A stretch of 64,000 bases of DNA from Microbispora hainanensis (GTDB lineage Bacteria > Actinomycetota > Actinomycetes > Streptosporangiales > Streptosporangiaceae). This document shows positions 1-64,000 of the stretch, in pieces (the stretch's first letter is position 1; the number at the start of each line of letters is the position of its first letter). The DNA lies in NCBI RefSeq assembly GCF_036186745.1, contig NZ_CP108086.1, forward strand, positions 4,092,001 to 4,156,000. The letters run 5' to 3'. Position numbers and translations under genes: made by a program. Under the pieces are notes generated by a model. The model was not told the DNA's origin, made no database searches, and saw only the letters and a list, made by a program, of their open reading frames with translations.

Positions 1-244
1 GCGAGCGGGAGGGGATCGGTGGTCTGCAGTGCCTGTGACATCTGAAGCAATCTCCGGTGACTGTCAGCACGGACGTGGTGACGGATCGAGGGCAATGGAC
101 GGCAGCGGATCGACGATGATCGCAGCAGAAGACGGCCGTATCGGCGGTCAAGGGCGCTGTATTTCTATACTAAACCAGTAGAGAATATAGAGAGTCAAGG
201 GTGCGGCGCCGCCCGCACCCGGGGCTCGGGGCATTCAGAGGGCG
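1..244. other. Left-edge region without a recognised gene; AT-rich promoter-like block and hairpin
   Basis: I see no convincing coding sequence here. Positions 155-197 are strikingly AT-rich for this genome. They contain TATACT (166-171) and the dyad TACT-N5-AGTA (168-180), which could be an operator or promoter. Reading leftward, TTGACT (197-192) is followed after about 20 bp by TAGTAT. An 8-bp perfect stem, GGGTGCGG/CCGCACCC (199-206 with 213-220, 6-nt loop), lies just downstream. The assignments are pattern-based only. Confidence 0.3.
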
Positions 245-528
245 TGATGCGGCGGGCGTCGTCGGACGGGACGAACGCGGCGGCGCAGCATCGGGTCGCG
301 CACCGCCGCCAGCGCGGCGGCCAGGTCCTTGAAGTCGCGCAGCGCGGCCACGCCCACCATGGACGCGGCCTCCTCGCATTCGGCGCGTCGCCGGCCGTAC
401 TCGCCGCCCGTCAGGGCTGCGAAGCGCGCGTGTCGACCACCAGGAGGCTCAGCCCGGCGGCGGTCGGGTCGAACGGCACCTGGGACGAGAGCCCGCCGCG
501 GCAGTCGAGCATGAGCGCGTGCCTGGGC
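245..528 (-). pseudogene. galK: Galactokinase (GalK) internal fragment, frameshifted
   Basis: The minus strand encodes residues typical of the middle-to-late part of galactokinase (a GHMP kinase that phosphorylates galactose). The first frame reads [30 protein letters not shown] and then stops. After a frameshift near 415-422 the homology continues with DGGEYGRRRAECEEAA, LRDFKDLAAAL and RDPMLRRRVR. The N-terminal ATP- and sugar-binding half (GRVNLIGEHTDY-type motif) is missing, and the C-terminus is lost too. Its truncated 5' end abuts the truncated 5' end of the rraA remnant on the other strand. No functional product is expected. The family call rests on motif recognition, not on an alignment. 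Confidence 0.7.
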
Positions 529-529
529 C

Positions 530-764
530 GTGCACAGAGGGGGCCGGGTGCTGGTGGTCGAGGGCACGGTACGGGACACGGCCGCCCTAGCCGGTCTCGA
601 TCTCGGCATCAAGGCGCTCGGCGCCAACGCGCGCAGGAGCGCCAAGACCGGCCAGGGAGAGATCGACGTCCCCGTGAGCTTCGGCGACGTGACCTTCGTC
701 CCGGGCGCGTGGCTCTACAGCGAGGACGGCATCGCTGGTCAGCGACCACCGCCTCGACGCCTGA
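530..764 (+). pseudogene. rraA: RraA-family C-terminal fragment, frameshifted
   Basis: The plus strand carries the C-terminal half of an RraA-like protein (regulator of RNase E activity / 4-hydroxy-4-methyl-2-oxoglutarate aldolase fold). Visible are [36 protein letters not shown] and [15 protein letters not shown]. The last residues (LVSDHRLDA, then TGA at 762-764) are only in frame if one base near 733 is skipped, so a single-base insertion breaks the end. The N-terminal half, including the Gly-rich catalytic region, is absent. Immediately upstream in the opposite direction lies a galactokinase remnant whose N-terminus is also missing. I infer one deletion that removed both 5' ends. Confidence 0.75.
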
Positions 765-964
765 GCTTCCCCGGGCGGCTATTCGCAACGCCACCCCGGA
801 CCTGCCTGTGCGTCGCCCCCTGTGCCTCCCGCGCCTGCAGTCCGACGCGACCTGTCTGCGCGGTGCCCGAGCCTGCCTGCGCGGTGCCTACCGTGCCTCC
901 CGCCTCACTCCCGCAGCCGCCCGGCCCCTGTCCGCGCGTCGGCCCACCTCTCCGTGCCCCCGCC
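765..964. other. Intergenic stretch with degenerate C/G-rich repeats, no gene seen
   Basis: This stretch contains several degenerate copies of a cctgtctgcgcggtgcc-like word (about 790-960). The long open frames crossing it on the plus strand have no family signature and are high-GC shadows of the HNH gene. It lies between the rraA remnant and the 3' end of the HNH gene. Confidence 0.4.
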
Positions 965-3592
965 TCACTCGCGCGGCCGCCTGCTCCCGATCCGGTGGTA
1001 GGTGAAGGCCCAGCGGTCGGTGCCTTCTTTGCGGCGGGTGTAGCGGTCGGGGTGCTGGTAGCGGTCTCGGTTGTGGAACTGGCAGGCCGGGCCGAGGCGC
1101 TTCAGGTCCGTCAGGCCGCCGGTGCTCCAGTTGTCGGCGTGGTCGATCTGGCACATGGTCGCCGGGAGGGGGCAGCCGTCGATCCAGCACGTGGCGTACC
1201 GGGCGAAGATGGCCCGGCGTTGGGCGGGGGTGGCCAGGCGGACCTTGCGGCCCATGTCGAGGACCTGCCCGTCGGCGTTCATGACGATCCGCACCAGAGT
1301 CGAGGTCCGGGCGAGCCGGTGCACGCTGGAGACGGGCAGCACCTGCCCGGTCGCCAGCAACAACCCCGGCACCATCCCCAACGATGCCCCCAACGCTGGC
1401 CTCAGCGACGCCCCGGGCGGCATGCCTGCCGACGCTCCCGGAGCTGCACCCGGCGCCGCTCCTTGCGCCGCTTCTTGGGCCGTCCCCGGTGTCCCTCGCC
1501 CGGCTCCCGGTGCTGTTCCCGATGCCCTCCCGGGTGGTGTCTCCGGCTCCGGTCCCGGCCCGCCGGGCGCCGTTCCCGATGGCCCCGGTGCCCCCGGTGT
1601 CGGCGTCGCACGCGAGCAGCGCGCCTGGCCGTCGCACGGGCACGTGCCCTGGCCATGCCGGCAGTCCCCCGCAGGCCGAGGCCCGGCGTGGGTGTGGCGT
1701 GTGGAGGCGTCCTCAGGAGGAGGATCCGGCTGCGCCGCCTCCGAGGGTGCTATGTCGCAGTCGGCAGAGGCGGTGCTCGCGGTGTCGCGCGGCACGCACT
1801 CACCGGGCCGCCGCTCACCGGTCCCGCGCTTATCGATCCCGCAGCCGCGAGACTCCTCAACGGGAAGCCCGGCCGTGGCGTTACCGGATCCAGGGGCAGG
1901 GGCAGGGGCAGGGGCGGTGGCGGGATTGGTGACAGGGTCGGCCTCGGCTTCGCGCACGTCACCGATGCCGGCGTCTGCGGTAGCGCAAGCGTCGTCGGCG
2001 GCTGCATCTTCATCGGCACCGGTGTCCGCAGCGCCGTCGGCAGCGGCATCGCTTCCTGCACCGGTATCCGCATCGGCAGCGTCAAGCTCGTCCAGGGCGT
2101 CGGAGTCGTCGGTGCCATCCGCAGTCTTGCTCAGGGTCTCGGCGCTTCCAGTGGCGTCGTGGGAGTAGTCGCTGGTGTCTTCGGCCTCGGCGGGCGCAGG
2201 GTCGCCGGTGTCATCGGTAATCTCCGCACCGGCATCTGCCCCGGCCTCGCTGTCAGCAGGGCCGTCGGCCTCGCCAGGAGCGGGGTCGCTCGCGTTGTCG
2301 GCGGCGGTGTCTTGGGTGGCCGGGTCGGCGGGGTATGGGTCGTCGGTGTTTTCGGGGTCTGCGGTGGTTTCGGGGTCGGTGGGGAGGGATTCGGCGCTGA
2401 CCACGACGAGGAGCTCGGTGGCGATCTTCTGCTCCAGCAGCGCGATCAGCGCGTCCGCCTGACGTACCGTCAGCGGGCGGTCATCACCCTGTGCCCTCAG
2501 CTTGGCATACGCCTGCAACAAGGCCATCAACCGGGCGCCGGCCTCACGCGGCAGGTAGAACTCTCCTTCCACGCCGCCGCCCTTGCCCGGGCGGACCCGC
2601 AGGAACCGCCGCCCGTAATCGGCCCGCTCATCCCGCTCTTCCCCATCGGGGTCGAGCACCGCCCGCAGATGGCGGCCGGCCTTGGCGACCTCCGCCGCCC
2701 CCGCTTTGCCGGCCAGGTCCACCAAGATCGGCTCCGCCAGGCCGGCTTGCTCGTCGGTTAGTCCGGCGACGGCGGCGCAGATGGCCTCCACCACCCCCGC
2801 CGCCAGCTCCCCTGTGGCGAACTTCTCCCGCACGGTGGGGAGGCGGGGTAGTTCCGCGCCGAGGGTGAGCAGGCGGCCAGCTCCGCCAATGGTCATCCCC
2901 CCACTGGTGCGTAGCCAGCAGCGGGTGGAGGCATGGCCGTGCTGCCTGGCCTGACCTGCTCGGTGGACCCGGCCGACGCGGTCGGCCAGGGCGCTGGTGA
3001 TCCGGTCGCGGGCGAACAGCAGCTCTTCCGCCTCGGCCAGGCACACATCCACGTCATCGGGAAGCGGGGTCAGCGCCAGCTCTTGGGCCACCTCACGAAC
3101 CGACCCCACCACCACCCACGACGACCGCACACGACCCCGACCGCGGCCACCCACACCGGAAGCACCCGCGTCAGCGGCATCACCACGGGCGCCATCCGCG
3201 CCAGAAGCATCCGCGCCAGAAGCATCCGCGTCAGCAGCGTCCGCGCCATCGGCAGCCCCACCATCGGCAGTCCCACGGGCGGCGTCCGCGCGAGCGCCGT
3301 CCGTGCCAGCGGCATTCGCACCGATGGCAGCCCCACGCACGGCGTTCGCGTCGTCGCTGTCTGCGCTGTCGGTGTCGGTGCCTGGGACGTCCGTCCCTGG
3401 GGCGTCCGTGGTCTGGGTGCCGAGCGTGTCGGCGGGCTGCCGGGGCCCAAAGTTGATGATCGGGAAGGGCTCACGGGCGGACGAGCCGTCGGACGACCAC
3501 AGCGGCGAATTGGCGATCAGACGGTCCCACCACTCGCCGTCATCATCGTTCGAACGGCGAAGGCGCTCAGGATCGATGTCGAACATATCCAT
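965..3592 (-). CDS. DUF222 / HNH endonuclease-domain protein with very long low-complexity insertion
   Basis: This 875-aa protein belongs to the DUF222-HNH (13E12-like) family, which is repeated in many actinobacterial genomes. A nuclease role is inferred from the fold and no substrate is known. An Asp/Ala/Gly-rich segment (about 80-150) precedes the DUF222 domain (about 165-400). A roughly 350-residue acidic then Pro/Gly/Ala-rich region follows (about 405-755). The C-terminus (about 763-875) has an HNH/McrA-type zinc site: [17 protein letters not shown], then [11 protein letters not shown] chose ATG 3592 because GAGGAAGG lies just upstream and the earlier in-frame Met adds unconserved residues. 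Typical relatives are about 400-550 aa, so this one is about twice as long because of the insertion. Confidence 0.88.
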
Positions 3593-4222
3593 CGCGCCTT
3601 CCTCACTTGATTCGAACTGATGTATGGATTCTCTCACACTCCGTGAATGAACAGCAACCGTCCGAAGCGAAGGGTTGGAGCCGCAGGTCAACCCGAAAAC
3701 AGGGCGTGCCGGCCACCGAAGGGGCGGCCCAGAAAGGAAGCCAAGGAGCCGCTCAGAGAACGCGGAAAGCACTACCGCCAAGCGTCGAAGGCACTACCCA
3801 GCAAGCATCGAAAGCCCGGAAACCTGCGATGGCGCTACCAGAAAGTGGAACGCCGCCGCTCACAGAGTGGGGACGGCGCTGCCAGGAAGTGGTTCGGCGC
3901 TGCTCGGAAAGCGCCGAAGACCCAGAACGGCGAAGGCCCAGAACGGCGAAGGCCCAGAAAACGGTGACAGGGCTGCTCAGAAGGCGGCGACGGCGTGTTC
4001 GACCGCGCGCAGGGCGCGGTCGAGTTGAACGGCGCGGTCGGCGATCACGTCCGGTATGGGGCACCGGTGCGAACCCTGTCGATGCTGGTGAGGTACCAGC
4101 GCGAGAGGGCGCGCGCAGTGGACGGAGACGCAGTGGACGGCGGCGCAGTGACGGCGGCACGTTCGCCGGGGGAGGCGCAGCCCGTGGCGGGTGCTGGGCG
4201 GTGACGGTGGCGCCTCGGCGGG
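3593..4222. other. 630-bp intergenic region with short repeats and possible coding remnant
   Basis: No intact gene is convincing. Promoter space for the HNH gene lies at 3593-3650. Between about 3770 and 3960 a degenerate repeat occurs (gcgctaccagaaagtgg / gcgctgccaggaagtgg), and a 16-18 bp unit containing cagaacggcgaaggc is repeated in tandem at about 3920-3957. Several open frames cross this stretch in all directions, but their products are low-complexity Arg/Lys-rich and match no family I recognise. Confidence 0.4.
3977..4110 (-). pseudogene. Possible degraded C-terminal coding remnant, family unknown
   Basis: The minus strand reads RALSRWYLTSIDRVRTGAPY and then, after a one-base shift, PDVIADRAVQLDRAL and RAVEHAVAAF, followed by TGA at 3977-3979. 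The composition looks like real protein (helical, amphipathic) rather than a shadow frame, and the two parts join with one missing base. I cannot assign a family. It lies downstream of the DUF574 methyltransferase on the same strand and may be a decayed neighbour of it. Confidence 0.3.
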
Positions 4223-5044
4223 TCAGTCCTTGCGGGCCACCCCGCAGAGCGCGTCGACCTCGGGCGCCTCCCCGAACTGGCTGCGGTCTGGTCGCCACCG
4301 CGACACCGACACCACCCCCGGCTCCAGCAGGGTCAGGCCGTCGAAGAAGCGCGCGAACTGCTCGGGCGTACGCAGCCGGTAGGGGTCGCCGCCCTCGGCG
4401 CGGATGCGCTCCGCCTCGTCGGCCGCCTCGGGCAGGACGACCTTCGTGCCGTCCTCGAACACCAGGTGGCTGCCGGACGGCAGGGCGTCCATGAGCCGGC
4501 GCACGATCCCGTACGCCTCCTCGTCGTCGAGCACCTGGCCCATGATCCCCAGCAACATGAGGGCCACCGGCTCGCCGAAATCGAGCGTCTTCGACGCGGC
4601 GCTCAGGATCTCGTCCGGCCGGCGTACGTCGGCCTCGATGTAGTCGGTCGCGCCGGGCGGGCTGCTGATCAGCAGGGCGTTCGCGTGCACCAGCACGAGC
4701 GGGTCGTTGTCCACGTACACGACGCGGCACTCCGGGGCCACCCGCTGCGCCACCTGGTGGGTGTTGTCGGCGGTCGGCAGGCCGGTGCCGATGTCGAGGA
4801 ACTGCCGGATGCCCACATCTCCGGCCAGGTGCCGTACGGCCCGGCCGAGGAAGCCCCGCGACTGGCGGGCGATGTCGACGATGCCGGGGTACGCCTGCCG
4901 GATCTGCTCGCCGAGCTCACGGTCGACGGTGAAGTGGTCCTTGCCGCCCAGGAAGTAGTTCCAGATGCGCGCCGAGTGCGGCACGCTGGTGTCGAGCTTG
5001 GGACGGTGCTCCTCGCCGGAGCCGTCCGCCGAGCCTTCGCTCAT
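4223..5044 (-). CDS. SAM-dependent methyltransferase, DUF574 / S-adenosyl methyltransferase family
   Basis: This 273-aa protein belongs to the actinobacterial S-adenosyl methyltransferase family (Methyltransf_19, formerly DUF574). The start region DTSVPHSARIWNYFLGGKDHF is the family hallmark. Residues around 84-92 (FLDIGTGLPT) form the SAM-binding motif I, and VVYVDNDPLVLVHA is the acidic-loop motif II region. The end VSVSRWRPD is also typical. Length is normal. The start ATG has a strong AGGAGG six bases upstream. Members are abundant in actinomycetes and their acceptor substrate is generally unknown, so I assign no pathway. It is divergent from the merR gene across about 115 bp. Confidence 0.9.
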   Translation of the reverse strand: MSEGSADGSGEEHRPKLDTSVPHSARIWNYFLGGKDHFTVDRELGEQIRQAYPGIVDIARQSRGFLGRAVRHLAGDVGIRQFLDIGTGLPTADNTHQVAQRVAPECRVVYVDNDPLVLVHANALLISSPPGATDYIEADVRRPDEILSAASKTLDFGEPVALMLLGIMGQVLDDEEAYGIVRRLMDALPSGSHLVFEDGTKVVLPEAADEAERIRAEGGDPYRLRTPEQFARFFDGLTLLEPGVVSVSRWRPDRSQFGEAPEVDALCGVARKD

Positions 5045-5121
5045 CCGGTCCTCCTGCCGTCACTGATCACGCTCAACCTTAGAGATTTCCCGGCCCCTGG
5101 CATAGCGGTGCGAAACGCCCC

Positions 5122-5159
5122 TTGAGTCTCCAGCCGGTGGAGAGACCAGACTCGGCGTC
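5122..5159 (+). promoter_or_regulatory. MerR-type operator-promoter, 19-bp spacer, leaderless
   Basis: The -35 box TTGAGT (5122-5127) and -10 box CAGACT (5147-5152) are separated by 19 bp, the unusual spacing at which MerR regulators act. The perfect dyad CTCCA-N5-TGGAG (5128-5142) sits between them. The -10 ends 7 nt before the ATG at 5160 and no Shine-Dalgarno is visible, which predicts a leaderless transcript that is autoregulated by the MerR protein. Confidence 0.75.
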
Positions 5160-6065
5160 ATGGACGACGACGAGCTGTTCACCATCGGATGGCTCTCCCG
5201 CCGCACCGGGATGCCGGTGCGCACGATCCGATACTGGTCGGACGTCGGCGCACTGCCGCCTGTGGAGCGGAGCGAGGGAGGCTACCGGCTCTACGACGCC
5301 GGCGCCGTGGCCCGGCTCGAACTCATCAGGACCCTGCGGGATCTCGGGCTCGGCCTGGACGACGTACGGCGGGTGCTGGAGCGGAAGGTCACCCTGGCCG
5401 ACGTCGCCGCCGTCCATGTGAACGCACTCGACGCGCAGATCCGCACCCTGCGGCTCCGGCGCGCGGTGCTCAGCACCGTCGCGAAGCGGCGGGCCGGAAC
5501 AGAGGAGACGAAACTGTTGAACGAGCTGGCACGGCTGTCCGCCGAGGAGCGGCGGCGCATCATCGAGAACTTCGTGGACGAGGTCTTCGGCGGGCAGGAC
5601 GCCGATCCGGAGCTCAGGAACCGGCTGGGGCACACCGAGATCGCCCTGCCCGACGACCCCACGCCGGAGCAGGTGGACGCCTGGGTGGAGCTCGCCGAGC
5701 TCGTGCGGGACCCGGGCTTCCGGCAGCGCATGCGCGACATGGTGGAGCACAACACGCGCAACCGCGCCGGGCAGGAGCCCGGGGCCTTCATGTGGTTCGC
5801 GAAGAAGGTCGCCTGGCAGGTGGGCGAGGCGCGGCAGAACGGGGTGAGCCCCGAATCACCCGAGGCCGTCGAGGTCGTCGACCGCCTGCTCGGCGACATG
5901 GACGCCGACGCCCGGGCGGCCGTCGCGCAGCGTCTTGAGGCCGGCCTGTTCGCCGAGGCCGACCGCTACCGGCACCTCATGGCCGTGATCAACGGCCGGG
6001 AGCCCAAGCCGTCCCACGCAGACGACTTCGCCTGGCTCCTCGCCGCCCTGCGCGCTCACCCGTAG
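5160..6065 (+). CDS. MerR family transcriptional regulator
   Basis: This 301-aa regulator starts with a MerR winged-helix domain (residues about 6-75): FTIGWLSRRTGMPVRTIRYW, then the wing GGYRLYDAGAVARLELI. A long helix (VNALDAQIRTLRLRRAVL) for dimerisation follows. The C-terminal domain (about 115-300) is helical and lacks recognisable metal-binding cysteines, so it is more likely a small-molecule or protein-sensing MerR than a metal sensor. The start ATG lies directly after a 19-bp-spacer promoter with a CTCCA/TGGAG dyad, which indicates leaderless translation and autoregulation. The upstream DUF574 methyltransferase is transcribed divergently and may be co-regulated. Confidence 0.9.
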   Translation: MDDDELFTIGWLSRRTGMPVRTIRYWSDVGALPPVERSEGGYRLYDAGAVARLELIRTLRDLGLGLDDVRRVLERKVTLADVAAVHVNALDAQIRTLRLRRAVLSTVAKRRAGTEETKLLNELARLSAEERRRIIENFVDEVFGGQDADPELRNRLGHTEIALPDDPTPEQVDAWVELAELVRDPGFRQRMRDMVEHNTRNRAGQEPGAFMWFAKKVAWQVGEARQNGVSPESPEAVEVVDRLLGDMDADARAAVAQRLEAGLFAEADRYRHLMAVINGREPKPSHADDFAWLLAALRAHP

Positions 6066-6099
6066 CGCCGGTCATCAGTCATCAGTCACCGGCCATCGG

Positions 6100-6243
6100 T
6101 CATCGGGCGTCGGCGAGCGATGCGGGAGGGCCGATCCGGTCGAGCACGGCCTGCTGGAAGTGCGCGCAGCCGGTGATGTCGTCGTGGTCGCAGCCCAGCG
6201 CGCACTCGACCACCTCCAGGGCCGCCCGGGCCTGTTCGATGCG
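6100..6243 (-). pseudogene. MerR family regulator, C-terminal remnant (5' truncated)
   Basis: The minus strand encodes 47 residues ending in a stop: RIEQARAALEVVECALGC, then CDHDDITGCAHFQQAVLDRI. The CxHDDxTGCxHF signature is typical of the C-terminal tail of a class of actinobacterial MerR regulators. The whole DNA-binding domain is missing. Homology stops exactly where the methyltransferase remnant on the other strand starts (6243/6244), implying loss of a divergent promoter and both N-termini in one event. It is not the same subfamily as the intact MerR at 5160. Confidence 0.65.
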
Positions 6244-6476
6244 CCGCCCTGCTCGACGCGGGCTTCGAGGACGTCGCCGTCGAGGTCCGTACGGGTGTCT
6301 TCACGGACGGTTCGCTCCTGCCGATGGTCACCGGCGTGGCCGAGGGCGCGTACGCGGCGAGGGCGGTCACCCGGCGGCAGGCCGACGACTGGATCGCCGA
6401 GCAGACCGGCCGGGCGCGGCGGGGTCGGCTGTTCCTCGCTGTGCCCATGTTCCTGGCCGCTGCGCGGCGCCCATGA
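6244..6476 (+). pseudogene. Class I methyltransferase, C-terminal remnant (5' truncated)
   Basis: The plus strand carries the C-terminal 77 residues of a SAM-dependent methyltransferase: ALLDAGFEDVAVEVRTGVFT, LLPMVTGVAEGAYAARAV, RRQADDWIAEQTGRARRGR, FLAVPMFLAAARRP, stop at 6474-6476. This is the usual last strand-helix-strand of class I enzymes. The SAM-binding Rossmann half is absent. It lies back to back with the MerR remnant, which probably once controlled it. No start codon or RBS precedes the fragment. Confidence 0.65.
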
Positions 6477-6504
6477 GCAGGCCCGTGAATGCTCGTCCCC
6501 GCCG

Positions 6505-6533
6505 GGGTTCCGGGCGGCACCCGCCCGGAACCC
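6505..6533. terminator. Perfect 13-bp hairpin with 3-nt loop
   Basis: GGGTTCCGGGCGG (6505-6517), loop CAC, and its exact complement (6521-6533) form a very stable stem 28 bp after the stop of the methyltransferase remnant. There is no T-tract, as is common for actinobacterial terminators. It probably insulated the downstream gene from the lost methyltransferase. Confidence 0.7.
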
Positions 6534-6582
6534 GTGCGGCGGGACCGGCCGGAATGTCGGTGGCCGGGGCTATGGTGCGTCC

Positions 6583-6648
6583 GTGACGATGTTCGATCTT
6601 TCATCGCCGAGAGCGGCGGGCGCCGTCCGCGCCGAGGACGGCGTCTGA
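6583..6648 (+). CDS. Possible 21-codon leader ORF coupled to the MmcQ-like gene
   Basis: A GTG at 6583 opens a 21-codon frame (VTMFDLSSPRAAGAVRAEDG plus Val) ending in TGA at 6646-6648, which overlaps the ATG of the next gene as TGATG. A TATGGT -10-like box (6571-6576) lies 6 nt upstream, so this could be a leaderless mini-ORF that couples translation to the next gene. It has no homology I recognise and may instead simply be untranslated leader. Confidence 0.3.
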   Translation: MTMFDLSSPRAAGAVRAEDGV

Positions 6649-6989
6649 TGGTCACGGCCGACGACGTGCGGCGGGTCGCGCTGACACTGCCCCGCACCGA
6701 GGAAGCACTGGTGCGCGACTACGTGAAGTTCCGGGTCAGGGGCATCGTGTACGCCTCGATCTCCCCGGACGAGACCCTGATGGGCTTCGGGTTCCCCAAG
6801 GAGGAGCGGGCGGCGCTCGTGGCCTCCGAGCCGGAGAAGTTCCTCATGCCCGTTCCCTCGGACGAGCGCTACAACTGGGTCCGGGTCAGGATGGCGGCCA
6901 TCGACGAGGCCGAGATGCGGGAGCTCGTCGTCGACGCCTGGCGCATGGTCGTGCCCAAACGCGTCGCCGCCGCCTACGACGCCACCTGA
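6648..6989 (+). CDS. MmcQ/YjbR family protein (DUF419 fold)
   Basis: This 113-aa protein has the MmcQ/YjbR signature: an N-terminal DDVRRVALTLPRTEE helix, a strand region YVKFRVRGIVYASI, and the C-terminal WVRVRMAAIDEAEMRELVVD, AWRMVVPKRVAA. The fold (CyaY-like) has been called DNA-binding, but the biochemical role is unclear. Start ATG 6648 was chosen because homology begins right after it. GAGGA lies about nine bases upstream, and the codon overlaps the stop of a short upstream frame. It is a monocistronic gene downstream of a strong hairpin. Confidence 0.8.
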   Translation: MVTADDVRRVALTLPRTEEALVRDYVKFRVRGIVYASISPDETLMGFGFPKEERAALVASEPEKFLMPVPSDERYNWVRVRMAAIDEAEMRELVVDAWRMVVPKRVAAAYDAT

Positions 6990-7070
6990 CCCGCCACCTG
7001 ACCCCGCCACCGGCCCGGCCCGGCCCGCCGAGTGGCGGTGCAAGGCGTCGGCAGGCGGCACGGCCGGAGC

Positions 7071-7099
7071 CTGATTTATAAGCGTGGTCGATGAATCCG
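7071..7099. repeat. 29-bp imperfect repeat, copy A
   Basis: The element ctgatttataagcgtggtcg (7071-7090, continuing to 7099) matches 23 of 29 bases with 8922-8950. The two copies have the same orientation and bracket the SDR/MmyB locus; the second sits upstream of metE. The shared core is ATAAGCG-n-GGTC-n-AT. It could be an operator, a promoter element or a recombination scar. Confidence 0.5.
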
Positions 7100-7144
7100 G
7101 GCCGGCGGCCCGGGCCCTCGGGGCGGGGGAGCGCTGCCCAGGGG

Positions 7145-7954
7145 TCAGACCCGGGCGCCGCCGTCGACGCGCAGGACGGCTCCGGTCACGAAGGATGCGC
7201 GGTCGCTCAGCAGCCAGGCGGCCGCCTCGGCGATCTCGGCAGGGTCGGCCCCGCGGCGCAGCGGTGTCACGGCCGTGAGTCGCTCCTGGAGACCCGGGGA
7301 CTGCGCCTCCCAGGCGAGGATCATCTCGGTCAGCGTGTTGCCGGGAGCGATGGCGTTGACGCGGATGCCTTCGGGGCCGTAGGTGACGGCGGCCGACTCG
7401 GTGAGGCTGTTGACCGCCCGTTTCATCGCACCGTAGGCCGGCAGCTCCGGGTTGCCTCCCCAACTGCCGACGGACGAGTTGTTGACGATGGCGCCCGTGC
7501 CCGCGGTGCCCCGGATCACCTCCACCTCGGCGACCATGGCCAGCCAGACGCCCTTGAGGTTCACGGCGTAGACGCTGTCGAATTCGGCCTCGGGCATCCG
7601 GTCCAACGGGCCGGGCTGCTGGCCGATCGCCCCGTTGTTGAAGGCGACGTCGAGCCGGCCGTACAGGTCCGCGGCGCGGTTCACGGCGGCGCGCACGCTC
7701 GCCGCGTCGGCCAGGTCGCACACCACGTAGTCGGCGGTGCCGCCCGCCGCGCGGATCTCCTCGGTCACCGCCTTGAGCTGCACCTCCGTCCGGGCCGCGA
7801 GGAGCACGCGTGCGCCCTCCCGGGCGAACAGCCGCGCCGCCGCGGCTCCGATGCCGCGTCCGGCGCCGCTGACGAAGGCGACCTTGCCGTCGAGCAGGCC
7901 GGGAGCGCCGGGTGTGGTGGGGGTGGTCGTGTCGATGTTCGGTGTGTTGTCCAT
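7145..7954 (-). CDS. SDR family NAD(P)-dependent oxidoreductase
   Basis: This 269-aa classical short-chain dehydrogenase has cofactor motif VSGAGRGIGAAAA (about 28-40) with Ser in place of the usual Thr, FNNGAI (a variant of NNAG) near 108, an active-site Ser in NNSSVGSWG, and YGAMK (Tyr-x3-Lys) as the catalytic pair. The C-terminus VTGAVLRVDGGARV is standard. The first 17 residues are Thr/Pro-rich and probably disordered. It is divergent from an MmyB-like regulator 88 bp away. This SDR/regulator arrangement is common in actinobacteria, and the regulator is likely to control it. The substrate is unknown. Confidence 0.9.
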   Translation of the reverse strand: MDNTPNIDTTTPTTPGAPGLLDGKVAFVSGAGRGIGAAAARLFAREGARVLLAARTEVQLKAVTEEIRAAGGTADYVVCDLADAASVRAAVNRAADLYGRLDVAFNNGAIGQQPGPLDRMPEAEFDSVYAVNLKGVWLAMVAEVEVIRGTAGTGAIVNNSSVGSWGGNPELPAYGAMKRAVNSLTESAAVTYGPEGIRVNAIAPGNTLTEMILAWEAQSPGLQERLTAVTPLRRGADPAEIAEAAAWLLSDRASFVTGAVLRVDGGARV

Positions 7955-8042
7955 GGCAGTGAGCCTGCGCCGGTGGGCGCGGGCCTATCCAGGCATCGGC
8001 GGTACCTGGCTCGGCCTGCGGCGTCGCGTGCACACTGGAGGC

Positions 8043-8900
8043 GTGGACCGACGAGAACTGGCCGACTTCCTGCGCAGCAGGCGCGAGCGGATCAGCCCTG
8101 CGGACGTGGGGCTGCCCGCCGGGCCCAGGCGTCGTACGCCGGGGTTGCGGCGTGAGGAGGCGGCGCAGCTCGCCTTCATTTCGACGGAGTACTACACGCG
8201 GCTGGAGCAGGCCCGCGGTCCGCGCCCGTCGCGTGAGGTGCTGGCCGGGCTGGCCCGGGCCCTGCGCCTGTCGGACGCCGAGCGCGCCCACCTCCACTAC
8301 CTCGCCGGCGCCTCGCCCGCCCCGCCGCCGGGGCCCTCGCGGGAGGTCCGGCAGAGCATCCTGGACCTGCTGGCGAGGTTGCCGCAGGCCGCGGCGTTCG
8401 TGACGTCCGCCACGTTCGAGGTGCTCGCCTGGAACGAGCTGGCGGCGGCACTCATGGAGGACTTCTCGGCCCTGTCGCCGCGTGACCGCAACCTGGTGCG
8501 CCGCGTGTTCCTCGCCCCCCACCCCGAGAGACGGCCGTTGTACGGAATCAACATGGCCGACGCCGACGACTTCGCCCGGCACGCGGCCCGGCGGCTGCGC
8601 GCCGCCGCCGCCCGCTATCCCGACGCGCCCGAGGTGACCGGGCTGGTGGACGAGCTCCTCGCGAAGAGCCCGGAGTTCGCCCGGCTGTGGGCTTCCCACG
8701 ACGTCACGGACCGGCCCACACTCTCCAAGACCTTCCACCACGCGATGGTCGGCCCGATCACCGTCAACTGCGACGTCCTCGACATCGCCGACCGCGATCA
8801 GCAGATGGTGATCTACACCGCCGTCCCCGGTTCACCGTCCGATCAGGCGCTGCGGCTGCTGTCGGTCATCGGCACGCAGCGCATGGACGCCCCCCGGTGA
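8043..8900 (+). CDS. MmyB-like helix-turn-helix regulator
   Basis: This 285-aa protein has an N-terminal XRE HTH (DRRELADFLRSRRERISP, then RRTPGLRREEAAQLAFIS, YYTRLEQARGPRPSREVLAG) followed by the MmyB-like ligand-binding domain (about 100-280; FEVLAWNELAAALMED, YGINMADADDFARHAA, LWASHDVTDR, FHHAMVGPITVNCDVL), a PAS-like fold reported to bind fatty-acid-type ligands. The GTG start at 8043 is favoured because homology starts there. GGAG is only two bases upstream, while CACACT at 8031-8036 could be a -10 for leaderless expression. It is divergent from an SDR gene that is the likely regulatory target. Confidence 0.88.
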   Translation: MDRRELADFLRSRRERISPADVGLPAGPRRRTPGLRREEAAQLAFISTEYYTRLEQARGPRPSREVLAGLARALRLSDAERAHLHYLAGASPAPPPGPSREVRQSILDLLARLPQAAAFVTSATFEVLAWNELAAALMEDFSALSPRDRNLVRRVFLAPHPERRPLYGINMADADDFARHAARRLRAAAARYPDAPEVTGLVDELLAKSPEFARLWASHDVTDRPTLSKTFHHAMVGPITVNCDVLDIADRDQQMVIYTAVPGSPSDQALRLLSVIGTQRMDAPR

Positions 8901-8921
8901 CCGGCGGAGTGACCCGCCGAA

Positions 8922-8950
8922 CTGATCCATAAGCGGGGTCAATAGATCCG
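8922..8950. repeat. 29-bp imperfect repeat, copy B, upstream of metE
   Basis: The element ctgatccataagcggggtca (8922-8941, continuing to 8950) is the second copy of the repeat at 7071-7099. It lies 63 bp before the metE start, in the only 112-bp gap available for a metE promoter, so a regulatory role for metE is plausible. No cobalamin riboswitch could fit in this gap. Confidence 0.5.
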
Positions 8951-9012
8951 CCACACCAGGACGGGACGAGGGGAGGATGCGGGGCGTCCCGTTCGACATC
9001 TGAGGAGTGGTG

Positions 9013-11241
9013 ATGACGTCGTCCTTTCCCGCATCGACCGTGCTGGGCTATCCGCGGATCGGGCCGGATCGCGAGTTGAAGCGGGCGCTGGAGTCCTACT
9101 GGGAGGGGCGTTCCAGCCGTACGGACCTGGAGGAGACCGCGCGGCGGGTGCGGGAGGACACCTGGCGGCGGCTCGCCGCGCTCGGGCTGGAGGGCCTGCC
9201 GTCGAACACGTTCTCCTACTACGACCAGGTGCTCGACACGGCGGTGCTGCTGGGCGCGGTGCCGGGGCGTTACCGGCACGACGACGACCTGGCGACCTAC
9301 TTCGCGATGGCCCGGGGCGCCGAGGGGATCGCCCCGCTGCGCATGACCAAGTGGTTCGACACCAACTATCACTACATCGTTCCCGAGATCGGCCCGGACA
9401 CGGTCTTCTCGCTCGACGCCGCCAAGCCGCTGGGCGAGGTGCGCGAGGCCCGCGCGCTGGGGCTGGAGACCCGGCCCGTGCTGGTCGGGCCGGTGACGTT
9501 CCTGCTGCTGTCGCAGGCCGCCCCGGACAGCCCGGACGGCTTCGCCCCGCTCGACCGGCTGGACGACGTGGTCGAGGTGTACGCGCGTCTGCTGGCCGAG
9601 CTGGCCGCCGAGGGCGTCGGCTGGGTGCAACTGGACGAGCCCGCCCTGGTCGCCGACCGCACCACCGCCGAGCTGGCCGCGGTCGAGGCGGCGTACGACC
9701 GGCTGGGACGGCTGGAGCATCGGCCCGCGCTGCTGGTCGCCTCCTATTTCGGGGATCTCGGCGACGCGCTGCCCGTGCTGGCCGGAGCGCCGGTCGAGGC
9801 CGTCGCCCTCGACCTCGTCCGGGGCGCGGCCCAGGGCGTGGAGACGCTGGATGTGGAGGCGCTGCGCGGCAAGACGGTCGTCGTCGGCGTGGTCTCGGGA
9901 CGCGACGTGTGGCGCACCGACCGGGACCGCGCGCTGGCCACGCTGCTCGCCGTACGGGAGCGTGCCGGGCGGGTCGCGGTGAGCACGTCGTGCTCGCTCC
10001 TCCACGTGCCCTACGACGTGGAGCGCGAGACCGGCCTCGACCTCGCGCTGCGGGAGCGGCTGGCGTTCGCGGAGCAGAAGGTCGCCGAGGTGGTCGACCT
10101 GGCGGCCCGGCTCGCGGCCACACCCGCGCGTGACCTGCCCGGACAGCCCGCCGCACCGGAGCGCCCACACGCGTTCCCGGCCCGTACGGAGCAGGGCCGC
10201 GCCCCCTACCCCATACGGGCGGCGGCGCAGGCCGAGCACCTGAAGCTGCCGCTCCTGCCGGTCACCACGATCGGCTCCTTCCCCCAGACGGGTGAGCTGC
10301 GCCGCGCCCGGGCGGCCCTGGCGGCCGGGCAGATCGGCGAGGCGGCCTACGAGAGCATGGTCCGCGCGGAGATCGAGCAGGTCATCGCGCTGCAGGAGCG
10401 GCTGGGGCTGGACGTCCTCGTGCACGGCGAGCCCGAGCGCAACGACATGGTGCAGTATTTCGCCGAGCACCTCGACGGCTTCGCCGTCACCCGGCACGGC
10501 TGGGTCCAGTCGTACGGCTCGCGCTGCACCCGCCCGCCCATCCTGTACGGCGACGTGCGGCGGCCGGAGCCGATCACTGTGCGGTGGGCGCGGTATGCCC
10601 AGTCGCTGACGAGCAAGCCGGTCAAGGGCATGCTCACCGGCCCGGTGACGATCGTGGCCTGGTCGTTCGTCCGCGACGACCTGCCGCTGCGCGAGGTCGT
10701 GTTCCAGGTCGCCGACGCCGTGCGTGAGGAGGTGGGCGACCTGGAGGAGGCGGGCATCCGTGTCATCCAGGTCGACGAGCCCGCGCTGCGCGAGCTGGTG
10801 CCGCTGCGGCGCGCCGAGCAGGCCGCCTACCTGGAGTGGGCGGTCGCGGCCTACCGATGGGCCACCTCGGGAGCGAGCGAGCACACGCAGATCCACACGC
10901 ATCTGTGCTATTCGGACGCCGACGAGATCCTCGCCGCGATCGACGCCCTTGACGCGGACGTCACGAGCATCGAGTCGGCGCGCTCGCGGGGACGGATGCT
11001 CGGCGCGGTCGGCGCCTTCCCCCGGGGATTGGGGCCGGGCGTGTACGACATCCACTCGCCGCGCGTACCGGGCGCCGACGAGGTGGAGCACCTGCTCGCG
11101 GAGGCGCTGCGGAGCGTGCCCGCCGAGCGGTTGTGGGTCAACCCCGACTGCGGGCTGAAGACCCGCACGTACGAGCAGGTCGAGGCGGCGCTCGCCAATG
11201 TGGTCGAGGCGGCGGCCCGCCTGCGCGAGCGCCTCTTCTGA
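9013..11241 (+). CDS. metE: Cobalamin-independent methionine synthase MetE
   Basis: This 742-aa enzyme transfers the methyl group of 5-methyltetrahydropteroyltri-L-glutamate to homocysteine, the last step of methionine synthesis, in the cytoplasm. The N-terminal barrel (about 1-370) begins with [17 protein letters not shown]. The catalytic C-terminal barrel opens with [20 protein letters not shown]. Zinc ligands are visible as His and Cys of [10 protein letters not shown], Glu of SIESARSRG and Cys of [18 protein letters not shown] is also conserved. Length is normal. Start ATG 9013 follows TGAGGAG by 5 nt; the earlier GTG codons overlap that SD. It is monocistronic and convergent with the response regulator gene (20-bp gap). 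Confidence 0.97.
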
Positions 11242-11261
11242 CCGCTTTCCTGGGGAACGGT

Positions 11262-11936
11262 TCAGCGGGGCCTGGCGGCACCCCGGGGGATCACCAGGCC
11301 GGACTCGTAGGCGAAGACGACGAGCTGGGCCCGGTCGCGCGCGCCGAGCTTGGTCATCGCCCTGCTCACGTGGGTCTTGGCGGTGAACGGGCTGATCACC
11401 ATGTGAGCGGCGATCTCCTCGTTGGTGAGGCCGCGCGCGACCAGGGCGACGACCTCCCGTTCGCGGTTGGTGAGCTGCTCCAGGGCGGCAGTCGGCACGG
11501 CGTCCGGCGGGCGGGAGACGTACTCGCTGATGAGCGTCCGGGTGACCGCGGGCGACAGCAGGGCGTCGCCGCGCGCCGCGACCCTGATCGCCTGGACGAG
11601 CTCCGCCGGATCGGTGTCCTTGAGCAGGAAGCCGCTCGCGCCCGCCCGCAGCGCGTCGAACACGTAGCGGTCGAGCCCGTAGTTGGTCAGGATCACCACC
11701 CGGGTGGCGGCCAGGCGGGGATCGTCGGCGATGCGGCGGGTGGTCTCGATGCCGTCCATCACCGGCATCTGGATGTCCACGAGCGCGACGTCGGGCACGT
11801 GCCGTTCGGCCAGTGCCAGGCCCTGGCTGCCGTCGCCCGCCTCGCCGACCACCTCCACGTCGTCCTCGGCGTCGAGCAGCGCCTTGAATCCGGCCCGGAT
11901 CAGCGCCTGGTCGTCCACCAGCAGCACCCTGATCAC
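11262..11936 (-). CDS. NarL/FixJ-type response regulator
   Basis: This 224-aa two-component response regulator has a receiver domain (residues 1-120): RVLLVDDQALIRAGF with the acidic pair, phospho-acceptor Asp in DVALVDIQMPVMDGI, and Lys in FLLKDTDPAEL. The LuxR-type HTH (about 150-215) reads LTNREREVVALVARGLTNEE and PFTAKTHVSRAMTKLGARDR. It should bind DNA after phosphorylation by the kinase encoded directly upstream, whose stop codon overlaps this start (ATGA). The stimulus and regulon are not evident from the neighbourhood. Confidence 0.95.
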   Translation of the reverse strand: MIRVLLVDDQALIRAGFKALLDAEDDVEVVGEAGDGSQGLALAERHVPDVALVDIQMPVMDGIETTRRIADDPRLAATRVVILTNYGLDRYVFDALRAGASGFLLKDTDPAELVQAIRVAARGDALLSPAVTRTLISEYVSRPPDAVPTAALEQLTNREREVVALVARGLTNEEIAAHMVISPFTAKTHVSRAMTKLGARDRAQLVVFAYESGLVIPRGAARPR

Positions 11937-13369
11937 GCCGCTCCCTCCCGCACCGGGAGGGGCAGCTCGGCGTGCACGGTGAAGCCGCCGTCCGCGCCCG
12001 GACCGGTGTGGAGCCGCCCGCCGAGCGCGGACACCCGCTCGCGCATGCCGGTGAGCCCGACGCCCACATGAGAGGACTCGTTCGGTGTCGCGGTTCCTCT
12101 GCCGTCGTCCTCGACGCGTACGACGAGGGCGCCGGGCAGATAGCGGACCTGCACGGACGCCGAGGCGGGGCCCGCGTGCCGCGCCACGTTGGTGAGCGCC
12201 TCCTGCACGATCCGGTAGGCGGTCAGGTCGACCTCGGGCGGCAGGGCGCGGGGCGTGCCGCTGATCGACAGCGTGGCCGGCACGCCCGCCGACCGGGCCC
12301 GCTCGACCAGTTCGCCGATCCTGTCGGCCCGGGCCGCGCCGGGCGCGTCGTCGGGGCCGGGTTCGCGCAGCACCTCAAGCGTCGCGCGCAGCTCGCGCAT
12401 GGCGTCCGCGCTCGCGTCCTGGATCGCCAGCAGCGCGGGCGGCACCTCGTCGCCGCGCTTGCGCGCCAGATGGACGGCCACCCCGGCCTGCACCTTGATG
12501 ATCGAGATGCTGTGGGTGAGCGAGTCGTGCAGTTCCCTGGCGATGCGCAGCCGCTCCTCGCCGGCCCGGCGCAGCGCGACCTCCTCGCGGGTGCGCTCCG
12601 CCTCGACGGCCCGCTGTTCGGCCTGGCGCAGGTACGCCTGCCGCTGCCGGGAGACGACCCCCGCCACGTTGGCGGCGACGAACCAGCCGACGAGCAGGCC
12701 CACCCGGTCGACCACCTCGCGCGGGGTCCCGCCGCCGAGGTCCGACAACTGCACCAGCAGGACACCGGTGAGGTAGACGGCGCTGCCCGCGACCGCCCAC
12801 ACGCGACGGCCCGCGGCGGCCGCCGAGAACACCGTGATCAGGAGGGGGAACGCGGTCGCGGTCTCCGGCTGCACCCGCAGGGCGTAGACCAGCATGCAGG
12901 CCGCGGAGACGACGAGCGCCGTCACCGGCATCGCCCGCCGCACGGCCAGGGCGGCGGACCCGACCATCAGGAGCAGGTAGCCCACCACCCCCAGTTGCGC
13001 GGGCCCGTTCGGCGAGCCGGGAAGCAGGGTGCCGCCCGCGAGCGCCACCGCTACGACCACCCCGAGCACGGCGTCCGACAGGTGGAACCGGGGGAGGGGG
13101 CGTCGCCCGGCCTCCGCCCCGTCGTCCGAGACGGCCGGTTCATCCGATCCCTCCGGTTCCTCCGGGAGGGCCGGTCCGTCCGACAGGACCGATCCCTTCG
13201 AGGCCGCCGGTTCATCTGCGCGGCCCGGGTTCTTCGGGAGAGCAGGGTCCTTCGGGAGAGCAGGCTCCGCGAGTGCCCGCGGCTCGGGCGGCGCGGGCAT
13301 GTCCACGATCACCGGTGGCTGAGACTTCCGTGGGCTGGAGGAGGCCTGCCGTCCGCGATCGCCGTCCAT
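11933..13369 (-). CDS. Sensor histidine kinase, HisKA_3 family
   Basis: This 478-aa membrane kinase is the partner of the NarL-type regulator at 11262. A Pro/Glu/Asp-rich cytoplasmic N-terminus (about 1-100, with repeats such as LPKDPALPKNP) precedes several hydrophobic helices (about 105-230). A coiled segment (YLRQAEQRAVEAERTRE) leads to the phospho-acceptor box ERLRIARELHDSLTHSISI. The ATPase region has EALTNVARHAGPA (N box) and DDGRG plus VGLTGMRERVSALGG (G boxes). ATG 13369 was chosen because the open frame upstream is unconserved. TACTCT 7-12 nt upstream could be a -10 giving a leaderless mRNA. The disordered N-terminal tail is longer than usual. Confidence 0.92.
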   Translation of the reverse strand: MDGDRGRQASSSPRKSQPPVIVDMPAPPEPRALAEPALPKDPALPKNPGRADEPAASKGSVLSDGPALPEEPEGSDEPAVSDDGAEAGRRPLPRFHLSDAVLGVVVAVALAGGTLLPGSPNGPAQLGVVGYLLLMVGSAALAVRRAMPVTALVVSAACMLVYALRVQPETATAFPLLITVFSAAAAGRRVWAVAGSAVYLTGVLLVQLSDLGGGTPREVVDRVGLLVGWFVAANVAGVVSRQRQAYLRQAEQRAVEAERTREEVALRRAGEERLRIARELHDSLTHSISIIKVQAGVAVHLARKRGDEVPPALLAIQDASADAMRELRATLEVLREPGPDDAPGAARADRIGELVERARSAGVPATLSISGTPRALPPEVDLTAYRIVQEALTNVARHAGPASASVQVRYLPGALVVRVEDDGRGTATPNESSHVGVGLTGMRERVSALGGRLHTGPGADGGFTVHAELPLPVREGAA

Positions 13370-13566
13370 GTCAGCAGAGTAGACCGAGGACGATTCGGCC
13401 CGCCTCCTCCCGGCGGACCGATCCCGCACTACTCCCCCCGGAGTACGGCCGTCGCCCCGCAGCCGCGCGGGGAGCGGCCGGAAACGCATTCCGCCGTACG
13501 ACGACGTGGGCGACCGCGCTCGGCAGGATCGGCTCGCATGACAGCACCACCGATGAGGAGGCCGCG

Positions 13567-14574
13567 ATGCCGACGCGCTACCGATATGTGACCCCGGTGC
13601 CCACGGAGGCGGCGGCCGGGCTGATCGCCCAGGTCTACGCGCAGATCACCCGTGATTTCGGCCTGGCCCGCATGCCGCTGTTCCTGACGTTGTCCCCGGC
13701 CCCCGAGGTGCTCGCCGCCACGTGGGCGATGCTGCGTGAGTCGCTGGTCGCCGGGCAGGCCCCGAGGGCGGCCAAGGAGGTCGTCGCAACCGGGGTCTCT
13801 CTCGCCAACAAGTGCCCGTTCTGCGTGGACGCGCACACCGTGCTCCTGCACGCGACCGGTGAGCACGAGCTGGCCGAGACCGTCGCGCGTGGGGAGAGGC
13901 CGTCCGATCCCGAACACGCCCGGCTGTTCGCCTGGGCGTTCGGCACGGCCACGTCCGGGAAGGCGCCGCCGTGTCCGGAGGATCACGCGGCCGAGCACAT
14001 CGGCACGGCCCTCGCCTTCCATTTCATCAACCGGATGGTGTCGTCGTTGCTTACCGACGACCTTCTGCCGGCCGGCCTGCAACGCTCCCGGCTCGTACGC
14101 GGCCTGGGCGGCAGGGCCCTCGCAAAGACGGTGCGCCGCAGGCGGCCACGGGGTGAGGCGCTGCCCCTGCTGCACGGGCTGCCCTCGGGCCCGGCCCCGG
14201 CCTGGGCGGCGGGTGCCCCGGCCGGGGTGGCGTTCGCCGCGCTGCGGGCGGCGGCTGGGGAGGGCGGCCACCTGCTGGGCGACTCGGCCAGGGAGGCGGT
14301 CGTGGAGGCCGTCGCGGTCTGGGACGGCGGGCACCCGCCGCTGACCGGCTGGCCGTCCGGCCCGCTGGAGGACGTCGCGCCCGCACAGCGCCCGGCGGCC
14401 AAGCTCGCCCTGCTGGCGGCCCTCGCGCCTTATCGGGTGGCCGACGCGGACGTGGCCGCCTGGCGGGAGGCCGGGGGAGGACGGTCCGACGCCGACCTCG
14501 TGCGGCTGCTGGCGTTCGGGGCGATCACCGCCGTCCGCCGGATCGAGGCCGCTCTCGCGGTCCCCGCCTCCTGA
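13567..14574 (+). CDS. Carboxymuconolactone decarboxylase / AhpD-like family protein
   Basis: This 335-aa protein contains a CMD/alkylhydroperoxidase-D-like domain in its first half, with the redox or catalytic motif KCPFCVDAHTVLLHATG (Cys-x2-Cys-x3-His), preceded by LVAGQAPRAAKEVVATGVSL. The remainder (about 150-335) is Ala/Gly-rich, carries FHFINRMVSSLL typical of the longer actinobacterial members, and ends with a second helical repeat. Such proteins are usually called carboxymuconolactone decarboxylase family, and a peroxidase-like role is plausible but unproven. ATG 13567 follows GAGGAGG by six bases. It is divergent from the histidine kinase. Confidence 0.85.
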   Translation: MPTRYRYVTPVPTEAAAGLIAQVYAQITRDFGLARMPLFLTLSPAPEVLAATWAMLRESLVAGQAPRAAKEVVATGVSLANKCPFCVDAHTVLLHATGEHELAETVARGERPSDPEHARLFAWAFGTATSGKAPPCPEDHAAEHIGTALAFHFINRMVSSLLTDDLLPAGLQRSRLVRGLGGRALAKTVRRRRPRGEALPLLHGLPSGPAPAWAAGAPAGVAFAALRAAAGEGGHLLGDSAREAVVEAVAVWDGGHPPLTGWPSGPLEDVAPAQRPAAKLALLAALAPYRVADADVAAWREAGGGRSDADLVRLLAFGAITAVRRIEAALAVPAS

Positions 14575-14713
14575 CACAGCGCCTCCGACCGCCGTTCCCG
14601 CCTCCTGAGGCCGCGAGCGTCCTGACGGCGCGCGCCCGCCCGCCGACATCGCACGCCGGCCGCCCACGAGGATTCCGCGCGGCCCTCCGTGTCCGGGGCG
14701 CGGTCGTCGGAGG

Positions 14714-15496
14714 TCAGACCTCCAGCTCGCCGGACCAGATGGTCACGGCGTGGCCGGCGAGCTCGACGCGGTCGCCGCGCAGGGTCGTGCGCACGGTTCC
14801 GCCGCGCCGCGACACCTGCTCGCCGACGAGCGCGTCCCGGCCGAGCCTGGCCGACCAGTGCGGCGCGAGCACGCAGTGGGCCGACCCGGTGACCGGGTCC
14901 TCGGGCACGCCCACCCGGGGGCCGAAGAACCGGGAGACGTAGTCGGCGGAGGTGCCCTCGCCGGACGCCGTCACGATGACGCCACGGGCCTCGACCTCGG
15001 CCAGCCGCGCCATGTCGGGCTCGGCGGCCCGGACCTCATCGGCCGAGCCGACCTCGACCAGCAGGTCGAACTCGCTGCGGCCGGTCCACACCGGCGTGAC
15101 GCCGAGGGCCTCGACGAGGCCGTCCGGCGGCGGGCACTGCGCGGCCCGCTTCGCCGGGAAGTCCATCGCGATCAGCCCGCCGTCCGCCTGCTCGGTCGCG
15201 AGAATGCCGCTCTTCGTCTCGAACTCCAGCCGTCCGGACTCCCCGAGGGAGTAGAGGACGTGCGCGGTGGCCAGGGTGGCGTGCCCGCACAGCGCGACCT
15301 CGACCGCGGGGGTGAACCAGCGCAGCGAGCACGGCCCCTCACCCCGCCCGAGCACGAAGGCCGTCTCCGAATGGCGCATCTCGGCGGCCACCGCCTGCAT
15401 CCACTCGTCCGGCACGGTCTCGTCGAGGAGGCAGACCGCGGCGGGATTGCCCCGGAACGGCCGCTCGGTGAAGGAGTCCACGGTGAAGATGCGCAT
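14714..15496 (-). CDS. PhzF family isomerase/epimerase-like protein
   Basis: This 260-aa member of the PhzF (diaminopimelate-epimerase fold) family is most likely an isomerase of unknown substrate; there is no phenazine cluster here. Motifs: RIFTVDSFTERPFRGNPAAV at the start, the catalytic Glu in RHSETAFV, the Gly-rich CGHATLATAHVLY, and EDPVTGSAHCVLAPHW near the end. It lies 11 bp downstream of the ackA-like gene on the same strand, so co-transcription is likely. A TAGAAT box (15510-15505) also ends 8 nt before the ATG and no SD is visible, so an internal leaderless promoter is possible. Confidence 0.9.
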   Translation of the reverse strand: MRIFTVDSFTERPFRGNPAAVCLLDETVPDEWMQAVAAEMRHSETAFVLGRGEGPCSLRWFTPAVEVALCGHATLATAHVLYSLGESGRLEFETKSGILATEQADGGLIAMDFPAKRAAQCPPPDGLVEALGVTPVWTGRSEFDLLVEVGSADEVRAAEPDMARLAEVEARGVIVTASGEGTSADYVSRFFGPRVGVPEDPVTGSAHCVLAPHWSARLGRDALVGEQVSRRGGTVRTTLRGDRVELAGHAVTIWSGELEV

Positions 15497-15507
15497 GTCT
15501 GCGGATT

Positions 15508-16626
15508 CTACGGCCGCCCGTCTCGGCCACCGGGACGGCCGAGCGCGGCCAGGGTCTCCCGGGCGATCTGGAGCTCCTCGCGGGGCCGTACGACGAGGAC
15601 CGGCACGCGGGCGCCCGGCGGACTGACGACAAGATCCCGGTCGGCGTCGGTCACGGCGGGCGGCTCCACGCCGAGCAGCGACAGCCTGGCGCACACCGCC
15701 TCGCGCACCTCCGGCTGGTCCCAGCCGATCTCGCCGGTGAACACGAGCGCGTCGAGCCGGTCGAGTGCGGCGGTGGCGGCGGCGATCTCCCGGCTCACCC
15801 GGTAGGCGAACACGTCGAGCGCCAGGGCGGCGGCCGCCTCCGGCGAGGCGACCAGGTCGCGGGTGTCGCCGGACAGGCCCCCGGAGAGCCCGAGCAGCCC
15901 GGAGCCGTGCTCCAGCCCGTCGCGCAGCTCGTCCAGCGTGAGGCGTGCGCCGGACAGCAGCCACAGGAGCATGCCGGGATCGACGCTGCCGGAACGCGTG
16001 CTCATGGGCACGCCCTCCAACGGAGTGAACCCCATCGAGGTGTCCACGCTCCGGCCGCCGCGCACGGCGCAGACCGAGCATCCGCCGCCGAGATGCGTGA
16101 GGACCAGGCTGACCTTCCCGGCCGGGCGTCCGAGCAGCTCGGCCGCCCGGCGGGCCGCCCACGCGTACGACAGCCCATGGAAGCCGTAGCGGCGCAGGCC
16201 CCAGCGCCGCCGCCACCCGGCGGGCAGGGCGTAGGTCGCGGCGACGGCCGGAAGCCCCGCGTGGAAGGCGGTGTCGGGGCACAGCACGTGTGGCACGGAC
16301 GGCAGCACCCGCCGGGCCGCCTCGACCAGCGCGAGCGCGGGCGGCACGTGCAGCGGCGCGAGGTCCGCGTAACCGCGTGCGGCCTCTACCAGGTCGTCGT
16401 CGGCGACCATCGGAGCGCGTACGGCCTCGCCGCCGTGGACGATCCGGTGGCCGACGGCGGTCACCTCGGTGCCCGCCCCGGACAGGAAGTCCGACAGCGT
16501 ACGCTCCGCCGTGGCGGGGTCCGGGCCGTGCTCGCTGTGCTCGGTGCGCAGCACGCGGCCGTCCCGCACCAGATGCAGTTGCAGGCTGCTGGAGCCCGCG
16601 TTCACGGTGAGCACGGTCGGTGTCAT
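15508..16626 (-). CDS. ackA: Acetate kinase family protein, divergent active-site motifs
   Basis: This 372-aa protein of the ASKHA-fold acetate kinase family would interconvert acetate plus ATP with acetyl phosphate. Family signatures are VLTVNAGSSSLQ, GHRIVHGG, DTSMGFTPLEGVPM and RSGSVDPGML. Several positions deviate: Lys is replaced by Gln after the first motif, the usual HLGNG is HLGGGC, and the usual GGIGEN is GEIGWD. The protein is also about 25 residues shorter than typical AckA. Activity on acetate is likely but the substitutions leave doubt. GGAGG precedes the ATG. No pta or phosphoketolase gene is adjacent; phzF follows in the operon. Confidence 0.85.
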   Translation of the reverse strand: MTPTVLTVNAGSSSLQLHLVRDGRVLRTEHSEHGPDPATAERTLSDFLSGAGTEVTAVGHRIVHGGEAVRAPMVADDDLVEAARGYADLAPLHVPPALALVEAARRVLPSVPHVLCPDTAFHAGLPAVAATYALPAGWRRRWGLRRYGFHGLSYAWAARRAAELLGRPAGKVSLVLTHLGGGCSVCAVRGGRSVDTSMGFTPLEGVPMSTRSGSVDPGMLLWLLSGARLTLDELRDGLEHGSGLLGLSGGLSGDTRDLVASPEAAAALALDVFAYRVSREIAAATAALDRLDALVFTGEIGWDQPEVREAVCARLSLLGVEPPAVTDADRDLVVSPPGARVPVLVVRPREELQIARETLAALGRPGGRDGRP

Positions 16627-16701
16627 GGCCTCCGTCTTTCCGGCGGCCCGGCGGGCAAACCCCCGGCGGGCCGACGGAGAGGATGGCGCGGGCCGGGAGG
16701 A

Positions 16702-17466
16702 TTACGGACGCACGGCGCAGAGCAGGCGGTTGTCGCCGCGCTGCCACAGCGTCCCGATCTCGGCGAAGCCCGCCGCCCGCAGGGCCTCGACATGGGTGGA
16801 CAGATGGAGCGACTCCGAGCCGTGGTGTGCCGCGGTGGCCGGCCGGGGCGCCGCGACACCGGCGAGCTCGGGGTCGGCGGCGATCGCGTCCCACCACTGA
16901 CGCCAGTCCTCGGGACGGCCGTCGGTGAAGCGCCGCCGCTCCTCGCTCTCGTGCACGGCCCGCTCCAGCCGCGCCAGCGTCGGCGAGGTGTCCTCGGAGC
17001 TGAAGTGGTCGCCGTTGAGGAACAGCCCGCCCGGCCGCAGCACGGTCGCGAGCTCGGCGTACACGGCTCGCAGATGGGGCTCGGCCAGCCAGTGCAACGC
17101 GGTCGTGCTCACCGCCGCGTCCGCCGGGCGGTCGAGGCCGAGCGCCTCACCCCATCCCGGCTCGCGCAGGTCCAGGTCGGCGAGGCGCAGGCCGTCACGG
17201 TCGCCGTACGCCGCCCGGGCGAGCGACAGTAAGAGAGGATCGGCGTCGACCGCGACGACCGTGGCGCGGGGAAGACGGTCGAGCAGGCGGGCCGAGAGCG
17301 AGCCGGGGCCGCAGCCGAGGTCGATCACCAGGGGGTCCGGACGGCCGGCGCCCGCCTCGACGGCGTCGATCAGCGCGGTGAAGCGCTCCTCCCGGTCGGG
17401 AAGGTAGCCCTCCTGCTGGCGGTCCCAACGGTCGATCCACCGGGTGGCCACGTCGGTTGTGATCAT
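16702..17466 (-). CDS. Class I SAM-dependent methyltransferase
   Basis: This 254-aa methyltransferase has motif I VIDLGCGPGSLSARLLDR, motif II TVVAVDADPLLLSLA, DAAVSTTALHWL (motif IV region) and LRPGGLFLNGDHFS (motif post-I/VI), the general pattern of trans-aconitate/ubiquinone-type enzymes. The substrate is unknown. AAGGAG precedes the ATG. It is divergent from a CGNR zinc-finger regulator; the 71-bp gap carries three GTAACTG-type half-sites, so repression or activation by that regulator is likely. Confidence 0.9.
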   Translation of the reverse strand: MITTDVATRWIDRWDRQQEGYLPDREERFTALIDAVEAGAGRPDPLVIDLGCGPGSLSARLLDRLPRATVVAVDADPLLLSLARAAYGDRDGLRLADLDLREPGWGEALGLDRPADAAVSTTALHWLAEPHLRAVYAELATVLRPGGLFLNGDHFSSEDTSPTLARLERAVHESEERRRFTDGRPEDWRQWWDAIAADPELAGVAAPRPATAAHHGSESLHLSTHVEALRAAGFAEIGTLWQRGDNRLLCAVRP

Positions 17467-17475
17467 GCCGTCTCC

Positions 17476-17532
17476 TTGTAACTGGCGTGTATCATTTCGG
17501 CAGTTACAACGTAGAAGGCAAGGGCGTAACTG
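17476..17532. promoter_or_regulatory. Operator with TTGTAACTG inverted repeat plus third half-site
   Basis: TTGTAACTG (17476-17484) and CAGTTACAA (17501-17509) form a perfect 9-bp inverted repeat with a 16-bp spacer. A third GTAACTG lies at 17526-17532. Centres are 23 and 25 bp apart. The sites fill the divergent gap between the methyltransferase and the CGNR gene, so they are probable binding sites for the CGNR protein or another local regulator. Confidence 0.7.
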
Positions 17533-17537
17533 GTCAA

Positions 17538-18107
17538 GTGAACTTCAACAGTCACACTGATGCCGTGGTGGGCATCGCGGTCGGCCTCGTCAACGCGCTG
17601 ACCGAGGGGGAGGCGCGGGGCCGGCCGTACGCGCTTCCGACGGGTGAGGCGCGGGCCGCCGCGGTCGGCGACGTGCTCGCGACCGGCGACAGGCGGGCGC
17701 CCGAGGTCTCCGAGGCGGAGGCGGACGCGCTCACGGAGATCGCGGGGCGGCTGCGTGGTGTGTTCGAGGCCGTGACGCGTGGCGACGTGGACGCGGCGGC
17801 GCTCGCCGTGAACGGACTGCTGGCCGAGACGGACGCCCGCCCGCACCTCGACCGGCACGACGGGGAGCCCTGGCACCTGCACTTCCACGGCGCGGGCGGC
17901 ACCCTGGCCGGCAACTACGCGGCCGGTTGCGCGACCGGCCTGGCCGTGGTGCTCGGCAGCGAGCTGCACGACCGGCTCGGCGTGTGCACCGCGCCGCACT
18001 GCGACCGCGTGTATGTGGACACCTCCCGCAACGGCACCCGCCGCTTCTGCTCCACGGCCTGCCAGAACCGGGTCAAGACGGCCGCCTTCCGGGCGCGCGG
18101 CGCCTGA
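17538..18107 (+). CDS. CGNR zinc-finger / ABATE-domain regulator (DUF1470)
   Basis: This 189-aa protein has an N-terminal ABATE (DUF1470) domain starting at DAVVGIAVGLVNALT and a C-terminal CGNR-type zinc finger with four cysteines: GVCTAPHCDRVYVD, then SRNGTRRFCSTACQNRVKTA. CGNR proteins are thought to be DNA-binding regulators of stress or detoxification genes. GTG 17538 is chosen because homology starts just after it; an upstream ATG at 17487 would place codons over the operator repeats. It is likely to autoregulate and control the divergent methyltransferase through the GTAACTG sites. Confidence 0.85.
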   Translation: MNFNSHTDAVVGIAVGLVNALTEGEARGRPYALPTGEARAAAVGDVLATGDRRAPEVSEAEADALTEIAGRLRGVFEAVTRGDVDAAALAVNGLLAETDARPHLDRHDGEPWHLHFHGAGGTLAGNYAAGCATGLAVVLGSELHDRLGVCTAPHCDRVYVDTSRNGTRRFCSTACQNRVKTAAFRARGA

Positions 18108-18227
18108 CCGCTCCGCCGCCCTTTCCATCGCGCTGTCCGCCGCGCTGTCCGCCGCGCTGTACGCCGGGCTGGAGCGGGCGGAACGCGAGGTCCGATCGCC
18201 GCCGGACCTCCCGGCGGCGCCACCGCC

Positions 18228-18989
18228 ATGCTCGATCCCATGAACGAGATGAACGACATGAACGGCAAGGCGGCCCTGGTCACCGGGGGTGGCAGGGGGA
18301 TCGGCGCGGCGGTCGCACTCAGGCTGGCCGAGCGCGGCGCGGACGTGGCGCTGACCTACGAGCGAGACGAGGACAGCGCTGCCGCCGTGGCCGAGAAGGT
18401 GAAGGGGATGGGCAGGCGGACACTGGTCATCCGCGCCGACAACGGCGACGCGGCGGCGGTCACCGCGGCCGTGGACGAGGCCGCCGCGGAGTTCGGCCGG
18501 CTCGACGTCCTCGTGAACAACGCGGCGGTCTTCCACGTCGCGCCCATCGAGGACCTCGGACCGGAGGAGGTCGACCGTACGCTCGCAGCCAACGTGCGCG
18601 GGCCGTTCCTGGCCGCGCGGGCGGCGGCGGGGCACATGTCCGAGGGCGGCCGGATCATCACCATCGGCAGCAACGTGGCCGAGCGGGCCGTCTTCCCGGG
18701 CTTCGCCCTCTACGCGATGAGCAAGACGGCCATGACCGGAATGACCAAGGGGCTCGCCCGCGACCTCGGGCCGCGCGGCATCACGGTCAACCTCGTCAAC
18801 CCCGGCCCGACCGACACCGCCTCGAACCCGGCGGACAGCCCCATGGCGGACACGATCCGGGGCCTGACGGTCCTCGGCCGCTACGCGGAGCCGGGCGACA
18901 TCGCCGAGACCGTGGCCCATTTGGCGGGCGACGGCGGGCGCCACATCACCGGAGCGACGATCAACGTGGACGGCGGCTGGGCCGTCTGA
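18228..18989 (+). CDS. SDR family oxidoreductase (3-oxoacyl-ACP reductase-like)
   Basis: This 253-aa classical SDR has TGGGRGIGAAVAL (cofactor site), NNAAVFHVAP, an active-site Ser in TIGSNVAERAVFPGF, and YAMSK (Tyr-x3-Lys). The end GATINVDGGWAV is typical of FabG-like and glucose-dehydrogenase-like enzymes. The substrate is unknown. Four closely spaced ATG codons (18228, 18240, 18249, 18258) precede the domain and none has a clear SD, so the start is uncertain by up to ten residues. The 120-bp gap to the CGNR gene contains a cgctgtccgc triplication and no obvious promoter, so a shared transcript is possible. Confidence 0.88.
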   Translation: MLDPMNEMNDMNGKAALVTGGGRGIGAAVALRLAERGADVALTYERDEDSAAAVAEKVKGMGRRTLVIRADNGDAAAVTAAVDEAAAEFGRLDVLVNNAAVFHVAPIEDLGPEEVDRTLAANVRGPFLAARAAAGHMSEGGRIITIGSNVAERAVFPGFALYAMSKTAMTGMTKGLARDLGPRGITVNLVNPGPTDTASNPADSPMADTIRGLTVLGRYAEPGDIAETVAHLAGDGGRHITGATINVDGGWAV

Positions 18990-19069
18990 CCCCAGTCCGG
19001 GCCCTAGCGGCCCGGCCACGTGATCGGGCCGCGGGCAGCGGGCCGCGACTCGCATGATGGTCCTCACGT

Positions 19070-19300
19070 GTGAAGGTCTGCGCGCGGCATGCCTGCACGT
19101 ACACCCCCGATCTCGATGAGGTCTGGCTGACCGAAAAACGCGCCGACGGCTCGGCCCGCCTCGGCGCGCTTGCCGACTTCGCCGGAGAGCGCGTGCGCAA
19201 GTCGCAGAACCTGGAGAACGCCTACCTCCACGGCAGGTTCGGTGCTCTCCCGCACGTGGATCAGACCCCCCTCCTGCGTGCGCTCGGGTTGATCGGCTGA
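19070..19300 (+). pseudogene. rloA: RloA-like AAA15 ATPase, C-terminal remnant
   Basis: The open frame encodes the last roughly 65 residues of an AAA15/OLD-like ATPase of the RloA type: DLDEVWLTEKRADGSARL, ALADFAGERVRKSQNLENAY, LHGRFGALPHVDQ, RALGLIG. The Walker A, signature and Walker B regions are missing. The stop codon overlaps the ATG of the RloB remnant (TGATG), the native order of this pair in intact loci. RloA-type ATPases form anti-phage modules with RloB, a putative nuclease; here the module is dead. Confidence 0.65.
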
Positions 19301-19714
19301 TGGCTCCCAACGGACGACGAAGAGAGGCGGAAGGCCGCTGAAGAGGACCGCCGGGAATCGCCCCGAGCTTCGCACGATCATGGTCTTCTGTGAGGGCCGG
19401 AGCTCGGAACCCGACTACATCAACGGCCTGAAGCGACTGCCGCACGTAGCAGGCAACACCGCGCTGAACATACAGATTCATCCCGGACAAGGCGTGCCGG
19501 TCACGCTGGTCAGGAAGGCCGTGGAATGCGCGAGCGATCCGGAGATCGATGAGTGCCGCTGCGGATGAATGCCGCCCGCTACGCGGAGCGCCTTGACGCG
19601 CGTCACGCCGAAAATGGCACGGTCTTTCCGCACGACAACCCATCGTCGGGCATGTACAAGTTTCTGCGGAATCTCGAAGGCGAACAGGTGCGCTCTCGCG
19701 GTGCGGGCGGATGA
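19300..19714 (+). pseudogene. rloB: RloB family protein, frameshifted and internally deleted
   Basis: Three pieces in different frames add up to an RloB (TOPRIM-like) protein. Residues MAPNGRRREAEG open the gene. A second frame holds LKRTAGNRPELRTIMVFCEG, RSSEPDYINGLKRLPHV, NTALNIQIHPGQGVPVTLVR and stops at 19566-19568. The third frame has ARYAERLDARHAENGTVFPH and NPSSGMYKFLRNLEG before TGA 19712-19714. The central part, with the DVD acidic motif and the NPCFELW motif, has been deleted between two near-copies of gatgartgccgc (about 19550-19573), suggesting microhomology-mediated loss. The neighbouring ATPase is also truncated. Confidence 0.75.
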
Positions 19715-19718
19715 GATT

Positions 19719-20453
19719 TCAGGCGTCGGGGGCTTCGACGTCGGCGACGACGCAGGAGATGTTGTCGGGGCCGCCGCCCTCGTTGGCCAGCTCGATGAGC
19801 CGGGTGACCGTCTCCTGCGGATCGGCCACGGTGGTGAGCACGTGGTGCAGCGCCTCGGGTTCGAGCACGGAGGTGAGCCCGTCGGAGCACAGCAGGTAGC
19901 GGTCGCCCGGGTAGGCCTCGCGCAGCGACAGGTCGGGCTCGGCCAGGCCGCTGGTCTCCAGCGCCCGCAGCAGCAGGGAGCGGCGCGGATGGCGGGCGGC
20001 CTGGTCGGGGCTCATGCGCCCGTCGTCCACCAGCGACTGCACCAGCGTGTGGTCGCGCGTGATCTGGTAGAGCGCGCCGTCGCGCAGCATGTACGCCCGT
20101 GAGTCGCCCACGTGGGCCAGGGCGAACTTCCCGTGGCCGTCCCACAGCATCGCGGTGATCGTGGTGCCCATCCGCTCAAGCGCCGGGTCCTGCGCGGCGA
20201 GGTCGCCCAGGTGCTGCCCCGCCTCCCGTACGGCGTCCGCGAGGGCGGCGGCGACGTCGGCGGGAGCCGGACCGTCCTCCAGCTTGGCCAGTGTGGAGAT
20301 GACGGCCGCGCTGGCGACCTCGCCGTGTCCGTGTCCGCCCATCCCGTCGGCGATGGCGAGCAGGCGCTCGCCGGCGTGCACCGAATCTTCGTTGTTGGCA
20401 CGCGAGCGCCCGACGTCCGACCCCGCGGCGTACCGAATACGGTTGTGCGTCAT
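19719..20453 (-). CDS. PP2C-family Ser/Thr protein phosphatase
   Basis: This 244-aa soluble PPM/PP2C phosphatase has metal-binding motifs RSRANNEDS, IADGMGGHGHGEVASAA, LAHVGDSRAYMLR, LLCSDGLT and GGGPDNISCVV, all intact. It should remove phosphate from Ser/Thr residues, and the Ser/Thr kinase at 22749 is an obvious candidate counterpart. It is transcribed divergently from the DNA methylase gene through a 58-bp gap. Its promoter is TTGTGA-N17-TTTACT with the -10 ending 7 nt before the ATG and no SD, predicting a leaderless mRNA. Confidence 0.93.
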   Translation of the reverse strand: MTHNRIRYAAGSDVGRSRANNEDSVHAGERLLAIADGMGGHGHGEVASAAVISTLAKLEDGPAPADVAAALADAVREAGQHLGDLAAQDPALERMGTTITAMLWDGHGKFALAHVGDSRAYMLRDGALYQITRDHTLVQSLVDDGRMSPDQAARHPRRSLLLRALETSGLAEPDLSLREAYPGDRYLLCSDGLTSVLEPEALHHVLTTVADPQETVTRLIELANEGGGPDNISCVVADVEAPDA

Positions 20454-20511
20454 GGTTTTGAGTAAACCATTGGTTGAGTCACTTCACAAGCACAGTGCTA
20501 GGCTCCTGTTC
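20454..20511. promoter_or_regulatory. Divergent, overlapping leaderless promoters with AACCA-T-TGGTT dyad
   Basis: The leftward promoter is TTGTGA (20489-20484), 17-bp spacer, TTTACT (20466-20461), ATG 7 nt later. The rightward promoter is TTGAGT (20474-20479), 19-bp spacer, TAGGCT (20499-20504), ATG 7 nt later. The dyad AACCA-T-TGGTT (20465-20475) overlaps the leftward -10 and the rightward -35, so one regulator could control both genes. Confidence 0.7.
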
Positions 20512-22638
20512 ATGAGCCACGACGCCCAGGCGGACACCACGGCGGACACGACCGCGCGCCCGGCCGCCGCGAGCCCGCTCGAGGCCGCCGTCGAGGCGGC
20601 GGTCGAAGCGACCGTGAACGCGGGCGACATCGCCCGGCTCGCCGACGTCGGCAGGGCCGCGGTCAGCAACTGGCGCCGCCGCTACGAGGACTTCCCCCAG
20701 CCGGTCGGAGGTACCGCCTCCAGCCCGCTTTTCTCGCTTCCCGAGGTGGAGGCGTGGCTGCGCAGGAACGGCAAGTCGTTCGAGGTGTCGCAGGGCGACC
20801 GTGTCTGGCAGCGGCTGCGCGCGTCGGCCGACGACCTGCGCCTGGGCGAGGTGCTGGGGGAGGTCGGGGCGTTCCTGCTCTACACGCTCCGCGACCCCGA
20901 CGGCTGGAAGCTGCTGTCCGCCGCCCCCGACCTCGCCGTACGGCTCCCGCGTGCGGTGGCGGAGGCGACCGCCGACCTGCCCCCGCGACCCGGGGACGTG
21001 TCGCAGGTCGAGCCCGGCCTGCTCCGGCTCGTCGCCGGGATGGCCGAGCGGAGCGGTGCGGCCGGCGCGTTCGAGTTCCTCTGCGAGCGGTACGCCGAGG
21101 CGCACAGCCGCAGGCTGGCGCTGACCCGTCCCGACGTGGCCGCACTGATGACCCGGCTGGCCTGCCCTGGGGCGCGCACGGTGCTCGACCCCGCGTGCGG
21201 CATGGGCACGCTCCTGCTGGCGGCCGGAGCCAACGGAGCCAACGAGACCGCCGGGGCCATCGGGGCAGCCGGGGCAGCCGGGGCCACGGCGGCGCAGGGC
21301 GACGTGCGGCTGCTCGGCCAGGACGCCAACGAGACGGTCGCGCTGCTCGCGGCACTGCGGCTGCTGCTGCGCGGGCGGGACGCCCGGGTCGTCCCGGGAG
21401 ACGCGCTGCGGCACGACGCGTTCCCGCCCGACCCGCCGCAGGACGTGCTCGCGGACGCGGTCGTGTGCGACCCCCCGTTCAACGAGCGGGCGTGGGGCCA
21501 CGAAGACCTCGTCGGCGATCCGCGCTGGCAGTACGGCATGCCCCCGCGCGGCGAGTCGGAGCTGGCCTGGGTGCAGCACTGCCTCGCCCACGTGCGGCCC
21601 GGCGGGCTGGTGGCCATCCTGATGCCGGGCGCCGCGGCGAGCCGCCGCCCGGGACGCCGCATCCGGGCGAACCTCCTACGGACGGGCGCGCTGCGCGCGG
21701 TCCTCACACTGATGCCCGGCGGCCCCGACCTGTGGCTGCTGCGCCGCCCCGAGCCCGGGGAACGCCAGCCCGGCGCGATCCTCGTGGCCGACGCGGGAGA
21801 CGACCCGGCGTCCGTCGAAGCGGCCTGGCGGGCCCACCTCGCGCAGACCGAGCTGCCGCCCGGCTGCCGCACGGTCAGGATCATCGACATCCTCGACGAC
21901 GAGGTGGACGTGAGCCCCGCGCGGCACCTGTCGCCCCGGGTCGACACACGGGGCTTTCCCGCGGCCGGCGCGCGCTTCCGGGAGGCGGTCGCGGCGCTGG
22001 CCGACGACATGCCCGACCTGGAGGTGCTCACCGGCGGCGCCGCGGGCTGGGACGCGTCGTGGGCGACGGTGGCCGAGATGGCCAGATCCGGGCTGGTCAC
22101 CATCAGGCACTCGACGATGCGGGCGCTGCCCGCCGACGTTCCCGATGTTCCCGGTCGCGGGGCGGCCGAGGAGGGAGCACCCGAGGGCGGAGTGCCGGTG
22201 CTGACGGCCGACGACATCGCGGCAGGGACGGCGCCGTCGCGGCGGATTCCGCGCGCTTCCGGCCTGCTCGCCGTACGGCAGGGCGACGTCGTCGCGTCGG
22301 CCGTCACCGCCCGGGTGGTCGTGGGGGAGGGGGCGGTCCTCGGCCCCCATCTCAGCCTTTTCCGCGTCGATCCCGGCAAGGTGGATCCCGAGTTCCTCGC
22401 AGGGTTCCTGCGCTACGCCGCGGGCGGCGGCCGGCCCCACCTCGGCAGCAGCCGGGTGGAGGCCCGCCGGGCCCGCGTGCCCCAGCTTCCCCTGGCCGTC
22501 CAGCGGACGTACGGCACGGCCTTCCGGCGGCTGCTCGCGCTGGAGGACGGGCTGCGCGAGGTGGCCGCGGCGGGCGAGGCGTTCACGCGGCTCGGCGTCG
22601 AGGGCCTGATCGACGGACGCCTCCGTCCCCGTGGGTGA
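20512..22638 (+). CDS. N-6 adenine DNA methylase with N-terminal HTH and C-terminal HsdS-like domain
   Basis: This 708-aa protein fuses an HTH segment (about 30-80: ADVGRAAVSNWRRRYEDFPQ) to a HsdM-type N6-adenine DNA methyltransferase. Motif I is DPACGMGTLLLAAGA (about 225-240) and motif IV is CDPPFNERAWG (DPPF in place of NPPF/Y). The C-terminal part (about 560-700) resembles a type I target-recognition domain: VLTADDIAAG, LLAVRQGDVVASAV, VDPEFLAGFLRYAA. No restriction subunit is adjacent, so it is probably an orphan or regulatory methylase. An Ala/Gly-rich insert follows motif I. It is divergent from the PP2C gene, and a Ser/Thr kinase gene follows 110 bp downstream on the same strand. The start has a leaderless-type promoter. 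Confidence 0.88.
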   Translation: MSHDAQADTTADTTARPAAASPLEAAVEAAVEATVNAGDIARLADVGRAAVSNWRRRYEDFPQPVGGTASSPLFSLPEVEAWLRRNGKSFEVSQGDRVWQRLRASADDLRLGEVLGEVGAFLLYTLRDPDGWKLLSAAPDLAVRLPRAVAEATADLPPRPGDVSQVEPGLLRLVAGMAERSGAAGAFEFLCERYAEAHSRRLALTRPDVAALMTRLACPGARTVLDPACGMGTLLLAAGANGANETAGAIGAAGAAGATAAQGDVRLLGQDANETVALLAALRLLLRGRDARVVPGDALRHDAFPPDPPQDVLADAVVCDPPFNERAWGHEDLVGDPRWQYGMPPRGESELAWVQHCLAHVRPGGLVAILMPGAAASRRPGRRIRANLLRTGALRAVLTLMPGGPDLWLLRRPEPGERQPGAILVADAGDDPASVEAAWRAHLAQTELPPGCRTVRIIDILDDEVDVSPARHLSPRVDTRGFPAAGARFREAVAALADDMPDLEVLTGGAAGWDASWATVAEMARSGLVTIRHSTMRALPADVPDVPGRGAAEEGAPEGGVPVLTADDIAAGTAPSRRIPRASGLLAVRQGDVVASAVTARVVVGEGAVLGPHLSLFRVDPGKVDPEFLAGFLRYAAGGGRPHLGSSRVEARRARVPQLPLAVQRTYGTAFRRLLALEDGLREVAAAGEAFTRLGVEGLIDGRLRPRG

Positions 22639-22748
22639 CGCGGCGGCCGGCTCCCCCGGGGAGAGAGTCCTGTTCACCCCGTCACCGAGCCCGAGCATCA
22701 CGGACGGATCCGGTAGCTTTTTCCCCGAAAGGCCGACGGGAGGGGCGC

Positions 22749-23651
22749 ATGGTCATCGGCGACCGGTATGAGCTGGACGACCTCCCTCTGGGGCAGGGCG
22801 GCATGGGCGCCGTATACGGCGGGCATGACCGGCGGCTCGACCGCAAGGTGGCGGTGAAGTTCCTGCGGCTGCCCGACGGCCCCGACGAGGAGTTGCAGCG
22901 CCGGTTCATCCGCGAGGCGCGGATCCTCGCGAAGCTCGATCACCCGGGCGCGCCCGTGCTCTACGACTTCGGCACCTACGAGCAGCGGCTCTTCCAGGTC
23001 ATGCAGTTCATCGAGGGTGTGACGGTCGCCGACCTGCTGAGCGAGCACGGCCCGCTGCCGGTGCCGTGGGCCGCGGCCATCGCCGCGCAGGCGTGCGCCG
23101 TGCTGACCGCCGCGCACGAGCTGTCGATCTGCCACCGGGACCTCAAGCCGACCAATCTCATGCTCTGCCCGGACGGCAGCGTGAAGCTGCTCGACTTCGG
23201 GCTCGCCATGTTGCGTGAGACGGACGTCGCGGGGCGGACGGCGCAGTTCACCCGGATCGGGCAGATCCTCGGTACCCCGGCGTACATGTCGCCCGAGCAG
23301 ATCCAGCGGGGCGTCGCCGGGCCGAAGAGCGACCTGTACTCCCTCGGGTGCGTGCTGCACGAGATGCTGACCGGCGACCAGTTGTTCACCGGGCCCACGG
23401 AATATGCCGTGTTCGACAAGCAGGTGAAGGAGCAGCCGCCCCGGGTGCCGGGGGTTCCCGCCGAGCTCGACGGCCTCATCGCCGAGCTGCTGGAGAAGGA
23501 CCCCGACAAGCGGCCGCCCGACGCGCACACGCTGTTCGAGCGGCTGCAGCCGTTCGCGGTCGACCTGCCCCCGCTGCCCGGCTTCCTCAATCCGTCGTCG
23601 GTCCCCAGCCCCGGGCGCATGTACGCCCAGATGGTCGGCCGCGTCCGCTGA
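22749..23651 (+). CDS. Soluble serine/threonine protein kinase
   Basis: This 300-aa Hanks-type kinase is essentially a bare catalytic domain: GQGGMGAVYGGHDRRLDRK (P-loop; VAVKFL supplies the lysine), CHRDLKPTNLML (catalytic loop), LLDFGLA, GTPAYMSPEQIQRG and SDLYSLGCVLHEMLTG. There is no transmembrane helix and no PASTA or other sensor domain. GGGAGGGG precedes the ATG. It follows the DNA methylase on the same strand, and the PP2C phosphatase lies on the other side of the methylase, giving a compact phosphatase-methylase-kinase set. Substrates are unknown; the methylase is an attractive candidate (inference). Confidence 0.93.
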   Translation: MVIGDRYELDDLPLGQGGMGAVYGGHDRRLDRKVAVKFLRLPDGPDEELQRRFIREARILAKLDHPGAPVLYDFGTYEQRLFQVMQFIEGVTVADLLSEHGPLPVPWAAAIAAQACAVLTAAHELSICHRDLKPTNLMLCPDGSVKLLDFGLAMLRETDVAGRTAQFTRIGQILGTPAYMSPEQIQRGVAGPKSDLYSLGCVLHEMLTGDQLFTGPTEYAVFDKQVKEQPPRVPGVPAELDGLIAELLEKDPDKRPPDAHTLFERLQPFAVDLPPLPGFLNPSSVPSPGRMYAQMVGRVR

Positions 23652-23678
23652 GGTCCGTTCAAGGTCGGCCGGGAGCGC

Positions 23679-24722
23679 TCAGCCGCGCCAGGCGGCGAGG
23701 ACCTCCTCGACCCGGGGGCGGATCCGCTCGCGGGCCGTCATCCTCGGCACTCCGGCCATCAGCAGCTCGTCGTAGTCGGTGTCCAGGTGGCGCACGCTTG
23801 CGATCACGGCGAGCGTGATGGCGTTCTCGTCCAGCGCCCGGGCGGCGGCGGTGCGGCCCACCCGCCCGCTCCCGCGTACGGCGGCGTGCGCAGCGATGGC
23901 CTCGGCCCGTTCGGCCGGGCAGCGGGGGAACAGGCGGCGGATCCGCTCCGCCATCCGGGTCTGGAACTCGGCGTCCTCATCGGCCCGGCGCTCACGGTCG
24001 CGCTCGCGGCGGCGCAGCCGCGCCTCCTCGTCGGCAAGGCACTGCTCCTCGGCCCGCGTCAGCGCGTCCTCCTCGACCAGCACGCCGAGCCGTTCGTATC
24101 GCTTGCGCCGCCGGTTGAAGCGGACCACCACCGCCGACAACCCGCTCTCCTTCTTGGCGCGGCGGCTCAGCGCCGCGTTCCCCGCCGGGAGGAAGCACAA
24201 GTGGTCCATGTCGGCGCAGGTCAGGCAGTGCGGCTGATCATCCTCCATGATCAGGTAAGGCCCGGTGTCCCCGCACCCGGCGCACGTCCACGCGTCCAGC
24301 GGCGCCACGGCCACGAGGTCGGGGGCCTTGCTCTGCCGGTCGGTGATCTGCCGCCGCCGTGCCTCGCTCAGCTCCGGAGACAGCCAGTGGACGCGGAAGG
24401 CGCGCTCCAGGTCGTCGTCGCCCGCCGCCGTGAAGCGCAGCGGCCGCCGGTCGCGGGTGCCCGCCGTGTATGTCGCCTCGCTCTCCAGCAGGTTCCTCGA
24501 CAGGGCCCACGCGCGCAGATGCGACAGCGCCTCCGCCATCCGGCCGGCGTCCACGGCGGCCAGCTCTTCCAGGTTGCCGGTGCGGCCCTGCCGCCAGGTC
24601 TCCACGTGGCGGTCGTGCAGCCACCGCAGGCCGGTGAGCACGTCGATCGGGGTCACGTACTTGCGGGTGGCCAGGGCGATCTCCGCCGCCTGGGCGACCC
24701 GTCCGCCGAGCTTGCTGCGCAT
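23679..24722 (-). CDS. DUF2293 domain-containing protein with zinc-ribbon-like cysteines
   Basis: This 347-aa protein of unknown function has a C-terminal DUF2293 domain (about 265-345: RIRRLFPRCPAERAEAIAAH, LAVIASVRHLDTDYDELLM, RERIRPRVEEVLAAW). The middle has two cysteine pairs, WTCAGCGDTG and HCLTCADMDHLCFL (about 145-175), suggesting zinc binding. A highly charged Glu/Arg helix (about 220-260) links the two. A nucleic-acid role would fit but is not shown. GGAGGA precedes the ATG. It is convergent with the kinase gene (27-bp gap) and lies 15 bp downstream of rodA on the same strand, so it may be the last gene of that operon. Confidence 0.8.
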   Translation of the reverse strand: MRSKLGGRVAQAAEIALATRKYVTPIDVLTGLRWLHDRHVETWRQGRTGNLEELAAVDAGRMAEALSHLRAWALSRNLLESEATYTAGTRDRRPLRFTAAGDDDLERAFRVHWLSPELSEARRRQITDRQSKAPDLVAVAPLDAWTCAGCGDTGPYLIMEDDQPHCLTCADMDHLCFLPAGNAALSRRAKKESGLSAVVVRFNRRRKRYERLGVLVEEDALTRAEEQCLADEEARLRRRERDRERRADEDAEFQTRMAERIRRLFPRCPAERAEAIAAHAAVRGSGRVGRTAAARALDENAITLAVIASVRHLDTDYDELLMAGVPRMTARERIRPRVEEVLAAWRG

Positions 24723-24737
24723 TCCTCCAAGACTGCC

Positions 24738-25904
24738 CTATGCCGGGGTGCGCGTACGCCGGTTCACGGCGGCCAGCAGCCCCACGGCCGCCAGGCTGGA
24801 GATGGTGGCCGACCCGCCGTACGACACGAACGGCAGGGGCAGCCCCGCGACCGGCAGCAGGCCCATGGTCATCCCGATGTTCACGAACGTCTGGAACGCC
24901 AGCCAGCACACCACACCGCCGGCCACCGCCGTCCCGAACGGCGTGGGGCTCTTGGCCGCGATCCACAGGCCGCGCCACAGCAGGGCGAGCATCAGCAGGA
25001 TCACGCAGGCCGCGCCGACGAAGCCGAGCTCCTCGCCCGCGACCGTGAAGATGAAGTCGGTGTGCTGCTCGGGCACGAAGTGGCCCGCCGTCTGCTCGCC
25101 GTGGAACAGGCCCTTGCCGAGCAGGCCCCCCGAACCGATCGCGATCCTGGCCTGGGTGGCGTTGTAGCCCATGCCCATCGGGTCGGCGTCCGGGTCGGCC
25201 AGCACCATCAGGCGCTGGAGCTGGTAGGGCCGGATCAGGTCGAGTCGCCACACCAGGAGAACACCGGCGGCCCCGGCGGCGGCGAACGCCGCGAACCACC
25301 TCTTGGGCGCGCCGGACACCACGATCGTCCCGGTGGTCAGCACGAGGAAGACGAGCGCGGTGCCATAGTCGGGCTGCAGCGCGATCAGCCCGACCGGCAG
25401 CGCGGCCAGGCCGAGGGCGAGCAGCACGGCCCCGGCGCCCGGCCTGCGCTCGCCGTCGCGCGGCTCGCCCAGCGCCGTCGCCAGAGCCAGCACCGTGGCC
25501 GCCTTGGCGAACTCGGACGGCTGGAACTGCAGCCCGTCGCCGAGCACGATCCAGGCGTGCGAGCCGTTGACCGTACGGCCCAGTGGGGTCAGCACGGCGA
25601 TCAGCCCGGCCAGCCCGAGCAGGTACAGCACCGGGACGTAGGCCCGCAGCATCCGCAGGTCGATCCGCGAGACGGCCCACAGGAGCGCGAATCCGATGCC
25701 CACGCTGAGCGCCTGCCGCTGCAGGAGCGTCGAGCCGGGGTCGTTGCGGGTGGCCGACCACACGAGCAGCAGCCCGATCGCCGACAACGCGGCCGCGGGC
25801 AGCACCAGGCCCCAGGCGGGGAAGACCGCGAGTCGTGCCCACGACCTGCGCCTGGTCGCCCGGCGCGACGGCAGCCGTACGGACAAGGGACCGAGTGTCG
25901 TCAC
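24738..25904 (-). CDS. rodA: RodA-type SEDS peptidoglycan glycosyltransferase
   Basis: This 388-aa SEDS protein polymerises lipid II into glycan strands together with the class B PBP encoded just upstream. About ten membrane helices are visible, beginning FPAWGLVLPAAALSAIGLLL. Conserved segments include GLQFQPSEFAKAATVLALA, ALQPDYGTALVFLVL, IAIGSGGLLGKG, EQHTDFIFTVAGEELGFVGA and PLPFVSYGGSATISS. The GTG start overlaps the stop of mrdA (GTGA), indicating translational coupling. As part of mreBCD-mrdA-rodA it acts in lateral-wall synthesis or, in mycelial actinomycetes, sporulation and wall integrity. Confidence 0.95.
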   Translation of the reverse strand: MTTLGPLSVRLPSRRATRRRSWARLAVFPAWGLVLPAAALSAIGLLLVWSATRNDPGSTLLQRQALSVGIGFALLWAVSRIDLRMLRAYVPVLYLLGLAGLIAVLTPLGRTVNGSHAWIVLGDGLQFQPSEFAKAATVLALATALGEPRDGERRPGAGAVLLALGLAALPVGLIALQPDYGTALVFLVLTTGTIVVSGAPKRWFAAFAAAGAAGVLLVWRLDLIRPYQLQRLMVLADPDADPMGMGYNATQARIAIGSGGLLGKGLFHGEQTAGHFVPEQHTDFIFTVAGEELGFVGAACVILLMLALLWRGLWIAAKSPTPFGTAVAGGVVCWLAFQTFVNIGMTMGLLPVAGLPLPFVSYGGSATISSLAAVGLLAAVNRRTRTPA

Positions 25905-27949
25905 CGCGCGCCACCCGCCCTGGAGAACGCGACCGGCGACAGGGAGGCGGCCCGCGTCCCCTTGCCGCTTTCCTTGGTGTGCTTCTTCGTGTCGTGCTTC
26001 TTCTCGCCGTCGTGGGTGAGGGCGGCGATGCCCTCCCAGATCTCCCTGGCGGCGGGGGCCGCGGTGGTCCCGCCCGTGCCGCCCTGCGAGACGACGACCA
26101 CGACCACATATTTGGGCTTCTTCACCGGGCCGAAGGAGGCGAACCACGAGGTGTCCTGCCTGCCGTACGCCTCGGCGGTGCCGGTCTTCCCAGCCACGGG
26201 CAGCCGCTTGAAGGAGTAGCCCTTGAAGGCGCCCGCGGCCGTACCGGTGCGCGGCACCTCGGCGAGCGCGTCGCGGATGAACCGCAGCGTTTTGCGCGAG
26301 GCGTCGATCTTTCCCACGACGGGCGGGGTGATCGTGCGGACCACGGTGCCGTCGGGGCCCACGAGCTGCTTGCCGATCCTGGGGCTGAAGACCGTGCCGC
26401 CGTTGGCGAGCGCGGCGTATCCCCGGGCGAGCTGGAGCGGCGTCACCAGCACGTCGCCCTGGCCGATCGAGAAGTTGGCGGCGTCGCCCGCCCACCACAC
26501 CCCGCCGGAGCGGCAGTTGTCCGTGGCGAGCGCCTTGAGGTAGGCCGCCCGCTTGCGGTCGGACATCTCCGGATAGCCGGTCTTGGCGCGGCGGCAGGAG
26601 TCCGCCTTGGTCCGCTCCCAGTTGGCCTTCTTCCAGGCGCGGTCGGGCACCCGTCCCGACGCCTCGTGCGGCAGATCGATGCCGGTGGGCGTGCCGAACC
26701 CGAACTCCCTCGCCATCTTCTGCATCGGGTCCTTGGGGTGTTCGACCGGCTTGAGGCCGCCGTCGCGCCGCCACATCCGGTCGGCGAACCGGTAGAAGAT
26801 CGTGTCGCATGACACCACCAGCGCCCGGTGCATGTCCATCCGGCCGAGTGCGGCGCTTTCGAAGTTGTGGAACACCCGGCCGCCGATCGTGTAGCCGCCC
26901 GGGCAGTCGTAGGAGCCTCGCAGCGGGTAGCCCGCCTTCGCCGCCGCGGCCGTCGAGGTCACCTTCCAGGTGGAGCCCGGCGGCCACTGCCCCTGCACGG
27001 CCGCGCTGACCAGTGGCAGGCCCTCGTAGTCGCGCTGCGAGATGCCACCGGTCCACACGCTCGGGTCGTAGGTGGGATAGTCGGCGATCGCCGTCACCCG
27101 CCCGGTCTTCGCCTCCAGCACCACCGCCGCGCCGCTGTCGGCGGGCTCGCCCCGCTTGCGCGCGGCGGTCACCGCCCGGGTCAGCGCCCGCTCGGCCACC
27201 TCCTGGATGCGCGCGTCGATGCTGGTCACCAGCGTGTCTCCGGCCACGGCGGCCTCCTCGCGGATCAGGCCGGTGACCGTGCCCGTGCTGTCCACCGCCA
27301 CCTGCCTGATCCCGGTGCGCCCGGCCAGCTCGCGGTCATACTGCGCTTCGAGGCCGTCGCGGCCGATCAGCTCCGGGCCTCCCTCGGGGTCGTCGGGGGA
27401 GGGCGGCTGCAGATAGCCGAGCACGTGCGCCGCGGCCGAGCCGAGGGGATAGGTCCTGACCGGCCGCAACGCCGTGCTGACGCCGGGGAACTCGTCCTGC
27501 CGCTCCGCGATCCACAGCGCCGTGCGCACGCTCACGTCGTCCGTGACCACGATCGGCTGGTACGGCGAGCCGGGCCAGCACGGCCGGGGCACGTCCGCGG
27601 CGCACAGCCGGGCACGGTCGGCGATCTCCTGGTAGGGGCGGCCCAGGGCCCGGGCGAGCCGGGTCAGCACGTCCTTCCCGCCGTCGGGCTGGTGGATGAG
27701 GGCCATGTAGTCCACCGACACCTGCGGTTTGGTCTCGTTGGCCACCAGCGGCCGGCCGCGTACGTCGAGGATCCGCCCCCGCACCGGCGGCAGGACGACC
27801 GAGCGGACCCGCGTCTCCGTGGCCGCTCTGGCGTACGACGGGCCGGTGACGATCTGCAGATACCACAGGCGGCCGAGCAGGGTCAGCATGAGCGCGGTCA
27901 CCACGACGAACACGAGCGTGAGGCGGCCCCGGTGGACGGTCCTACGCAA
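25901..27949 (-). CDS. mrdA: Penicillin-binding protein 2 (class B transpeptidase)
   Basis: This 682-aa class B PBP has one N-terminal membrane helix (TLVFVVVTALMLTLLGRLWY) and a dimerisation domain (VRGRILDVRGRPLVANE; IGRDGLEAQYDREL AGRTG region). The transpeptidase domain has catalytic Ser in PPGSTWKVT, VVSCDTIFY as the second motif (SxN-equivalent with Cys-Asp) and VAGKTGTAE. The last about 40 residues are Lys/His-rich. The TTG start at 27949 is chosen because GGGGGAGG lies directly upstream and the membrane helix begins soon after; the longer open frame runs into mreD. It overlaps mreD by 8 nt and rodA by 4 nt. It cross-links peptidoglycan as partner of RodA. Confidence 0.94.
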   Translation of the reverse strand: MRRTVHRGRLTLVFVVVTALMLTLLGRLWYLQIVTGPSYARAATETRVRSVVLPPVRGRILDVRGRPLVANETKPQVSVDYMALIHQPDGGKDVLTRLARALGRPYQEIADRARLCAADVPRPCWPGSPYQPIVVTDDVSVRTALWIAERQDEFPGVSTALRPVRTYPLGSAAAHVLGYLQPPSPDDPEGGPELIGRDGLEAQYDRELAGRTGIRQVAVDSTGTVTGLIREEAAVAGDTLVTSIDARIQEVAERALTRAVTAARKRGEPADSGAAVVLEAKTGRVTAIADYPTYDPSVWTGGISQRDYEGLPLVSAAVQGQWPPGSTWKVTSTAAAAKAGYPLRGSYDCPGGYTIGGRVFHNFESAALGRMDMHRALVVSCDTIFYRFADRMWRRDGGLKPVEHPKDPMQKMAREFGFGTPTGIDLPHEASGRVPDRAWKKANWERTKADSCRRAKTGYPEMSDRKRAAYLKALATDNCRSGGVWWAGDAANFSIGQGDVLVTPLQLARGYAALANGGTVFSPRIGKQLVGPDGTVVRTITPPVVGKIDASRKTLRFIRDALAEVPRTGTAAGAFKGYSFKRLPVAGKTGTAEAYGRQDTSWFASFGPVKKPKYVVVVVVSQGGTGGTTAAPAAREIWEGIAALTHDGEKKHDTKKHTKESGKGTRAASLSPVAFSRAGGAR

Positions 27950-28475
27950 GCCGCCTCCCCCGGCCGTACCGATCGCGTGAGGAGTCTCTGGGCACCCGCC
28001 CGAACGACCGGCGACGGGGCAGCAGGGCGAGCGCCGCCGCCATGAACGCGGCCAGTCCGGCGGTCCAGGCGACGGCGCCGGGCGCGAGGGCCGTGCCCCA
28101 CGGCGTGCCGTCGAGCAGGGCCGCGAGCACGCCACCGGCGAGCGTCGTGCCCAGGGCCACGGCGGCGGCGACGGCGGCGCGCCGCCCGGCCGAGCCGTCC
28201 GCGGTGATCCGCGCGCACACCCACCCGGCCAGGCACATGACCAGGGCGAGCCGTCCGATGGTGTGGTCGGCGGGCGGCGCGACGTCGGCGGCCAGGCCCG
28301 CGGCGAACCCCAGGAACGCTCCCGCTCCCGGGCGCAGCAGCGGCGCGAGCGCGACGACGGCGACCAGCACGACGTCGGGCCCGCCGCCGGGCAGTGACAG
28401 ACCGTTGACCACGGCGACCTGGAGCACCGGCGCGACGAGGACGACGAGCACGCACGCGACGACCGCCTTCATCAC
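27942..28475 (-). CDS. mreD: Rod shape-determining protein MreD
   Basis: This 177-aa integral membrane protein has about five hydrophobic helices and the family segment PDVVLVAVVALAPLLRPGAG, FLGFAAGLAADVAPPADHTI, GRLALVMCLAGW. MreD links MreC to the elongation machinery. The start is GTG 28475 (overlapping the mreC stop as GTGATGA) or the adjacent ATG 28472; an AAGGGGG SD serves either. Sequence conservation in MreD is low, so the call leans on its position between mreC and mrdA. Confidence 0.88.
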   Translation of the reverse strand: MMKAVVACVLVVLVAPVLQVAVVNGLSLPGGGPDVVLVAVVALAPLLRPGAGAFLGFAAGLAADVAPPADHTIGRLALVMCLAGWVCARITADGSAGRRAAVAAAVALGTTLAGGVLAALLDGTPWGTALAPGAVAWTAGLAAFMAAALALLPRRRSFGRVPRDSSRDRYGRGRRLA

Positions 28476-29284
28476 GCCCCCTTCTTCGCGGCGTCTGCGC
28501 CCCGGCCGACCGGCGCGTCCACGGCCGCGGCGTCCGGCAGCGGCCCCAGCACCACGGTGACGAGGTCGAGCGCGGTGAAGCGGACGAAGGGCCGCACCAG
28601 CGCCGTCCTGGTCAGCGCGTCCGGCGCGGGCTCGACCGTGACCACCGTGCCGATCGGCACGTCCGGCACGTACGGCCGCATGTCGCGCGAGCCCAGCGTC
28701 ACCACCCGGTCGCCGGGCTTCACCTCGGCGGAGGCGTTGAGCAGGCTCAGCCGCAGCAGCCCGTGCTCGGGGACGCCCGTCACCAGGCCCACCTCACGCG
28801 AGCCCTCCAATCGGGCCCCGATCGAGGCGCCCGAGGCCGTGGCGAGCTGCACCGTCGCCGTGCCGGGGCCGGAGCGCAGGATCCGGCCGACCAGCCCGTC
28901 GCCGTCGAACACGGTCATGTCGCGGGTCACGCCGGCCTCCGAGCCGGTGTCGACGGTGACCGTGCCGTCCCGGCCGAAGCCGATGACGTGGGCCGGCACG
29001 ACCTGGTAGCCGTCCGCCTGGGCGGGGGACGGGGTCGTGCGCCGGGCGGCGAGCAGGTCGGCGCGCAGCCGGGCGTTCTCGCGTTCGAGCTCCGCCAGGC
29101 GGTGCTCGCCCGACGCCCAGCGGACGCCCGCGGACGCCGCGTCCTCCAGCCCGCCGAACACGGCCGACCCGAACGCCCGCAGCGGTTCGAGCGGGGTGAC
29201 GGTGTCGGCGGCGATCAGGGCGGCGGAGACGAGCGCGAGCAACACGGGCGCCCGGCGACCGGAGGAGCGACCGGAGGATCTCAT
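28472..29284 (-). CDS. mreC: Rod shape-determining protein MreC
   Basis: This 270-aa protein has a short basic N-terminus, one membrane helix (APVLLALVSAALIAADTV), a coiled-coil (HRLAELERENARLRADLLAA) and the two beta-barrel subdomains of MreC: YQVVPAHVIGFGRDGTVTV, DTGSEAGVTRDMTVFDGDGL, VGRILRSGPGTATVQLATA, VKPGDRVVTLGSRDMRPYV. It scaffolds the elongasome between MreB and PBP2. ATG 29284 overlaps the mreB stop (ATGA). Confidence 0.93.
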   Translation of the reverse strand: MRSSGRSSGRRAPVLLALVSAALIAADTVTPLEPLRAFGSAVFGGLEDAASAGVRWASGEHRLAELERENARLRADLLAARRTTPSPAQADGYQVVPAHVIGFGRDGTVTVDTGSEAGVTRDMTVFDGDGLVGRILRSGPGTATVQLATASGASIGARLEGSREVGLVTGVPEHGLLRLSLLNASAEVKPGDRVVTLGSRDMRPYVPDVPIGTVVTVEPAPDALTRTALVRPFVRFTALDLVTVVLGPLPDAAAVDAPVGRGADAAKKGA

Positions 29285-30315
29285 CGACGCGTTTCGGGGA
29301 GGAACACGTCCTGCATCTCGTCGAAACGCTCGACGCACCGGCCCGCGCCCAGCACCACCGACTGGAGCGGCTGGTCGACGAGGTTGATCGGCATGCCGAT
29401 GGCCTTTTCGAGCCGCTCGTCCAGCCCGTCGAGCAGCGCGCCGCCGCCGGTCAGCACGATGCCGTTGTCGATGAGGTCGCCCGCCAGCTCGGCCGGGCAC
29501 TGGTCGAGCGTGCTCTGCACGGCGTCGATGATCGTCTGCACCTGGTCCTCGATCGCCTCCCTGACCTGCGCGCGGTTGATCGTCGCGGTCTTCGGCAGGC
29601 CGGTCACCAGGTCGCGGCCCCGGATCGGCATCGGTGTGGTCTCGTCGCCGCCCGGCCGCGCGCTGCCCAGTTTGATCTTGACGTGCTCGGCCGTACGCTC
29701 GCCGAGCATCAGGGAGTGTTCCTTCTTGACGTAGTTGACGATCGCCTCGTCGAGTTCGTCGCCGCCGACCCGCACGGACTTCGACACGACCACCCCGCCG
29801 AGCGAGACGATCGCGACCTCCGTCGTGCCGCCGCCGATGTCCACGACCATGTTGCCGGTCGTGTCGCCCACGTTGAGCCCCGCGCCGATCGCCGCGGCCA
29901 TCGGCTCCTCGATGATGTGGACGCGGCGGGCGCCCGCCTCGTACGCCGCCTCCCTGACCGCCCGCTGCTCGACGCTCGTGGTGCCGCTCGGCACGGCCAC
30001 GACGACCCGGGGCTTGGCCAGGTAGCGGTTCTTGTGCGCCACCTGGATGAAGTGCCGCAGCATGCGCTCGGCCGCGTCGAGGTCGGCGATCACGCCGTCC
30101 TTGAGCGGGCGCAGCGTGGCGATGTGGGGCGGGGTCCGCCCGATCATCTCCTTCGCCGCCGTCCCGACCGCCACGATCCTGTCCGTGTGCAGGTTGACCG
30201 CCACCACCGACGGCTCGTCGAGGACCACGCCCTTCTTGCGTACGTACACGAGCGTGTTGGCCGTGCCGAGATCGACCGCCATGTCCCGGCCGAGCAATCC
30301 CCACGGGAAACCCAT
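29281..30315 (-). CDS. mreB: Rod shape-determining protein MreB (bacterial actin)
   Basis: This 344-aa actin-fold ATPase has phosphate-1 motif RDMAVDLGTANTLVYVR, phosphate-2 NMVVDIGGGTTEVAIVSLGG, adenosine motif NGIVLTGGGALLDGL, and IIEEPMAAAIGAGL. It polymerises under the membrane and organises wall synthesis. The start is uncertain: ATG 30315 (MGFPWGLLGRDMAV) best fits the family, but only a weak GAAAG lies upstream; a GTG at 30348 would add 11 residues and ATG 30282 would remove 11. It heads the mreBCD-mrdA-rodA operon, in which four consecutive gene junctions overlap. Confidence 0.95.
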   Translation of the reverse strand: MGFPWGLLGRDMAVDLGTANTLVYVRKKGVVLDEPSVVAVNLHTDRIVAVGTAAKEMIGRTPPHIATLRPLKDGVIADLDAAERMLRHFIQVAHKNRYLAKPRVVVAVPSGTTSVEQRAVREAAYEAGARRVHIIEEPMAAAIGAGLNVGDTTGNMVVDIGGGTTEVAIVSLGGVVVSKSVRVGGDELDEAIVNYVKKEHSLMLGERTAEHVKIKLGSARPGGDETTPMPIRGRDLVTGLPKTATINRAQVREAIEDQVQTIIDAVQSTLDQCPAELAGDLIDNGIVLTGGGALLDGLDERLEKAIGMPINLVDQPLQSVVLGAGRCVERFDEMQDVFLPETRR

Positions 30316-30412
30316 CGCCGACCAGCTTTCAGAAAGGAGGGAGAGCACGCGTGATCGCTGCCCGGCGGCCCTGCCTCTAAACAGAACGGTCCCTCCCGTA
30401 CGAACCGGACGG

Positions 30413-31456
30413 CTAGGCGACGCTGAGATAGAGGTCTCTCGCCAGCTTCGTCACCCGCTGGGCCGACTGCGTGAAGGACGCCCCCGAGGGCTGCAGGGTG
30501 AGCACCACCATGATCAGCCGGTCGCCGATCACGCCAGTAGTGTGGAGCACCGGACGGCCGAAATCAACCGGGTTGCCGCTTATTGTGATCGCCCCGATAC
30601 GGTACGACGTCGCCTTCGCGCGGGTGCACTTGACGGGAGGAACCGCGCCGAATCCGGACCAGCCCTGCTTGATCGCCCAGGGCCGGGGGACGGCGCGGGG
30701 GATGCCGAAGAACTGGTCGAAGCCGTCGCGGGCGCACTGCGACGCCTTGCGCAGGTTGCCGAGGACGAAGTCGCGGACGCGGGGCTCGGCCCGCCGCAGC
30801 AGATACCGGTAGACGAGCGCGATGTCGGCCGCGCTGATGGCCGTGTAGCCCCAGAAGCCGGGTTTCGCGGCGGGCGGCGGGGCGGTTTCGGTCAGGCCGA
30901 TCCTGCGCGCCATCCGCCGTACGATCTCGCCCTGGCCGCCGCGCCGCCACAGGGCGGTCGCCGCATCGTCGTCGCTGCCGCGGAGCATGGGCGTCAGCAG
31001 CGCCATGTCCCGGGCCGGGATCTTCCCCTTGTGCCGTTCCAGATAGTCGGTGGCGATGAGGATCTTCACCACCGACGCCGACCGGAACCGGTGGTGCGCC
31101 TGCTTCTGGGCGACCGTCTTGCCCGTGGTCACGTCGACCACGGCGTATCCCGCCGTCACCCCGGCCGGCACCTGTACGGGCTTCACCGGCGACCGCACCG
31201 GACGGCCCGCCGACGCGTCCCTGGTCGCTCCAGCGCCGCGCCCGGCGGAACCGGCCGGATCCGGCGAGGTGGCCGGGGACCGCGCGCCCTGCACGGCCGG
31301 GATCGTCGTTCCGGCCGCCGTCGCGGCGCCGTCCGAGGATCGCGTGGCCGCCGCGCGCGCCGAGCGCGTGGCGTTGCCCTCCGCCGCGCAGCCGGTCAGG
31401 AACGCCGGGAGCACGGCGGCGACGGCCAGGACGGCGGCGGTTCTCGATCGCTTCAT
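30413..31456 (-). CDS. Beta-lactamase-like serine hydrolase lipoprotein
   Basis: This 347-aa probable lipoprotein has a signal peptide with lipobox FLTGC at residues 18-22. A Pro/Ala/Ser-rich linker runs to about residue 95. The globular domain resembles class A beta-lactamase/PBP-type serine hydrolases: FRSASVVKILIATDYL contains a Ser-x-x-Lys, RGSDDDAATAL replaces the SDN motif, and AIKQGWSGFG stands where KTG is expected. The KTG motif is altered to KQG, so beta-lactamase activity is doubtful and a peptidoglycan-binding or regulatory role is equally likely. It lies upstream of mreB on the same strand, separated by 97 bp. Confidence 0.82.
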   Translation of the reverse strand: MKRSRTAAVLAVAAVLPAFLTGCAAEGNATRSARAAATRSSDGAATAAGTTIPAVQGARSPATSPDPAGSAGRGAGATRDASAGRPVRSPVKPVQVPAGVTAGYAVVDVTTGKTVAQKQAHHRFRSASVVKILIATDYLERHKGKIPARDMALLTPMLRGSDDDAATALWRRGGQGEIVRRMARRIGLTETAPPPAAKPGFWGYTAISAADIALVYRYLLRRAEPRVRDFVLGNLRKASQCARDGFDQFFGIPRAVPRPWAIKQGWSGFGAVPPVKCTRAKATSYRIGAITISGNPVDFGRPVLHTTGVIGDRLIMVVLTLQPSGASFTQSAQRVTKLARDLYLSVA

Positions 31457-31530
31457 CCGGCCATGCCTACCAGATCGGCTCCCGGCCGCGGGGGGAAATA
31501 TGCGGCAAGCGCCGGTTGTCCGGAGCGGGG

Positions 31531-32544
31531 TCAGCGGCCGTCGAGGAGGGGCTGCTTCGGATCCCAGCGGGTGCCGTCGGCGGCGTCCCTGCGCCGCCGG
31601 GCGATCGCCGACAGCGCTTCAAGCACGACCCGGTTGCCCAGGTAGGCCGTGATGTCCGCGTGGTCGTACGGCGGGGCCACCTCGACGATCTCCAGGCCGA
31701 CGACGGGCAGCTCATAACAGGTCCGGCGTACGGCGTCGAGGAGCTGGCGGGCCGACAGGCCGCCCGGCTCGGGCGTGCCGGTGCCCGGCGCGTGGCCGGG
31801 GTCGCAGACGTCCACGTCGACCGACAGGTAGACCCCGTCGCAGTCGTCGAGCGCGATCGCGTACGCCTCGGTGAGGCACTCGTCGAGGCCCCTGGCGACG
31901 ATCTCGGTCATCTCGTACGACCGCATGCGCTGCCCGGCCATCCAGTCGAGGATCTCCGGCCCCGGCCAGTAGCCGCGCAGGCCGATCTGCAGGAAGCGGT
32001 CGCCCCGGATGGCCCCCGACTCGATGAGCCGCCGCATCGGCTGCCCGTGGCCGTGCAGGTGGCCGAACTCGATGTCGCCGGTGTCGGCGTGGGCGTCGAA
32101 GTGGAGCATGGAGATCCGGCCGAAGCCGTGGTGGCGGGCGACGCCGGTCGCGTCGGGCAGGGCGATCGTGTGGTCGCCGCCGAGGACGACGGGGATCGCC
32201 CCGGAGGCCGCGATCCTGGCGACCGCGTCCTCGATCGCGCGCAGGCTGCCCTCGATGTCCCCGGCGTAGGTCTCCACGTCTCCTGCGTCCAGCACCCGCA
32301 GGTCCTTGAGGGCGTCCACCCGCAGCGCCAGGCTCGGGCGGGAGCCGTCGTGGGGGAGATAGCAGGTCTGCCGGATGGCGTTCGGGCCGAAGCGTGCGCC
32401 CGGCCGGTGGGAGGTGCCGCCGTCGAACGGCGCGCCCAGGATGACGACGTCGGCGTCCGCGTAGCCGGCCGGATCGTCGAGGTCGCACCGCTCGACGCCG
32501 AGGAACGTGATGTCGGGGCCGAACATCTGGCCGTAGCGGGACAC
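31531..32544 (-). CDS. speB: Agmatinase / ureohydrolase family enzyme
   Basis: This 337-aa member of the arginase-agmatinase family hydrolyses a guanidino compound to urea using two Mn ions. Metal-ligand motifs are intact: VVLGGDHTIALPDA, MLHFDAHADTGD, and YLSVDVDVCDPGHAPG. Further family segments are GAPFDGGTSHRPGARFGP and PVVGLEIVEVAPPYDHADIT. Agmatine is the default substrate but guanidinobutyrate or similar compounds cannot be excluded. GTG 32544 is preferred over the longer GTG 32583 because CAGGAG lies six bases upstream and homology starts with SRYGQMFGPD. It follows the PH-domain gene by 42 bp, with no functional link evident. Confidence 0.9.
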   Translation of the reverse strand: MSRYGQMFGPDITFLGVERCDLDDPAGYADADVVILGAPFDGGTSHRPGARFGPNAIRQTCYLPHDGSRPSLALRVDALKDLRVLDAGDVETYAGDIEGSLRAIEDAVARIAASGAIPVVLGGDHTIALPDATGVARHHGFGRISMLHFDAHADTGDIEFGHLHGHGQPMRRLIESGAIRGDRFLQIGLRGYWPGPEILDWMAGQRMRSYEMTEIVARGLDECLTEAYAIALDDCDGVYLSVDVDVCDPGHAPGTGTPEPGGLSARQLLDAVRRTCYELPVVGLEIVEVAPPYDHADITAYLGNRVVLEALSAIARRRRDAADGTRWDPKQPLLDGR

Positions 32545-32586
32545 GCTGACTCCTGGGATCAAACCGGCCTTATCGGACACCACATG

Positions 32587-34164
32587 CTATTGGCCGACAG
32601 AGCTGACGGGCCGCATCTCGGTGAGGAACGGATCGAGCAGGCCCGGGGTGGCCGCGGCGGCCAGACGCAGCGCCTCGGCGAGCTCCACGTCGAGCACGTG
32701 GTAGCCCTGCCTGCCCGCCGCCGTGGTCGCCGTCAGCGTCGCCAGGCCGGCCCTGCGCTGGAAGAACGACCGCTCGATGTTCCAGCCGATGACGCCGTCG
32801 CACTCCAGCGCCACCCGGCGACGGGAGAACGAGCCCCAGCGGGTGACCAGATATCCGGACGTCAGAGCGTGGCCGAGCGAGTGGTAGCGGTCGGCGGCGA
32901 GCAGGGCGGTCAGCGGCAGCAGCGCGGCGGCCGTGAGCCACGTCCACGAGGGCAGCCCGGCCCACCACCACAGCGCGAGCAGCACGGCCAGCACCAGCGC
33001 GTGCACGCCGTACGCGCGGGTGAACCTGCGGCGCAGCGCGGCTGGGCCGTGGGGGATCAGGGGCGTGGTGACCGGCGAGGCATCGGAGCCTGCGGAGGCG
33101 GCTCCGGAGACACGGGGGAGCACGAGCCGGGCCACCGACACGGCCTCCGCGCGTGGCGCGGGCGGCAGCAGCAACGATCCGCCGCGCTGGGCGCCCTGCG
33201 CCGCCCGCAGGCCGGTCGTCACCGCGGACAGGCGGGCCCCGCGTACGGCACGCAGCAGCAGTGGCTCGGTGACCTCGACCCCGCGCAGCCGCCGTTCCTC
33301 GATGGTGGTGGCCCTCCTGGTCAGCAGCCCGCGGGTCACGTGGAGGGTGCCCTCGGGGTGCCGGGTCAGCCGGAAATGGCCGAAGGCCAGGACGTAGCCG
33401 AGCGTGGAGGCGACGCTGACGAACACCACCAGCACGAGCACCACCGTCGCGATCTCCAGCGGGAGCGACATCTCCCGGAACCACCGCCAGGTCTCCTGGA
33501 CGGGCCCGACCTTGCCGAGATCGACGTTGCCCTCCGAGACCAGGCGGGACACGAACCCGGCGACGACGCCCACGGTGACGAGCCCGGACATCGTGAACGG
33601 CCCGAACCTCACCCACTCGGGACGCATCCGCGCGAGTTCGGCCTCCACGACCGGCATGCCGGAGGGGACGGCAGGCGCGGCGGAGGCGGCGGGGGCCGCG
33701 GCGGGAGCGCGGTGCAGCAGCTCCACGCGCAGGCGGGCGGCCTCGGCGGCGCTCAGCGCGTCGAGCTTGAGCCGGCCCTCGTGCCTGCGCTCCGACGTGC
33801 CCGTTCCCACCTCGACCCGGGCCAGGCCGAGCACCCGGTGCAGCACGTGGGAGGTGACGTCCACCGTGCGGACCCGGTCGCGGGGCACGGTCACGACCTT
33901 GCGGGTCACCAGGCCGCGGCGGACCTGCACATGCTCAGGGGTGATGCGGTAGGTCGTGGTGAACCAGCGGAGCATGCCGAGCACGACCATGAGGCCGACG
34001 CCCGCGAGGCTCCACCAGTGGCCCTGCCCGCCGCTGCTCGTCCCCGCGATCAGCAGGCCGAGCAGCGCCGGGGCGGCCCGCACGACCTCCTGGACCGGAT
34101 GGATCACCAGCATGCGCGGGCTCAGCCGCCGCCAGGCCAGGGTCGCATCGGCGACGTCGATCAC
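32587..34164 (-). CDS. PH domain-containing membrane protein (YdbT-like)
   Basis: This 525-aa membrane protein has two to three bacterial PH (bPH_2/DUF304) domains interleaved with paired membrane helices. Residues about 10-70 contain the first hydrophobic pair, followed by TTYRITPEHVQVRRGLVTRK, VVTVPRDRVRTVDVTSH and RVLGLARVEVGTG, the classic YdbT pattern. The pattern recurs as FRLTRHPEGTLHVTRGLLTR with TIEERRLRGVEV, and finally as TSGYLVTRWGSFSRRRVAL. The start GTG overlaps the stop of the YdbS-like gene (GTGA). YdbS/YdbT pairs are widespread; in Bacillus they are linked to resistance to a secreted peptide, but the role here is unknown. Confidence 0.88.
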   Translation of the reverse strand: MIDVADATLAWRRLSPRMLVIHPVQEVVRAAPALLGLLIAGTSSGGQGHWWSLAGVGLMVVLGMLRWFTTTYRITPEHVQVRRGLVTRKVVTVPRDRVRTVDVTSHVLHRVLGLARVEVGTGTSERRHEGRLKLDALSAAEAARLRVELLHRAPAAAPAASAAPAVPSGMPVVEAELARMRPEWVRFGPFTMSGLVTVGVVAGFVSRLVSEGNVDLGKVGPVQETWRWFREMSLPLEIATVVLVLVVFVSVASTLGYVLAFGHFRLTRHPEGTLHVTRGLLTRRATTIEERRLRGVEVTEPLLLRAVRGARLSAVTTGLRAAQGAQRGGSLLLPPAPRAEAVSVARLVLPRVSGAASAGSDASPVTTPLIPHGPAALRRRFTRAYGVHALVLAVLLALWWWAGLPSWTWLTAAALLPLTALLAADRYHSLGHALTSGYLVTRWGSFSRRRVALECDGVIGWNIERSFFQRRAGLATLTATTAAGRQGYHVLDVELAEALRLAAAATPGLLDPFLTEMRPVSSVGQ

Positions 34165-34664
34165 GTGGCGTCACCCGCCGTCGCCTGCGCGGTGGCGGTG
34201 AGCTCGGCGACCAGGCGCTGGGCCGTGTCCCGGTCGAGGCCCCCGATCTTGATCGGGCCGGCCGCGGAGGCGGTGGTGACGGTGACGTTGGCCAGGCGGA
34301 AGAGCTGCTCCAGCGGGCCGCGCTCGCTGTCCACGGTCTGGATGCGGGAGACCGGGGCGATGCGCCACTCCTGCTTGAACCAGCCCGACTGGGTGAACAC
34401 GGCCGCGGAGGTGGCCTCCCAGCGGTGCACCCGATAGCGCCATTGCGGCATGATCGTGACGTGCGCCACCGCGACGACGGCGGTGAGCACGAGAACGGTC
34501 ACATGGCCGGCGACCGACAGACCGGTCCCGTCGCTGTCGGTCACGAGCCAGACGACCTGGGCCGCCAGGATGACCAGCCAGCCGATGGCGGCCCGTGCGG
34601 CCCAATACCAGACGGCGGTACGGCTCACGCGGTGCTGAGGAGATCGGAGGGTCGGCGTGTCCAC
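34161..34664 (-). CDS. PH domain-containing membrane protein (YdbS-like)
   Basis: This 167-aa protein has two membrane helices (YWAARAAIGWLVILAAQVVW and GHVTVLVLTAVVAVAHVTI) followed by one bPH_2 domain: YRVHRWEATSAAVFTQSGWF, ISRIQTVD-like VSRIQTVDSERGPLEQ, LANVTVTTASAAGPIKIGGL. It is the partner of the YdbT-like protein encoded directly downstream with a 4-nt overlap. The GTG start has only GAGG immediately upstream, so translation initiation may be weak or leaderless. Confidence 0.88.
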   Translation of the reverse strand: MDTPTLRSPQHRVSRTAVWYWAARAAIGWLVILAAQVVWLVTDSDGTGLSVAGHVTVLVLTAVVAVAHVTIMPQWRYRVHRWEATSAAVFTQSGWFKQEWRIAPVSRIQTVDSERGPLEQLFRLANVTVTTASAAGPIKIGGLDRDTAQRLVAELTATAQATAGDAT

Positions 34665-34740
34665 GCCTCAACTCTGCCTGATCGCGCGCGCTATGGCGTA
34701 GTCAGGCCGATCCCGGTTTTCCCAGGACAAATGTCATGTC

Positions 34741-34753
34741 CCCCGTGGCGGGG
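34741..34753 (-). terminator. Short hairpin abutting the LLM stop codon
   Basis: CCCCG-TGG-CGGGG lies immediately 3' of the LLM oxidoreductase stop codon on the minus strand. The 5-bp stem with a 3-nt loop is short, so this is a weak terminator at best. Confidence 0.4.
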
Positions 34754-35593
34754 TCAGAGGGCGGACAGCAGCTTGTGGACGTGCGAGAGCGGGTCGGCGC
34801 CGACCGGGCGGACGGCGACCGTGGACACGCCCGCCTGCCACATCGCCCTGACCAGGGTGGCCGCCTCCTCCGGCGAACCGGCCGCCATGACGACCTCCTC
34901 CGGGGCGACCTGGAGGAACCCGGCCTGCTCCTCGGCCGCCTTCCGCAGGGCCGCGCGTGCGTCGTCGCCGACGTAGAGATGGACGAACGCCACCACTTCA
35001 TGATCTCCGGTCGCGCCGATCCCCTCGATCATCGACCGCAGCCGTTCCGGGGTGAAACCCTCGGGGAGGATGGTGCCCTGGGCGACCCGTCCCGACAGGG
35101 CCAGCGAGCGCGGGTTCACCACTCCGGCGAGCACGGGCGGCGGCTCGGCCGGCGGATGGACGAGGCGGACGCCGTCCAGGCCGACCTCGCGTCCGTGCAG
35201 GGTGACGGTCTCACCGCGCAGCAGCGCTCGTACGGACGTGATCGTCTCCTCCAGCAGCGACAGCGGCGACGCGGCTGCGGCGCCCACCTGGCGCATCCAC
35301 GCCTGCACGCCGTGCCCGATCCCGGCGGCCAGCCGCCCGGGGTGGAGGCGGGCCAGGTTGGCCAGCTCCATCGCCAGCAGCATCGGATTGCGCAGGGGCG
35401 CCGGGGTGATGCCGATGCCCACGCGCAGCCGCGAGGTCGCGGCCAGCGCCGTGGCGGCCGAGGAGATCGCGCCCGTCCAGCCGAGGTCCTCCACCACCCA
35501 CAGGTCGGAGACCGTCGTCCCGTCCAGCTCCGCGGCGAACGACGGGAGCGACTCCGGCGGGAGATCGCGGTCGAAGACGACTCCAAGCCTCAC
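34754..35593 (-). CDS. LLM class flavin-dependent oxidoreductase
   Basis: This 279-aa luciferase-like monooxygenase family enzyme (F420 or FMN dependent) shows VRLGVVFDRDLPPESLPSFA, DLWVVEDLGWTGAISSAATA, LRVGIGITPAPLRNPMLLAM, LARLHPGRLAAGIGHG and VSTVAVRPVGADPLSHV. The segments GxGIxP and GRxxxGIGHG are typical of the F420-dependent subgroup. Length is slightly below average. GTG 35593 follows GGAGG by seven bases and replaces a longer frame without conservation. It stands alone, and the substrate is unknown. Confidence 0.88.
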   Translation of the reverse strand: MRLGVVFDRDLPPESLPSFAAELDGTTVSDLWVVEDLGWTGAISSAATALAATSRLRVGIGITPAPLRNPMLLAMELANLARLHPGRLAAGIGHGVQAWMRQVGAAAASPLSLLEETITSVRALLRGETVTLHGREVGLDGVRLVHPPAEPPPVLAGVVNPRSLALSGRVAQGTILPEGFTPERLRSMIEGIGATGDHEVVAFVHLYVGDDARAALRKAAEEQAGFLQVAPEEVVMAAGSPEEAATLVRAMWQAGVSTVAVRPVGADPLSHVHKLLSAL

Positions 35594-35754
35594 GGGCGGC
35601 CCTCCAGGAGAGATCGACTCTAGGGGCTTCGAGTATCCAGGACGGAGGGAACCAGTGCATACCAGGATGCTCCGCATAAATCGGCCGGGCTGCCGAGCGG
35701 CTGGGCAGCGCCCTGGAGCGGGTGGTTCGCCCGTCCCACAGGGGGAACAGAGGA

Positions 35755-35780
35755 GGGCCGGGCCGCGGTGGGCCCGGCCC
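35755..35780 (-). terminator. Perfect 10-bp G/C hairpin downstream of the small basic gene
   Basis: GGGCCGGGCC (35755-35764), loop GCGGTG, and GGCCCGGCCC (35771-35780) form a perfect stem about 30 bp downstream of the stop of the 43-residue gene. It lacks a T-tract. The rest of the gap to the LLM gene (35594-35754) shows no gene. Confidence 0.65.
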
Positions 35781-35809
35781 GGATCATGGTGGCACCGGCC
35801 GTACGGCCG

Positions 35810-35941
35810 TCACTCGCCCGCGCCCTCGGCGGGGCGGTTGGCCTTCTTCGCCTGCTTCGCCGAGCGGGCTTCCTTGATGGCCATCCTCTTCGCCTTGCCG
35901 GTGGACTTCGCGGGCTTCTTCTTCTGAGCGTCGTCAGCCAT
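35810..35941 (-). CDS. 43-aa Lys/Ala-rich basic small protein
   Basis: This tiny frame begins MADDAQKKKPAKSTGKAKRM and continues AIKEARSAKQAKKANRPAEG AGE. It is strongly basic in the middle, helical and acidic at both tips, with codon usage fully matching neighbouring genes (third-position G/C). GGGGGAA lies upstream of the ATG and a strong hairpin lies downstream, so it looks like a genuine monocistronic gene. The composition recalls short nucleoid- or RNA-binding tails, but I do not recognise a family. Confidence 0.65.
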   Translation of the reverse strand: MADDAQKKKPAKSTGKAKRMAIKEARSAKQAKKANRPAEGAGE

Positions 35942-36062
35942 GATTCCCCCGAATGTCGATGATGCGCCTTATGTGCGCATCTGAGGGGGTTGATACCCAA
36001 GTGGGCAGTAAGACACCCGGCGGCTCGCGCCTCGAAGACGCGAGCCGTACCGATGGGCCAGG

Positions 36063-37502
36063 TCAGACCATCTGGCGCTGCTCGGCGCTGAGCGGCGCGG
36101 CGATGTCCTCCAGCGAGCGCCGGGCGGCCTCCACACCCATGAACCACTGCACCAGCCCGGCCGCCATCATCAGGCCGGCGCCGATGACATAACCGACCAC
36201 GACGTTGCCGACGACCCCGCTCTCCACCAGGCGGCCGAACAGCACGGGCCCGATGATGCCGCCGAGCCCGGTGCCCACGGCGTAGAACAGCGCGATCGCC
36301 AGTGCCCTGGTCTCCATCGGGAAGATCTCCGAGACCGTCAGGTAGGCGCTGCTCGCCCCGGCAGAGGCGAAGAAGAACACCACCATCCAGCAGGCCGTGA
36401 GGGTCATCGGGGTCAGCACGCGCGCGTCGAACAGCGCGGCGGTGCCCAGCAGGAGCAGGCCCGACAGCACGTAGGTGCCCGAGATCATCGTGCGGCGGCC
36501 GACCGTGTCGAAGAACCGGCCGAGCAGGACCGGGCCGAGGAAGTTCCCGATCGCGATCGGGACGAGATACCAGGGCGTGCTGCCATCCGGCACCTTGAAG
36601 AACGTCGACAGCACCAGCGCGTACGTGAAGAAGATCGAGTTGTAGAGGAACGCCTGGCCGACGAACAACGACAGGCCGACGGTCGTGCGCTTGGGATAGC
36701 GGCGCAGCAGCGTGGCCGCCACCTCCGCCAGCGGGGTGTGGGTCCGCTGGTTGATCCTGATCTCCCCGTGCGCCGCTTCGAGCGCCCTGCCGCTCTCCTC
36801 GCGGACCTTCCTCTCGATGCCCCCCACGATCTGTTCGGCCTCTTCGCCGCGGCCGTGGATGAACAGCCAGCGCGGGCTCTCCGGCACGGTTCTGCGTACC
36901 AGCAGGATCGCCACGCCGAGCACGGCGCCCAGGCCGAACAGCAGGCGCCAGCCGAGACCGGCCGGCAGCAGGCTCGTGTCGAGCGCCGGGATCGCGATGA
37001 GCGCGCCGAGCGCGGTGCCGAGCCAGAAGGAGCCGTTCACCACCAGGTCGACCGTGCCGCGCACGCGGGCCGGGATGAGCTCGTCGATCGCCGAGTTGAT
37101 CGCGGCGTACTCGCCCCCGATGCCGGCGCCGGTGAAGAACCGGCACAGGTAGAAGTACCAGGCGTCGTGCGAGAACGCCGTGGCCACGGTGGCGGCGAGA
37201 TAGACGGCGAGCGTCACCAGGAAGAGCTTCTTGCGCCCGAACCGGTCCGTCAGGTGACCGAAGAAGAGAGCGCCGAGACACGCTCCCGCGACGTACACGC
37301 CGGCGGCGATCCCGACCTCGCTCTCGGTGAGCCCCAGCCCGCTGTCCGGGTTCGTGATCCGGGGGCCGATGACCCCGACGATGGTCACTTCGAGCCCGTC
37401 GAGGATCCAGACGGTGCCGAGTCCGATGAGCACGAGCCAGTGCCAGCGGGCCCAGGGGAGCCGATCCAGCCGCGCGGGAATGTCGGTGCTTATTTGCGCC
37501 AT
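36063..37502 (-). CDS. MFS transporter, sugar-porter / metabolite-H+ symporter type
   Basis: This 479-aa twelve-helix major facilitator has loop 2-3 motif GHLTDRFGRKKLFLVTL, TM4 CRFFTGAGIGGEYAAINSA, the central PESPRWLFIHGRGEEAEQI that is characteristic of the sugar porter family, the second-half motif GRFFDTVGRRTMISGTYV and SEIFPMETRALAIALFY. A long cytoplasmic loop separates helices 6 and 7. The substrate could be a sugar or organic acid; the GGEYAAINS signature is common in aromatic-acid/metabolite symporters as well. AGAAGGGG precedes the ATG. It is downstream of the ATP-binding regulator, with no evident operon partner. Confidence 0.9.
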   Translation of the reverse strand: MAQISTDIPARLDRLPWARWHWLVLIGLGTVWILDGLEVTIVGVIGPRITNPDSGLGLTESEVGIAAGVYVAGACLGALFFGHLTDRFGRKKLFLVTLAVYLAATVATAFSHDAWYFYLCRFFTGAGIGGEYAAINSAIDELIPARVRGTVDLVVNGSFWLGTALGALIAIPALDTSLLPAGLGWRLLFGLGAVLGVAILLVRRTVPESPRWLFIHGRGEEAEQIVGGIERKVREESGRALEAAHGEIRINQRTHTPLAEVAATLLRRYPKRTTVGLSLFVGQAFLYNSIFFTYALVLSTFFKVPDGSTPWYLVPIAIGNFLGPVLLGRFFDTVGRRTMISGTYVLSGLLLLGTAALFDARVLTPMTLTACWMVVFFFASAGASSAYLTVSEIFPMETRALAIALFYAVGTGLGGIIGPVLFGRLVESGVVGNVVVGYVIGAGLMMAAGLVQWFMGVEAARRSLEDIAAPLSAEQRQMV

Positions 37503-37563
37503 ATCGTCCCCTTCTCCGGAAGATATGGCGCCCGTCTACCCCGGATCCGGCCAGAAATTCGTG

Positions 37564-38007
37564 TCAGGCCGTCGTCGTGCTCTCGCTCTCCACGCCTCTG
37601 GGCGGCGGTACGGCGGCGTCGTGCCCGACCTCGAACCACACGGAGACCCCGGTGCGGCTGGCCGACACGCCCCACCGGCGGGTGAACAGGTCCACGAGGT
37701 GGACGCCGCGGCCCGGCGTGAGTTCGGGAGACGTCCAGCACCCGCAGCCCTGGGTCGACAACGTGACGCGGGCCGCGGCGGGCGTGGCCAGGACCGACAC
37801 GCCGTACCCCGGCGGGCGCCCGCACGAGGCGGCGTGCCGCAGCGACTCGGCGACCAGCTCGCCGATCAGTTGCACGGCGTCGTCGCGGCAGGGGTGGCCG
37901 TCACCGAGACGGTTCGCCACGAACCGCCGGGCGGCCCGCACCCGGGAGGGGTCTCCCGAGAAGGGGTGTGAGATCGCGATTCTCCCCGTGAGGTTGAGAA
38001 TTGTCAT
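37564..38007 (-). CDS. ATP-binding protein, anti-sigma-factor-like HATPase
   Basis: This 147-aa single-domain HATPase_c_2 protein is of the RsbW/SpoIIAB-like family abundant in actinomycetes. Visible are FSGDPSRVRAARRFVANRLG, the N-box region AVQLIGELVAESLRHAASCG and the G1 box PGRGVHLVDLFTRRWGVSAS. The N-box Asn that coordinates Mg (usually ELVTNAxxHA) appears to be Glu here (ELVAESLRHA), so ATP or kinase activity may be reduced. GGGAG lies upstream of the ATG. Together with the adjacent divergent Scr1-like regulator and DUF397 gene it forms a frequently seen actinomycete trio. The partner sigma factor is not encoded nearby. Confidence 0.85.
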   Translation of the reverse strand: MTILNLTGRIAISHPFSGDPSRVRAARRFVANRLGDGHPCRDDAVQLIGELVAESLRHAASCGRPPGYGVSVLATPAAARVTLSTQGCGCWTSPELTPGRGVHLVDLFTRRWGVSASRTGVSVWFEVGHDAAVPPPRGVESESTTTA

Positions 38008-38109
38008 CCCGTGATAACTCCCTGTGCACCCGCCTGCGGATGGCGATTCGAGGTCCGTGCAAGACTTCGTTCATCCTGCACTTTGCAAAACGGCTACGCA
38101 ATATGGCGA

Positions 38110-38123
38110 ATGCACGATTGCAT
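38110..38123. promoter_or_regulatory. ATGCA-N4-TGCAT dyad upstream of Scr1-like regulator
   Basis: A perfect 5-bp inverted repeat ATGCA-CGAT-TGCAT lies 35 bp before the regulator start, in an AT-rich gap that also holds TTTGCAAAACG (38085-38095) and GCAAT/ATTGC arms. CATAGT at 38121-38126 could be a -10. It is a likely autoregulatory operator. Confidence 0.5.
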
Positions 38124-38158
38124 AGTTTCCTTTTGCGGCGAAAGGGAGAGTTCGGTCC

Positions 38159-39010
38159 ATGAGGGGAGTTGGCGGCCCTACTGTCCGGCTCCGTCGGCTT
38201 TCCGGCGAGCTGACGCGGCTGCGGCGCGAAGCGGGGTTCGCCCGCGAGGAGGTCGCGCGACGGCTCGGCATGGCGGCCTCCACCGTCTATCGGATCGAGA
38301 CCGGCCACACCCGCCCGCATGCCCGGACCATCCGCGACCTGCTCGACCTCTACGCCGTCGAAGGCTCCGAACGCGACGCGCTGATCGCGCTGGCCAGGGA
38401 CGCCGCCCGGCGGGGATGGTGGCGCGCCTACGACGACGTCCTGCCCGGGCCGTACGTCGGGCTGGAGTCCGAGGCGTCGTCGGTGCGCAACTACGAGCCG
38501 CTGCTGGTTCCCGGGCTGCTCCAGACGGAGGACTACGCCCGCGCGGTCATCGGCGCAGCCCTCGTCAAGGACCCGGCGGAGATCGAGCGCCGGGCGGCGG
38601 CCCGGATGGAGCGCCAGCGCCGCCTGACCGGGCCGACCCCGCTGGAGCTGTGGGCCGTCATCGACGAGGCCGCGCTGCGCCGCCCCGTCGGCGGGCCGGC
38701 CGTGATGGCCGAGCAGCTGCGCAGGCTGCAGGAGATGGCCGTCCAGCCGAACGTCACCGTGCAGGTGCTGCCGTTCGACGCGGGCGCCTACCTCGGCATG
38801 GGCAACCCCACGGCGATCCTGGCCTTCCCCGATCCCGGCGACGCCGCCGTCGTGCTCCTGGAGAACATGAGCGGCGAGCTCTACCTGGAGGACCCCGCCG
38901 AGATCCGCGGATACGTCCAGGTCTTCGATCATCTTCGTGCCGCCGCGCTCGGCCCGGAGAAGTCCATGGAAATGATCAACTCGGTCGAGAAGGAGATGGC
39001 AGGACGATGA
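38159..39010 (+). CDS. XRE-family regulator, Scr1 / DUF5753 type
   Basis: This 283-aa regulator has an N-terminal XRE HTH (LRRLSGELTRLRREAGFARE, then EEVARRLGMAASTVYRIETG) and the DUF5753 domain (about 90-275): LESEASSVRNYEPLLVPGLL, QTEDYARAVIGAAL, LWAVIDEAALRRPVGG, VTVQVLPFDAGAYLGMGNPT, AAVVLLENMSGELYLED. Such proteins pair with a DUF397 protein that acts as an antagonist, as in the Scr1/Scr2-type and AbaA/WhiJ-like systems of Streptomyces development. AAGGGAGAG precedes the ATG. Its stop overlaps the DUF397 start (ATGA). Confidence 0.93.
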   Translation: MRGVGGPTVRLRRLSGELTRLRREAGFAREEVARRLGMAASTVYRIETGHTRPHARTIRDLLDLYAVEGSERDALIALARDAARRGWWRAYDDVLPGPYVGLESEASSVRNYEPLLVPGLLQTEDYARAVIGAALVKDPAEIERRAAARMERQRRLTGPTPLELWAVIDEAALRRPVGGPAVMAEQLRRLQEMAVQPNVTVQVLPFDAGAYLGMGNPTAILAFPDPGDAAVVLLENMSGELYLEDPAEIRGYVQVFDHLRAAALGPEKSMEMINSVEKEMAGR

Positions 39011-39228
39011 GGGGACTCGTACCGGCGGACGACCTGGCCTGCGCGGTCTGGCGCAAGGCGGCGCGCTCGAACACCGTCGGCAACCAGTGCGTGGAGGTCG
39101 CGCGCCTGCGCGACGGCGTCGCCGTGCGCGACTCGAAGGATCCCCAGGGACCCCGGCTGATGTTCACCCCCGGGGAGTGGGAGGCGTTCATCGAAGGGGT
39201 GAAGGGCGGGGAGTTCGACCTGTCCTGA
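39007..39228 (+). CDS. DUF397 protein (Scr1-partner)
   Basis: This 73-aa DUF397 protein shows DLACAVWRKAARSNTVGNQC, VEVARLRDGVAVRDSKDPQG, LMFTPGEWEAFIEGVKGGEF. The WRKAxxS...QCVEVA...VAVRDSKxP...F...EW..F pattern is diagnostic. It is translationally coupled (ATGA) to the Scr1-like regulator and probably modulates it by direct binding. Confidence 0.92.
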   Translation: MRGLVPADDLACAVWRKAARSNTVGNQCVEVARLRDGVAVRDSKDPQGPRLMFTPGEWEAFIEGVKGGEFDLS

Positions 39229-39349
39229 GCACTCCCGTCCCCGTAGGGCCCGTCTCCGTCGCTCGATGGAGCGGGCCGTACGGCTTGCTGGGGGATGCGG
39301 TGGGGCTCGGGTGGGAATGGGTGGCGCTTCGCCGGGCAGGAGACCTGGC

Positions 39350-39496
39350 ATGCGACGAGAAGACGACCGATACATCGATACCGAGGGCGAGCCGGACTTC
39401 GCCGAGGAGTGGACTCCGTCCGCCACCGACCCGCCGAACGCTGAGCCGGACGACAAGAACCCCGACGAGCGCTGGGACAAGCCGACAGAGGTGTGA
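39350..39496 (+). CDS. Small acidic protein, unknown function
   Basis: This 48-aa product begins MRREDDRYIDTEGEPDFAEE and ends DDKNPDERWDKPTEV. It is very acidic, probably disordered, with AGGAG seven bases upstream of the ATG. The stop codon overlaps the SD of the next gene, suggesting an operon with the DUF6158 gene. No family is recognised. The region 39229-39349 before it may hold its promoter. Confidence 0.6.
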   Translation: MRREDDRYIDTEGEPDFAEEWTPSATDPPNAEPDDKNPDERWDKPTEV

Positions 39497-39508
39497 AGGA
39501 GGACCGCC

Positions 39509-39736
39509 ATGACCATGGGAGTCGACCCGCGGGACCTGAGCGACGAGGACCTGATCCGCGAGCTGCGCCACCTGCACGAGACCCGGTCTGACACGCTCTT
39601 CCACGGATCGGACGACGCGCTGGAGCACCACACCTCGCGTATGCAGGAGCTGGAACGCGAATACCTCGAACGCTACCCGGACCGGCAGGTCGATCCGGAG
39701 CGACTCCGCGAGGGGGCGAGGCAGCGCAGTGCCTGA
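39509..39736 (+). CDS. DUF6158 family protein
   Basis: This 75-aa protein begins MGVDPRDLSDEDLIRELRHL after two leading residues and continues HETRSDTLFHGSDDALEHHT, RMQELEREYLERYPDRQVDP. That is the pattern I associate with DUF6158 of actinobacteria, a small helical protein of unknown role. GAAGGAGG precedes the ATG at ideal spacing. The 3' end overlaps the next gene by 8 nt. Confidence 0.82.
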   Translation: MTMGVDPRDLSDEDLIRELRHLHETRSDTLFHGSDDALEHHTSRMQELEREYLERYPDRQVDPERLREGARQRSA

Positions 39737-40091
39737 CAAGGAGAGCGCGGCGCCTGACGCGGTGCCTGGCGGGGAGAGCGCGGTGCCTGGTGGGGAGAGC
39801 GGGGCGCCTGGTGGGGAGAGCGGGGCGCCTGGCGGGGAGAGCGGGACGCCTGATGAGGACAGCCTGGAGGACGTCCAGGAGATGACGACGGCGGATATGA
39901 CGGTCTACGAGGCCGTCGCCGCTCTGAACATGGAAAACCGGCCCGCGACCGTCGCCGCCGTCGCCGCGATGACCGGGTTTCCCGAAGACTCCGTACGGCG
40001 ATGCCTCGGCACGCTGACCGACGGCGGCAGGCTGGTGCCGGAAGGGGACGCCTACACCCTCGGCACCCACGACTGGGGGCTCGAATACTGA
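39729..40091 (+). CDS. Protein with PGGES repeats and small winged-helix-like domain
   Basis: From GTG 39729 the product is 120 aa. Residues about 13-42 are a low-complexity PGGES(G)A repeat encoded by a 21-bp tandem repeat. The C-terminal part (about 52-120) reads MTVYEAVAALNMENRPATVA, VAAMTGFPEDSVRRCLGTL, DGGRLVPEGDAYTLGTHDW, which looks like a winged-helix with recognition helix and wing. A shorter start at ATG 39883 would drop the repeats. It overlaps the DUF6158 gene and is likely co-translated. A DNA-binding role is inferred from predicted secondary structure only. Confidence 0.65.
   Translation: MPDKESAAPDAVPGGESAVPGGESGAPGGESGAPGGESGTPDEDSLEDVQEMTTADMTVYEAVAALNMENRPATVAAVAAMTGFPEDSVRRCLGTLTDGGRLVPEGDAYTLGTHDWGLEY
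39765..39851 (+). repeat. 21-bp tandem repeat (about 4 copies) inside coding sequence
   Basis: The unit gcctggtggggagagcgggg (plus one base) recurs about four times with few differences and keeps the reading frame, encoding repeated PGGES motifs. It is a candidate length-variable minisatellite. Confidence 0.75.
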
Positions 40092-40331
40092 GCGCAGGGA
40101 CGGCGTCGAAGTGGTGCTGCGGGACGGGGCGGGTGCCGCGTGCTGGGCTTCGTGAGGCTGTCGTGAAGCGGAGGGCTACACCGAGGCTGGTTGTGCTCGC
40201 GGCCGGCAAAGGTGGGTGTGCTCAAGAGCCCTTTTGATTCGTAGCCGCACTCCGCTTCGTGTTCACAGGCGGGCTTTGCTCTACCCGTTGCTCCACCCAT
40301 CCTTTGCCCGACCACATTGCCCAACCGCGAC
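40092..40331. other. Intergenic region with one copy of the 67-bp repeat family, no gene
   Basis: There is no coding sequence. From about 40262 to 40331 the sequence is the reverse complement of the unit repeated in tandem at 46789-47035 (for example gctttgctctacccgttgct, 40274-40293). A 15-bp word ctggttgtgctcgcg (about 40189-40203) reappears inverted near 47065-47079, so the inverted relationship extends beyond the perfect 128 bp. Confidence 0.6.
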
Positions 40332-40459
40332 GCTCACGGGCGGGCGGGTGCTCCGGCCGGCCGTGATAGTTGCGGTCTGGTGAGCCTCGGGAGCGGCCAT
40401 CGCGGGCGCGGTGGTACAGGGCACGGTCTTACGCCGGCCTCCGCACCCGCCCGCCCCCG
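40332..40459. repeat. Left arm of a perfect 128-bp inverted repeat
   Basis: By direct comparison, 40332-40459 is the exact reverse complement of 46661-46788. The arms enclose 6,201 bp holding a small lipoprotein, LacI-1, GH87-1 and LacI-2. Open frames inside the arm show no family signature. The function is unknown; it could promote inversion or mark a duplication. Confidence 0.85.
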
Positions 40460-40499
40460 GCGCAGGCGCCGGCGGCGTGGCGGGGCGGGGCCGTAAAGA

Positions 40500-40871
40500 T
40501 CATGAGCAGGCGGAGGCGAGCTGCTGGGTCGCCTGGATGGCCTTCTGGCCCGACTCCGCGAGCTTGGTCGCGGCGGCCGGGTCCGAAAGGTCGATCTTGA
40601 AGGACCCCCACGAGTCGGCCAGACCGGTGAGCGTCACCTTCAGGTCGCCGTCGGCCTTGCCCGACAGCTCCTTGAGCTGCGCGGCCAGATCACTGGTCGC
40701 GGCGTTGAGGCCCTTGATGTCGCCGGCCGCGCCGGCCGCCTTGGAGCTGTAGTCGGTGAACGCCTTGGTCGCCTCCTCGCAGACGGCCGTCTGGCCCCCG
40801 CTGCAGGCGGCGGTCAGACCGAGAAGGGCGGACGCCGCGACGACGGCGAGGCTGTTCCTGAGGATGTTCAT
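40500..40871 (-). CDS. Small secreted lipoprotein-like protein, unknown function
   Basis: This 123-aa protein has a signal sequence MNILRNSLAVVAASALLGLT ending in a lipobox-like LTAAC. The mature part is helical and Ala/Lys/Asp-rich with one further pair of cysteines (AVCEEATKAF and the C-terminal ASACS), possibly a disulfide. GGAAGG precedes ATG 40871. It is divergent from LacI-1 across 130 bp, and therefore may be under its control. No family is recognised. Confidence 0.75.
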   Translation of the reverse strand: MNILRNSLAVVAASALLGLTAACSGGQTAVCEEATKAFTDYSSKAAGAAGDIKGLNAATSDLAAQLKELSGKADGDLKVTLTGLADSWGSFKIDLSDPAAATKLAESGQKAIQATQQLASACS

Positions 40872-40965
40872 GGTGCCTTCCTGGGAGATCTGCAACACGG
40901 CAGACGCTAGGAATCACCTCTTTCACAGTGCTTTCAGCCCGCTTGCAACCGTGTCATCGAAGATC

Positions 40966-41001
40966 CTTGGCACGGCCGTTCCGCGTCGTATGCTTGCCGC
41001 C
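40966..41001 (+). promoter_or_regulatory. Leaderless promoter of LacI-1
   Basis: TTGGCA (40967-40972), 16-bp spacer, TATGCT (40989-40994), then 7 nt to the ATG at 41002. There is no SD. The same -10-to-ATG geometry occurs at LacI-2. Confidence 0.65.
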
Positions 41002-41994
41002 ATGACGCGACGGCTTGCGGAGGTTGCGAAGAAGGTCGGGGTCAGCGAGGCCACGGTGAGTCGCGTCCTCAACGGCAAGGCCGGGGTATCCGAGGCCACC
41101 CGAGAGGCCGTGCTGACGGCCCTCGACGTGCTCGGGTATGAGCGGCCCACGCAGTTGCGCGGCGAGCGTGCCCGCCTTGTCGGGCTCGTCCTGCCCGAGC
41201 TGCAGAACCCCATCTTCCCGGCGTTCGCCGAGGTCGTCGGCGGGGCGCTGGCCCAGCAGGGGTTCACCCCCGTGCTGTGCACCCGTACGGTCGGTGGGAT
41301 CTCCGAGGCCGACTACGTCGATCTTCTGCTGCAGCAGCAGGTGTCCGGCGTGGTCTTCGCCGGGGGGCTCTACACCCAGACCGGCGTCGTCCACGAGCAC
41401 TACCTGCGGCTGGTCGAACGGCGGCTGCCCACCGTGCTGGTCAACGCGGCCGCCGATCACTGGGACTTCCCCCGGGTCTCCTGCGACGACACGATCGCGG
41501 TGGAGCAGGCGCTCGGTCATCTGCGCGCGCTCGGCCACCAGCGGATCGGCCTCGTCGTCGGCCCCGCCGACCACATGCCGTCCATCCGCAAGCTGGAGGC
41601 GTTCCGGGCCGCGGGCGGCGAGCTGGTCGAGCACACGATGCACTCGCTGGAGGGCGGCCACGCGGCGGCGCTGAAGCTCGTGCGGCAGGACGTCACCGGG
41701 ATCATCTGCGGCAGCGACCCGCTGGCCCTCGGGGCGATCCGCGCGGCGCGGCGGGCCGGCCGGCGCGTGCCCCAGGACATCTCTGTCGTGGGATATGACG
41801 ACTCCGCGCTCATGACGTGCGTGGACCCGCCGCTGACTACCGTACGTCAGCCGATCGAGGCGATGGGCCGGGCCGCGGTGGAGCTGCTGGTCAGCCAGAT
41901 CGAGGGCGCCGCCGTCGCCACCGGCGAGCTGTTGTTCGAGCCGGAGCTTGTCGTCCGCTCCTCCACCGGCCGCGTCGGCGTCCCCGTCTCCTGA
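41002..41994 (+). CDS. LacI-family transcriptional regulator (paralogue 1)
   Basis: This 330-aa LacI/GalR regulator has an N-terminal HTH RLAEVAKKVGVSEATVSRVL with hinge helix PTQLRGERARLVGLVLPELQ, followed by a periplasmic-binding-like sensor (QNPIFPAFAEVVGGALAQQG, DISVVGYDDSALMTCVDPPL, TTVRQPIEAMGRAAVELL). It is about 80 percent identical by eye to LacI-2 at 45280, with the same recognition helix, so both probably bind the same operator. It lacks about six residues present in LacI-2 after KLEAFRA. It is adjacent to and convergent with GH87-1. The likely effector is an alpha-glucan oligosaccharide (inference). Leaderless promoter upstream. Confidence 0.93.
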   Translation: MTRRLAEVAKKVGVSEATVSRVLNGKAGVSEATREAVLTALDVLGYERPTQLRGERARLVGLVLPELQNPIFPAFAEVVGGALAQQGFTPVLCTRTVGGISEADYVDLLLQQQVSGVVFAGGLYTQTGVVHEHYLRLVERRLPTVLVNAAADHWDFPRVSCDDTIAVEQALGHLRALGHQRIGLVVGPADHMPSIRKLEAFRAAGGELVEHTMHSLEGGHAAALKLVRQDVTGIICGSDPLALGAIRAARRAGRRVPQDISVVGYDDSALMTCVDPPLTTVRQPIEAMGRAAVELLVSQIEGAAVATGELLFEPELVVRSSTGRVGVPVS

Positions 41995-42075
41995 CGGCCC
42001 ACCGAGGGGGTCATGCTGTGTGGGGGAGCCCGGAGGAGGAGGCGTCCACTCCTCCTCCGGGCGTCCCGTTCCGGG

Positions 42076-44934
42076 TTACGAGGCGTACGCCTCGAACTCG
42101 GAGATCTGGGCGGCCGGCCAGCCGGTGTTCCCGGTGACCGTCACCCGGACATACCGGACGTTGGCGGTGGAGAACGGGATGCTCACTGTGTTGCCCGAGG
42201 CGGGGTCGAACGTGCGGCCTGCCGAGGGGGACAAGGTGGTGTAGTTGGAGCCGTCGGTGCTGCCGAGGATGGACAGGGTTTGGGTGCGGGTGGCCCAGGC
42301 GGAGCTCGGCGGCAGTTTGAGCACTACCCGCTGGATCGGGGTCACCGCGCACAGATCGACGGTGATCGACTGGGGGAAGGCGTTGTTGGCCGACTCCCAG
42401 TAGGTCGAGGTGTCTCCGTCGGTGGCGTTGGCCGGGGCGTACGTCTGGGTGCTGCTGGTCGCCGTGACCGCCTTGCCCCGGGCGAGGTCGCCGCTGCCGG
42501 GAGCGCACGTCGTCGGGGTGGGCGAGGGAGAAGGACTGGGGGAGGCGGACGGCGAGGGGCTCGGGCCGGGGGTGGCGCCGGTGCCGTACACCTCGAAGGC
42601 CGACAGCTGCCCGGCCGGCCAGCCGGTGTTCCCGGTGACCGTTACCCGGACATACCGGACGTTGGCGGTGGAGAACGGGATGCTCACTGTGTTGCCCGAG
42701 GCGGGGTCGAACGTGCGGCCTGCCGAGGGGGACAAGGTGGTGTAGTTGGAGCCGTCGGTGCTGCCGAGGATGGACAGGGTTTGGGTGCGGGTGGCCCAGG
42801 CGGAGCTCGGCGGCAGTTTGAGCACTACCCGCTGGATCGGGGTCACCGCGCACAGATCGACGGTGATCGACTGGGGGAAGGCGTTGTTGGCCGACTCCCA
42901 GTAGGTCGAGGTGTCTCCGTCGGTGGCGTTGGCCGGGGCGTACGTCTGGGTGCTGCTGGTCGCCGTGACCGCCTTGCCCCGGGCGAGGTCGCCGCTGCCG
43001 GGAGCGCACGTCGTCGGGGTGGGCGAGGGAGAAGGACTGGGGGAGGCGGACGGCGAGGGGCTCGGGCTGGGGCCGCTGCCGTCGTAGATGTAGTTGGGCT
43101 CGGGCCACTGGCCGGTGCAGACGGTGGAGCTCAGGCTCCAGCCGGAGTTGCCCGTGCCGTACGCGGGGGCGAACCCGGTGCCGACGCAGTTGTGGATGGC
43201 CACGCCCGCGCCGATGTGGGCCGCGCTCACGTTGGTGAAGGTCGCCTTCGCCGCCGCCTGCGCCTGGATCAGGTACGTCCCGGTGCCGTCCACGTTCACG
43301 TTCGAGAAGTTGACGGTCTGGGTGCTGCCCTCGATGAACTGGATGGCCTCGTAGGAGCTGTCGATGACGTCGGTGTCGGTCACGTTGATCGTGGCGTTGA
43401 CCGGCTCGTTGAGCGCGTCGAACCAGATCGCGCCGACGCCGAAGTTCCAGTTGTAGTCGCTGTTGCCGGCCCGGATCAGGGTGTTGCGGGCGACGCTGAT
43501 CGTGCCGGCGACGGCCGTGCCCTGACCGGAGTTCACCCCGGGATAGCGGTTGGCGACGTGGATGCCGCCGCCGTTGGTGACGGTGTCGCTCACCACGTTG
43601 TCGGTGATCTTTATGTCCCGGCCGCCGTACGTGACGATGTTGTTGGCCAGCACCGGCGCGACCACGGTGTTGTGGGTGAACGCGTTGTTCACGTTGGCGA
43701 TCCGGTCGGGCCACATCGCCAGGCCGTCGTCGCCGCTGTTGCGCACGAAGGTGTTGGTCACCGTCGAGTTGGTGACTCCCGTGTGGAAGTTCACGCCGTC
43801 GGCCGTCTGGTCGAGGATGCGGCTGTTCTTCAGCGTGAAGTTGTCCATCGGGCCGTCCATCCAGGCCCCGACCTTGGTGTGCTGGATCCACAGGTTGTCG
43901 ACGACCGAGTCGGTCATCGCGCCCCCGAGGGCGTTGACCTGGTCATCGTCCACCCGCTCGGTGATGTCACCGATGATCGCGAAGTCCCGCAGGGTGACGT
44001 TGCGGCTCGGCCCGCCCGCCTCGTGCGGCCGGATCGGGCCGGTGTAGCCGCCGCCGCTCACGTACTTGCCGTAGATGCCGACGGCGCGGTTGCGCTGGGT
44101 GGGGTGGCGGCCGGTGAGCACGCTGTACCAGGGCCCGGCGCCGCGCAGCGTGACCCCGTCCACGACCACGTGATCCCACAGGGTGTACGTCCCCTCCGGG
44201 ATGTAGACCTCCTTGCCCTGGGCCTTCCCGGCGTCGACGGCGGCCTGGAAGGCGGCGGTCGAGTCGCTCGTGCCGTTGCGATCGGCGCCGAAGTCGTCGA
44301 CCGACAGCGACCCGGCGGGCCGGGGGATCGCGTCCGGCACGAGCTCGAAGTCGGCGACGTCCACGACGAACCACGGCGCTGTCGAGGTGGAGGCCACCTG
44401 AATCCTGACCTTGGTCCCCGCCGCCAAGGTGGACCCGAACATCGTCCGCGTCTCGTCGTAGAAGTGGTGCGGCTTGTCGCCGGGCGAGTTGCCGAACGGA
44501 TAGCCGCCGTAGAACCAGCCATACCGGGAGGTGAACTGCAGGTCCTTGAGCTTCGTCCCGTTGATCCGCAGATCGACCGGCGCCGTGATGCCCGTTCCGG
44601 CCGCGTTGTCCGGCACGCTGTAGCGCACCGTCATCGCGTTGGCGGGCTTGGGCAGGGTGAACTCGACGTACTCTCCCGGCGCGTCGAGCCGTACGGCCCG
44701 GCGGCCCGACGCCTCGGACGGCAGGTGGGTGTAGACGCGGTCCGGGCCGATCTGCTCGCCGTTGGTCGCGGCGGCCTCGGCCTCGATCTCCGTGAACGGC
44801 ACGGTCGCGCCTCTTCCCGGGATGGAGAAGGGCGACGGCGAGGTCGCGGCCGACGAGGTGCCGGGGAACGCCACCACGGTCCCCACGGCGATCAGCGCCC
44901 CCGCCACCGCGACGGCGGCTCCGGATCTTCTCAT
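42076..44934 (-). CDS. Secreted GH87-type alpha-1,3-glucanase with two F5/8C (discoidin) domains
   Basis: This 952-aa secreted enzyme has a signal peptide (1-35), a CBM6/35-like module (about 45-190; FTEIEAEAAATNGEQIGPDR), a parallel beta-helix GH87 catalytic domain (about 200-620), a Pro/Ser linker, and two near-identical F5/8C carbohydrate-binding domains (about 641-785 and 808-952). Catalytic Asp candidates are D379 (ADGVNFHTG) and D402-D403 (NSGDDGLAMW), with the n, n+23, n+24 spacing I recall for characterised GH87 enzymes. GH87 enzymes cut alpha-1,3-glucan (mutan, fungal pseudonigeran) to nigero-oligosaccharides. AAGGAAG precedes ATG 44934. A second GH87 is at 52429. The duplicated domain probably raises affinity for insoluble glucan. 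Confidence 0.88.
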   Translation of the reverse strand: MRRSGAAVAVAGALIAVGTVVAFPGTSSAATSPSPFSIPGRGATVPFTEIEAEAAATNGEQIGPDRVYTHLPSEASGRRAVRLDAPGEYVEFTLPKPANAMTVRYSVPDNAAGTGITAPVDLRINGTKLKDLQFTSRYGWFYGGYPFGNSPGDKPHHFYDETRTMFGSTLAAGTKVRIQVASTSTAPWFVVDVADFELVPDAIPRPAGSLSVDDFGADRNGTSDSTAAFQAAVDAGKAQGKEVYIPEGTYTLWDHVVVDGVTLRGAGPWYSVLTGRHPTQRNRAVGIYGKYVSGGGYTGPIRPHEAGGPSRNVTLRDFAIIGDITERVDDDQVNALGGAMTDSVVDNLWIQHTKVGAWMDGPMDNFTLKNSRILDQTADGVNFHTGVTNSTVTNTFVRNSGDDGLAMWPDRIANVNNAFTHNTVVAPVLANNIVTYGGRDIKITDNVVSDTVTNGGGIHVANRYPGVNSGQGTAVAGTISVARNTLIRAGNSDYNWNFGVGAIWFDALNEPVNATINVTDTDVIDSSYEAIQFIEGSTQTVNFSNVNVDGTGTYLIQAQAAAKATFTNVSAAHIGAGVAIHNCVGTGFAPAYGTGNSGWSLSSTVCTGQWPEPNYIYDGSGPSPSPSPSASPSPSPSPTPTTCAPGSGDLARGKAVTATSSTQTYAPANATDGDTSTYWESANNAFPQSITVDLCAVTPIQRVVLKLPPSSAWATRTQTLSILGSTDGSNYTTLSPSAGRTFDPASGNTVSIPFSTANVRYVRVTVTGNTGWPAGQLSAFEVYGTGATPGPSPSPSASPSPSPSPTPTTCAPGSGDLARGKAVTATSSTQTYAPANATDGDTSTYWESANNAFPQSITVDLCAVTPIQRVVLKLPPSSAWATRTQTLSILGSTDGSNYTTLSPSAGRTFDPASGNTVSIPFSTANVRYVRVTVTGNTGWPAAQISEFEAYAS
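42111..43067 (-). repeat. Recent tandem duplication, period 501 bp, inside GH87-1
   Basis: Copy 1 (42111-42566) and copy 2 (42612-43067) are almost identical at DNA level over 456 bp, including synonymous positions, with the same offset of 501 bp throughout (167 codons). Each encodes one F5/8C domain plus the Pro/Ser linker. The near-absence of synonymous differences points to a recent duplication or ongoing gene conversion. Confidence 0.9.
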
Positions 44935-45018
44935 GAGCTTCCTTTCCCGCATGCGAGACCCGGGAGATGCGGCGTGGACGCTGGACCGCCACACCTCCGA
45001 AGAAGGTGAGTGGCCCAC

Positions 45019-45068
45019 ACGATAAGTTGACGAACATCCAACTGCAATATTGCGACGAGAATTCGCAA
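45019..45068 (-). promoter_or_regulatory. GH87-1 promoter with two LacI-like dyads
   Basis: On the minus strand TTGCAG (45047-45042), 17-bp spacer and TATCGT (45024-45019) form a promoter for GH87-1. The palindrome GCAATATTGC (45044-45053) overlaps the -35, and TTGCGA-N7-TCGCAA (45050-45068) lies just upstream. Both are plausible operators for the adjacent LacI paralogues. The remaining 44935-45279 gap shows no gene. Confidence 0.65.
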
Positions 45069-45245
45069 GATGACATGCGCGTTACGTCATCACATCTCCC
45101 CAGCACTCGGGCCCCTGGAACGCTCCCCATATCACCCCGAGGATCGCCGGACTCGTCCCGTGCCGATCACGTCAGCGGCGGGAGCCCCGCGGTCGCAAGA
45201 CGGTGGCCTGACCTGCTGATCCTCCGCGCATGCGCAAGTGGATGA

Positions 45246-45279
45246 AAATGTTTGCGCGCGCTGTCGTATAGTTGCGTCC
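45246..45279 (+). promoter_or_regulatory. Leaderless promoter region of LacI-2
   Basis: TATAGT (45267-45272) ends 7 nt before the ATG at 45280 and no SD exists. A good -35 is not evident at 16-18 bp (gaaaatg region). GCGCAA (45233-45238) and TTGCGC (45252-45257 region) form an inverted pair flanking this stretch and may be an operator. Confidence 0.55.
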
Positions 45280-46290
45280 ATGACACGACGGCTTGCGGAA
45301 GTGGCCAAGAAGGTGGGCGTGAGCGAGGCGACGGTGAGTCGCGTCCTCAACGGCAAGCCGGGAGTCTCCGACGCCACCAGAGAGGCCGTGCTCACCGCGC
45401 TCGACGTGCTGGGATACGAACGCCCCACCCAGCTGCGCGGCGACCGAGGCCGGCTCGTCGGCCTGGTCCTCCCGGAACTGCAGAACCCGATCTTCCCGGC
45501 GTTCGCCGAGGTCGTCGGAGGCGCGCTGGCCCAGCAGGGGTTCACGTCCGTCCTGTGCACCCGGACCGTGGGCGGCGTCTCCGAGTCCGACTACGTCGAC
45601 CTGCTCCTCCAGCAGCACGTCTCGGGCATGGTCTTCGCCGGCGGCCTGTACGCCCAGGGGGACGCCTCCCACAGCCACTACCGCAGGGTCCTCGACCGCA
45701 AGCTGCCGACCGTGCTGGTCAACGCGGCGGTCGAGCATCTCGGGTTTCCGCAGGTCTCGTGCGACGACGTCGCCGCCGCCGAGATCGCGCTCGCCCACCT
45801 CATGGCGCTCGGGCACCGCCAGGTCGCGATGCTGCTCGGCCCGCCCGACCACGTGCCGTCCCAGCGCAAGCTCGCCGCGTTCCGCGCGTACGCCTCCGCC
45901 AACGGCCTGGAACTCGGCCCCGACCACGTCGAGCACACGATGTTCTCGCTGGAAGGCGGCCACGCCGCCGCCGCGCGCATGGTCGCCGCGGGCGTGACCG
46001 GCATCATCTGCGCCAGCGACGTGCTCGCCCTCGGCGCCATCAGGGCGGCCCGCCGGGCGGGACTGTCGGTGCCCGAAGACGTCTCCGTCATCGGCTACGA
46101 CGACTCCGCGCTGATGAACTGCGTGGACCCGCCCCTGACCACCGTCCGCCAGCCCATCGACGCCATGGGCCGGGCCGCCGTCGAGCTGCTCGTCGCCCAG
46201 ATCGACGCGGCCGTGGTGCCCGGCGACGAGCTGCTCTTCGAGCCCGAACTCGTCGTCCGCGCCTCCACCGCCCCCGCCCCCCGCCCCTGA
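45280..46290 (+). CDS. LacI-family transcriptional regulator (paralogue 2)
   Basis: This 336-aa LacI/GalR regulator is nearly a copy of LacI-1: RLAEVAKKVGVSEATVSRVL, YERPTQLRGDRGRLVGLVLP, DVSVIGYDDSALMNCVDPPL, TTVRQPIDAMGRAAVELLVA. The sensor domain includes an extra segment (AYASANGLELGPDHVEHTMF) absent from LacI-1. It is divergent from GH87-1 across 345 bp and 1.06 kb upstream of the sugar ABC operon, so it probably controls both. The leaderless -10 TATAGT is 7 nt upstream of the ATG. The two paralogues lie in direct orientation on either side of GH87-1. Confidence 0.93.
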   Translation: MTRRLAEVAKKVGVSEATVSRVLNGKPGVSDATREAVLTALDVLGYERPTQLRGDRGRLVGLVLPELQNPIFPAFAEVVGGALAQQGFTSVLCTRTVGGVSESDYVDLLLQQHVSGMVFAGGLYAQGDASHSHYRRVLDRKLPTVLVNAAVEHLGFPQVSCDDVAAAEIALAHLMALGHRQVAMLLGPPDHVPSQRKLAAFRAYASANGLELGPDHVEHTMFSLEGGHAAAARMVAAGVTGIICASDVLALGAIRAARRAGLSVPEDVSVIGYDDSALMNCVDPPLTTVRQPIDAMGRAAVELLVAQIDAAVVPGDELLFEPELVVRASTAPAPRP

Positions 46291-46309
46291 GCCCGGCCGC
46301 ACAGGCTTG

Positions 46310-46520
46310 GCCACAGGTCAGCGTGGGGAACCTTGGCCATGCCGTTCAGCGCATGGACCTTGGGCGTGCTGGTCAGGGCGATGAACCTTGGTGGGGTCGG
46401 ATATCGCATGGACCCTGGGCGTGCTGGTCAGCATGGGGGACCTTGGCGGTGCTGTTCAGCGTGCTGGATGTTGGCGGTGCCGGCCAGCGCATGGACCTTG
46501 GGCAAGTCGGTCACTGCGCC
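46310..46520. repeat. Degenerate 27-28-bp tandem repeat, about seven copies
   Basis: The word cttgggcgtgctggtcagcg and relatives (catggaccttggg, ggtcagcgcatggacctt) recur with a period of 27-28 bp directly after the LacI-2 stop. Copies differ by several bases. A reading frame through them gives a 9-residue periodic peptide but has no start signal or codon bias, so I regard it as non-coding. Confidence 0.7.
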
Positions 46521-46660
46521 GGAAGGAACCTCCGGTCCTCGCGAAACCCGCTCCGCTGGGCCTTCGCTGCGGTCCTCGCTCCCTTCCGCTCCGCTCCCTC
46601 CACCCCGGTGCTCTGGCAGCGTGGTGGGGTTCCCCGGCACATCGATGATGACGCGGAGCG
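46521..46660. other. Intergenic G/C-rich stretch, no gene seen
   Basis: The stretch contains small palindromic words such as tccgctccgctccc and no coding signature. It links the 27-bp repeat array to the right arm of the inverted repeat. Confidence 0.4.
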
Positions 46661-46788
46661 CGGGGGCGGGCGGGTGCGGAGGCCGGCGTAAGACCGTGCC
46701 CTGTACCACCGCGCCCGCGATGGCCGCTCCCGAGGCTCACCAGACCGCAACTATCACGGCCGGCCGGAGCACCCGCCCGCCCGTGAGC
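46661..46788. repeat. Right arm of the perfect 128-bp inverted repeat
   Basis: Exact reverse complement of 40332-40459 as compared base by base. It is followed immediately by the tandem 67-bp units, of which one inverted copy also borders the left arm. Confidence 0.85.
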
Positions 46789-47035
46789 GGCGGTGGAGCG
46801 ATGTGGTCGAGCACAGGGTGGGTGGAGCAACGGGTAGAGCAAAGCCTGGCCATGAGCGGTGGAAGCAATGTGGTTGGGCAAAGGATGAGTTGGAGCAACG
46901 GGTAGAGCAAAGCCTGGCCATGAGCGGTGGGAGCGATGTGGTCGAGCACAGGGTGGGTGGAGCAACGGGTGGGGCGAAGCCCGCCCGTGAGTGCGCCCGT
47001 GAGTGGTGGAGCGACGGGTAGAGCAAAGCCTGCCC
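46789..47035. repeat. Tandem array of about 3.5 units of 67 bp
   Basis: The unit contains gagcgatgtggtcgagcaca and gtggagcaacgggtagagca, followed by aagcctggccatgagcggtg. Units start near 46787, 46853, 46920 and 46985, the last being partial. Units differ by a few substitutions (for example gtcgagcacagggtgggt versus gttgggcaaaggatgagt). There are no unique spacers, so it is not a CRISPR array. The region 47036-47200 after it shows a further 20-bp repeat (gccgtacaagccg twice) and no gene. Confidence 0.75.
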
Positions 47036-47233
47036 ACGAGCCTCAAGGAACCAACCAGGCTCGCGAGCACAACCAGCCGTACAAGCCGTGAGCACGACCA
47101 GCCGTACAAGCCGGGTCTAGCCTCACGAGCATGCTCGTGAACGCGCTTGCGGCCGTCGTGCCAGCTTGCCGATCATGGCCTGCCAGTTGCAGAGCGATCA
47201 CTGTCACTTTTTTGCACAGTTAATGACGAACTA

Positions 47234-47262
47234 TTGCTCACTCCTGCATGCCTCTGTATGTT
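47234..47262 (+). promoter_or_regulatory. Promoter of the sugar ABC operon
   Basis: TTGCTC (47234-47239), 17-bp spacer, TATGTT (47257-47262), about 90 bp before the start of the binding-protein gene. The sequence around it (47205-47290) is AT-rich for this genome and includes tctcgcaaccgagcgg, which resembles gcttgcaaccgtg upstream of LacI-1. Confidence 0.55.
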
Positions 47263-47352
47263 TCTCGCAACCGAGCGGATCGGGGCGCTCCAGTCGGCCC
47301 CGAGCCGTGTGCTTCGACGGGTCGTGGTGCGCGGTTCCAGAAGGGAACGAGG

Positions 47353-48732
47353 ATGAAATCCCACAAGCTCTCGATACTGCTGGTCTCGGGACTTGCCATT
47401 GCAGCGGCCGCGGCGTGCGGCACCGACGACAGCGGTAGCGGTGGCGACAAGGCGAGTGCGGCGCCGGGCAACGCCGGGCCGGTGTCGATCAGCGTCAACT
47501 GCGAGCCGCCGAAGACGAACAAGGCGGAGCGGGCGACCTTCGAGGAGGACCTTGCGGCCTTCCAGCAGCAGAACCCCAACATCAAGATCTCGAAGGTCAC
47601 CGACGCCTTCCCCTGCTACGACCCGCGCACGTTCGAGCCCAAGCTGGCCAGCGGTGACCTGGAGACGGTCTTCTACGTCAACTTCCCCAACGTGGCCCGT
47701 CTGATCGAAAGCGGCCAGGCCGCCGACATCACGCCGTACGTCAACGAGATCAAGACGTTCCAGGACTACAACAACTCGATCGACCTGTTCAAGAAGGACG
47801 GCAAGATCTACGGCCTGCCGACCGACGGCTACGGCATGGGCCTCGTCTACAACAAGGAGGTCTTCACCAAGGCCGGGCTCGACCCGAACAACCCGCCCAA
47901 GACCTGGGCCGAGGTGCAGGCCGCCGCGAAGAAGATCGCCGGGCTCGGTCCCGGTTACGTCGGGTACGGCGAGTACAGCGGCAACAACGTCGGCGGCTGG
48001 CACTTCACCGCCTCCCTCTACGGCCGGGGCGGGTCGGTCCTCACCGACGACGGCAAGAAGGCCGCCTTCAACACCCCCGAGGGCAAGGCCGTGCTGGAGA
48101 ACCTCCACCAGATGCGGTGGGTCGACAACAGCATGGGCTCCCAGCTCTACATCGACTGGCCGGCCCTGATGAAGGCCATGGCCGGCGGCAAGATGGGCAT
48201 GATGCTGGGCGCGCCCGACGTGCTCATCTCGCTGCGCAACGACTTCGGCGGCAAGTTCGAGAACTACGCCATCACCGCGCAGCCGGAGGCGAAGGCGCTG
48301 TTCAACGGCGGCGCCGGCTACATGATCAACCCGAAGGCCACCCCTGAGCAGATCAAGGCCGGCCTCAAGTGGATCGAGTACAAGTTCCTCACCCCCGGTA
48401 AGGGCCAGTTCGACTACGTGCGGGCCAAGGGCGCGAACCTGACCGTCGGCCAGCCGTACCCGGACCTGTACCGCCCGGACACCGAGTCCGGCAAGGCCGT
48501 GAACGACCTGCGCCAGCAGAACGCGAACATCGACGCTTCCCAGTTCGCCGGCTGGGTTGAGGGCTCCAAGGGCATCCCGCCCAAGGCCGAGCCCGGGCCG
48601 TACGCGCAGGAGATCTACAAGATCCTCGACACCCCGATGTCGGCCGTGCTGACCCGCAAGGACGCGAACATCGACCAGCTTCTGTCCGATGCCGAGTCGA
48701 AGGTCAACTCCCTGCTGGCCTCGAAGAGCTGA
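47353..48732 (+). CDS. ABC transporter sugar-binding lipoprotein
   Basis: This 459-aa family 1 solute-binding protein has a lipoprotein signal ending AIAAAAACG (Cys 22 as acylation site) followed by a Ser/Gly/Asp linker. Typical segments are EEDLAAFQQQNPNIKISKVT, LIESGQAADITPYVNEI, DGKIYGLPTDGYGMGLVYNK, FTKAGLDPNNPPKTWAEVQA and NGGAGYMINPKATPEQIKA. It captures an oligosaccharide, here most likely a nigero- or other alpha-glucan oligosaccharide judged by the flanking GH87 and GH13 genes (inference). AAGGGA lies six bases upstream of the ATG. It is the first gene of a five-gene operon. Confidence 0.94.
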   Translation: MKSHKLSILLVSGLAIAAAAACGTDDSGSGGDKASAAPGNAGPVSISVNCEPPKTNKAERATFEEDLAAFQQQNPNIKISKVTDAFPCYDPRTFEPKLASGDLETVFYVNFPNVARLIESGQAADITPYVNEIKTFQDYNNSIDLFKKDGKIYGLPTDGYGMGLVYNKEVFTKAGLDPNNPPKTWAEVQAAAKKIAGLGPGYVGYGEYSGNNVGGWHFTASLYGRGGSVLTDDGKKAAFNTPEGKAVLENLHQMRWVDNSMGSQLYIDWPALMKAMAGGKMGMMLGAPDVLISLRNDFGGKFENYAITAQPEAKALFNGGAGYMINPKATPEQIKAGLKWIEYKFLTPGKGQFDYVRAKGANLTVGQPYPDLYRPDTESGKAVNDLRQQNANIDASQFAGWVEGSKGIPPKAEPGPYAQEIYKILDTPMSAVLTRKDANIDQLLSDAESKVNSLLASKS

Positions 48733-48757
48733 CGCCCTGATGATCCGGGCCTAGGGA

Positions 48758-48876
48758 GTGGCTGACAAACGCCGCCCGTCGCGAGCCTGGGCCACGCGCA
48801 GCAGGGCCATGATTTGTCAGCCACGACCTAAACCCCGGGGCGCCGCCCGCCGCCGTACGTGTGCGGCCGGCGCCCC
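48758..48876 (+). terminator. Two hairpins between the binding-protein and permease genes
   Basis: A perfect 12-bp stem GTGGCTGACAAA (48758-48769) with its complement (48813-48824) encloses 43 nt. A second stem GGGGCGCCG (48837-48845) pairs with CGGCGCCCC (48868-48876). Such structures between the binding-protein and permease genes usually stabilise the upstream message or attenuate downstream transcription, giving more binding protein than permease. Confidence 0.7.
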
Positions 48877-48906
48877 GGCAATCACGTCGAGATCGGATTC
48901 ACAACG

Positions 48907-49833
48907 ATGACCACAGCGAGCATTCCGGCAGCGGGCGGCAGGCGGCAGCGGCAGCCGACGAAACTACGGCGCGCCGTGCGGCGCAACGTGACCGCCTACG
49001 GCTTCCTGTGCGGCGCTCTGATCTGTTTCGCGTTCTTCTCCTGGTATCCGATGATCCGGGAGGTCATCCTCAGCTTCCAGAAGACCAACTTCGTGGACCC
49101 GCCCAAGTGGGTGGGGCTGGAGAACTTCCGCACCGTCGTCAGCGACCCGGCCTTCGGGCCGGCCTGGCTCAACACCGCGCTGTTCACGGTGCTCGCCCTG
49201 CTGTGCGGCTACGGGATCCCCTTCGTCACGGCGATCGTCCTCAACGAGCTGCGGCACGCACGCGCCTACCTGCGCTTCGTGGTCTACCTGCCGGTCATGC
49301 TGCCGCCCGCGGTGAGCGTGCTGCTGTTCCAGTGGTTCTACAACCCCGACTACGGGCTGTTCAACCAGGTCCTGGGCCTGGTGCACCTGCCCGGCCTGCA
49401 GTGGCTCAACTCGACGAGCACCGCGCTGATCTCGCTGGTCATCGTCTCCACCTGGATGAACATGGGCAGCGGCACGCTCATCTATCTCGCCGCCCTGCAG
49501 ACGATCCCGAGCGAGCTGTACGAGGCCGCGGAACTCGACGGCGCCGGCCTGTTCAAGCGGATCTGGCACGTCACGATCCCGCAGACCAAGCTCATCCTGC
49601 TGGTGATGCTGCTGCTCCAGATCGTGGCGACCATGCAGGTGTTCATCGAGCCCTACCTGCTCACCGGCGGCGGCCCGGAGAACGCCACGGTCAGCGTCGT
49701 CTACCTCATGTACCAGTACGCCTTCAACTTCGGCAATCTCAACGCGGGCAACGCGCTCGGCCTGATGCTCATGATCGTGCTCATGGTGTTCTCCGCTATC
49801 TACCTGCGCGTCTCGCGCGACAACACGGTGTGA
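48907..49833 (+). CDS. ABC sugar permease, MalF-type
   Basis: This 308-aa permease has six membrane helices starting at VTAYGFLCGALICFAFF and the EAA cytoplasmic loop ELYEAAELDGAGLFKRIWHV (with IP following) that docks on the ATPase. The beginning FFSWYPMIREVILSFQKTNF is typical of MalF/UgpA-type subunits. ATG 48907 was chosen because homology starts shortly after and the earlier in-frame ATG is inside the intergenic hairpin. The SD (GATCGGA) is weak. It works with the downstream MalG-type permease. No ATP-binding subunit is encoded in the operon; actinobacteria often use one shared MsiK ATPase. Confidence 0.94.
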   Translation: MTTASIPAAGGRRQRQPTKLRRAVRRNVTAYGFLCGALICFAFFSWYPMIREVILSFQKTNFVDPPKWVGLENFRTVVSDPAFGPAWLNTALFTVLALLCGYGIPFVTAIVLNELRHARAYLRFVVYLPVMLPPAVSVLLFQWFYNPDYGLFNQVLGLVHLPGLQWLNSTSTALISLVIVSTWMNMGSGTLIYLAALQTIPSELYEAAELDGAGLFKRIWHVTIPQTKLILLVMLLLQIVATMQVFIEPYLLTGGGPENATVSVVYLMYQYAFNFGNLNAGNALGLMLMIVLMVFSAIYLRVSRDNTV

Positions 49834-49844
49834 GGGGAGCGACC

Positions 49845-50822
49845 ATGTCGAACACCACCGTCATGCCCGACCGTTCGGCCGGGGCGCCGGCCATCTCCTC
49901 CCGGCAGGAGCGCCGCGGGCCGCGGCGGCCGCGCAAGCCGATGAACACGCAGTTCCGCACTGCCGTGTCGCCGCACCAGCTCAACACGACGCGGGGCCGG
50001 ATCATCTACTGGATCGTGCTGGTGGTCGTGGTGGTGAGCTTCACCGCCGCGTTCGTCTTCCCGCTCTACTGGATGATCACCGGTGCGATGAAGTCCACCG
50101 AGGAACTCAACTCGATCCCGCCGACGTTCCTGCCGTCGCACTTCTCCCTGGACGGCTACCTGGAGGCGTGGGATCTGCTGGACCTGGGCACGCTGCTCGG
50201 CAACACCGCCCTGTACGCCGGCGGCGCCTGGCTGCTGACCCTGGCGGTGGACGTCTCGGCGGCCTACGCCCTGTCGAAGCTCCGCCCGGCGCTCGGCAAG
50301 GTCGTGCTGGCTCTGATGCTGTCGACGCTGATGATCCCGCCCATGGTCATCATGCTCCCGGCGTACCTGACGGTGAAGGACGTGCCGTTCCTCCACTGGA
50401 ACCTGCTCAACACGCCGTGGGCGATCTGGCTGCCGGCGGCGGCCAACGGCTTCAACGTCTTCCTGCTCAAACGGTTCTTCGACTCGATCCCGAGGGAGTT
50501 GCTCGAAGCCGCCGAGATCGACGGCGCGTCGCCTGGCCGCATCCTGTGGTCGATCGTGATCCCGATCTCCCGGCCCATCCTCGGCGTGGTCTCGATCCTG
50601 ACCGTCGTCAACGTCTGGCGTGACTTCGTCTGGCCCCTGCTGGTCCTGCCGGACAGCGACAAGATGTCGGTGAGCATCGGCATCGCCTCGCTCTCCTCGC
50701 AGATGCCGCAGAACGTGCTGGTCGCCTCCCTGGTGATCGCCAGCATCCCGACCATCGTCGTGTTCTTCCTGTTCCAGCGGCACATCATGGCCGGTCTCAC
50801 CGCCGGCAGCCTCAAGGGCTGA
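49845..50822 (+). CDS. ABC sugar permease, MalG-type
   Basis: This 325-aa permease carries a 50-residue polar, Arg/Pro-rich N-terminal extension before the first helix (IIYWIVLVVVVVSFTAAFVF). PLYWMITGAMKSTEEL, LSTLMIPPMVIMLPAYLTV and the EAA loop ELLEAAEIDGASPGRILWSI (VIP follows) are typical of MalG-type subunits. GAGGGGAG precedes the ATG, only 11 bp after the MalF-type stop. Confidence 0.94.
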   Translation: MSNTTVMPDRSAGAPAISSRQERRGPRRPRKPMNTQFRTAVSPHQLNTTRGRIIYWIVLVVVVVSFTAAFVFPLYWMITGAMKSTEELNSIPPTFLPSHFSLDGYLEAWDLLDLGTLLGNTALYAGGAWLLTLAVDVSAAYALSKLRPALGKVVLALMLSTLMIPPMVIMLPAYLTVKDVPFLHWNLLNTPWAIWLPAAANGFNVFLLKRFFDSIPRELLEAAEIDGASPGRILWSIVIPISRPILGVVSILTVVNVWRDFVWPLLVLPDSDKMSVSIGIASLSSQMPQNVLVASLVIASIPTIVVFFLFQRHIMAGLTAGSLKG

Positions 50823-50863
50823 ACGTCCCCCGCCGCTAACACCCGTAAGGAGTTGTATTCAGC

Positions 50864-52429
50864 ATGCCCGGCAACACCTCGACCCCCGAATGGTGGCGCG
50901 GGGCCGCTATCTACCAGGTCTACCTGCGCAGCTTCGCCGACGGGAACGGCGACGGGACGGGTGACCTGGCGGGGCTGCGGTCACGCCTGCCCTACCTGGC
51001 GGGTCTCGGCGTCGACGCCATCTGGCTCAACCCGTGGTATCCCTCGCCGATGGCCGACGGCGGCTACGACGTCGCCGACTACCGCAGCATCGAGCCGGTC
51101 TTCGGCACCCTGGCGGAGGCGGAGAAGCTGATCGAGGAGGCCCACGGCCTGGGCATCCGTACGATCATCGACGTCGTGCCCAACCACGCGTCCGATCAGC
51201 ACGCCTGGTTCCAGGAGGCGCTGGCGGCCGGTCCCGGTTCGGAGGCCCGGGAGCGGTTCTGGTTCCGCCCCGGCGTCGGCGACGGCCCGCCCAACGGCTG
51301 GAAGTCGATCTTCGGCGGCCCGGCGTGGACGCAGGTGCCCGACGGCGAGTGGTACCTCCACCTGTTCGCCCCCGAGCAGCCCGACTTCAACTGGAACAAC
51401 CCCGAGGTACGCGAGGAGTTCCTCGACGTGCTGCGGTTCTGGTTCGACCGGGGCGTGGACGGCGTACGCATCGACTCGGCCGCCGTCATCGTCAAGGACC
51501 TCGACAGCGTCGAGGAGTCGTACACCGACCACGACGGGGTCCACGAGATCTACCGCGAGTGGCGGCGGGTGGCCGACTCCTACGACGCGCGGATCCTCAT
51601 CGGTGAGGTGTGGCTGCCCGACCAGGAGCGGTTCGCCAAGTATCTGCGCCCCGACGAGCTCCACACCGCGTTCAACTTCGACTTCCTGTCGAGCGCGTGG
51701 GAGCCGGCCGCGCTGCGCGACAGCATCGACCTGACCCTCGCCACCCACGTGCCGATCGGCGCGCCGGCGACGTGGGTGCTGTCGAACCACGACGTCGCCC
51801 GTCCGGTCACCCGCTATGGCCGGGCCGTCACGTCCTGGGACAACGCGGAGCGCCGCGACGGCATGCCGTCCGACCTGGAGCTCGGCCGCCGCCGGGCGCG
51901 GGCGGCGGCGCTGCTCGCGATGGCGCTGCCCGGGAGCGTCTACGTCTACCAGGGGGAGGAGCTCGGCCTCAACGAGGTCGAGGACATCCCCGAGGAGCTC
52001 ATCGACGACCCGATGTGGGAGCGTTCCGGCGGCAAGGTCCGCGGCCGCGACGGCTGCCGGGTGCCGCTGCCGTGGTCGGGCAGCGAGCCGCCCTTCGGCT
52101 ACAGCACCGGCGAGCCCTGGCTGCCGCAGCCGGCCGGGTGGCGCGACCTCACCGTGGAGGCCCAGGAGGCCGACGCCGACTCGATGCTCTCCCTTTATCG
52201 CTCGGCCCTGCGGCTGCGCCGCGAGCTGCTCGGCGACGGCACGCTGACCTGGCTGCCATACGGGGACGAGGTGATCGCGTTCCGCCGCGACTCCGGCCTG
52301 GTGTGCGTGGTCAACCTCGGCGCCGAGCCGGTCGCGCTCCCGGAGACGGGCTCGGTGCTGCTGGCCAGTGGCCCCCTCGACGGCGGCCTGCTGCCGTCCG
52401 ACACCGCCATCTGGATCATGGAGGCCTGA
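50864..52429 (+). CDS. GH13 alpha-glucosidase
   Basis: This 521-aa cytoplasmic enzyme (no signal peptide) is of glycoside hydrolase family 13, oligo-1,6-glucosidase/alpha-glucosidase subgroup. Conserved regions: GIRTIIDVVPNHASDQH (I), GVDGVRIDSAAV (II, nucleophile Asp), ILIGEVWLPD (III, acid/base Glu) and VLSNHDVARP (IV). WWRGAAIYQVYLRSFADGNG at the start is standard. It should release glucose from imported alpha-linked oligosaccharides. AAGGAG lies 11 bases upstream of the ATG. Its stop overlaps the start of the second GH87 gene (TGATG), tying sugar uptake and secretion of the glucanase into one operon. Confidence 0.94.
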   Translation: MPGNTSTPEWWRGAAIYQVYLRSFADGNGDGTGDLAGLRSRLPYLAGLGVDAIWLNPWYPSPMADGGYDVADYRSIEPVFGTLAEAEKLIEEAHGLGIRTIIDVVPNHASDQHAWFQEALAAGPGSEARERFWFRPGVGDGPPNGWKSIFGGPAWTQVPDGEWYLHLFAPEQPDFNWNNPEVREEFLDVLRFWFDRGVDGVRIDSAAVIVKDLDSVEESYTDHDGVHEIYREWRRVADSYDARILIGEVWLPDQERFAKYLRPDELHTAFNFDFLSSAWEPAALRDSIDLTLATHVPIGAPATWVLSNHDVARPVTRYGRAVTSWDNAERRDGMPSDLELGRRRARAAALLAMALPGSVYVYQGEELGLNEVEDIPEELIDDPMWERSGGKVRGRDGCRVPLPWSGSEPPFGYSTGEPWLPQPAGWRDLTVEAQEADADSMLSLYRSALRLRRELLGDGTLTWLPYGDEVIAFRRDSGLVCVVNLGAEPVALPETGSVLLASGPLDGGLLPSDTAIWIMEA

Positions 52430-54405
52430 TGAGAATCCTGCTGGCGGCGGCCCTGGCCGCCACCGGGCTCGTGGTCTTATCCACGCCCGCGTCCGCCACG
52501 GTGAAGCCCACGGTCGTGACGCGGGCCGCTCTCGACCCGGCGCTCGTCGCCGGACGTGGAGCCGACGTCGACTTCGCCGAACAGGAGGCGGAGAACGCGG
52601 CGACGAACGGCACGGTCATCGGCCCCGGCCGCGACGCCTACACGCTGCCCGCGGAGGCGTCCGGCCGCAAGGCCGTCAAGCTGACCCCCGGGCAGTACGT
52701 CGAGTTCCGGCTGCCCAAGGCGGCCAACGCGATCACCGTGCGCTACAGCATCCCGGACGCGCCCGGTGGCGGCGGCATCACCGCGCCGCTCGACGTCGCG
52801 GTGAACGGCCACAAGCGCGCCACGATGACCCTCACGTCGCAGTACGCCTGGCTCTACAACCAATATCCGTTCTCCAACGATCCGAACGCCGGGCTGCTGC
52901 ACTCCGACTGGTGGATCACCGAGTGCTCCTGCGTGCCGGATGCCACCACCCCGACGCCGGAGATCACCAAGCCGTTCCGCCCGAACCACTTCTATGACGA
53001 GCAGCGCCTCCTGCTCGACCGTACGTACCGGGCGGGCGACACGGTGCGGCTGACGGTGCCTGCCGGGAGCAAGGCGGCCTGGACGGTCGTCGACCTGCTC
53101 GACTCGCACCTCGTCGGGCCGCCGCGCGTCGAGGTCCTCGCGGCGAACGTGCTGCTCTTCGGCGCCGACCCCACAGGTAGGCGCGACTCCGCCGGGGCGA
53201 TCGACAAGGCGATCGCGTTCGCGAAGCGTACGCACCTGAAGGTCTACATCCCGCCGGGCACCTACCAGGTGAACCGTCACATCGTCGTGGACGACGTGAC
53301 GATCACCGGTGCCGGAAGCTGGTACACGATCATCAAGGGACGTCAGGTCGACCTGGCCACCCCGGCCCCGGACGGTTCGGTGCACACCGGTGTCGGCTTC
53401 TATGGCAAGGACGCCGCGGCCGGCGGCAGCCGCAACGTGCACCTGTCCGGCTTCGCCATCGAGGGCGACGTACGGGAGCGCATCGACACCGACCAGGTCA
53501 ACGGCGTCGGCGGCGCGATGAGCGACTCGACCATCGACGGGCTCTACATCCGCCACACCAAGGTCGGCATGTGGTTCGACGGCCCGATGCGCAACATCAA
53601 GATCACCAACAACGTGATCGTCGACCAGATCGCGGACGGGCTGAACTTTCACACCGGCGTGACGGGCTCCGTCGTGTCGAACAACTTCTTCCGCAACACC
53701 GGTGACGACGCCCTCGCCATGTGGTCGGAGAAGACCGCCGACGCGGGCAACACGTTCGACCACAACACGATCCAGACGCCCGTGCTGGCCAACGGCATCG
53801 CGATCTACGGCGGCAGAGACAACACGGTCTCCGACAACCTGATCGCCGACCCGATCAGGGAGGGCAGCGCCATCCAGGTCGGCTCCCGGTTCGGCGCCGA
53901 GCCGTTCACCGGCAGGCTCCGCATCAACGGCAACACGACCGTGCGAGCCGGCACGTACGAGCTGAACTGGAACATCGGCCTGGGGGCCATCTGGTTCTAC
54001 GCCCTGGAGAAGGACATCGACGCCGACATCGAGGTCAGCGGCGACCACTACCTGGACAGCACGTACAACGCGATCATGCTGGTCAGCGAGTGGTCGGTGA
54101 AGGACCAGTACGCCATCCCGAAGGTCCGCTTCAAGGACATCCGGGTCGACGGCACGGGCACCTCCGTGGTCAGTGCCCGCGTGAAGGGCTCGGCGTCCTT
54201 CGAGAACGTGGACGCCCGCAACGTCGGCGCGGTGGGTGTCAACAACTGCGGGTCGTTCAACTTCCCGCCCACGGGGTCGGAGTTCTCCCTGACCGACCTC
54301 GGCGGCAACGACGGCGGCTGGCTCGCCCCCTGGATGCTGCCCAACACCATCACCTGCGACGACCGCCCCCCGGTCGTCCCCCCACCCGCCCCGTCCCCCT
54401 GGTGA
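52429..54405 (+). CDS. Secreted GH87-type alpha-1,3-glucanase (second copy, no F5/8C domains)
   Basis: This 658-aa secreted protein has a signal peptide RILLAAALAATGLVVLSTPA (ending ASA), a CBM6/35-like module (about 45-230; FAEQEAENAATNGTVIGPGR) and the GH87 beta-helix (about 240-620). Catalytic Asp candidates are D403 (ADGLNFHTG) and D426-D427 (NTGDDALAMW), the same spacing as in GH87-1. It ends with a short Pro tail and lacks the discoidin domains of GH87-1, so it may act on soluble or loosened glucan. Codon 17 is TTA (52477-52479), very rare in such genomes and often a sign of bldA-dependent translation. It is the last gene of the ABC/GH13 operon. Confidence 0.87.
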   Translation: MRILLAAALAATGLVVLSTPASATVKPTVVTRAALDPALVAGRGADVDFAEQEAENAATNGTVIGPGRDAYTLPAEASGRKAVKLTPGQYVEFRLPKAANAITVRYSIPDAPGGGGITAPLDVAVNGHKRATMTLTSQYAWLYNQYPFSNDPNAGLLHSDWWITECSCVPDATTPTPEITKPFRPNHFYDEQRLLLDRTYRAGDTVRLTVPAGSKAAWTVVDLLDSHLVGPPRVEVLAANVLLFGADPTGRRDSAGAIDKAIAFAKRTHLKVYIPPGTYQVNRHIVVDDVTITGAGSWYTIIKGRQVDLATPAPDGSVHTGVGFYGKDAAAGGSRNVHLSGFAIEGDVRERIDTDQVNGVGGAMSDSTIDGLYIRHTKVGMWFDGPMRNIKITNNVIVDQIADGLNFHTGVTGSVVSNNFFRNTGDDALAMWSEKTADAGNTFDHNTIQTPVLANGIAIYGGRDNTVSDNLIADPIREGSAIQVGSRFGAEPFTGRLRINGNTTVRAGTYELNWNIGLGAIWFYALEKDIDADIEVSGDHYLDSTYNAIMLVSEWSVKDQYAIPKVRFKDIRVDGTGTSVVSARVKGSASFENVDARNVGAVGVNNCGSFNFPPTGSEFSLTDLGGNDGGWLAPWMLPNTITCDDRPPVVPPPAPSPW

Positions 54406-54423
54406 ACCTCTTCACCCACTGAA

Positions 54424-54457
54424 AGGGCTTCCCCGGCCATCAGCCCGGGGAAGCCCT
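54424..54457 (+). terminator. Strong 13-bp hairpin ending the glucan operon
   Basis: AGGGCTTCCCCGG (54424-54436), an 8-nt loop, and the exact complement (54445-54457) lie 19 bp after the GH87-2 stop. It is a convincing intrinsic terminator without T-tract, closing the operon from 47353. Confidence 0.85.
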
Positions 54458-54475
54458 CACGCGTGCCCGTCGATG

Positions 54476-54679
54476 TCAGGACGGGTCGAACGCCCCGGTC
54501 TTGGCCTCCTGCAGGAATGCCCGCCATTCCTCGGCAGTGAAGGCCAGCACAGGACTGTCGTCGCCCTGCTTCCCGTCGCGAACGCCGACTCGCCCATCCT
54601 GAAAAGCCACTTCGACGCAGTTACCGCCGCCGCAGGCCCGCCGCCATGTCGCATCGCTGAACGTAGGTCGGCCTGCCAT
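54476..54679 (-). CDS. DUF397 protein
   Basis: This 67-aa DUF397 protein shows MAGRPTFSDATWRRACGGGN, CVEVAFQDGRVGVRDGKQGD, VLAFTAEEWRAFLQEAKTGA. GGGAGG precedes ATG 54679. It is the second DUF397 gene downstream of the Scr1-like regulator at 55044 and is a likely alternative antagonist of that regulator. The usual RDSK motif is RDGK here. Confidence 0.88.
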   Translation of the reverse strand: MAGRPTFSDATWRRACGGGNCVEVAFQDGRVGVRDGKQGDDSPVLAFTAEEWRAFLQEAKTGAFDPS

Positions 54680-54778
54680 CCACCCTCCCGAACGTGAGTT
54701 GCGCAGCAACGGCGAAAGCGCCACTCCCATAAATTTACCTTTGCAGGCCCTCTTCGGGATAGTGGCGAGCGCGGCAGA

Positions 54779-54982
54779 TCACTTCGTGAGGTCGTAGGCG
54801 CCCGCTTTCGCAGCCGCCACGAAGGCGTGCCATTCCTGGAGTGAGTAATAGAGCGCTCCGGCGTCCGGATTTTTCGAGTCCCGAAGGGCGACTCCCTCCG
54901 TCACCTGCGCGAACTGCACGCAGTTCCCACCGCTGCAGCGCGAGGAGACACGCCATTCCACGTTTCTCTCAATCGGTTTCAT
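54779..54982 (-). CDS. DUF397 protein
   Basis: This 67-aa DUF397 protein shows VEWRVSSRCSGGNCVQFAQV, EGVALRDSKNPDAGALYYSL, EWHAFVAAAKAGAYDLTK. AGGAG lies four bases before ATG 54982. It sits 61 bp downstream of the Scr1-like regulator on the same strand, the usual arrangement for a regulator-antagonist pair. Confidence 0.9.
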   Translation of the reverse strand: MKPIERNVEWRVSSRCSGGNCVQFAQVTEGVALRDSKNPDAGALYYSLQEWHAFVAAAKAGAYDLTK

Positions 54983-55043
54983 ATGCTCCTGTCCCTCAGT
55001 AGAGTGTCCCGAGAGACGGTCGCTCCCTCTGTGATCTGGGTGG

Positions 55044-55907
55044 TCAGCTGGGGCTGAAGTCCGATTTAGCACGGGCAATGCGTTTGAGGGACTCGTTGGG
55101 AGAGAGCGCGATAGCGCGTAGGCGGTCGACCGCCTCACGGTAAACTTCTAACTCGTTGGGCTTCTCCAGATACTCCACTCGGTCCAGTGATTCGTGATAG
55201 ACGACATCCGACAGATGTGAGTCGCGGAAGCGGAACATCACGAAGGGGTCGTCCGCACACATGTAGGGTCCCGCGGTGAAGGGGATTACCTGCACCGTCA
55301 CATGCGGAGCCTGTCCCACGGCGAGCAGATGCTCCAGCTGGGCGGCCATGACCGCCGCGTCGCCGGTCACTCGGTGCAGTGCCGCCTCGTCGACAAAGGT
55401 CCAGTAGCGAGGGGGTTCGTGCTTCGCCAGGAGCTCTTGGCGCTTTATGCGAGCCTCGACGCGCCTGTCCAGCACCTCCTGCCTGATGCCCGGAAGTAGC
55501 CCTCGGATCAGCGCCCGGGCGTACTCCTCTGTCTGGAACAGTGCGGGAAGGTAGCTGATCTGCAGTTCGATGATCGAAGACGCCGCCGCCTCGAGGTCCA
55601 TGTACGTGTAGATCGCGTCGTAGCCTAGGTCGCCGTACTCTTGGCGGAGCCCCGGCAGGCGCGACTCTCTGGCCCAGTTCATTAGCTGGCGAACCTGGTC
55701 CTCGTCCGTCACGCCGTAGATGCGGCACAGATCTCGTACGTCGCGCTGGCTGATGCCACGCTGCGCCTTTTCCATGCGCGTTATCTTGGCTGCGCTGCAG
55801 AGCAGCTGCTCCGCGACCTGCTCGGCCGTCATCCCTGCGGAAGTCCGCATCTCTCTGAGCCGGTTCGCCAACTGGCGCCGGCGGATGGTCACGTTCGTCC
55901 CGGCCAT
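55044..55907 (-). CDS. XRE-family regulator, Scr1 / DUF5753 type
   Basis: This 287-aa regulator has an XRE HTH (IRRRQLANRLREMRTSAGMT, then AEQVAEQLLCSAAKITRMEK) followed by the DUF5753 domain: LEAAASSIIELQISYLPALF, QTEEYARALIRGLLPG, YWTFVDEAALHRVTGDAAVM, VTVQVIPFTAGPYMCADDPF, LSDVVYHESLDRVEYLEK. The gene has visibly lower G/C at third positions than its neighbours (more A/T codons), hinting at horizontal origin. Two DUF397 genes follow downstream. AGAAGGTGA precedes the ATG. Confidence 0.93.
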   Translation of the reverse strand: MAGTNVTIRRRQLANRLREMRTSAGMTAEQVAEQLLCSAAKITRMEKAQRGISQRDVRDLCRIYGVTDEDQVRQLMNWARESRLPGLRQEYGDLGYDAIYTYMDLEAAASSIIELQISYLPALFQTEEYARALIRGLLPGIRQEVLDRRVEARIKRQELLAKHEPPRYWTFVDEAALHRVTGDAAVMAAQLEHLLAVGQAPHVTVQVIPFTAGPYMCADDPFVMFRFRDSHLSDVVYHESLDRVEYLEKPNELEVYREAVDRLRAIALSPNESLKRIARAKSDFSPS

Positions 55908-56214
55908 GAGCGGTCACCTTCTGAGCCCATGAAGCGCTAAGAGTCGCAGGTTAACACGCGGATGGCAGGTGCCGCAGGAAAATGTCGTTTGTCAATTGCC
56001 AACAGCTGATTGCCGCAGGCAAAGGACGGGTATGAGCCAGACATAAGCCTCAACGTGGCGGCTGGACCAGCCGGTTCCCGGAAGGAGGCGATGCGAGGCG
56101 GGGGCCCATCTTCTGGCCCTCTTTTCCCCGGAAACGCGCTGCTGGGCCGATGGTGGCACATCGACCCAGCGCAGACGACCATCCGACCTGCCTGCTCAGC
56201 AAAGGGATGATCCC
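55908..56214. other. 307-bp divergent intergenic region
   Basis: AT-rich portion 55940-56040 contains TTGACA on the minus strand (55995-55990) and two direct copies of TGCCGCAGG (55969-55977 and 56012-56020). It probably holds promoters for the Scr1-like gene and, on the plus strand, for the 56215 gene. I see no coding sequence or RNA gene. Confidence 0.4.
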
Positions 56215-56544
56215 GTGCACTCTAACAACAAGAACATGCGTGCTCCTTCCCCCACTGGATTACGGATGCGCATCATCGCCCTCCTGTGGAGGGTCGGTGA
56301 GGAGGCGTTCGCCGAGATCGACGCGTTCGCTTGGGTGCAGCGCTGGGAGATCCGGCGCACCTGGCACACGCACACCTACCGCGACACCCGGTTCGACGCG
56401 CTGGTCGCCTGTACGGTCTGCTCGGCGCAAGGGCAATGCCCGACGGGGCTGCCGTGCCGCCGATGCCGGGGCACCGGGCGGGTCAACCTGCTCGAACCGC
56501 CGGCCTCCCGCAGGCCGGAGCGCCCCTCGGGTGGCCGGGCATGA
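56215..56544 (+). CDS. Hypothetical protein with CxxC zinc-finger-like motif; conjugative-element type
   Basis: From GTG 56215 the product is 109 aa: a helical N-terminal half (MRIIALLWRVGEEAFAEIDA, FAWVQRWEIRRTWHTHTYRD) and a cysteine cluster CTVCSAQGQCPTGLPCRRCR, GTGRVNLL that resembles a DnaJ-type CxxCxGxG zinc site. AAAGGGATG lies upstream of the GTG. The stop overlaps the ATG of the next gene (ATGA). Such small zinc-site proteins occur beside transfer genes of actinomycete integrative elements, but I recognise no named family. Confidence 0.6.
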   Translation: MHSNNKNMRAPSPTGLRMRIIALLWRVGEEAFAEIDAFAWVQRWEIRRTWHTHTYRDTRFDALVACTVCSAQGQCPTGLPCRRCRGTGRVNLLEPPASRRPERPSGGRA

Positions 56545-57134
56545 GGCACCTCGTCAGGCGGAATCCGCACCTGGTCCTGCGGTTCATCGAGCGGGAGACC
56601 TCTCCCGTCGCGCGCCCGGGACCGCTGGTGGTGCTGTGGAGGTGGCGTTACGAGGCGATGCTGCTGGCGGGTGGACCGGCGGTTGTGGCCGTCGCCGTAC
56701 GGGCGGCGGGCCCGGCCGTGACGATCGTCGCCGGATCCCTGGTCTGCCTGCTCATCCTGGTGTGGCCGCAGGCACGCCGGGAGATGGCGGGCCGCTTCTG
56801 GTGCGTGGTGACCCCCCACCGCGTACGGAAGGCCTGCGCCGAGGCGTTGATCGTCAACCGGCGGGGCAAGCTGCCCATGATCCTCCGTACGAGGCCGGAG
56901 CCGTTCGGCGAGCGCCTGTGGGTGTGGTGCAGGGCGGGGACCAGCCCGGGCGACCTCGAACGGGCCCGGGACATGATCGCCGCCGCGTGCTGGCTGGCCC
57001 ACGGGGTGCGGATCACCAGGGACCCGCACCGGACGTCGCTCGTCATCGTGGACGTGCTGCGGCGCGCCGGCCGCCCCGTTCCCGGGGAACTGCCGGAAAC
57101 CGGAGAGCGGACGTTGAGCCGGTTCCGCCCCTGA
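56541..57134 (+). CDS. Membrane protein resembling actinomycete conjugative-element proteins
   Basis: This 197-aa protein has two membrane helices (about 38-80; YEAMLLAGGPAVVAVAVRAA, PAVTIVAGSLVCLLILVW) and a C-terminal domain RFWCVVTPHRVRKACAEALI, GKLPMILRTRPEPFGERLWV, WCRAGTSPGDLERARDMIAA. The CVVTPHRVRKACxEA and PxPFGERLxxWCRAGTS pattern is, as I recall it, found in proteins encoded next to TraSA/FtsK-like genes in actinomycete integrative conjugative elements. No integrase, excisionase, replication or TraSA gene is present here, so this is a remnant or isolated homologue. Confidence 0.6.
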   Translation: MRHLVRRNPHLVLRFIERETSPVARPGPLVVLWRWRYEAMLLAGGPAVVAVAVRAAGPAVTIVAGSLVCLLILVWPQARREMAGRFWCVVTPHRVRKACAEALIVNRRGKLPMILRTRPEPFGERLWVWCRAGTSPGDLERARDMIAAACWLAHGVRITRDPHRTSLVIVDVLRRAGRPVPGELPETGERTLSRFRP

Positions 57135-57159
57135 CGACGAGGACGGGCCCGCGGAGAGG

Positions 57160-57588
57160 TCAGGCAGGGGGCTTCTCGGCGGCGGGGACGATGGACAGTT
57201 CGGCTGTGCAGAAGGCGCAGCGCCTGGCGCCGACGGGGATGTCGGACAGGCACTCGGGGCACTTCTTCTCGGTGGCCTCCTTCTTGGTGTCGAAAAGGCT
57301 CAGGAAACGGGTCATCGGCAGGACGACCAGCCAGTAGATGACGGCGGCGATGATCAGGAATGTCAACAGGTGGTTGACGAAGTCGCCATACTTGAACACC
57401 GCGCCGTTGACGGTGAACGTGAAGCCGGAGAAGTCGGGTTGCCTCCCGCCGGTGACGGCCGCGATCAGGGGGGTGATCAGGTCCTCTACCAGGGCCTGGA
57501 TGAGTCCACTGAACGTCGCGCCCACGACCACGGCGACGGCGAGCTCCACCAGATTGCCCCGCATGAGGAACTTCTTGAATCCGCTCAT
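57160..57588 (-). CDS. mscL: Large-conductance mechanosensitive channel MscL with C-terminal zinc ribbon
   Basis: This 142-aa membrane channel protects against hypo-osmotic shock. The N-terminus SGFKKFLMRGNLVELAVAVV with VGATFSGLIQALVEDLITPL is the first transmembrane pore segment. A periplasmic loop (DFSGFTFTVNGAVFKYGDFV) and second helix (LTFLIIAAVIYWLVVL) follow. Instead of the usual short helical tail the protein ends with a zinc-ribbon-like CPECLSDIPVGARRCAFC (about 109-126), a feature of several actinobacterial MscL proteins. ATG 57588 is preferred over a longer unconserved frame, though no clear SD is adjacent (GGAGG lies about 25 nt upstream). Confidence 0.93.
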   Translation of the reverse strand: MSGFKKFLMRGNLVELAVAVVVGATFSGLIQALVEDLITPLIAAVTGGRQPDFSGFTFTVNGAVFKYGDFVNHLLTFLIIAAVIYWLVVLPMTRFLSLFDTKKEATEKKCPECLSDIPVGARRCAFCTAELSIVPAAEKPPA

Positions 57589-57677
57589 GAGGCAACGGCC
57601 TATCTGTTTTACCTCCCCTATGCAAGGGTGTGGCCCGTAGGGATCTGAAATAGACCCATGCGGGGAAGGGGACGACG

Positions 57678-58336
57678 ATGTCCGAGCGACCGGAAAACCC
57701 CGCCGGTGATTCGTTCGGCGGACGGCCTCCGACCAGTCATGAACGTATGACGGGGCTGCCGTGGGACGCGTCGTATCACGACGGCCCCGCGCCATGGGAC
57801 ATCGGGGGTCCGCAGCCGGCGATCGTACGTCTGGCGGCCGAGGGCCGGTTCGCCGGAACGGTTCTCGACGCGGGCTGCGGGAGCGGAGAGAACGCCCTGC
57901 ACGTCGCCGCGCTGGGCTTGCCGGTTCTGGGCGTCGACGTGGCCGAGACGGCACTGGCGAGAGCGTGGGCGAAGGCCGGCGAGCGGGGGATCGAGGCCGA
58001 GTTCGCCGTGGCCGACGCCCTCCACCTGGAACGCCTGGGGCGCAGGTTCGAGACGGTGCTCGACTGCGGGCTGTTCCATACTTTCGACGGCGACGAGCGC
58101 CTCGGATACGTGGCGAGCCTGGCGGCGGTGACCGAGCGCGACGGCATCGTGTTCGTGCTGTGCTTCAGCGACAGGGGTCCTGACACCGGCCCGCATCCGG
58201 TCGGTGAGGAAGAGCTGAGGGGGCGTTCGCCGCGGTCGGCGGATGGGATGTCGTGGCCGTCGAACCGGATCGGGTTCACACGCGATGTCACGACAACGGC
58301 GCACCGGCGTGGCTCGCGACGATCAAACGGATCTGA
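57678..58336 (+). pseudogene. TehB-like SAM-dependent methyltransferase broken by a one-base shift
   Basis: The first 180 codons encode an intact class I methyltransferase: GLPWDASYHDGPAPWDIGGP, VLDAGCGSGENALHVAALGL (motif I), PVLGVDVAETALARA and LDCGLFHTFDGDERLGYVAS. After HPVGEEELR the frame is lost at the run of five G (58219-58223). Adding one base restores AFAAVGGWDVVAVEPDRVHT, then CHDNGAPAWLATIKRI and stop TGA 58334-58336, the normal C-terminus. The uncorrected frame runs on to 58382 with unrelated sequence. This is either a true frameshift mutation, a phase-variable run, or a sequencing error in a homopolymer. GGAAGGGGA precedes ATG 57678. Confidence 0.85.
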
Positions 58337-58464
58337 ACACCGTCCGGGGGCTGGGCTTCGTCGGCCGGCCCTACGGCGGTAGAAGATGATTTCGGTCCCA
58401 GCTTGACCGATTAACGGACACGGCTGGACTTTCGGTCCTGACGGAACTCAACAGAGGGTTGTTC

Positions 58465-58478
58465 TGGGAGCGCTCCCA
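58465..58478. promoter_or_regulatory. CebR/CelR-type palindrome TGGGAGCGCTCCCA
   Basis: This perfect 14-bp palindrome is the known consensus of CebR/CelR cellobiose repressors in actinomycetes. It lies 2 bp after the stop codon of the kinase gene, between convergent genes, where no promoter is expected. It may be a remnant, an added operator that loops to the copy at 60991, or a hairpin terminator. Confidence 0.7.
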
Positions 58479-58480
58479 CT

Positions 58481-59968
58481 TTAGGTATCGCTGGCCTCGC
58501 TGAGAGCGGCTTCAACCCGGTCGAGCGCGGCCAGCAGTTCCCCCTTCAGCGTGAGCGGCAGGCGTCCCTCCTGATAGCGGACCTCGACCTTGGTGCGCAT
58601 GACGGCCAGTCCCTCGCCGTTGCCGACGGCGTTGCGCAGCACCTGCTTGAGGTCGAGCGCGACGTCGTCGTCGATGTCGTGGGTGGCCTCCGCGCCGTCC
58701 ACGAGCAGGTTGAACTGCCGGACCGCGGTGTCGACCCGCATCGGCGCGGCCGTGGTGGCCAGCGGCAGCGGCGCCACGTCGGCCTTGCGGGTGGCCGAGG
58801 TCTCCGGCTGCCGCACCGTGTCGCCGGCGTGGCGGTCCTTCTTGACGACCCTCACCTTGACCGAGGGGGAGGGGCGGTGCCTGCCCGGCCCGGCCTCCTG
58901 CAGGGGGTCGGCGACGGGGGCGACGGTGTGCCGGAGTTCGGCGACGGCTCCGGCCTGCGGCGCCGGCGAGGCGGTGACCTGCGAGGCGGTGACCTGCGAC
59001 TGCGCGGGCGAGGGGGTGGGCGGGACGGCGACGGCTCCGACCTCGGGGCCCTGCACCTGGGTGAACCACAGAATGCCGCCGAGGGCGGCTGCCCCGACGG
59101 CGGTGGCTCCCCAGCCGGCCCCGCGTGGGCCGGGCGGCTTCTTCATCGAGGTCAGCGCGGCGGCGACGGCCCGCGCGGTCGGCCGGTCGACCGGGTCGGG
59201 GCACAGGCAGCGCCGGCACAGGTCGGCGACCTCCTGCGGCAGGCCCGGCACCCCTTCCGGCGTCGGCGGCGGGCCTTCCCGCCGTGCCGCCTCGATGTCC
59301 TCCCAGGTCTTCTCCGGGTAGGGCAGGGTGCCCGTGAGCATCTCGAACAGCAGCACGCCGAGCGCGTAGACGTCCACGGCCGGGTCGGCCGTCGTCCCCT
59401 TCAGCCGCTCCGGCGCCACGTACGGCGGGGTGCCGAAGTCGGCGACGAGCTGGTCGTCGGCCTCGCCGATGAACGCGGCGATCCCGAAGTCGAGCAGCTT
59501 GGGCCCGTCGTCGGCGAGCAGCACGTTCTCCGGGGTGACGTCGCGGTGGACGATGCCCCGGTCGTGGGCCGCGGCCAGCACCTTCGCCAGCCCGGCGGCG
59601 ATCTCCACCGCCTCGGCCCAGGGCAGCGGGCCCTCGATGATCCGGTCGGCCAGCGACCGGCCCTCCAGCAGGCGCATGACCACGAAGGACGCCAGCCTGC
59701 CGCCGTTCGTGACCGTCTCGCCGTAGTCGTAGACCTCGATCGCGTCCGGGTGGATGAGCCGGGCGGTGGCCCTGGCCTCCCGGCGCATGAGTTCCCGTCC
59801 GGGATTGTCGTCGCCGAGCGAGCCGTCCAGCACCTTGATCGCGACCAGGCGCTGGAGTGACTGGTCGAAGGCGCGCCAAATGACCGACATCCCGCCCGTC
59901 GCTATCCGCTCCTGGAGCAGATAGCGACGGGTCAGGACGTCGCCTTCTCGAAGCTCAGGCCGATTCAC
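58481..59968 (-). CDS. Membrane Ser/Thr protein kinase, co-transcribed with a LacI repressor
   Basis: This 495-aa Hanks-type kinase has an N-terminal catalytic domain (about 12-270): RIATGGMSVIWRAFDQSLQR with VAIKVL, VHRDVTPENVLL (the usual Lys of HRDLKPEN is Thr), LLDFGIA, FGTPPYVAPERLKG and DVYALGVLLFEMLTG. One membrane helix follows (about 285-305, WGATAVGAAALGGILWF). The extracytoplasmic part starts with a Pro/Thr/Ser linker including SQVTASQVTASP and ends in a helical domain (about 415-490). The Lys-to-Thr change in the catalytic loop could lower activity. The GTG start overlaps the end of the LacI gene by 14 nt. Confidence 0.9.
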   Translation of the reverse strand: MNRPELREGDVLTRRYLLQERIATGGMSVIWRAFDQSLQRLVAIKVLDGSLGDDNPGRELMRREARATARLIHPDAIEVYDYGETVTNGGRLASFVVMRLLEGRSLADRIIEGPLPWAEAVEIAAGLAKVLAAAHDRGIVHRDVTPENVLLADDGPKLLDFGIAAFIGEADDQLVADFGTPPYVAPERLKGTTADPAVDVYALGVLLFEMLTGTLPYPEKTWEDIEAARREGPPPTPEGVPGLPQEVADLCRRCLCPDPVDRPTARAVAAALTSMKKPPGPRGAGWGATAVGAAALGGILWFTQVQGPEVGAVAVPPTPSPAQSQVTASQVTASPAPQAGAVAELRHTVAPVADPLQEAGPGRHRPSPSVKVRVVKKDRHAGDTVRQPETSATRKADVAPLPLATTAAPMRVDTAVRQFNLLVDGAEATHDIDDDVALDLKQVLRNAVGNGEGLAVMRTKVEVRYQEGRLPLTLKGELLAALDRVEAALSEASDT

Positions 59969-60959
59969 GAACCACCAGTTCCGTGGGCAGCACCGGATTG
60001 CCCTTGGGATTGTCCCCGTCCCCGAGTGTCATGAGAAGCAGTCGTGCGGCGAGCGTGGCCATTTCCTCGACGGGCTGCCTGACCGTGGTCAGCGTCGGCG
60101 AGGTGTGCCTGGCCACGGGCGCGTCGTCGTATCCGATGACGGCCACGTCGTCAGGCACTTTCCGCCCGGCGCGGCGCAGTGTCTGCATCGCCCCGGCCGC
60201 CATCACGTCCGACGCCGCGAACACGGCGTCGAGGTGCGGCGCCCGTTGCAGCAGCCACTGCATGGCGTGCGCACCCGAGGCGTGGGTGAAGTCGCCGTAC
60301 GCCACCGGCATGTCGAGCACACCGGCGTCGCGAAGCGTCTGCCGGAAGCCCTCCAGCCGGTCGCGCGCGGCCGGCAGGGTCGGCGGCCCGGCGATGGTGG
60401 CGATGTGCTTGCGGTTGTTGAGCAGCAGGTGCTCGGCCGCCTGCCGTCCGCCGTCACGGTTGTCCATGTCGACGAACGGGAGGTCGATGCCGTCTGGCGG
60501 CCGCCCGGCACAGCGTACGGGGACGCCCGAGGCCGCCAGCGTGACCGCGAGGGGGTGCCGCGCGCGTGCCCCGATCAGCAGGACGCCGTCGACGGCGCCC
60601 GCGACCAGCGGCGGTGCGGCGATGGAGGCGGTCGCAGGGGTCGCGGTCATCACGACCATCGGCACCCCATGCGTCGTCAACACCTCCTCGCAGGCGGACA
60701 GGAGCCTGGCGTAGAACGGCTCGGTGAAAAGGCGTGGACTGTGCTCGCAGACGACCGCGGCGATGATCTGCTCGGCCCGCCTGCCCGCGGATCCCCGGGG
60801 GGCGCGGCGCCGTACATAGCCCAGACGCGACATCGCGTCGTGGACTTGTCGGCGGGTCGACGTGGTCACGCGTACCGAGCCGGTCAAGACCCGGGAAGCT
60901 GTTGCCGGGGAGACGCCGGCTGCGGCGGCTACCTCTGCGAGGGTGGGAAGATCGGCCAT
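59955..60959 (-). CDS. LacI-family repressor, CebR/CelR-like
   Basis: This 334-aa LacI/GalR regulator has the HTH PTLAEVAAAAGVSPATASRV with LTGSVRVTTSTRRQV and hinge LGYVRRRAPRGSAGRRAEQI. The sensor domain includes FVDMDNRDGGRQAAEHLLL, AVIGYDDAPVARHTSPTLTT and VRQPVEEMATLAARLLL. ATG 60959 follows GAGGAG closely. A TTGGGAGCGCTCCCAA palindrome 32 bp upstream matches the CebR/CelR operator, so autoregulation and a beta-glucoside-like ligand are probable. No cellobiose transporter or glucosidase is present nearby. It is unrelated in subfamily to the two LacI paralogues of the glucan locus. It is followed in the operon by a Ser/Thr kinase gene. Confidence 0.92.
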   Translation of the reverse strand: MADLPTLAEVAAAAGVSPATASRVLTGSVRVTTSTRRQVHDAMSRLGYVRRRAPRGSAGRRAEQIIAAVVCEHSPRLFTEPFYARLLSACEEVLTTHGVPMVVMTATPATASIAAPPLVAGAVDGVLLIGARARHPLAVTLAASGVPVRCAGRPPDGIDLPFVDMDNRDGGRQAAEHLLLNNRKHIATIAGPPTLPAARDRLEGFRQTLRDAGVLDMPVAYGDFTHASGAHAMQWLLQRAPHLDAVFAASDVMAAGAMQTLRRAGRKVPDDVAVIGYDDAPVARHTSPTLTTVRQPVEEMATLAARLLLMTLGDGDNPKGNPVLPTELVVRESA

Positions 60960-60990
60960 CCGGTCTCCTCGGCCCGAAGGTTCACACGGC

Positions 60991-61036
60991 TTGGGAGCGC
61001 TCCCAAGCGAAAGTATCACTGTTTCGCTCGTGTCAA
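60991..61036 (-). promoter_or_regulatory. LacI-kinase operon promoter with CebR-type operator
   Basis: The perfect 16-bp palindrome TTGGGAGCGCTCCCAA (60991-61006) lies just downstream of a TACTTT -10 (61015-61010). TTGACA (61036-61031) is the likely -35, although the 15-bp spacer is short. Binding there would block initiation, which indicates autorepression. Confidence 0.75.
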
Positions 61037-61316
61037 CAGAGGTTTCCTCGGTGTGAAACCTTTCGTAGAGTTTCGCTCCTGTTTGGCACAGTTGGAGGCT
61101 AGAGCACAAGGGTGATCCAGGGAAGTGAATGGGAATTTTGACACGCGATGCCCAGCTTGTCCGATAATCACCGTAAATATGCCGAAACGCCGTGCGGAGG
61201 GCGGCCGGAACTGCCCGGCGGTAGGGTCCTGCGGCAAGGGATCACGGACGGACCCGCTCGCCGGGCCCCGGTGGGCGTCGCGGCCGTCCCCGAGCCAGAA
61301 CCGGAAAGGCCTTCCA

Positions 61317-62027
61317 GTGACGACCACTATCCGCCGTCTCCCCGCCGTCACGATCCGTGTGACGGGAGCATTAACGGGCATGCTCACGGCGGCCCTGCTC
61401 GCCGGATGCGGAACCCCGGACCTGGCGGGCGAGGCCGCCTCACCGGCTCCGGTGGGACAGGCCGCCGCCTCGCCCCCCGCCACGCCTGAGACGACGCCCA
61501 CACCGAGCCCCGACGCCACTGATACTTCCGAGGCCGCCGCGGCACCGGACGAGACCGATGCGGCGCAGCAGCCCGGCGGGAGCAAGGCCGCCGACGTGGC
61601 GTTCGCCCGGAAGATGGTGCCGCACCACCTCCAGGCCCTGGAGATGGCCAGGATCGCGCAGACCCGGGCGGGCGACCCGTGGGTCGGGCAGTTCGCGGCG
61701 AAGGTCGCCACGGCCCGCGACGCCGACATCCGCACGTTCAAGGGCTGGCTCGACATGTGGGGCGCGGAGCCTCTGCCGCGCGACCACGCGATGCCCGGCA
61801 CGCAGACGCGCGCCGAGATCGAGGCGCTGGCCAAGCTGAACGGCCCGTCCTTCGACCGGAAGTACGTGACGCTGATGATCGAGCACGACAACGGCGCGAT
61901 CAAGCTCGCCCGGGCCGAGCAGGCCGACGGCTCCTTCGACGGGGCCAAGGCGCTGGCCACCGCCACCGTCACCGCGCTGGGCGCCGAGGTCAAGGAGCTC
62001 AAGAAATACCGCGACCTGCTCGACTGA
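61317..62027 (+). CDS. DUF305 family lipoprotein
   Basis: This 236-aa protein has a lipoprotein signal (TGALTGMLTAALLAGCG; lipobox LAGC), a Pro/Ala/Thr-rich linker (about 38-90) and a DUF305 ferritin-like four-helix domain with the His-rich motifs FARKMVPHHLQALEMARIA and LMIEHDNGAIKLARAEQADG. DUF305 proteins are periplasmic or surface and often linked with copper. GTG 61317 follows GGAAAGG by seven bases. It is monocistronic and convergent with the next gene (19-bp gap). Confidence 0.9.
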   Translation: MTTTIRRLPAVTIRVTGALTGMLTAALLAGCGTPDLAGEAASPAPVGQAAASPPATPETTPTPSPDATDTSEAAAAPDETDAAQQPGGSKAADVAFARKMVPHHLQALEMARIAQTRAGDPWVGQFAAKVATARDADIRTFKGWLDMWGAEPLPRDHAMPGTQTRAEIEALAKLNGPSFDRKYVTLMIEHDNGAIKLARAEQADGSFDGAKALATATVTALGAEVKELKKYRDLLD

Positions 62028-62046
62028 GCCCCGCCGCCGGAACCCC

Positions 62047-62682
62047 TCAGTTCTCGTACGTGTCGAGCCTGGGGGGCAGGGCGTTCCAGGTGCAGAACGC
62101 CGACGACTCATGGGCGTCCCGGAGGAACGCGACCCGCAGCCACTGGTCCTCCTCCCAGACCTTGACCTCGTAGCCGTCGTTCGGGGTCGCCGTCACCACA
62201 TGGCAGTCCGCGGAGGTCACCGCGATCGTCGCCCGGCCGCCCTTCAGCGTGAACGTGTGCAGGCTCTCCCCGTCGGCGGCCTTGCGCTGCCGGGGGGCGG
62301 GTGCGGACTCCGTCGTACGCGCCGGCCGCGTGGCCCGGGCCGGGCGCGGTGCCGGGGAGGTCCGCACGGTCCGCACCGGAGTGGCGGCGGGCCGGGAGGG
62401 AGACCGCCGGCCGGGTGTCGCGCCGCCGGAGGGCCGCGGCCCGGACGGCGCTGGGGACGGCTTCTCCGACACCCCCACCGCGGTCGGCGAGACGGTCGGC
62501 GAGACGGTCGGCGGGACCGGCGGCGAGACGGACGGGGGCGCGGCGACGGCCACCACGGGAGCGAGTGGAGCATCGTCGAGGATCGCGCTGCGCAACACGT
62601 CGCGCACGCCGAGCCAGGACACGCCGACGGCGACGGCGGTGGCCCCGCACCAGGCGATCACGTAACCGGCGGTCCTTCTCAT
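62047..62682 (-). CDS. Membrane-anchored protein with Pro/Thr linker, unknown C-terminal domain
   Basis: This 211-aa product has one N-terminal membrane helix (YVIAWCGATAVAVGVSWLGV), a long Pro/Thr/Ser/Arg-rich linker (about 45-130) and a small beta-type C-terminal domain with TFTLKGGRATIAVTSADCHV, VTATPNDGYEVKVWEEDQWL, RVAFLRDAHESSAFCTWNAL and two cysteines likely to form a disulfide. It would face outward. ATG 62682 or GTG 62694 may be the start; TAGAGT (62702-62697) could be a -10 close to either. I recognise no named family, although similar architectures are common in Streptosporangiales. Confidence 0.75.
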   Translation of the reverse strand: MRRTAGYVIAWCGATAVAVGVSWLGVRDVLRSAILDDAPLAPVVAVAAPPSVSPPVPPTVSPTVSPTAVGVSEKPSPAPSGPRPSGGATPGRRSPSRPAATPVRTVRTSPAPRPARATRPARTTESAPAPRQRKAADGESLHTFTLKGGRATIAVTSADCHVVTATPNDGYEVKVWEEDQWLRVAFLRDAHESSAFCTWNALPPRLDTYEN

Positions 62683-62838
62683 GTGGCCGCTCACTCTAGT
62701 CCGTGATCGGAATTGTCGCTCGGTCCATTTTGGTCAACCTCTACTAATTTGAGCATGCCGTAAATGGCCATAAAGCCGCGTGTTTCGGATCGCTCTTCCC
62801 GGGACGCCGCGCCGGGTCGGAGTGTACGTTTCGGGTTC

Positions 62839-63522
62839 ATGGCGACCGTTCTGGTGGTTGAGGACGACGAGTTCGTCCGATCCGCGATCATCCGCGACCT
62901 GACCGGGCGCAGCCACGCGGTCCGCAGCGCGGGCCGGGCGCTCGACGCCCTGCGCGAGATCGCCCACGTCGCCCCCGACGTGGTCGTCCTCGATCTGGGG
63001 CTGCCCGACCTCGACGGCGCGGAGGCGCTGAAGATGCTCCGCGCGATCTCCGACGTGCCGGTCATCGTGGCCACCGCGCGGGACGACGAGGCCGAGATCG
63101 TCCGCCTGCTGCGCGACGGCGCGGACGACTACCTGGTCAAGCCGTTCTCCGGCGACCACCTCAACGCCCGGCTTGAAGCCGTGCTGCGCCGGGCCAGGCC
63201 CGGGGCGTCGTCGTCGGTCGCGAGGGTCGGCGGCCTGGTCGTCGACGCCGACCGCCGGGAGGCCCGCCTCGACGGCGCGCCGCTCGACCTCACCCGCCGG
63301 GAGTTCGACCTGCTGGCCTACCTCGCCGCCCGTCCCGACCGCGTGATCTCGCGCAGGGAGCTGCTGGCGGAGGTGTGGCGGCAGTCGTACGGAGACGACC
63401 AGACGATCGATGTGCACCTGTCCTGGCTGCGGCGCAAGCTCGGCGAGAGCGCCTCCCGGCCCCGCTATCTGCACACGGTGCGGGGCGTCGGCGTGCGCCT
63501 CAGCCCCCCTGCAGAGGGCTGA
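62839..63522 (+). CDS. OmpR/PhoB-type response regulator
   Basis: This 227-aa response regulator has a receiver domain (1-120): TVLVVEDDEFVRSAIIRDLT, phospho-acceptor Asp in DVVVLDLGLPDLDGAEAL, DDYLVKPFSGDHL (Lys). The winged-helix trans_reg_C domain (about 130-225) reads LDLTRREFDLLAYLAARPDR, VISRRELLAEVW, TIDVHLSWLRRKLGESAS, YLHTVRGVGVRL. TACGTT ends 8 nt before the ATG and no SD is visible, so leaderless expression is possible. The sensor kinase gene follows 27 bp downstream. Confidence 0.95.
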   Translation: MATVLVVEDDEFVRSAIIRDLTGRSHAVRSAGRALDALREIAHVAPDVVVLDLGLPDLDGAEALKMLRAISDVPVIVATARDDEAEIVRLLRDGADDYLVKPFSGDHLNARLEAVLRRARPGASSSVARVGGLVVDADRREARLDGAPLDLTRREFDLLAYLAARPDRVISRRELLAEVWRQSYGDDQTIDVHLSWLRRKLGESASRPRYLHTVRGVGVRLSPPAEG

Positions 63523-63549
63523 ACCCCGGCGTCTTGAGCGGGAGCGGCG

Positions 63550-64000
63550 GTGAGACGGAGCCTGGCCCTGGTGGCGGTGGCCGTGACGGCGATGGTCGCG
63601 CTGGCCTTCCTCATCCCGCTGGCCGTGGCCGTGAAGGAGATCGCCGAGAGCCGCGCGCTCGCCGACGCCGAGCGCCAGGCCGCCACGATCGTGCCCGCCC
63701 TCGTCGTGACCGACGACGCCGTCGCGCTGGAGCGCGCGCTGGCCAGCACCCCGGCGGGGACCTCGCGCCTGGCCGTCCATCTCCCGGACGGGCGTACGGT
63801 GGGCCGCTCCCGGGTCACGGCGACCGACGTCGCGGGCGCGGCGGAAAGGGCCAGGACCGTGCCGGTAGGCAAGGGATATGTGCTGCTCAGGCCGGTCGCG
63901 CTGGGCGACGGGCGGTGGGCCGTCATCGAGGTGTACGCGCCCGAGGCCGACGCGAGGAAGGGCGTGTCCACCTCATGGGCCGTGCTGACCGGCGTCGCGG
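63550..64000 (+). CDS. Sensor histidine kinase, 5' part (runs off the window)
   Basis: From GTG 63550 (GGAG five bases upstream) 150 codons are visible: a basic start VRRSLALVAVAVTAMVALAF continuing LIPLAVAVKEIAESRALADA (first membrane helix), then an extracytoplasmic sensor region (AATIVPALVVTDDAVALERA, RLAVHLPDGRTVGRSR, KGYVLLRPVALGDGRWAVIE) and the beginning of a second helix (STSWAVLTGVA). HAMP, HisKA and ATPase domains should lie beyond 64000. It is the cognate partner of the regulator at 62839 by adjacency. Confidence 0.85.
   Translation, partial: MRRSLALVAVAVTAMVALAFLIPLAVAVKEIAESRALADAERQAATIVPALVVTDDAVALERALASTPAGTSRLAVHLPDGRTVGRSRVTATDVAGAAERARTVPVGKGYVLLRPVALGDGRWAVIEVYAPEADARKGVSTSWAVLTGVA

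Follow-up and report, generated by a model that had tools for sequence, protein, structure and literature searches.

Three adjoining genes, encoding a PP2C-type phosphatase, an HTH–methylase-like–TRD fusion protein and a soluble Hanks-type kinase, constitute a conserved stand-alone cassette in actinobacteria. We give roughly even chances to the reading that this cassette is a defence-derived signalling or regulatory unit, in which an autoregulatory DNA-binding protein is placed under its own kinase and phosphatase. The observations from which we start are the linkage of the three genes, the conservation of an operator-like site between two of them, the constraint on the HTH domain, an altered catalytic pocket, and relatives of the methylase that are linked to defence genes.

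The window analyzed here is the whole stretch of 64,000 nt, bases 4,092,001-4,156,000 of a host genome that consists of a single contig of 8.8 Mb. Open reading frames and Pfam searches across the window confirmed the neighbouring PP2C, methylase and Ser/Thr kinase genes that had been described from a preliminary inspection, in position as well as in family:

19719..20453, minus strand: PP2C (PstP-like) Ser/Thr phosphatase, 244 aa (Pfam PP2C, 6e-13)
20512..22638, plus strand: HTH–N6 methylase-like–TRD protein, 708 aa (Pfam N6_Mtase, 2.6e-27, residues 186-400; AlphaFold2 model; PDB matches)
22749..23651, plus strand: soluble Hanks-type Ser/Thr kinase, 300 aa (Pfam Pkinase, 3.9e-47)

The gene order is PP2C (-), methylase (+), kinase (+), with 58 bp separating the divergent PP2C and methylase genes; the methylase start was taken as the ATG at 20512, the mechanical open reading frame beginning at 20089. 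The kinase had been called a bare Hanks kinase, and its 300 residues indeed yielded only kinase-type domains in Pfam. A DUF2293 gene lies downstream of the trio, as do what we take, from their sequences, to be the rod-shape genes RodA, PBP2 and MreD/C/B. The decayed defence module noted earlier does adjoin the trio and is an AbiL-type remnant (AbiLi, 6e-13; RloB, 2.5e-4, below the cut-off), but it is unrelated to the trio; the gap between the SDR and PP2C genes in which it lies is shorter than 200 bp in seven relatives (L036-L039, L043, L044, L049), so the remnant is a separate insertion and was ruled out as part of the trio system.

A scan of a genome collection returned 65 methylase loci, of which 49 were actinobacterial relatives (L036-L084) and 16 were distant (L085-L100) and were left out of the counts; Microbispora supplied the closest loci. 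Conserved co-occurrence of the three genes, whose absence the preliminary description had named as refuting, proved strong; tblastn with the window proteins placed a divergent PP2C gene at 46 of the 49 actinobacterial loci and a downstream kinase gene at 44 of those 46. L078, L079 and L082 carry another paralogue of the methylase, without PP2C and kinase, and were left out of trio counts, while L060 and L061 have the PP2C gene with no kinase nearby, both on MAG contigs. The 46 trio loci span 11 named actinobacterial genera and 2 unclassified MAGs, and the only clusters common to more than four genus groups among their predicted neighbours were the methylase, the PP2C and the kinase. Flanking genes vary between genera: SDR and DUF2293 genes flank the trio in many Microbispora loci, and the flank proteins in other genera include LysA, homoserine dehydrogenase, PurC, PrfC and MetE, so that housekeeping genes are among the neighbours.

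The methylase was present in 15/15 genomes of the genus, with a best match of at least 72% identity in each. At class level, a kinase match at or below 1e-80 was obtained in 28 of 296 genomes, with at most eight candidates scored per genome; kinase identity was at least 81% in 14 of these 28 genomes and at most 58% among the remaining matches listed, and in 14/14 of the former the methylase and divergent PP2C genes adjoin the kinase by coordinates. This whole-genome sample overlaps the 46 loci, L109, L122, L141 and L143 being the sequences of L073, L058, L068 and L070, respectively. Chance juxtaposition of three unrelated genes could be entertained in a genome in which kinases are this abundant (62 first-look candidates in 8.8 Mb); conservation of order, orientation and spacing across differing chromosomal contexts, in 46 loci whose flanks differ between genera, refutes this explanation, and we assign it a negligible probability.

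The divergent gap contains the following predicted promoter elements, each read by eye, together with a conserved operator-like site:

20461..20466, minus strand: predicted PP2C promoter -10, TTTACT, 7 nt from the ATG; AGTRAA recurs there in printed loci
20484-20489, minus strand: predicted PP2C promoter -35, TTGTGA, with a 17-bp spacer to the -10
20499..20504, plus strand: predicted methylase promoter -10, TAGGCT, 7 nt from the ATG
20473..20489, minus strand: conserved operator-like site TTGTGAAGTGACTCAAC, covering the PP2C -35 and overlapping the likely methylase -35 region

With a predicted -10 at this distance from each ATG, transcription of both the PP2C and the methylase genes fits a leaderless mode, in agreement with the overlapping divergent leaderless promoters described earlier. 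Because the operator-like site overlaps the -35 regions of both promoters, a protein bound to it could repress both. The common dyad that had been seen between the genes is conserved beyond chance, across trio loci as well as family genes. The 17-bp pattern TTGTGAAnnnAnTCAAC was found in 46/46 trio loci (18 exact, 22 with one mismatch and 6 with two). The host genome holds two further methylase paralogues, and the pattern was also sought in a set of 100 family loci, made up of 98 of the 100 loci fetched from other genomes and these paralogues (L006, L007) and including 8 trios. Sites with at most one mismatch numbered 30 in the 40 kb formed by the 400 bp upstream of each methylase, compared with 1 in the other 1,179 kb; when up to two mismatches were allowed, a site was present at 38 of the 100 loci, comprising 8/8 trios and 30/92 others.

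H-type kinase-linked rows (mostly f16, probably Streptomyces) carried an operator-like site in 19 of 20 cases, often as CTGTGAACCGAGTCAAC. Enrichment in the trio and H-type groups arises partly by construction, since the pattern was drawn from those sites; in the loci that allow a freer test, sites with up to two mismatches occurred in 7/27 N-type and 3/8 H-type rows, all of them kinase-less, and in 1/5 rows of the A type, versus 6 sites in the 1,179 kb outside. No operator-like site (up to two mismatches, 400 bp) was detected at 62 of the 100 family loci; these include the kinase-linked rows of the N, S, G, A and V types (4 of N-type, 7 of G/A-type), along with 6 D-type rows. Across the host genome, the extended form TTGTGAAN5TCAACC has 1 exact copy, the trio site, in addition to 4 one-mismatch and 70 two-mismatch copies; the reversed pattern gave 17 hits where this one gave 75 in total, an excess that could stem from codon bias or from additional sites, and L243, one of the one-mismatch sites, falls within a predicted open reading frame. 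A perfect TTGTGAA/TTCACAA dyad was rejected as the operator form, having produced few matches upstream of 40 family genes where the half-site form TTGTGAAnnnAnTCAAC worked.

The candidate for binding this site is the methylase-like protein, two regions of which are delimited as follows:

20608..20781, plus strand: HTH domain codons, residues 33-90, the most constrained segment
22057..22635, plus strand: TRD-like region and long C-terminal helix, residues 516-708 (AlphaFold2; the 7eew_A alignment reaches residue 708)

An AlphaFold2 model (27 sequences, mean pLDDT 81, pTM 0.63) contained an HTH, an HsdM-like fold, a TRD-like part and a long helix, in keeping with the fusion of HTH, N6-methylase and HsdS-like domains originally proposed. 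The model matched type I modification subunits, among them PacII M1 (Z 31.6, 367 residues, 3.9 A); 7eew_A aligned with residues 93-708, yet at 24.7 A rmsd. The HTH gave sub-threshold Pfam matches only, and residues 1-90 were barely tested in the VIA-align structure list. Selection was expressed as median dN over median dS (NG86) in 12 Microbispora sequences; dN/dS came to 0.026 in the HTH and to 0.22 in both the MTase domain and the TRD-like part, the kinase and the PP2C stood at 0.11 and 0.12, respectively, and the loosest segment was the helical stretch 91-184 of the methylase, at 0.47. Mean inter-genus identity was 82% for the HTH, 68% for the MTase, 52% for the TRD-like part, 80% for the kinase and 59% for the PP2C. 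The hypervariability expected of the TRD in a restriction specificity domain was unseen at a dN/dS of 0.22. Three positions, S93, S596 and S615, nearly always hold Ser/Thr in trios (96-100% of rows) and seldom do so in other groups (3-32%), which makes them candidate phosphosites only.

Equal ratios in the TRD-like part and the MTase domain are consistent with one conserved specificity, as would be held by a solitary active methylase that serves epigenetic regulation and is tuned by the kinase/phosphatase pair. Shortened proteins speak against such an enzyme: 4 of 5 Amycolatopsis methylase forms are about 546-556 aa long, and in L074 part of the TRD-like region is missing, while the HTH, kinase and PP2C stay. 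The catalytic pocket bears on the same question:

21187..21207, plus strand: motif I DPACGMG (AdoMet site), retained; DPACGxG in 55/55 trio rows, 51 distinct
21469..21480, plus strand: motif IV DPPF, replacing NPPF; D in 55/55 trio rows, 51 distinct (54 DPPF, 1 DPPL)

By profile alignment, the trio DPPF sits on the NPPF of PacII M1, in whose pocket N276A/F279A and F171A impair methylation, according to the accessible text of that report (PMC9613975). Among the features of a gamma-class N6-adenine methylase, the trio has the AdoMet motif I and lacks NPP(F/Y) in motif IV, 51/51 distinct sequences reading DPPF or DPPL. Judged by these motifs, the trio protein has probably kept AdoMet binding, and its methyl transfer has probably been lost or changed; it may still methylate, given an intact fold and AdoMet motif and purifying selection on the MTase domain. 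Aspartate in motif IV is found in active alpha/beta-class N6 methylases, and DPP(F/Y) is catalytic in other classes. The solitary epigenetic methylase thus has the retained motif I and these catalytic precedents on its side and the N-to-D change in all trio sequences against it; we regard it as distinctly unlikely.

Motif X reads GxYxTP in part of the kinase-less members and SR(R/Q)LxxT(P/R) in the trio rows printed; this change alone is no mark of an inactive enzyme, because the trio's sister clade has it too (SRRLLATP) and keeps NPPF in 6/7 rows. In the wider family, the place of the Asn is occupied by N, D, H, S, A, G, V, T or E, with at least 12 N/non-N changes on the tree. Raw counts of a non-N motif IV were 58/62 in kinase-linked rows versus 28/55 in others; a tie between kinase linkage and loss of the catalytic Asn was unsupported on independent pairs (median p 1). 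The methylases of L120 and L124, which were left out of the alignment and tree, are open over the HTH and motif IV, at 663 and 634 aa, respectively, and both have DPPF.

In the kinase, VAVK, HRD and DFG were each present in 45/45 rows and the glycine loop G.GGMG in 42/45. Trio kinases are 294-303 aa long and end right after a conserved tail:

23565..23648, plus strand: kinase C-terminal tail LPxLPGFL..RMYAxxVGR (10 tails and 8 trio rows)

A related tail, PIPGVL..MYG, occurs in the longer kinases beside L175 and L187 (555 and 514 aa), and other methylase-linked kinases reach about 419-603 aa. Among PP2C rows, DGxGG and GDS were present in 47/47 and SDG and GPDN in 46/47 (L041 is cut by a contig end), with NED in 39 of the 43 rows shown and NQD in 4 Amycolatopsis rows. 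The PP2C matched the Stp1/IreP model at 9e-64, but with 215 bits, below the cut-off of 230; it is 61-62% identical to a second, PstP-like gene elsewhere in its own genome and in relatives, which sits in an FHA-PstP-RodA-type cluster (L242; named by reading). That this PstP-like gene lies elsewhere favours a dedicated role for the trio PP2C. An abortive-infection module, composed of a kinase toxin, a PP2C antitoxin and an HTH-methylase-like protein as foreign-DNA sensor or repressor, would account for a kinase that always occurs with PP2C (44/44 trio loci) and for PP2C without kinase in 2/46, as expected if the kinase is harmful. The kinase also matches PADLOC PD-T4-6 and mad6, which are generic kinase models. 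Kinase-linked relatives without a neighbouring PP2C argue against a toxin, and the absence of the kinase is weak evidence because both kinase-less loci are MAG contigs; we hold this explanation to be very unlikely.

Relatives of the methylase pair with kinases as well. A same-strand kinase (at least 200 bits, at most 1.4 kb downstream) was found at 47/100 family loci, or 39/92 non-trio loci, where about 0.5% would be expected by chance from the 62 kinase candidates in 8.8 Mb, and a PP2C match near the methylase occurred at trio loci only among the family loci compared. In L133, HsdR and a YgjP-like metallopeptidase lie upstream of the methylase and kinase, an arrangement that L139 resembles by reading; L125 has DrmA, DrmB and DrmC, then methylase and kinase, and L150 has DrmB. 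UvrD and GmrSD genes are located downstream in L175, and paralogue 3 of the host itself (L007) adjoins a helicase-PLD gene matching Mokosh models; the ten neighbour proteins concerned were picked by eye for a defence-like look. A FastTree tree of 117 rows groups 25 trio rows in one clade (support 99), whose sister is a 7-row clade with L133 and L139 (clade support 97, join 93); the f15 clade of L125 (99) branches next. The kinship with defence systems suggested earlier stands by way of these type I RM and DISARM relatives (L133, L125, L150), and less so by way of Pgl.

Of 72 flank proteins listed for 12 trio loci, 47 were compared with PADLOC, and none matched at 1e-20. As the scanned flanks are without such matches, the trio kinases are shorter than those of relatives and the PP2C is confined to trios, the trio looks like a streamlined derivative in which the effector was lost, the kinase truncated and the phosphatase gained, the direction being inferred from the tree. 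Modification-based defence of the Pgl kind, with an active methylase that the kinase switches during phage attack and the PP2C resets, draws on the relatives in RM and DISARM operons, on the intact MTase fold, and on Pgl itself, which couples the PglW kinase with the PglX methylase in the accessible text of PMC4365076. The unmatched flank proteins and the altered motif IV argue against it, as does the distribution of the family. The methylase is present in the 15/15 genus genomes, and the family is rare on mobile records: at 1e-20, three matches turned up among 72,556 plasmid records, one of these having the size of a chromosome, and at 1e-10 a single match, spanning 10% of the query, among 50,697 phage records. 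We consider Pgl-like defence unlikely. Spread of the family by plasmid or phage is unsupported by these record counts.

The defence-derived regulatory cassette, which we prefer, would descend from a kinase-associated restriction or DISARM methylase. In the mechanism proposed, the HTH-methylase-like-TRD protein would bind the 17-bp operator between the divergent genes and, once bound, set transcription of the PP2C on one side and of itself and the kinase on the other; the kinase would phosphorylate the methylase-like protein or a partner recruited by it, and the dedicated PP2C would reverse this phosphorylation, such that DNA binding is switched. A reversible phospho-switch is the natural reading, because a kinase and a dedicated PP2C flank one operator together with an HTH protein. 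From sequence and models we infer HTH–operator binding, a methylase-like protein that serves as kinase substrate, loss of catalysis and a physiological role of this kind. Weighing against the preferred reading are the chance that the protein still methylates, the 62 family loci without an operator-like site, the single exact operator copy in the genome, and the two trio loci (L060, L061) with no kinase nearby. The preliminary interpretation retains its conserved unit, the pairing of methylase and kinase, which extends to other families, and its kinship with defence; its weak part is that the kinase and PP2C control DNA methylation, which is doubtful because motif IV carries D, no restriction partner was found in the scanned flanks, purifying selection on the TRD is of an ordinary degree, and constraint is strongest at the HTH and operator. 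More tentatively, the protein could be a non-methylating, AdoMet-binding "pseudo-methylase" transcription factor, drawn from restriction/DISARM operons and phospho-switched by a truncated kinase and a recruited PP2C, and the same switch might still operate inside kinase-bearing RM and DISARM systems.

Control of DNA-modification proteins by Hanks kinases is an idea proposed for Pgl, in the accessible text of PMC4365076, and the trio provides a conserved three-gene setting in which it can be tested; it also links kinases with actinobacterial loci that resemble DISARM and type I RM. The cassette may record a traceable path from defence methylase to regulator, along which the HTH and operator were kept, the pocket altered, the effector lost, the kinase truncated and the phosphatase gained. 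A literature search, whose coverage excluded preprints and most subscription papers, returned nothing recognisable as this trio.

Pgl/BREX type 2, DISARM, type I RM and MADS each have defining features that were looked for in the trio and are lacking there, although it may work like parts of them. The type I RM-like operon of L133 and, by reading, L139 shares with it a sister-clade methylase, the HTH-methylase-TRD fusion and a kinase directly downstream; it differs in having HsdR and the YgjP-like gene upstream, no PP2C and no operator within 400 bp, and has NPPF (L133) or SPPF (L139) and a kinase of about 474-494 aa, whereas the trio has DPPF/DPPL and 294-303 aa. Type I RM in general shares the HsdM-like fold, but the scanned trio flanks had no REase_I match, HsdR being near L133. 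DISARM consists of DrmA, DrmB and a methylase as described in the accessible text of PMC9142583 and PMC9252829; no Drm match was found in the scanned trio flanks, whereas Drm genes surround the relatives L125 and L150.

Pgl/BREX type 2 and the trio both pair a kinase with an adenine methylase in an actinomycete, with phospho-control proposed. In the accessible text of PMC4365076 and PMC12839542, PglW is a NERD/kinase protein of 1400-1600 residues, PglX carries NPPY, and the system depends on PglY and PglZ as well. The trio kinase, in contrast, has 300 aa with kinase-type Pfam domains only and scored 48 bits on the PglW model, the cut-off of which is 990; PglZ, PglY/BrxC and BrxD had no PADLOC match at 1e-20 in the 47 flank proteins of the 12 trio loci. 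The MADS gene set runs from mad1 to mad8. MADS resembles the trio in its HTH, methylase and kinase components, with partial PADLOC matches of mad1, mad2 and mad6 in the trio, and differs in that no other mad match was found in the scanned trio flanks. PstP/Stp1–PknB pairs share the phosphatase type, the trio PP2C being 62% identical to the host's own PstP-like gene, and the Hanks kinase; the trio kinase differs in comprising a kinase domain only, in 300 aa, and in being paired with a DNA-binding protein. M.SsoII, a C5 methylase from an RM system, offers a precedent for transcriptional regulation by the N-terminal region of a methylase; the accessible text of the report mentions no kinase or phosphatase (PMC3978073), whereas the trio has both. 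In M.SsoII and the trio protein alike, a domain with a regulatory role, predicted for the trio protein, is fused N-terminally to the methylase part. An operator-like site in the methylase's own promoter, which an HTH-autoregulated methylase of the M.SsoII kind should have, is present in 46/46 trio loci.

Beside the trio of divergent PP2C phosphatase, methylase-like and Hanks kinase genes lies the remnant of an AbiL-type defence locus, recognized by partial matches to AbiLi and RloB:

Window 19004-19577: AbiL-type defence remnant

The C-terminal part of AbiLi was found at 19070-19297 and the N-terminal part of RloB at 19380-19565, the latter scoring under the Pfam cut-off. A longer stretch of this remnant is present in the relative locus L042 (3117-5214); at the matching site in L040 there is a gene which, on reading, appears to be NAD-dependent DNA-ligase-like.

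In five trio loci, four from Streptosporangium and one from Planomonospora, a second PP2C gene (61-62% identity to the window PP2C) was located about 0.5-1.5 kb from that of the trio:

L052, 3079-3774: second PP2C gene (likewise in L056, L057, L058 and L073)

Four of the five Amycolatopsis trios (L074, L075, L077, L084) encode a methylase-like protein shortened to 546-556 aa, together with a PP2C carrying the unusual motifs VNQDS and DGIGGQ.

Related methylase-like genes were also found beside kinases in other settings. L124, which the family tree does not include, encodes a 634-aa member with DPPF at motif IV and a kinase downstream (47%); no PP2C match was obtained in its neighbourhood. Members with HPPF include:

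L142, from 4989 (+): operon of HPPF methylase-like protein, small membrane-type protein and kinase
L007, 7783-15085: own paralogue 3 (HPPF), between larger kinase and helicase-PLD genes

The L142-type operon, shared by similar kinase-linked f16 loci, is probably from Streptomyces; its kinase is about 500 aa, the small protein appears by reading to be of membrane type and to have a Pro-rich tail, and additional operator-like repeats were found upstream. The helicase-PLD gene flanking paralogue 3 matched Mokosh models.

Two further relatives with a kinase lie in DISARM or type I RM-like loci:

L125, 17-8918: DISARM locus with DrmA, DrmB, DrmC and methylase, then kinase
L133, 1174-8449: type I RM-like operon of HsdR, YgjP-like metallopeptidase, HTH-methylase-TRD and kinase

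The DISARM methylase, followed by the kinase gene, carries GPPS where NPPF is expected, a motif also found in L126, L128 and L130.
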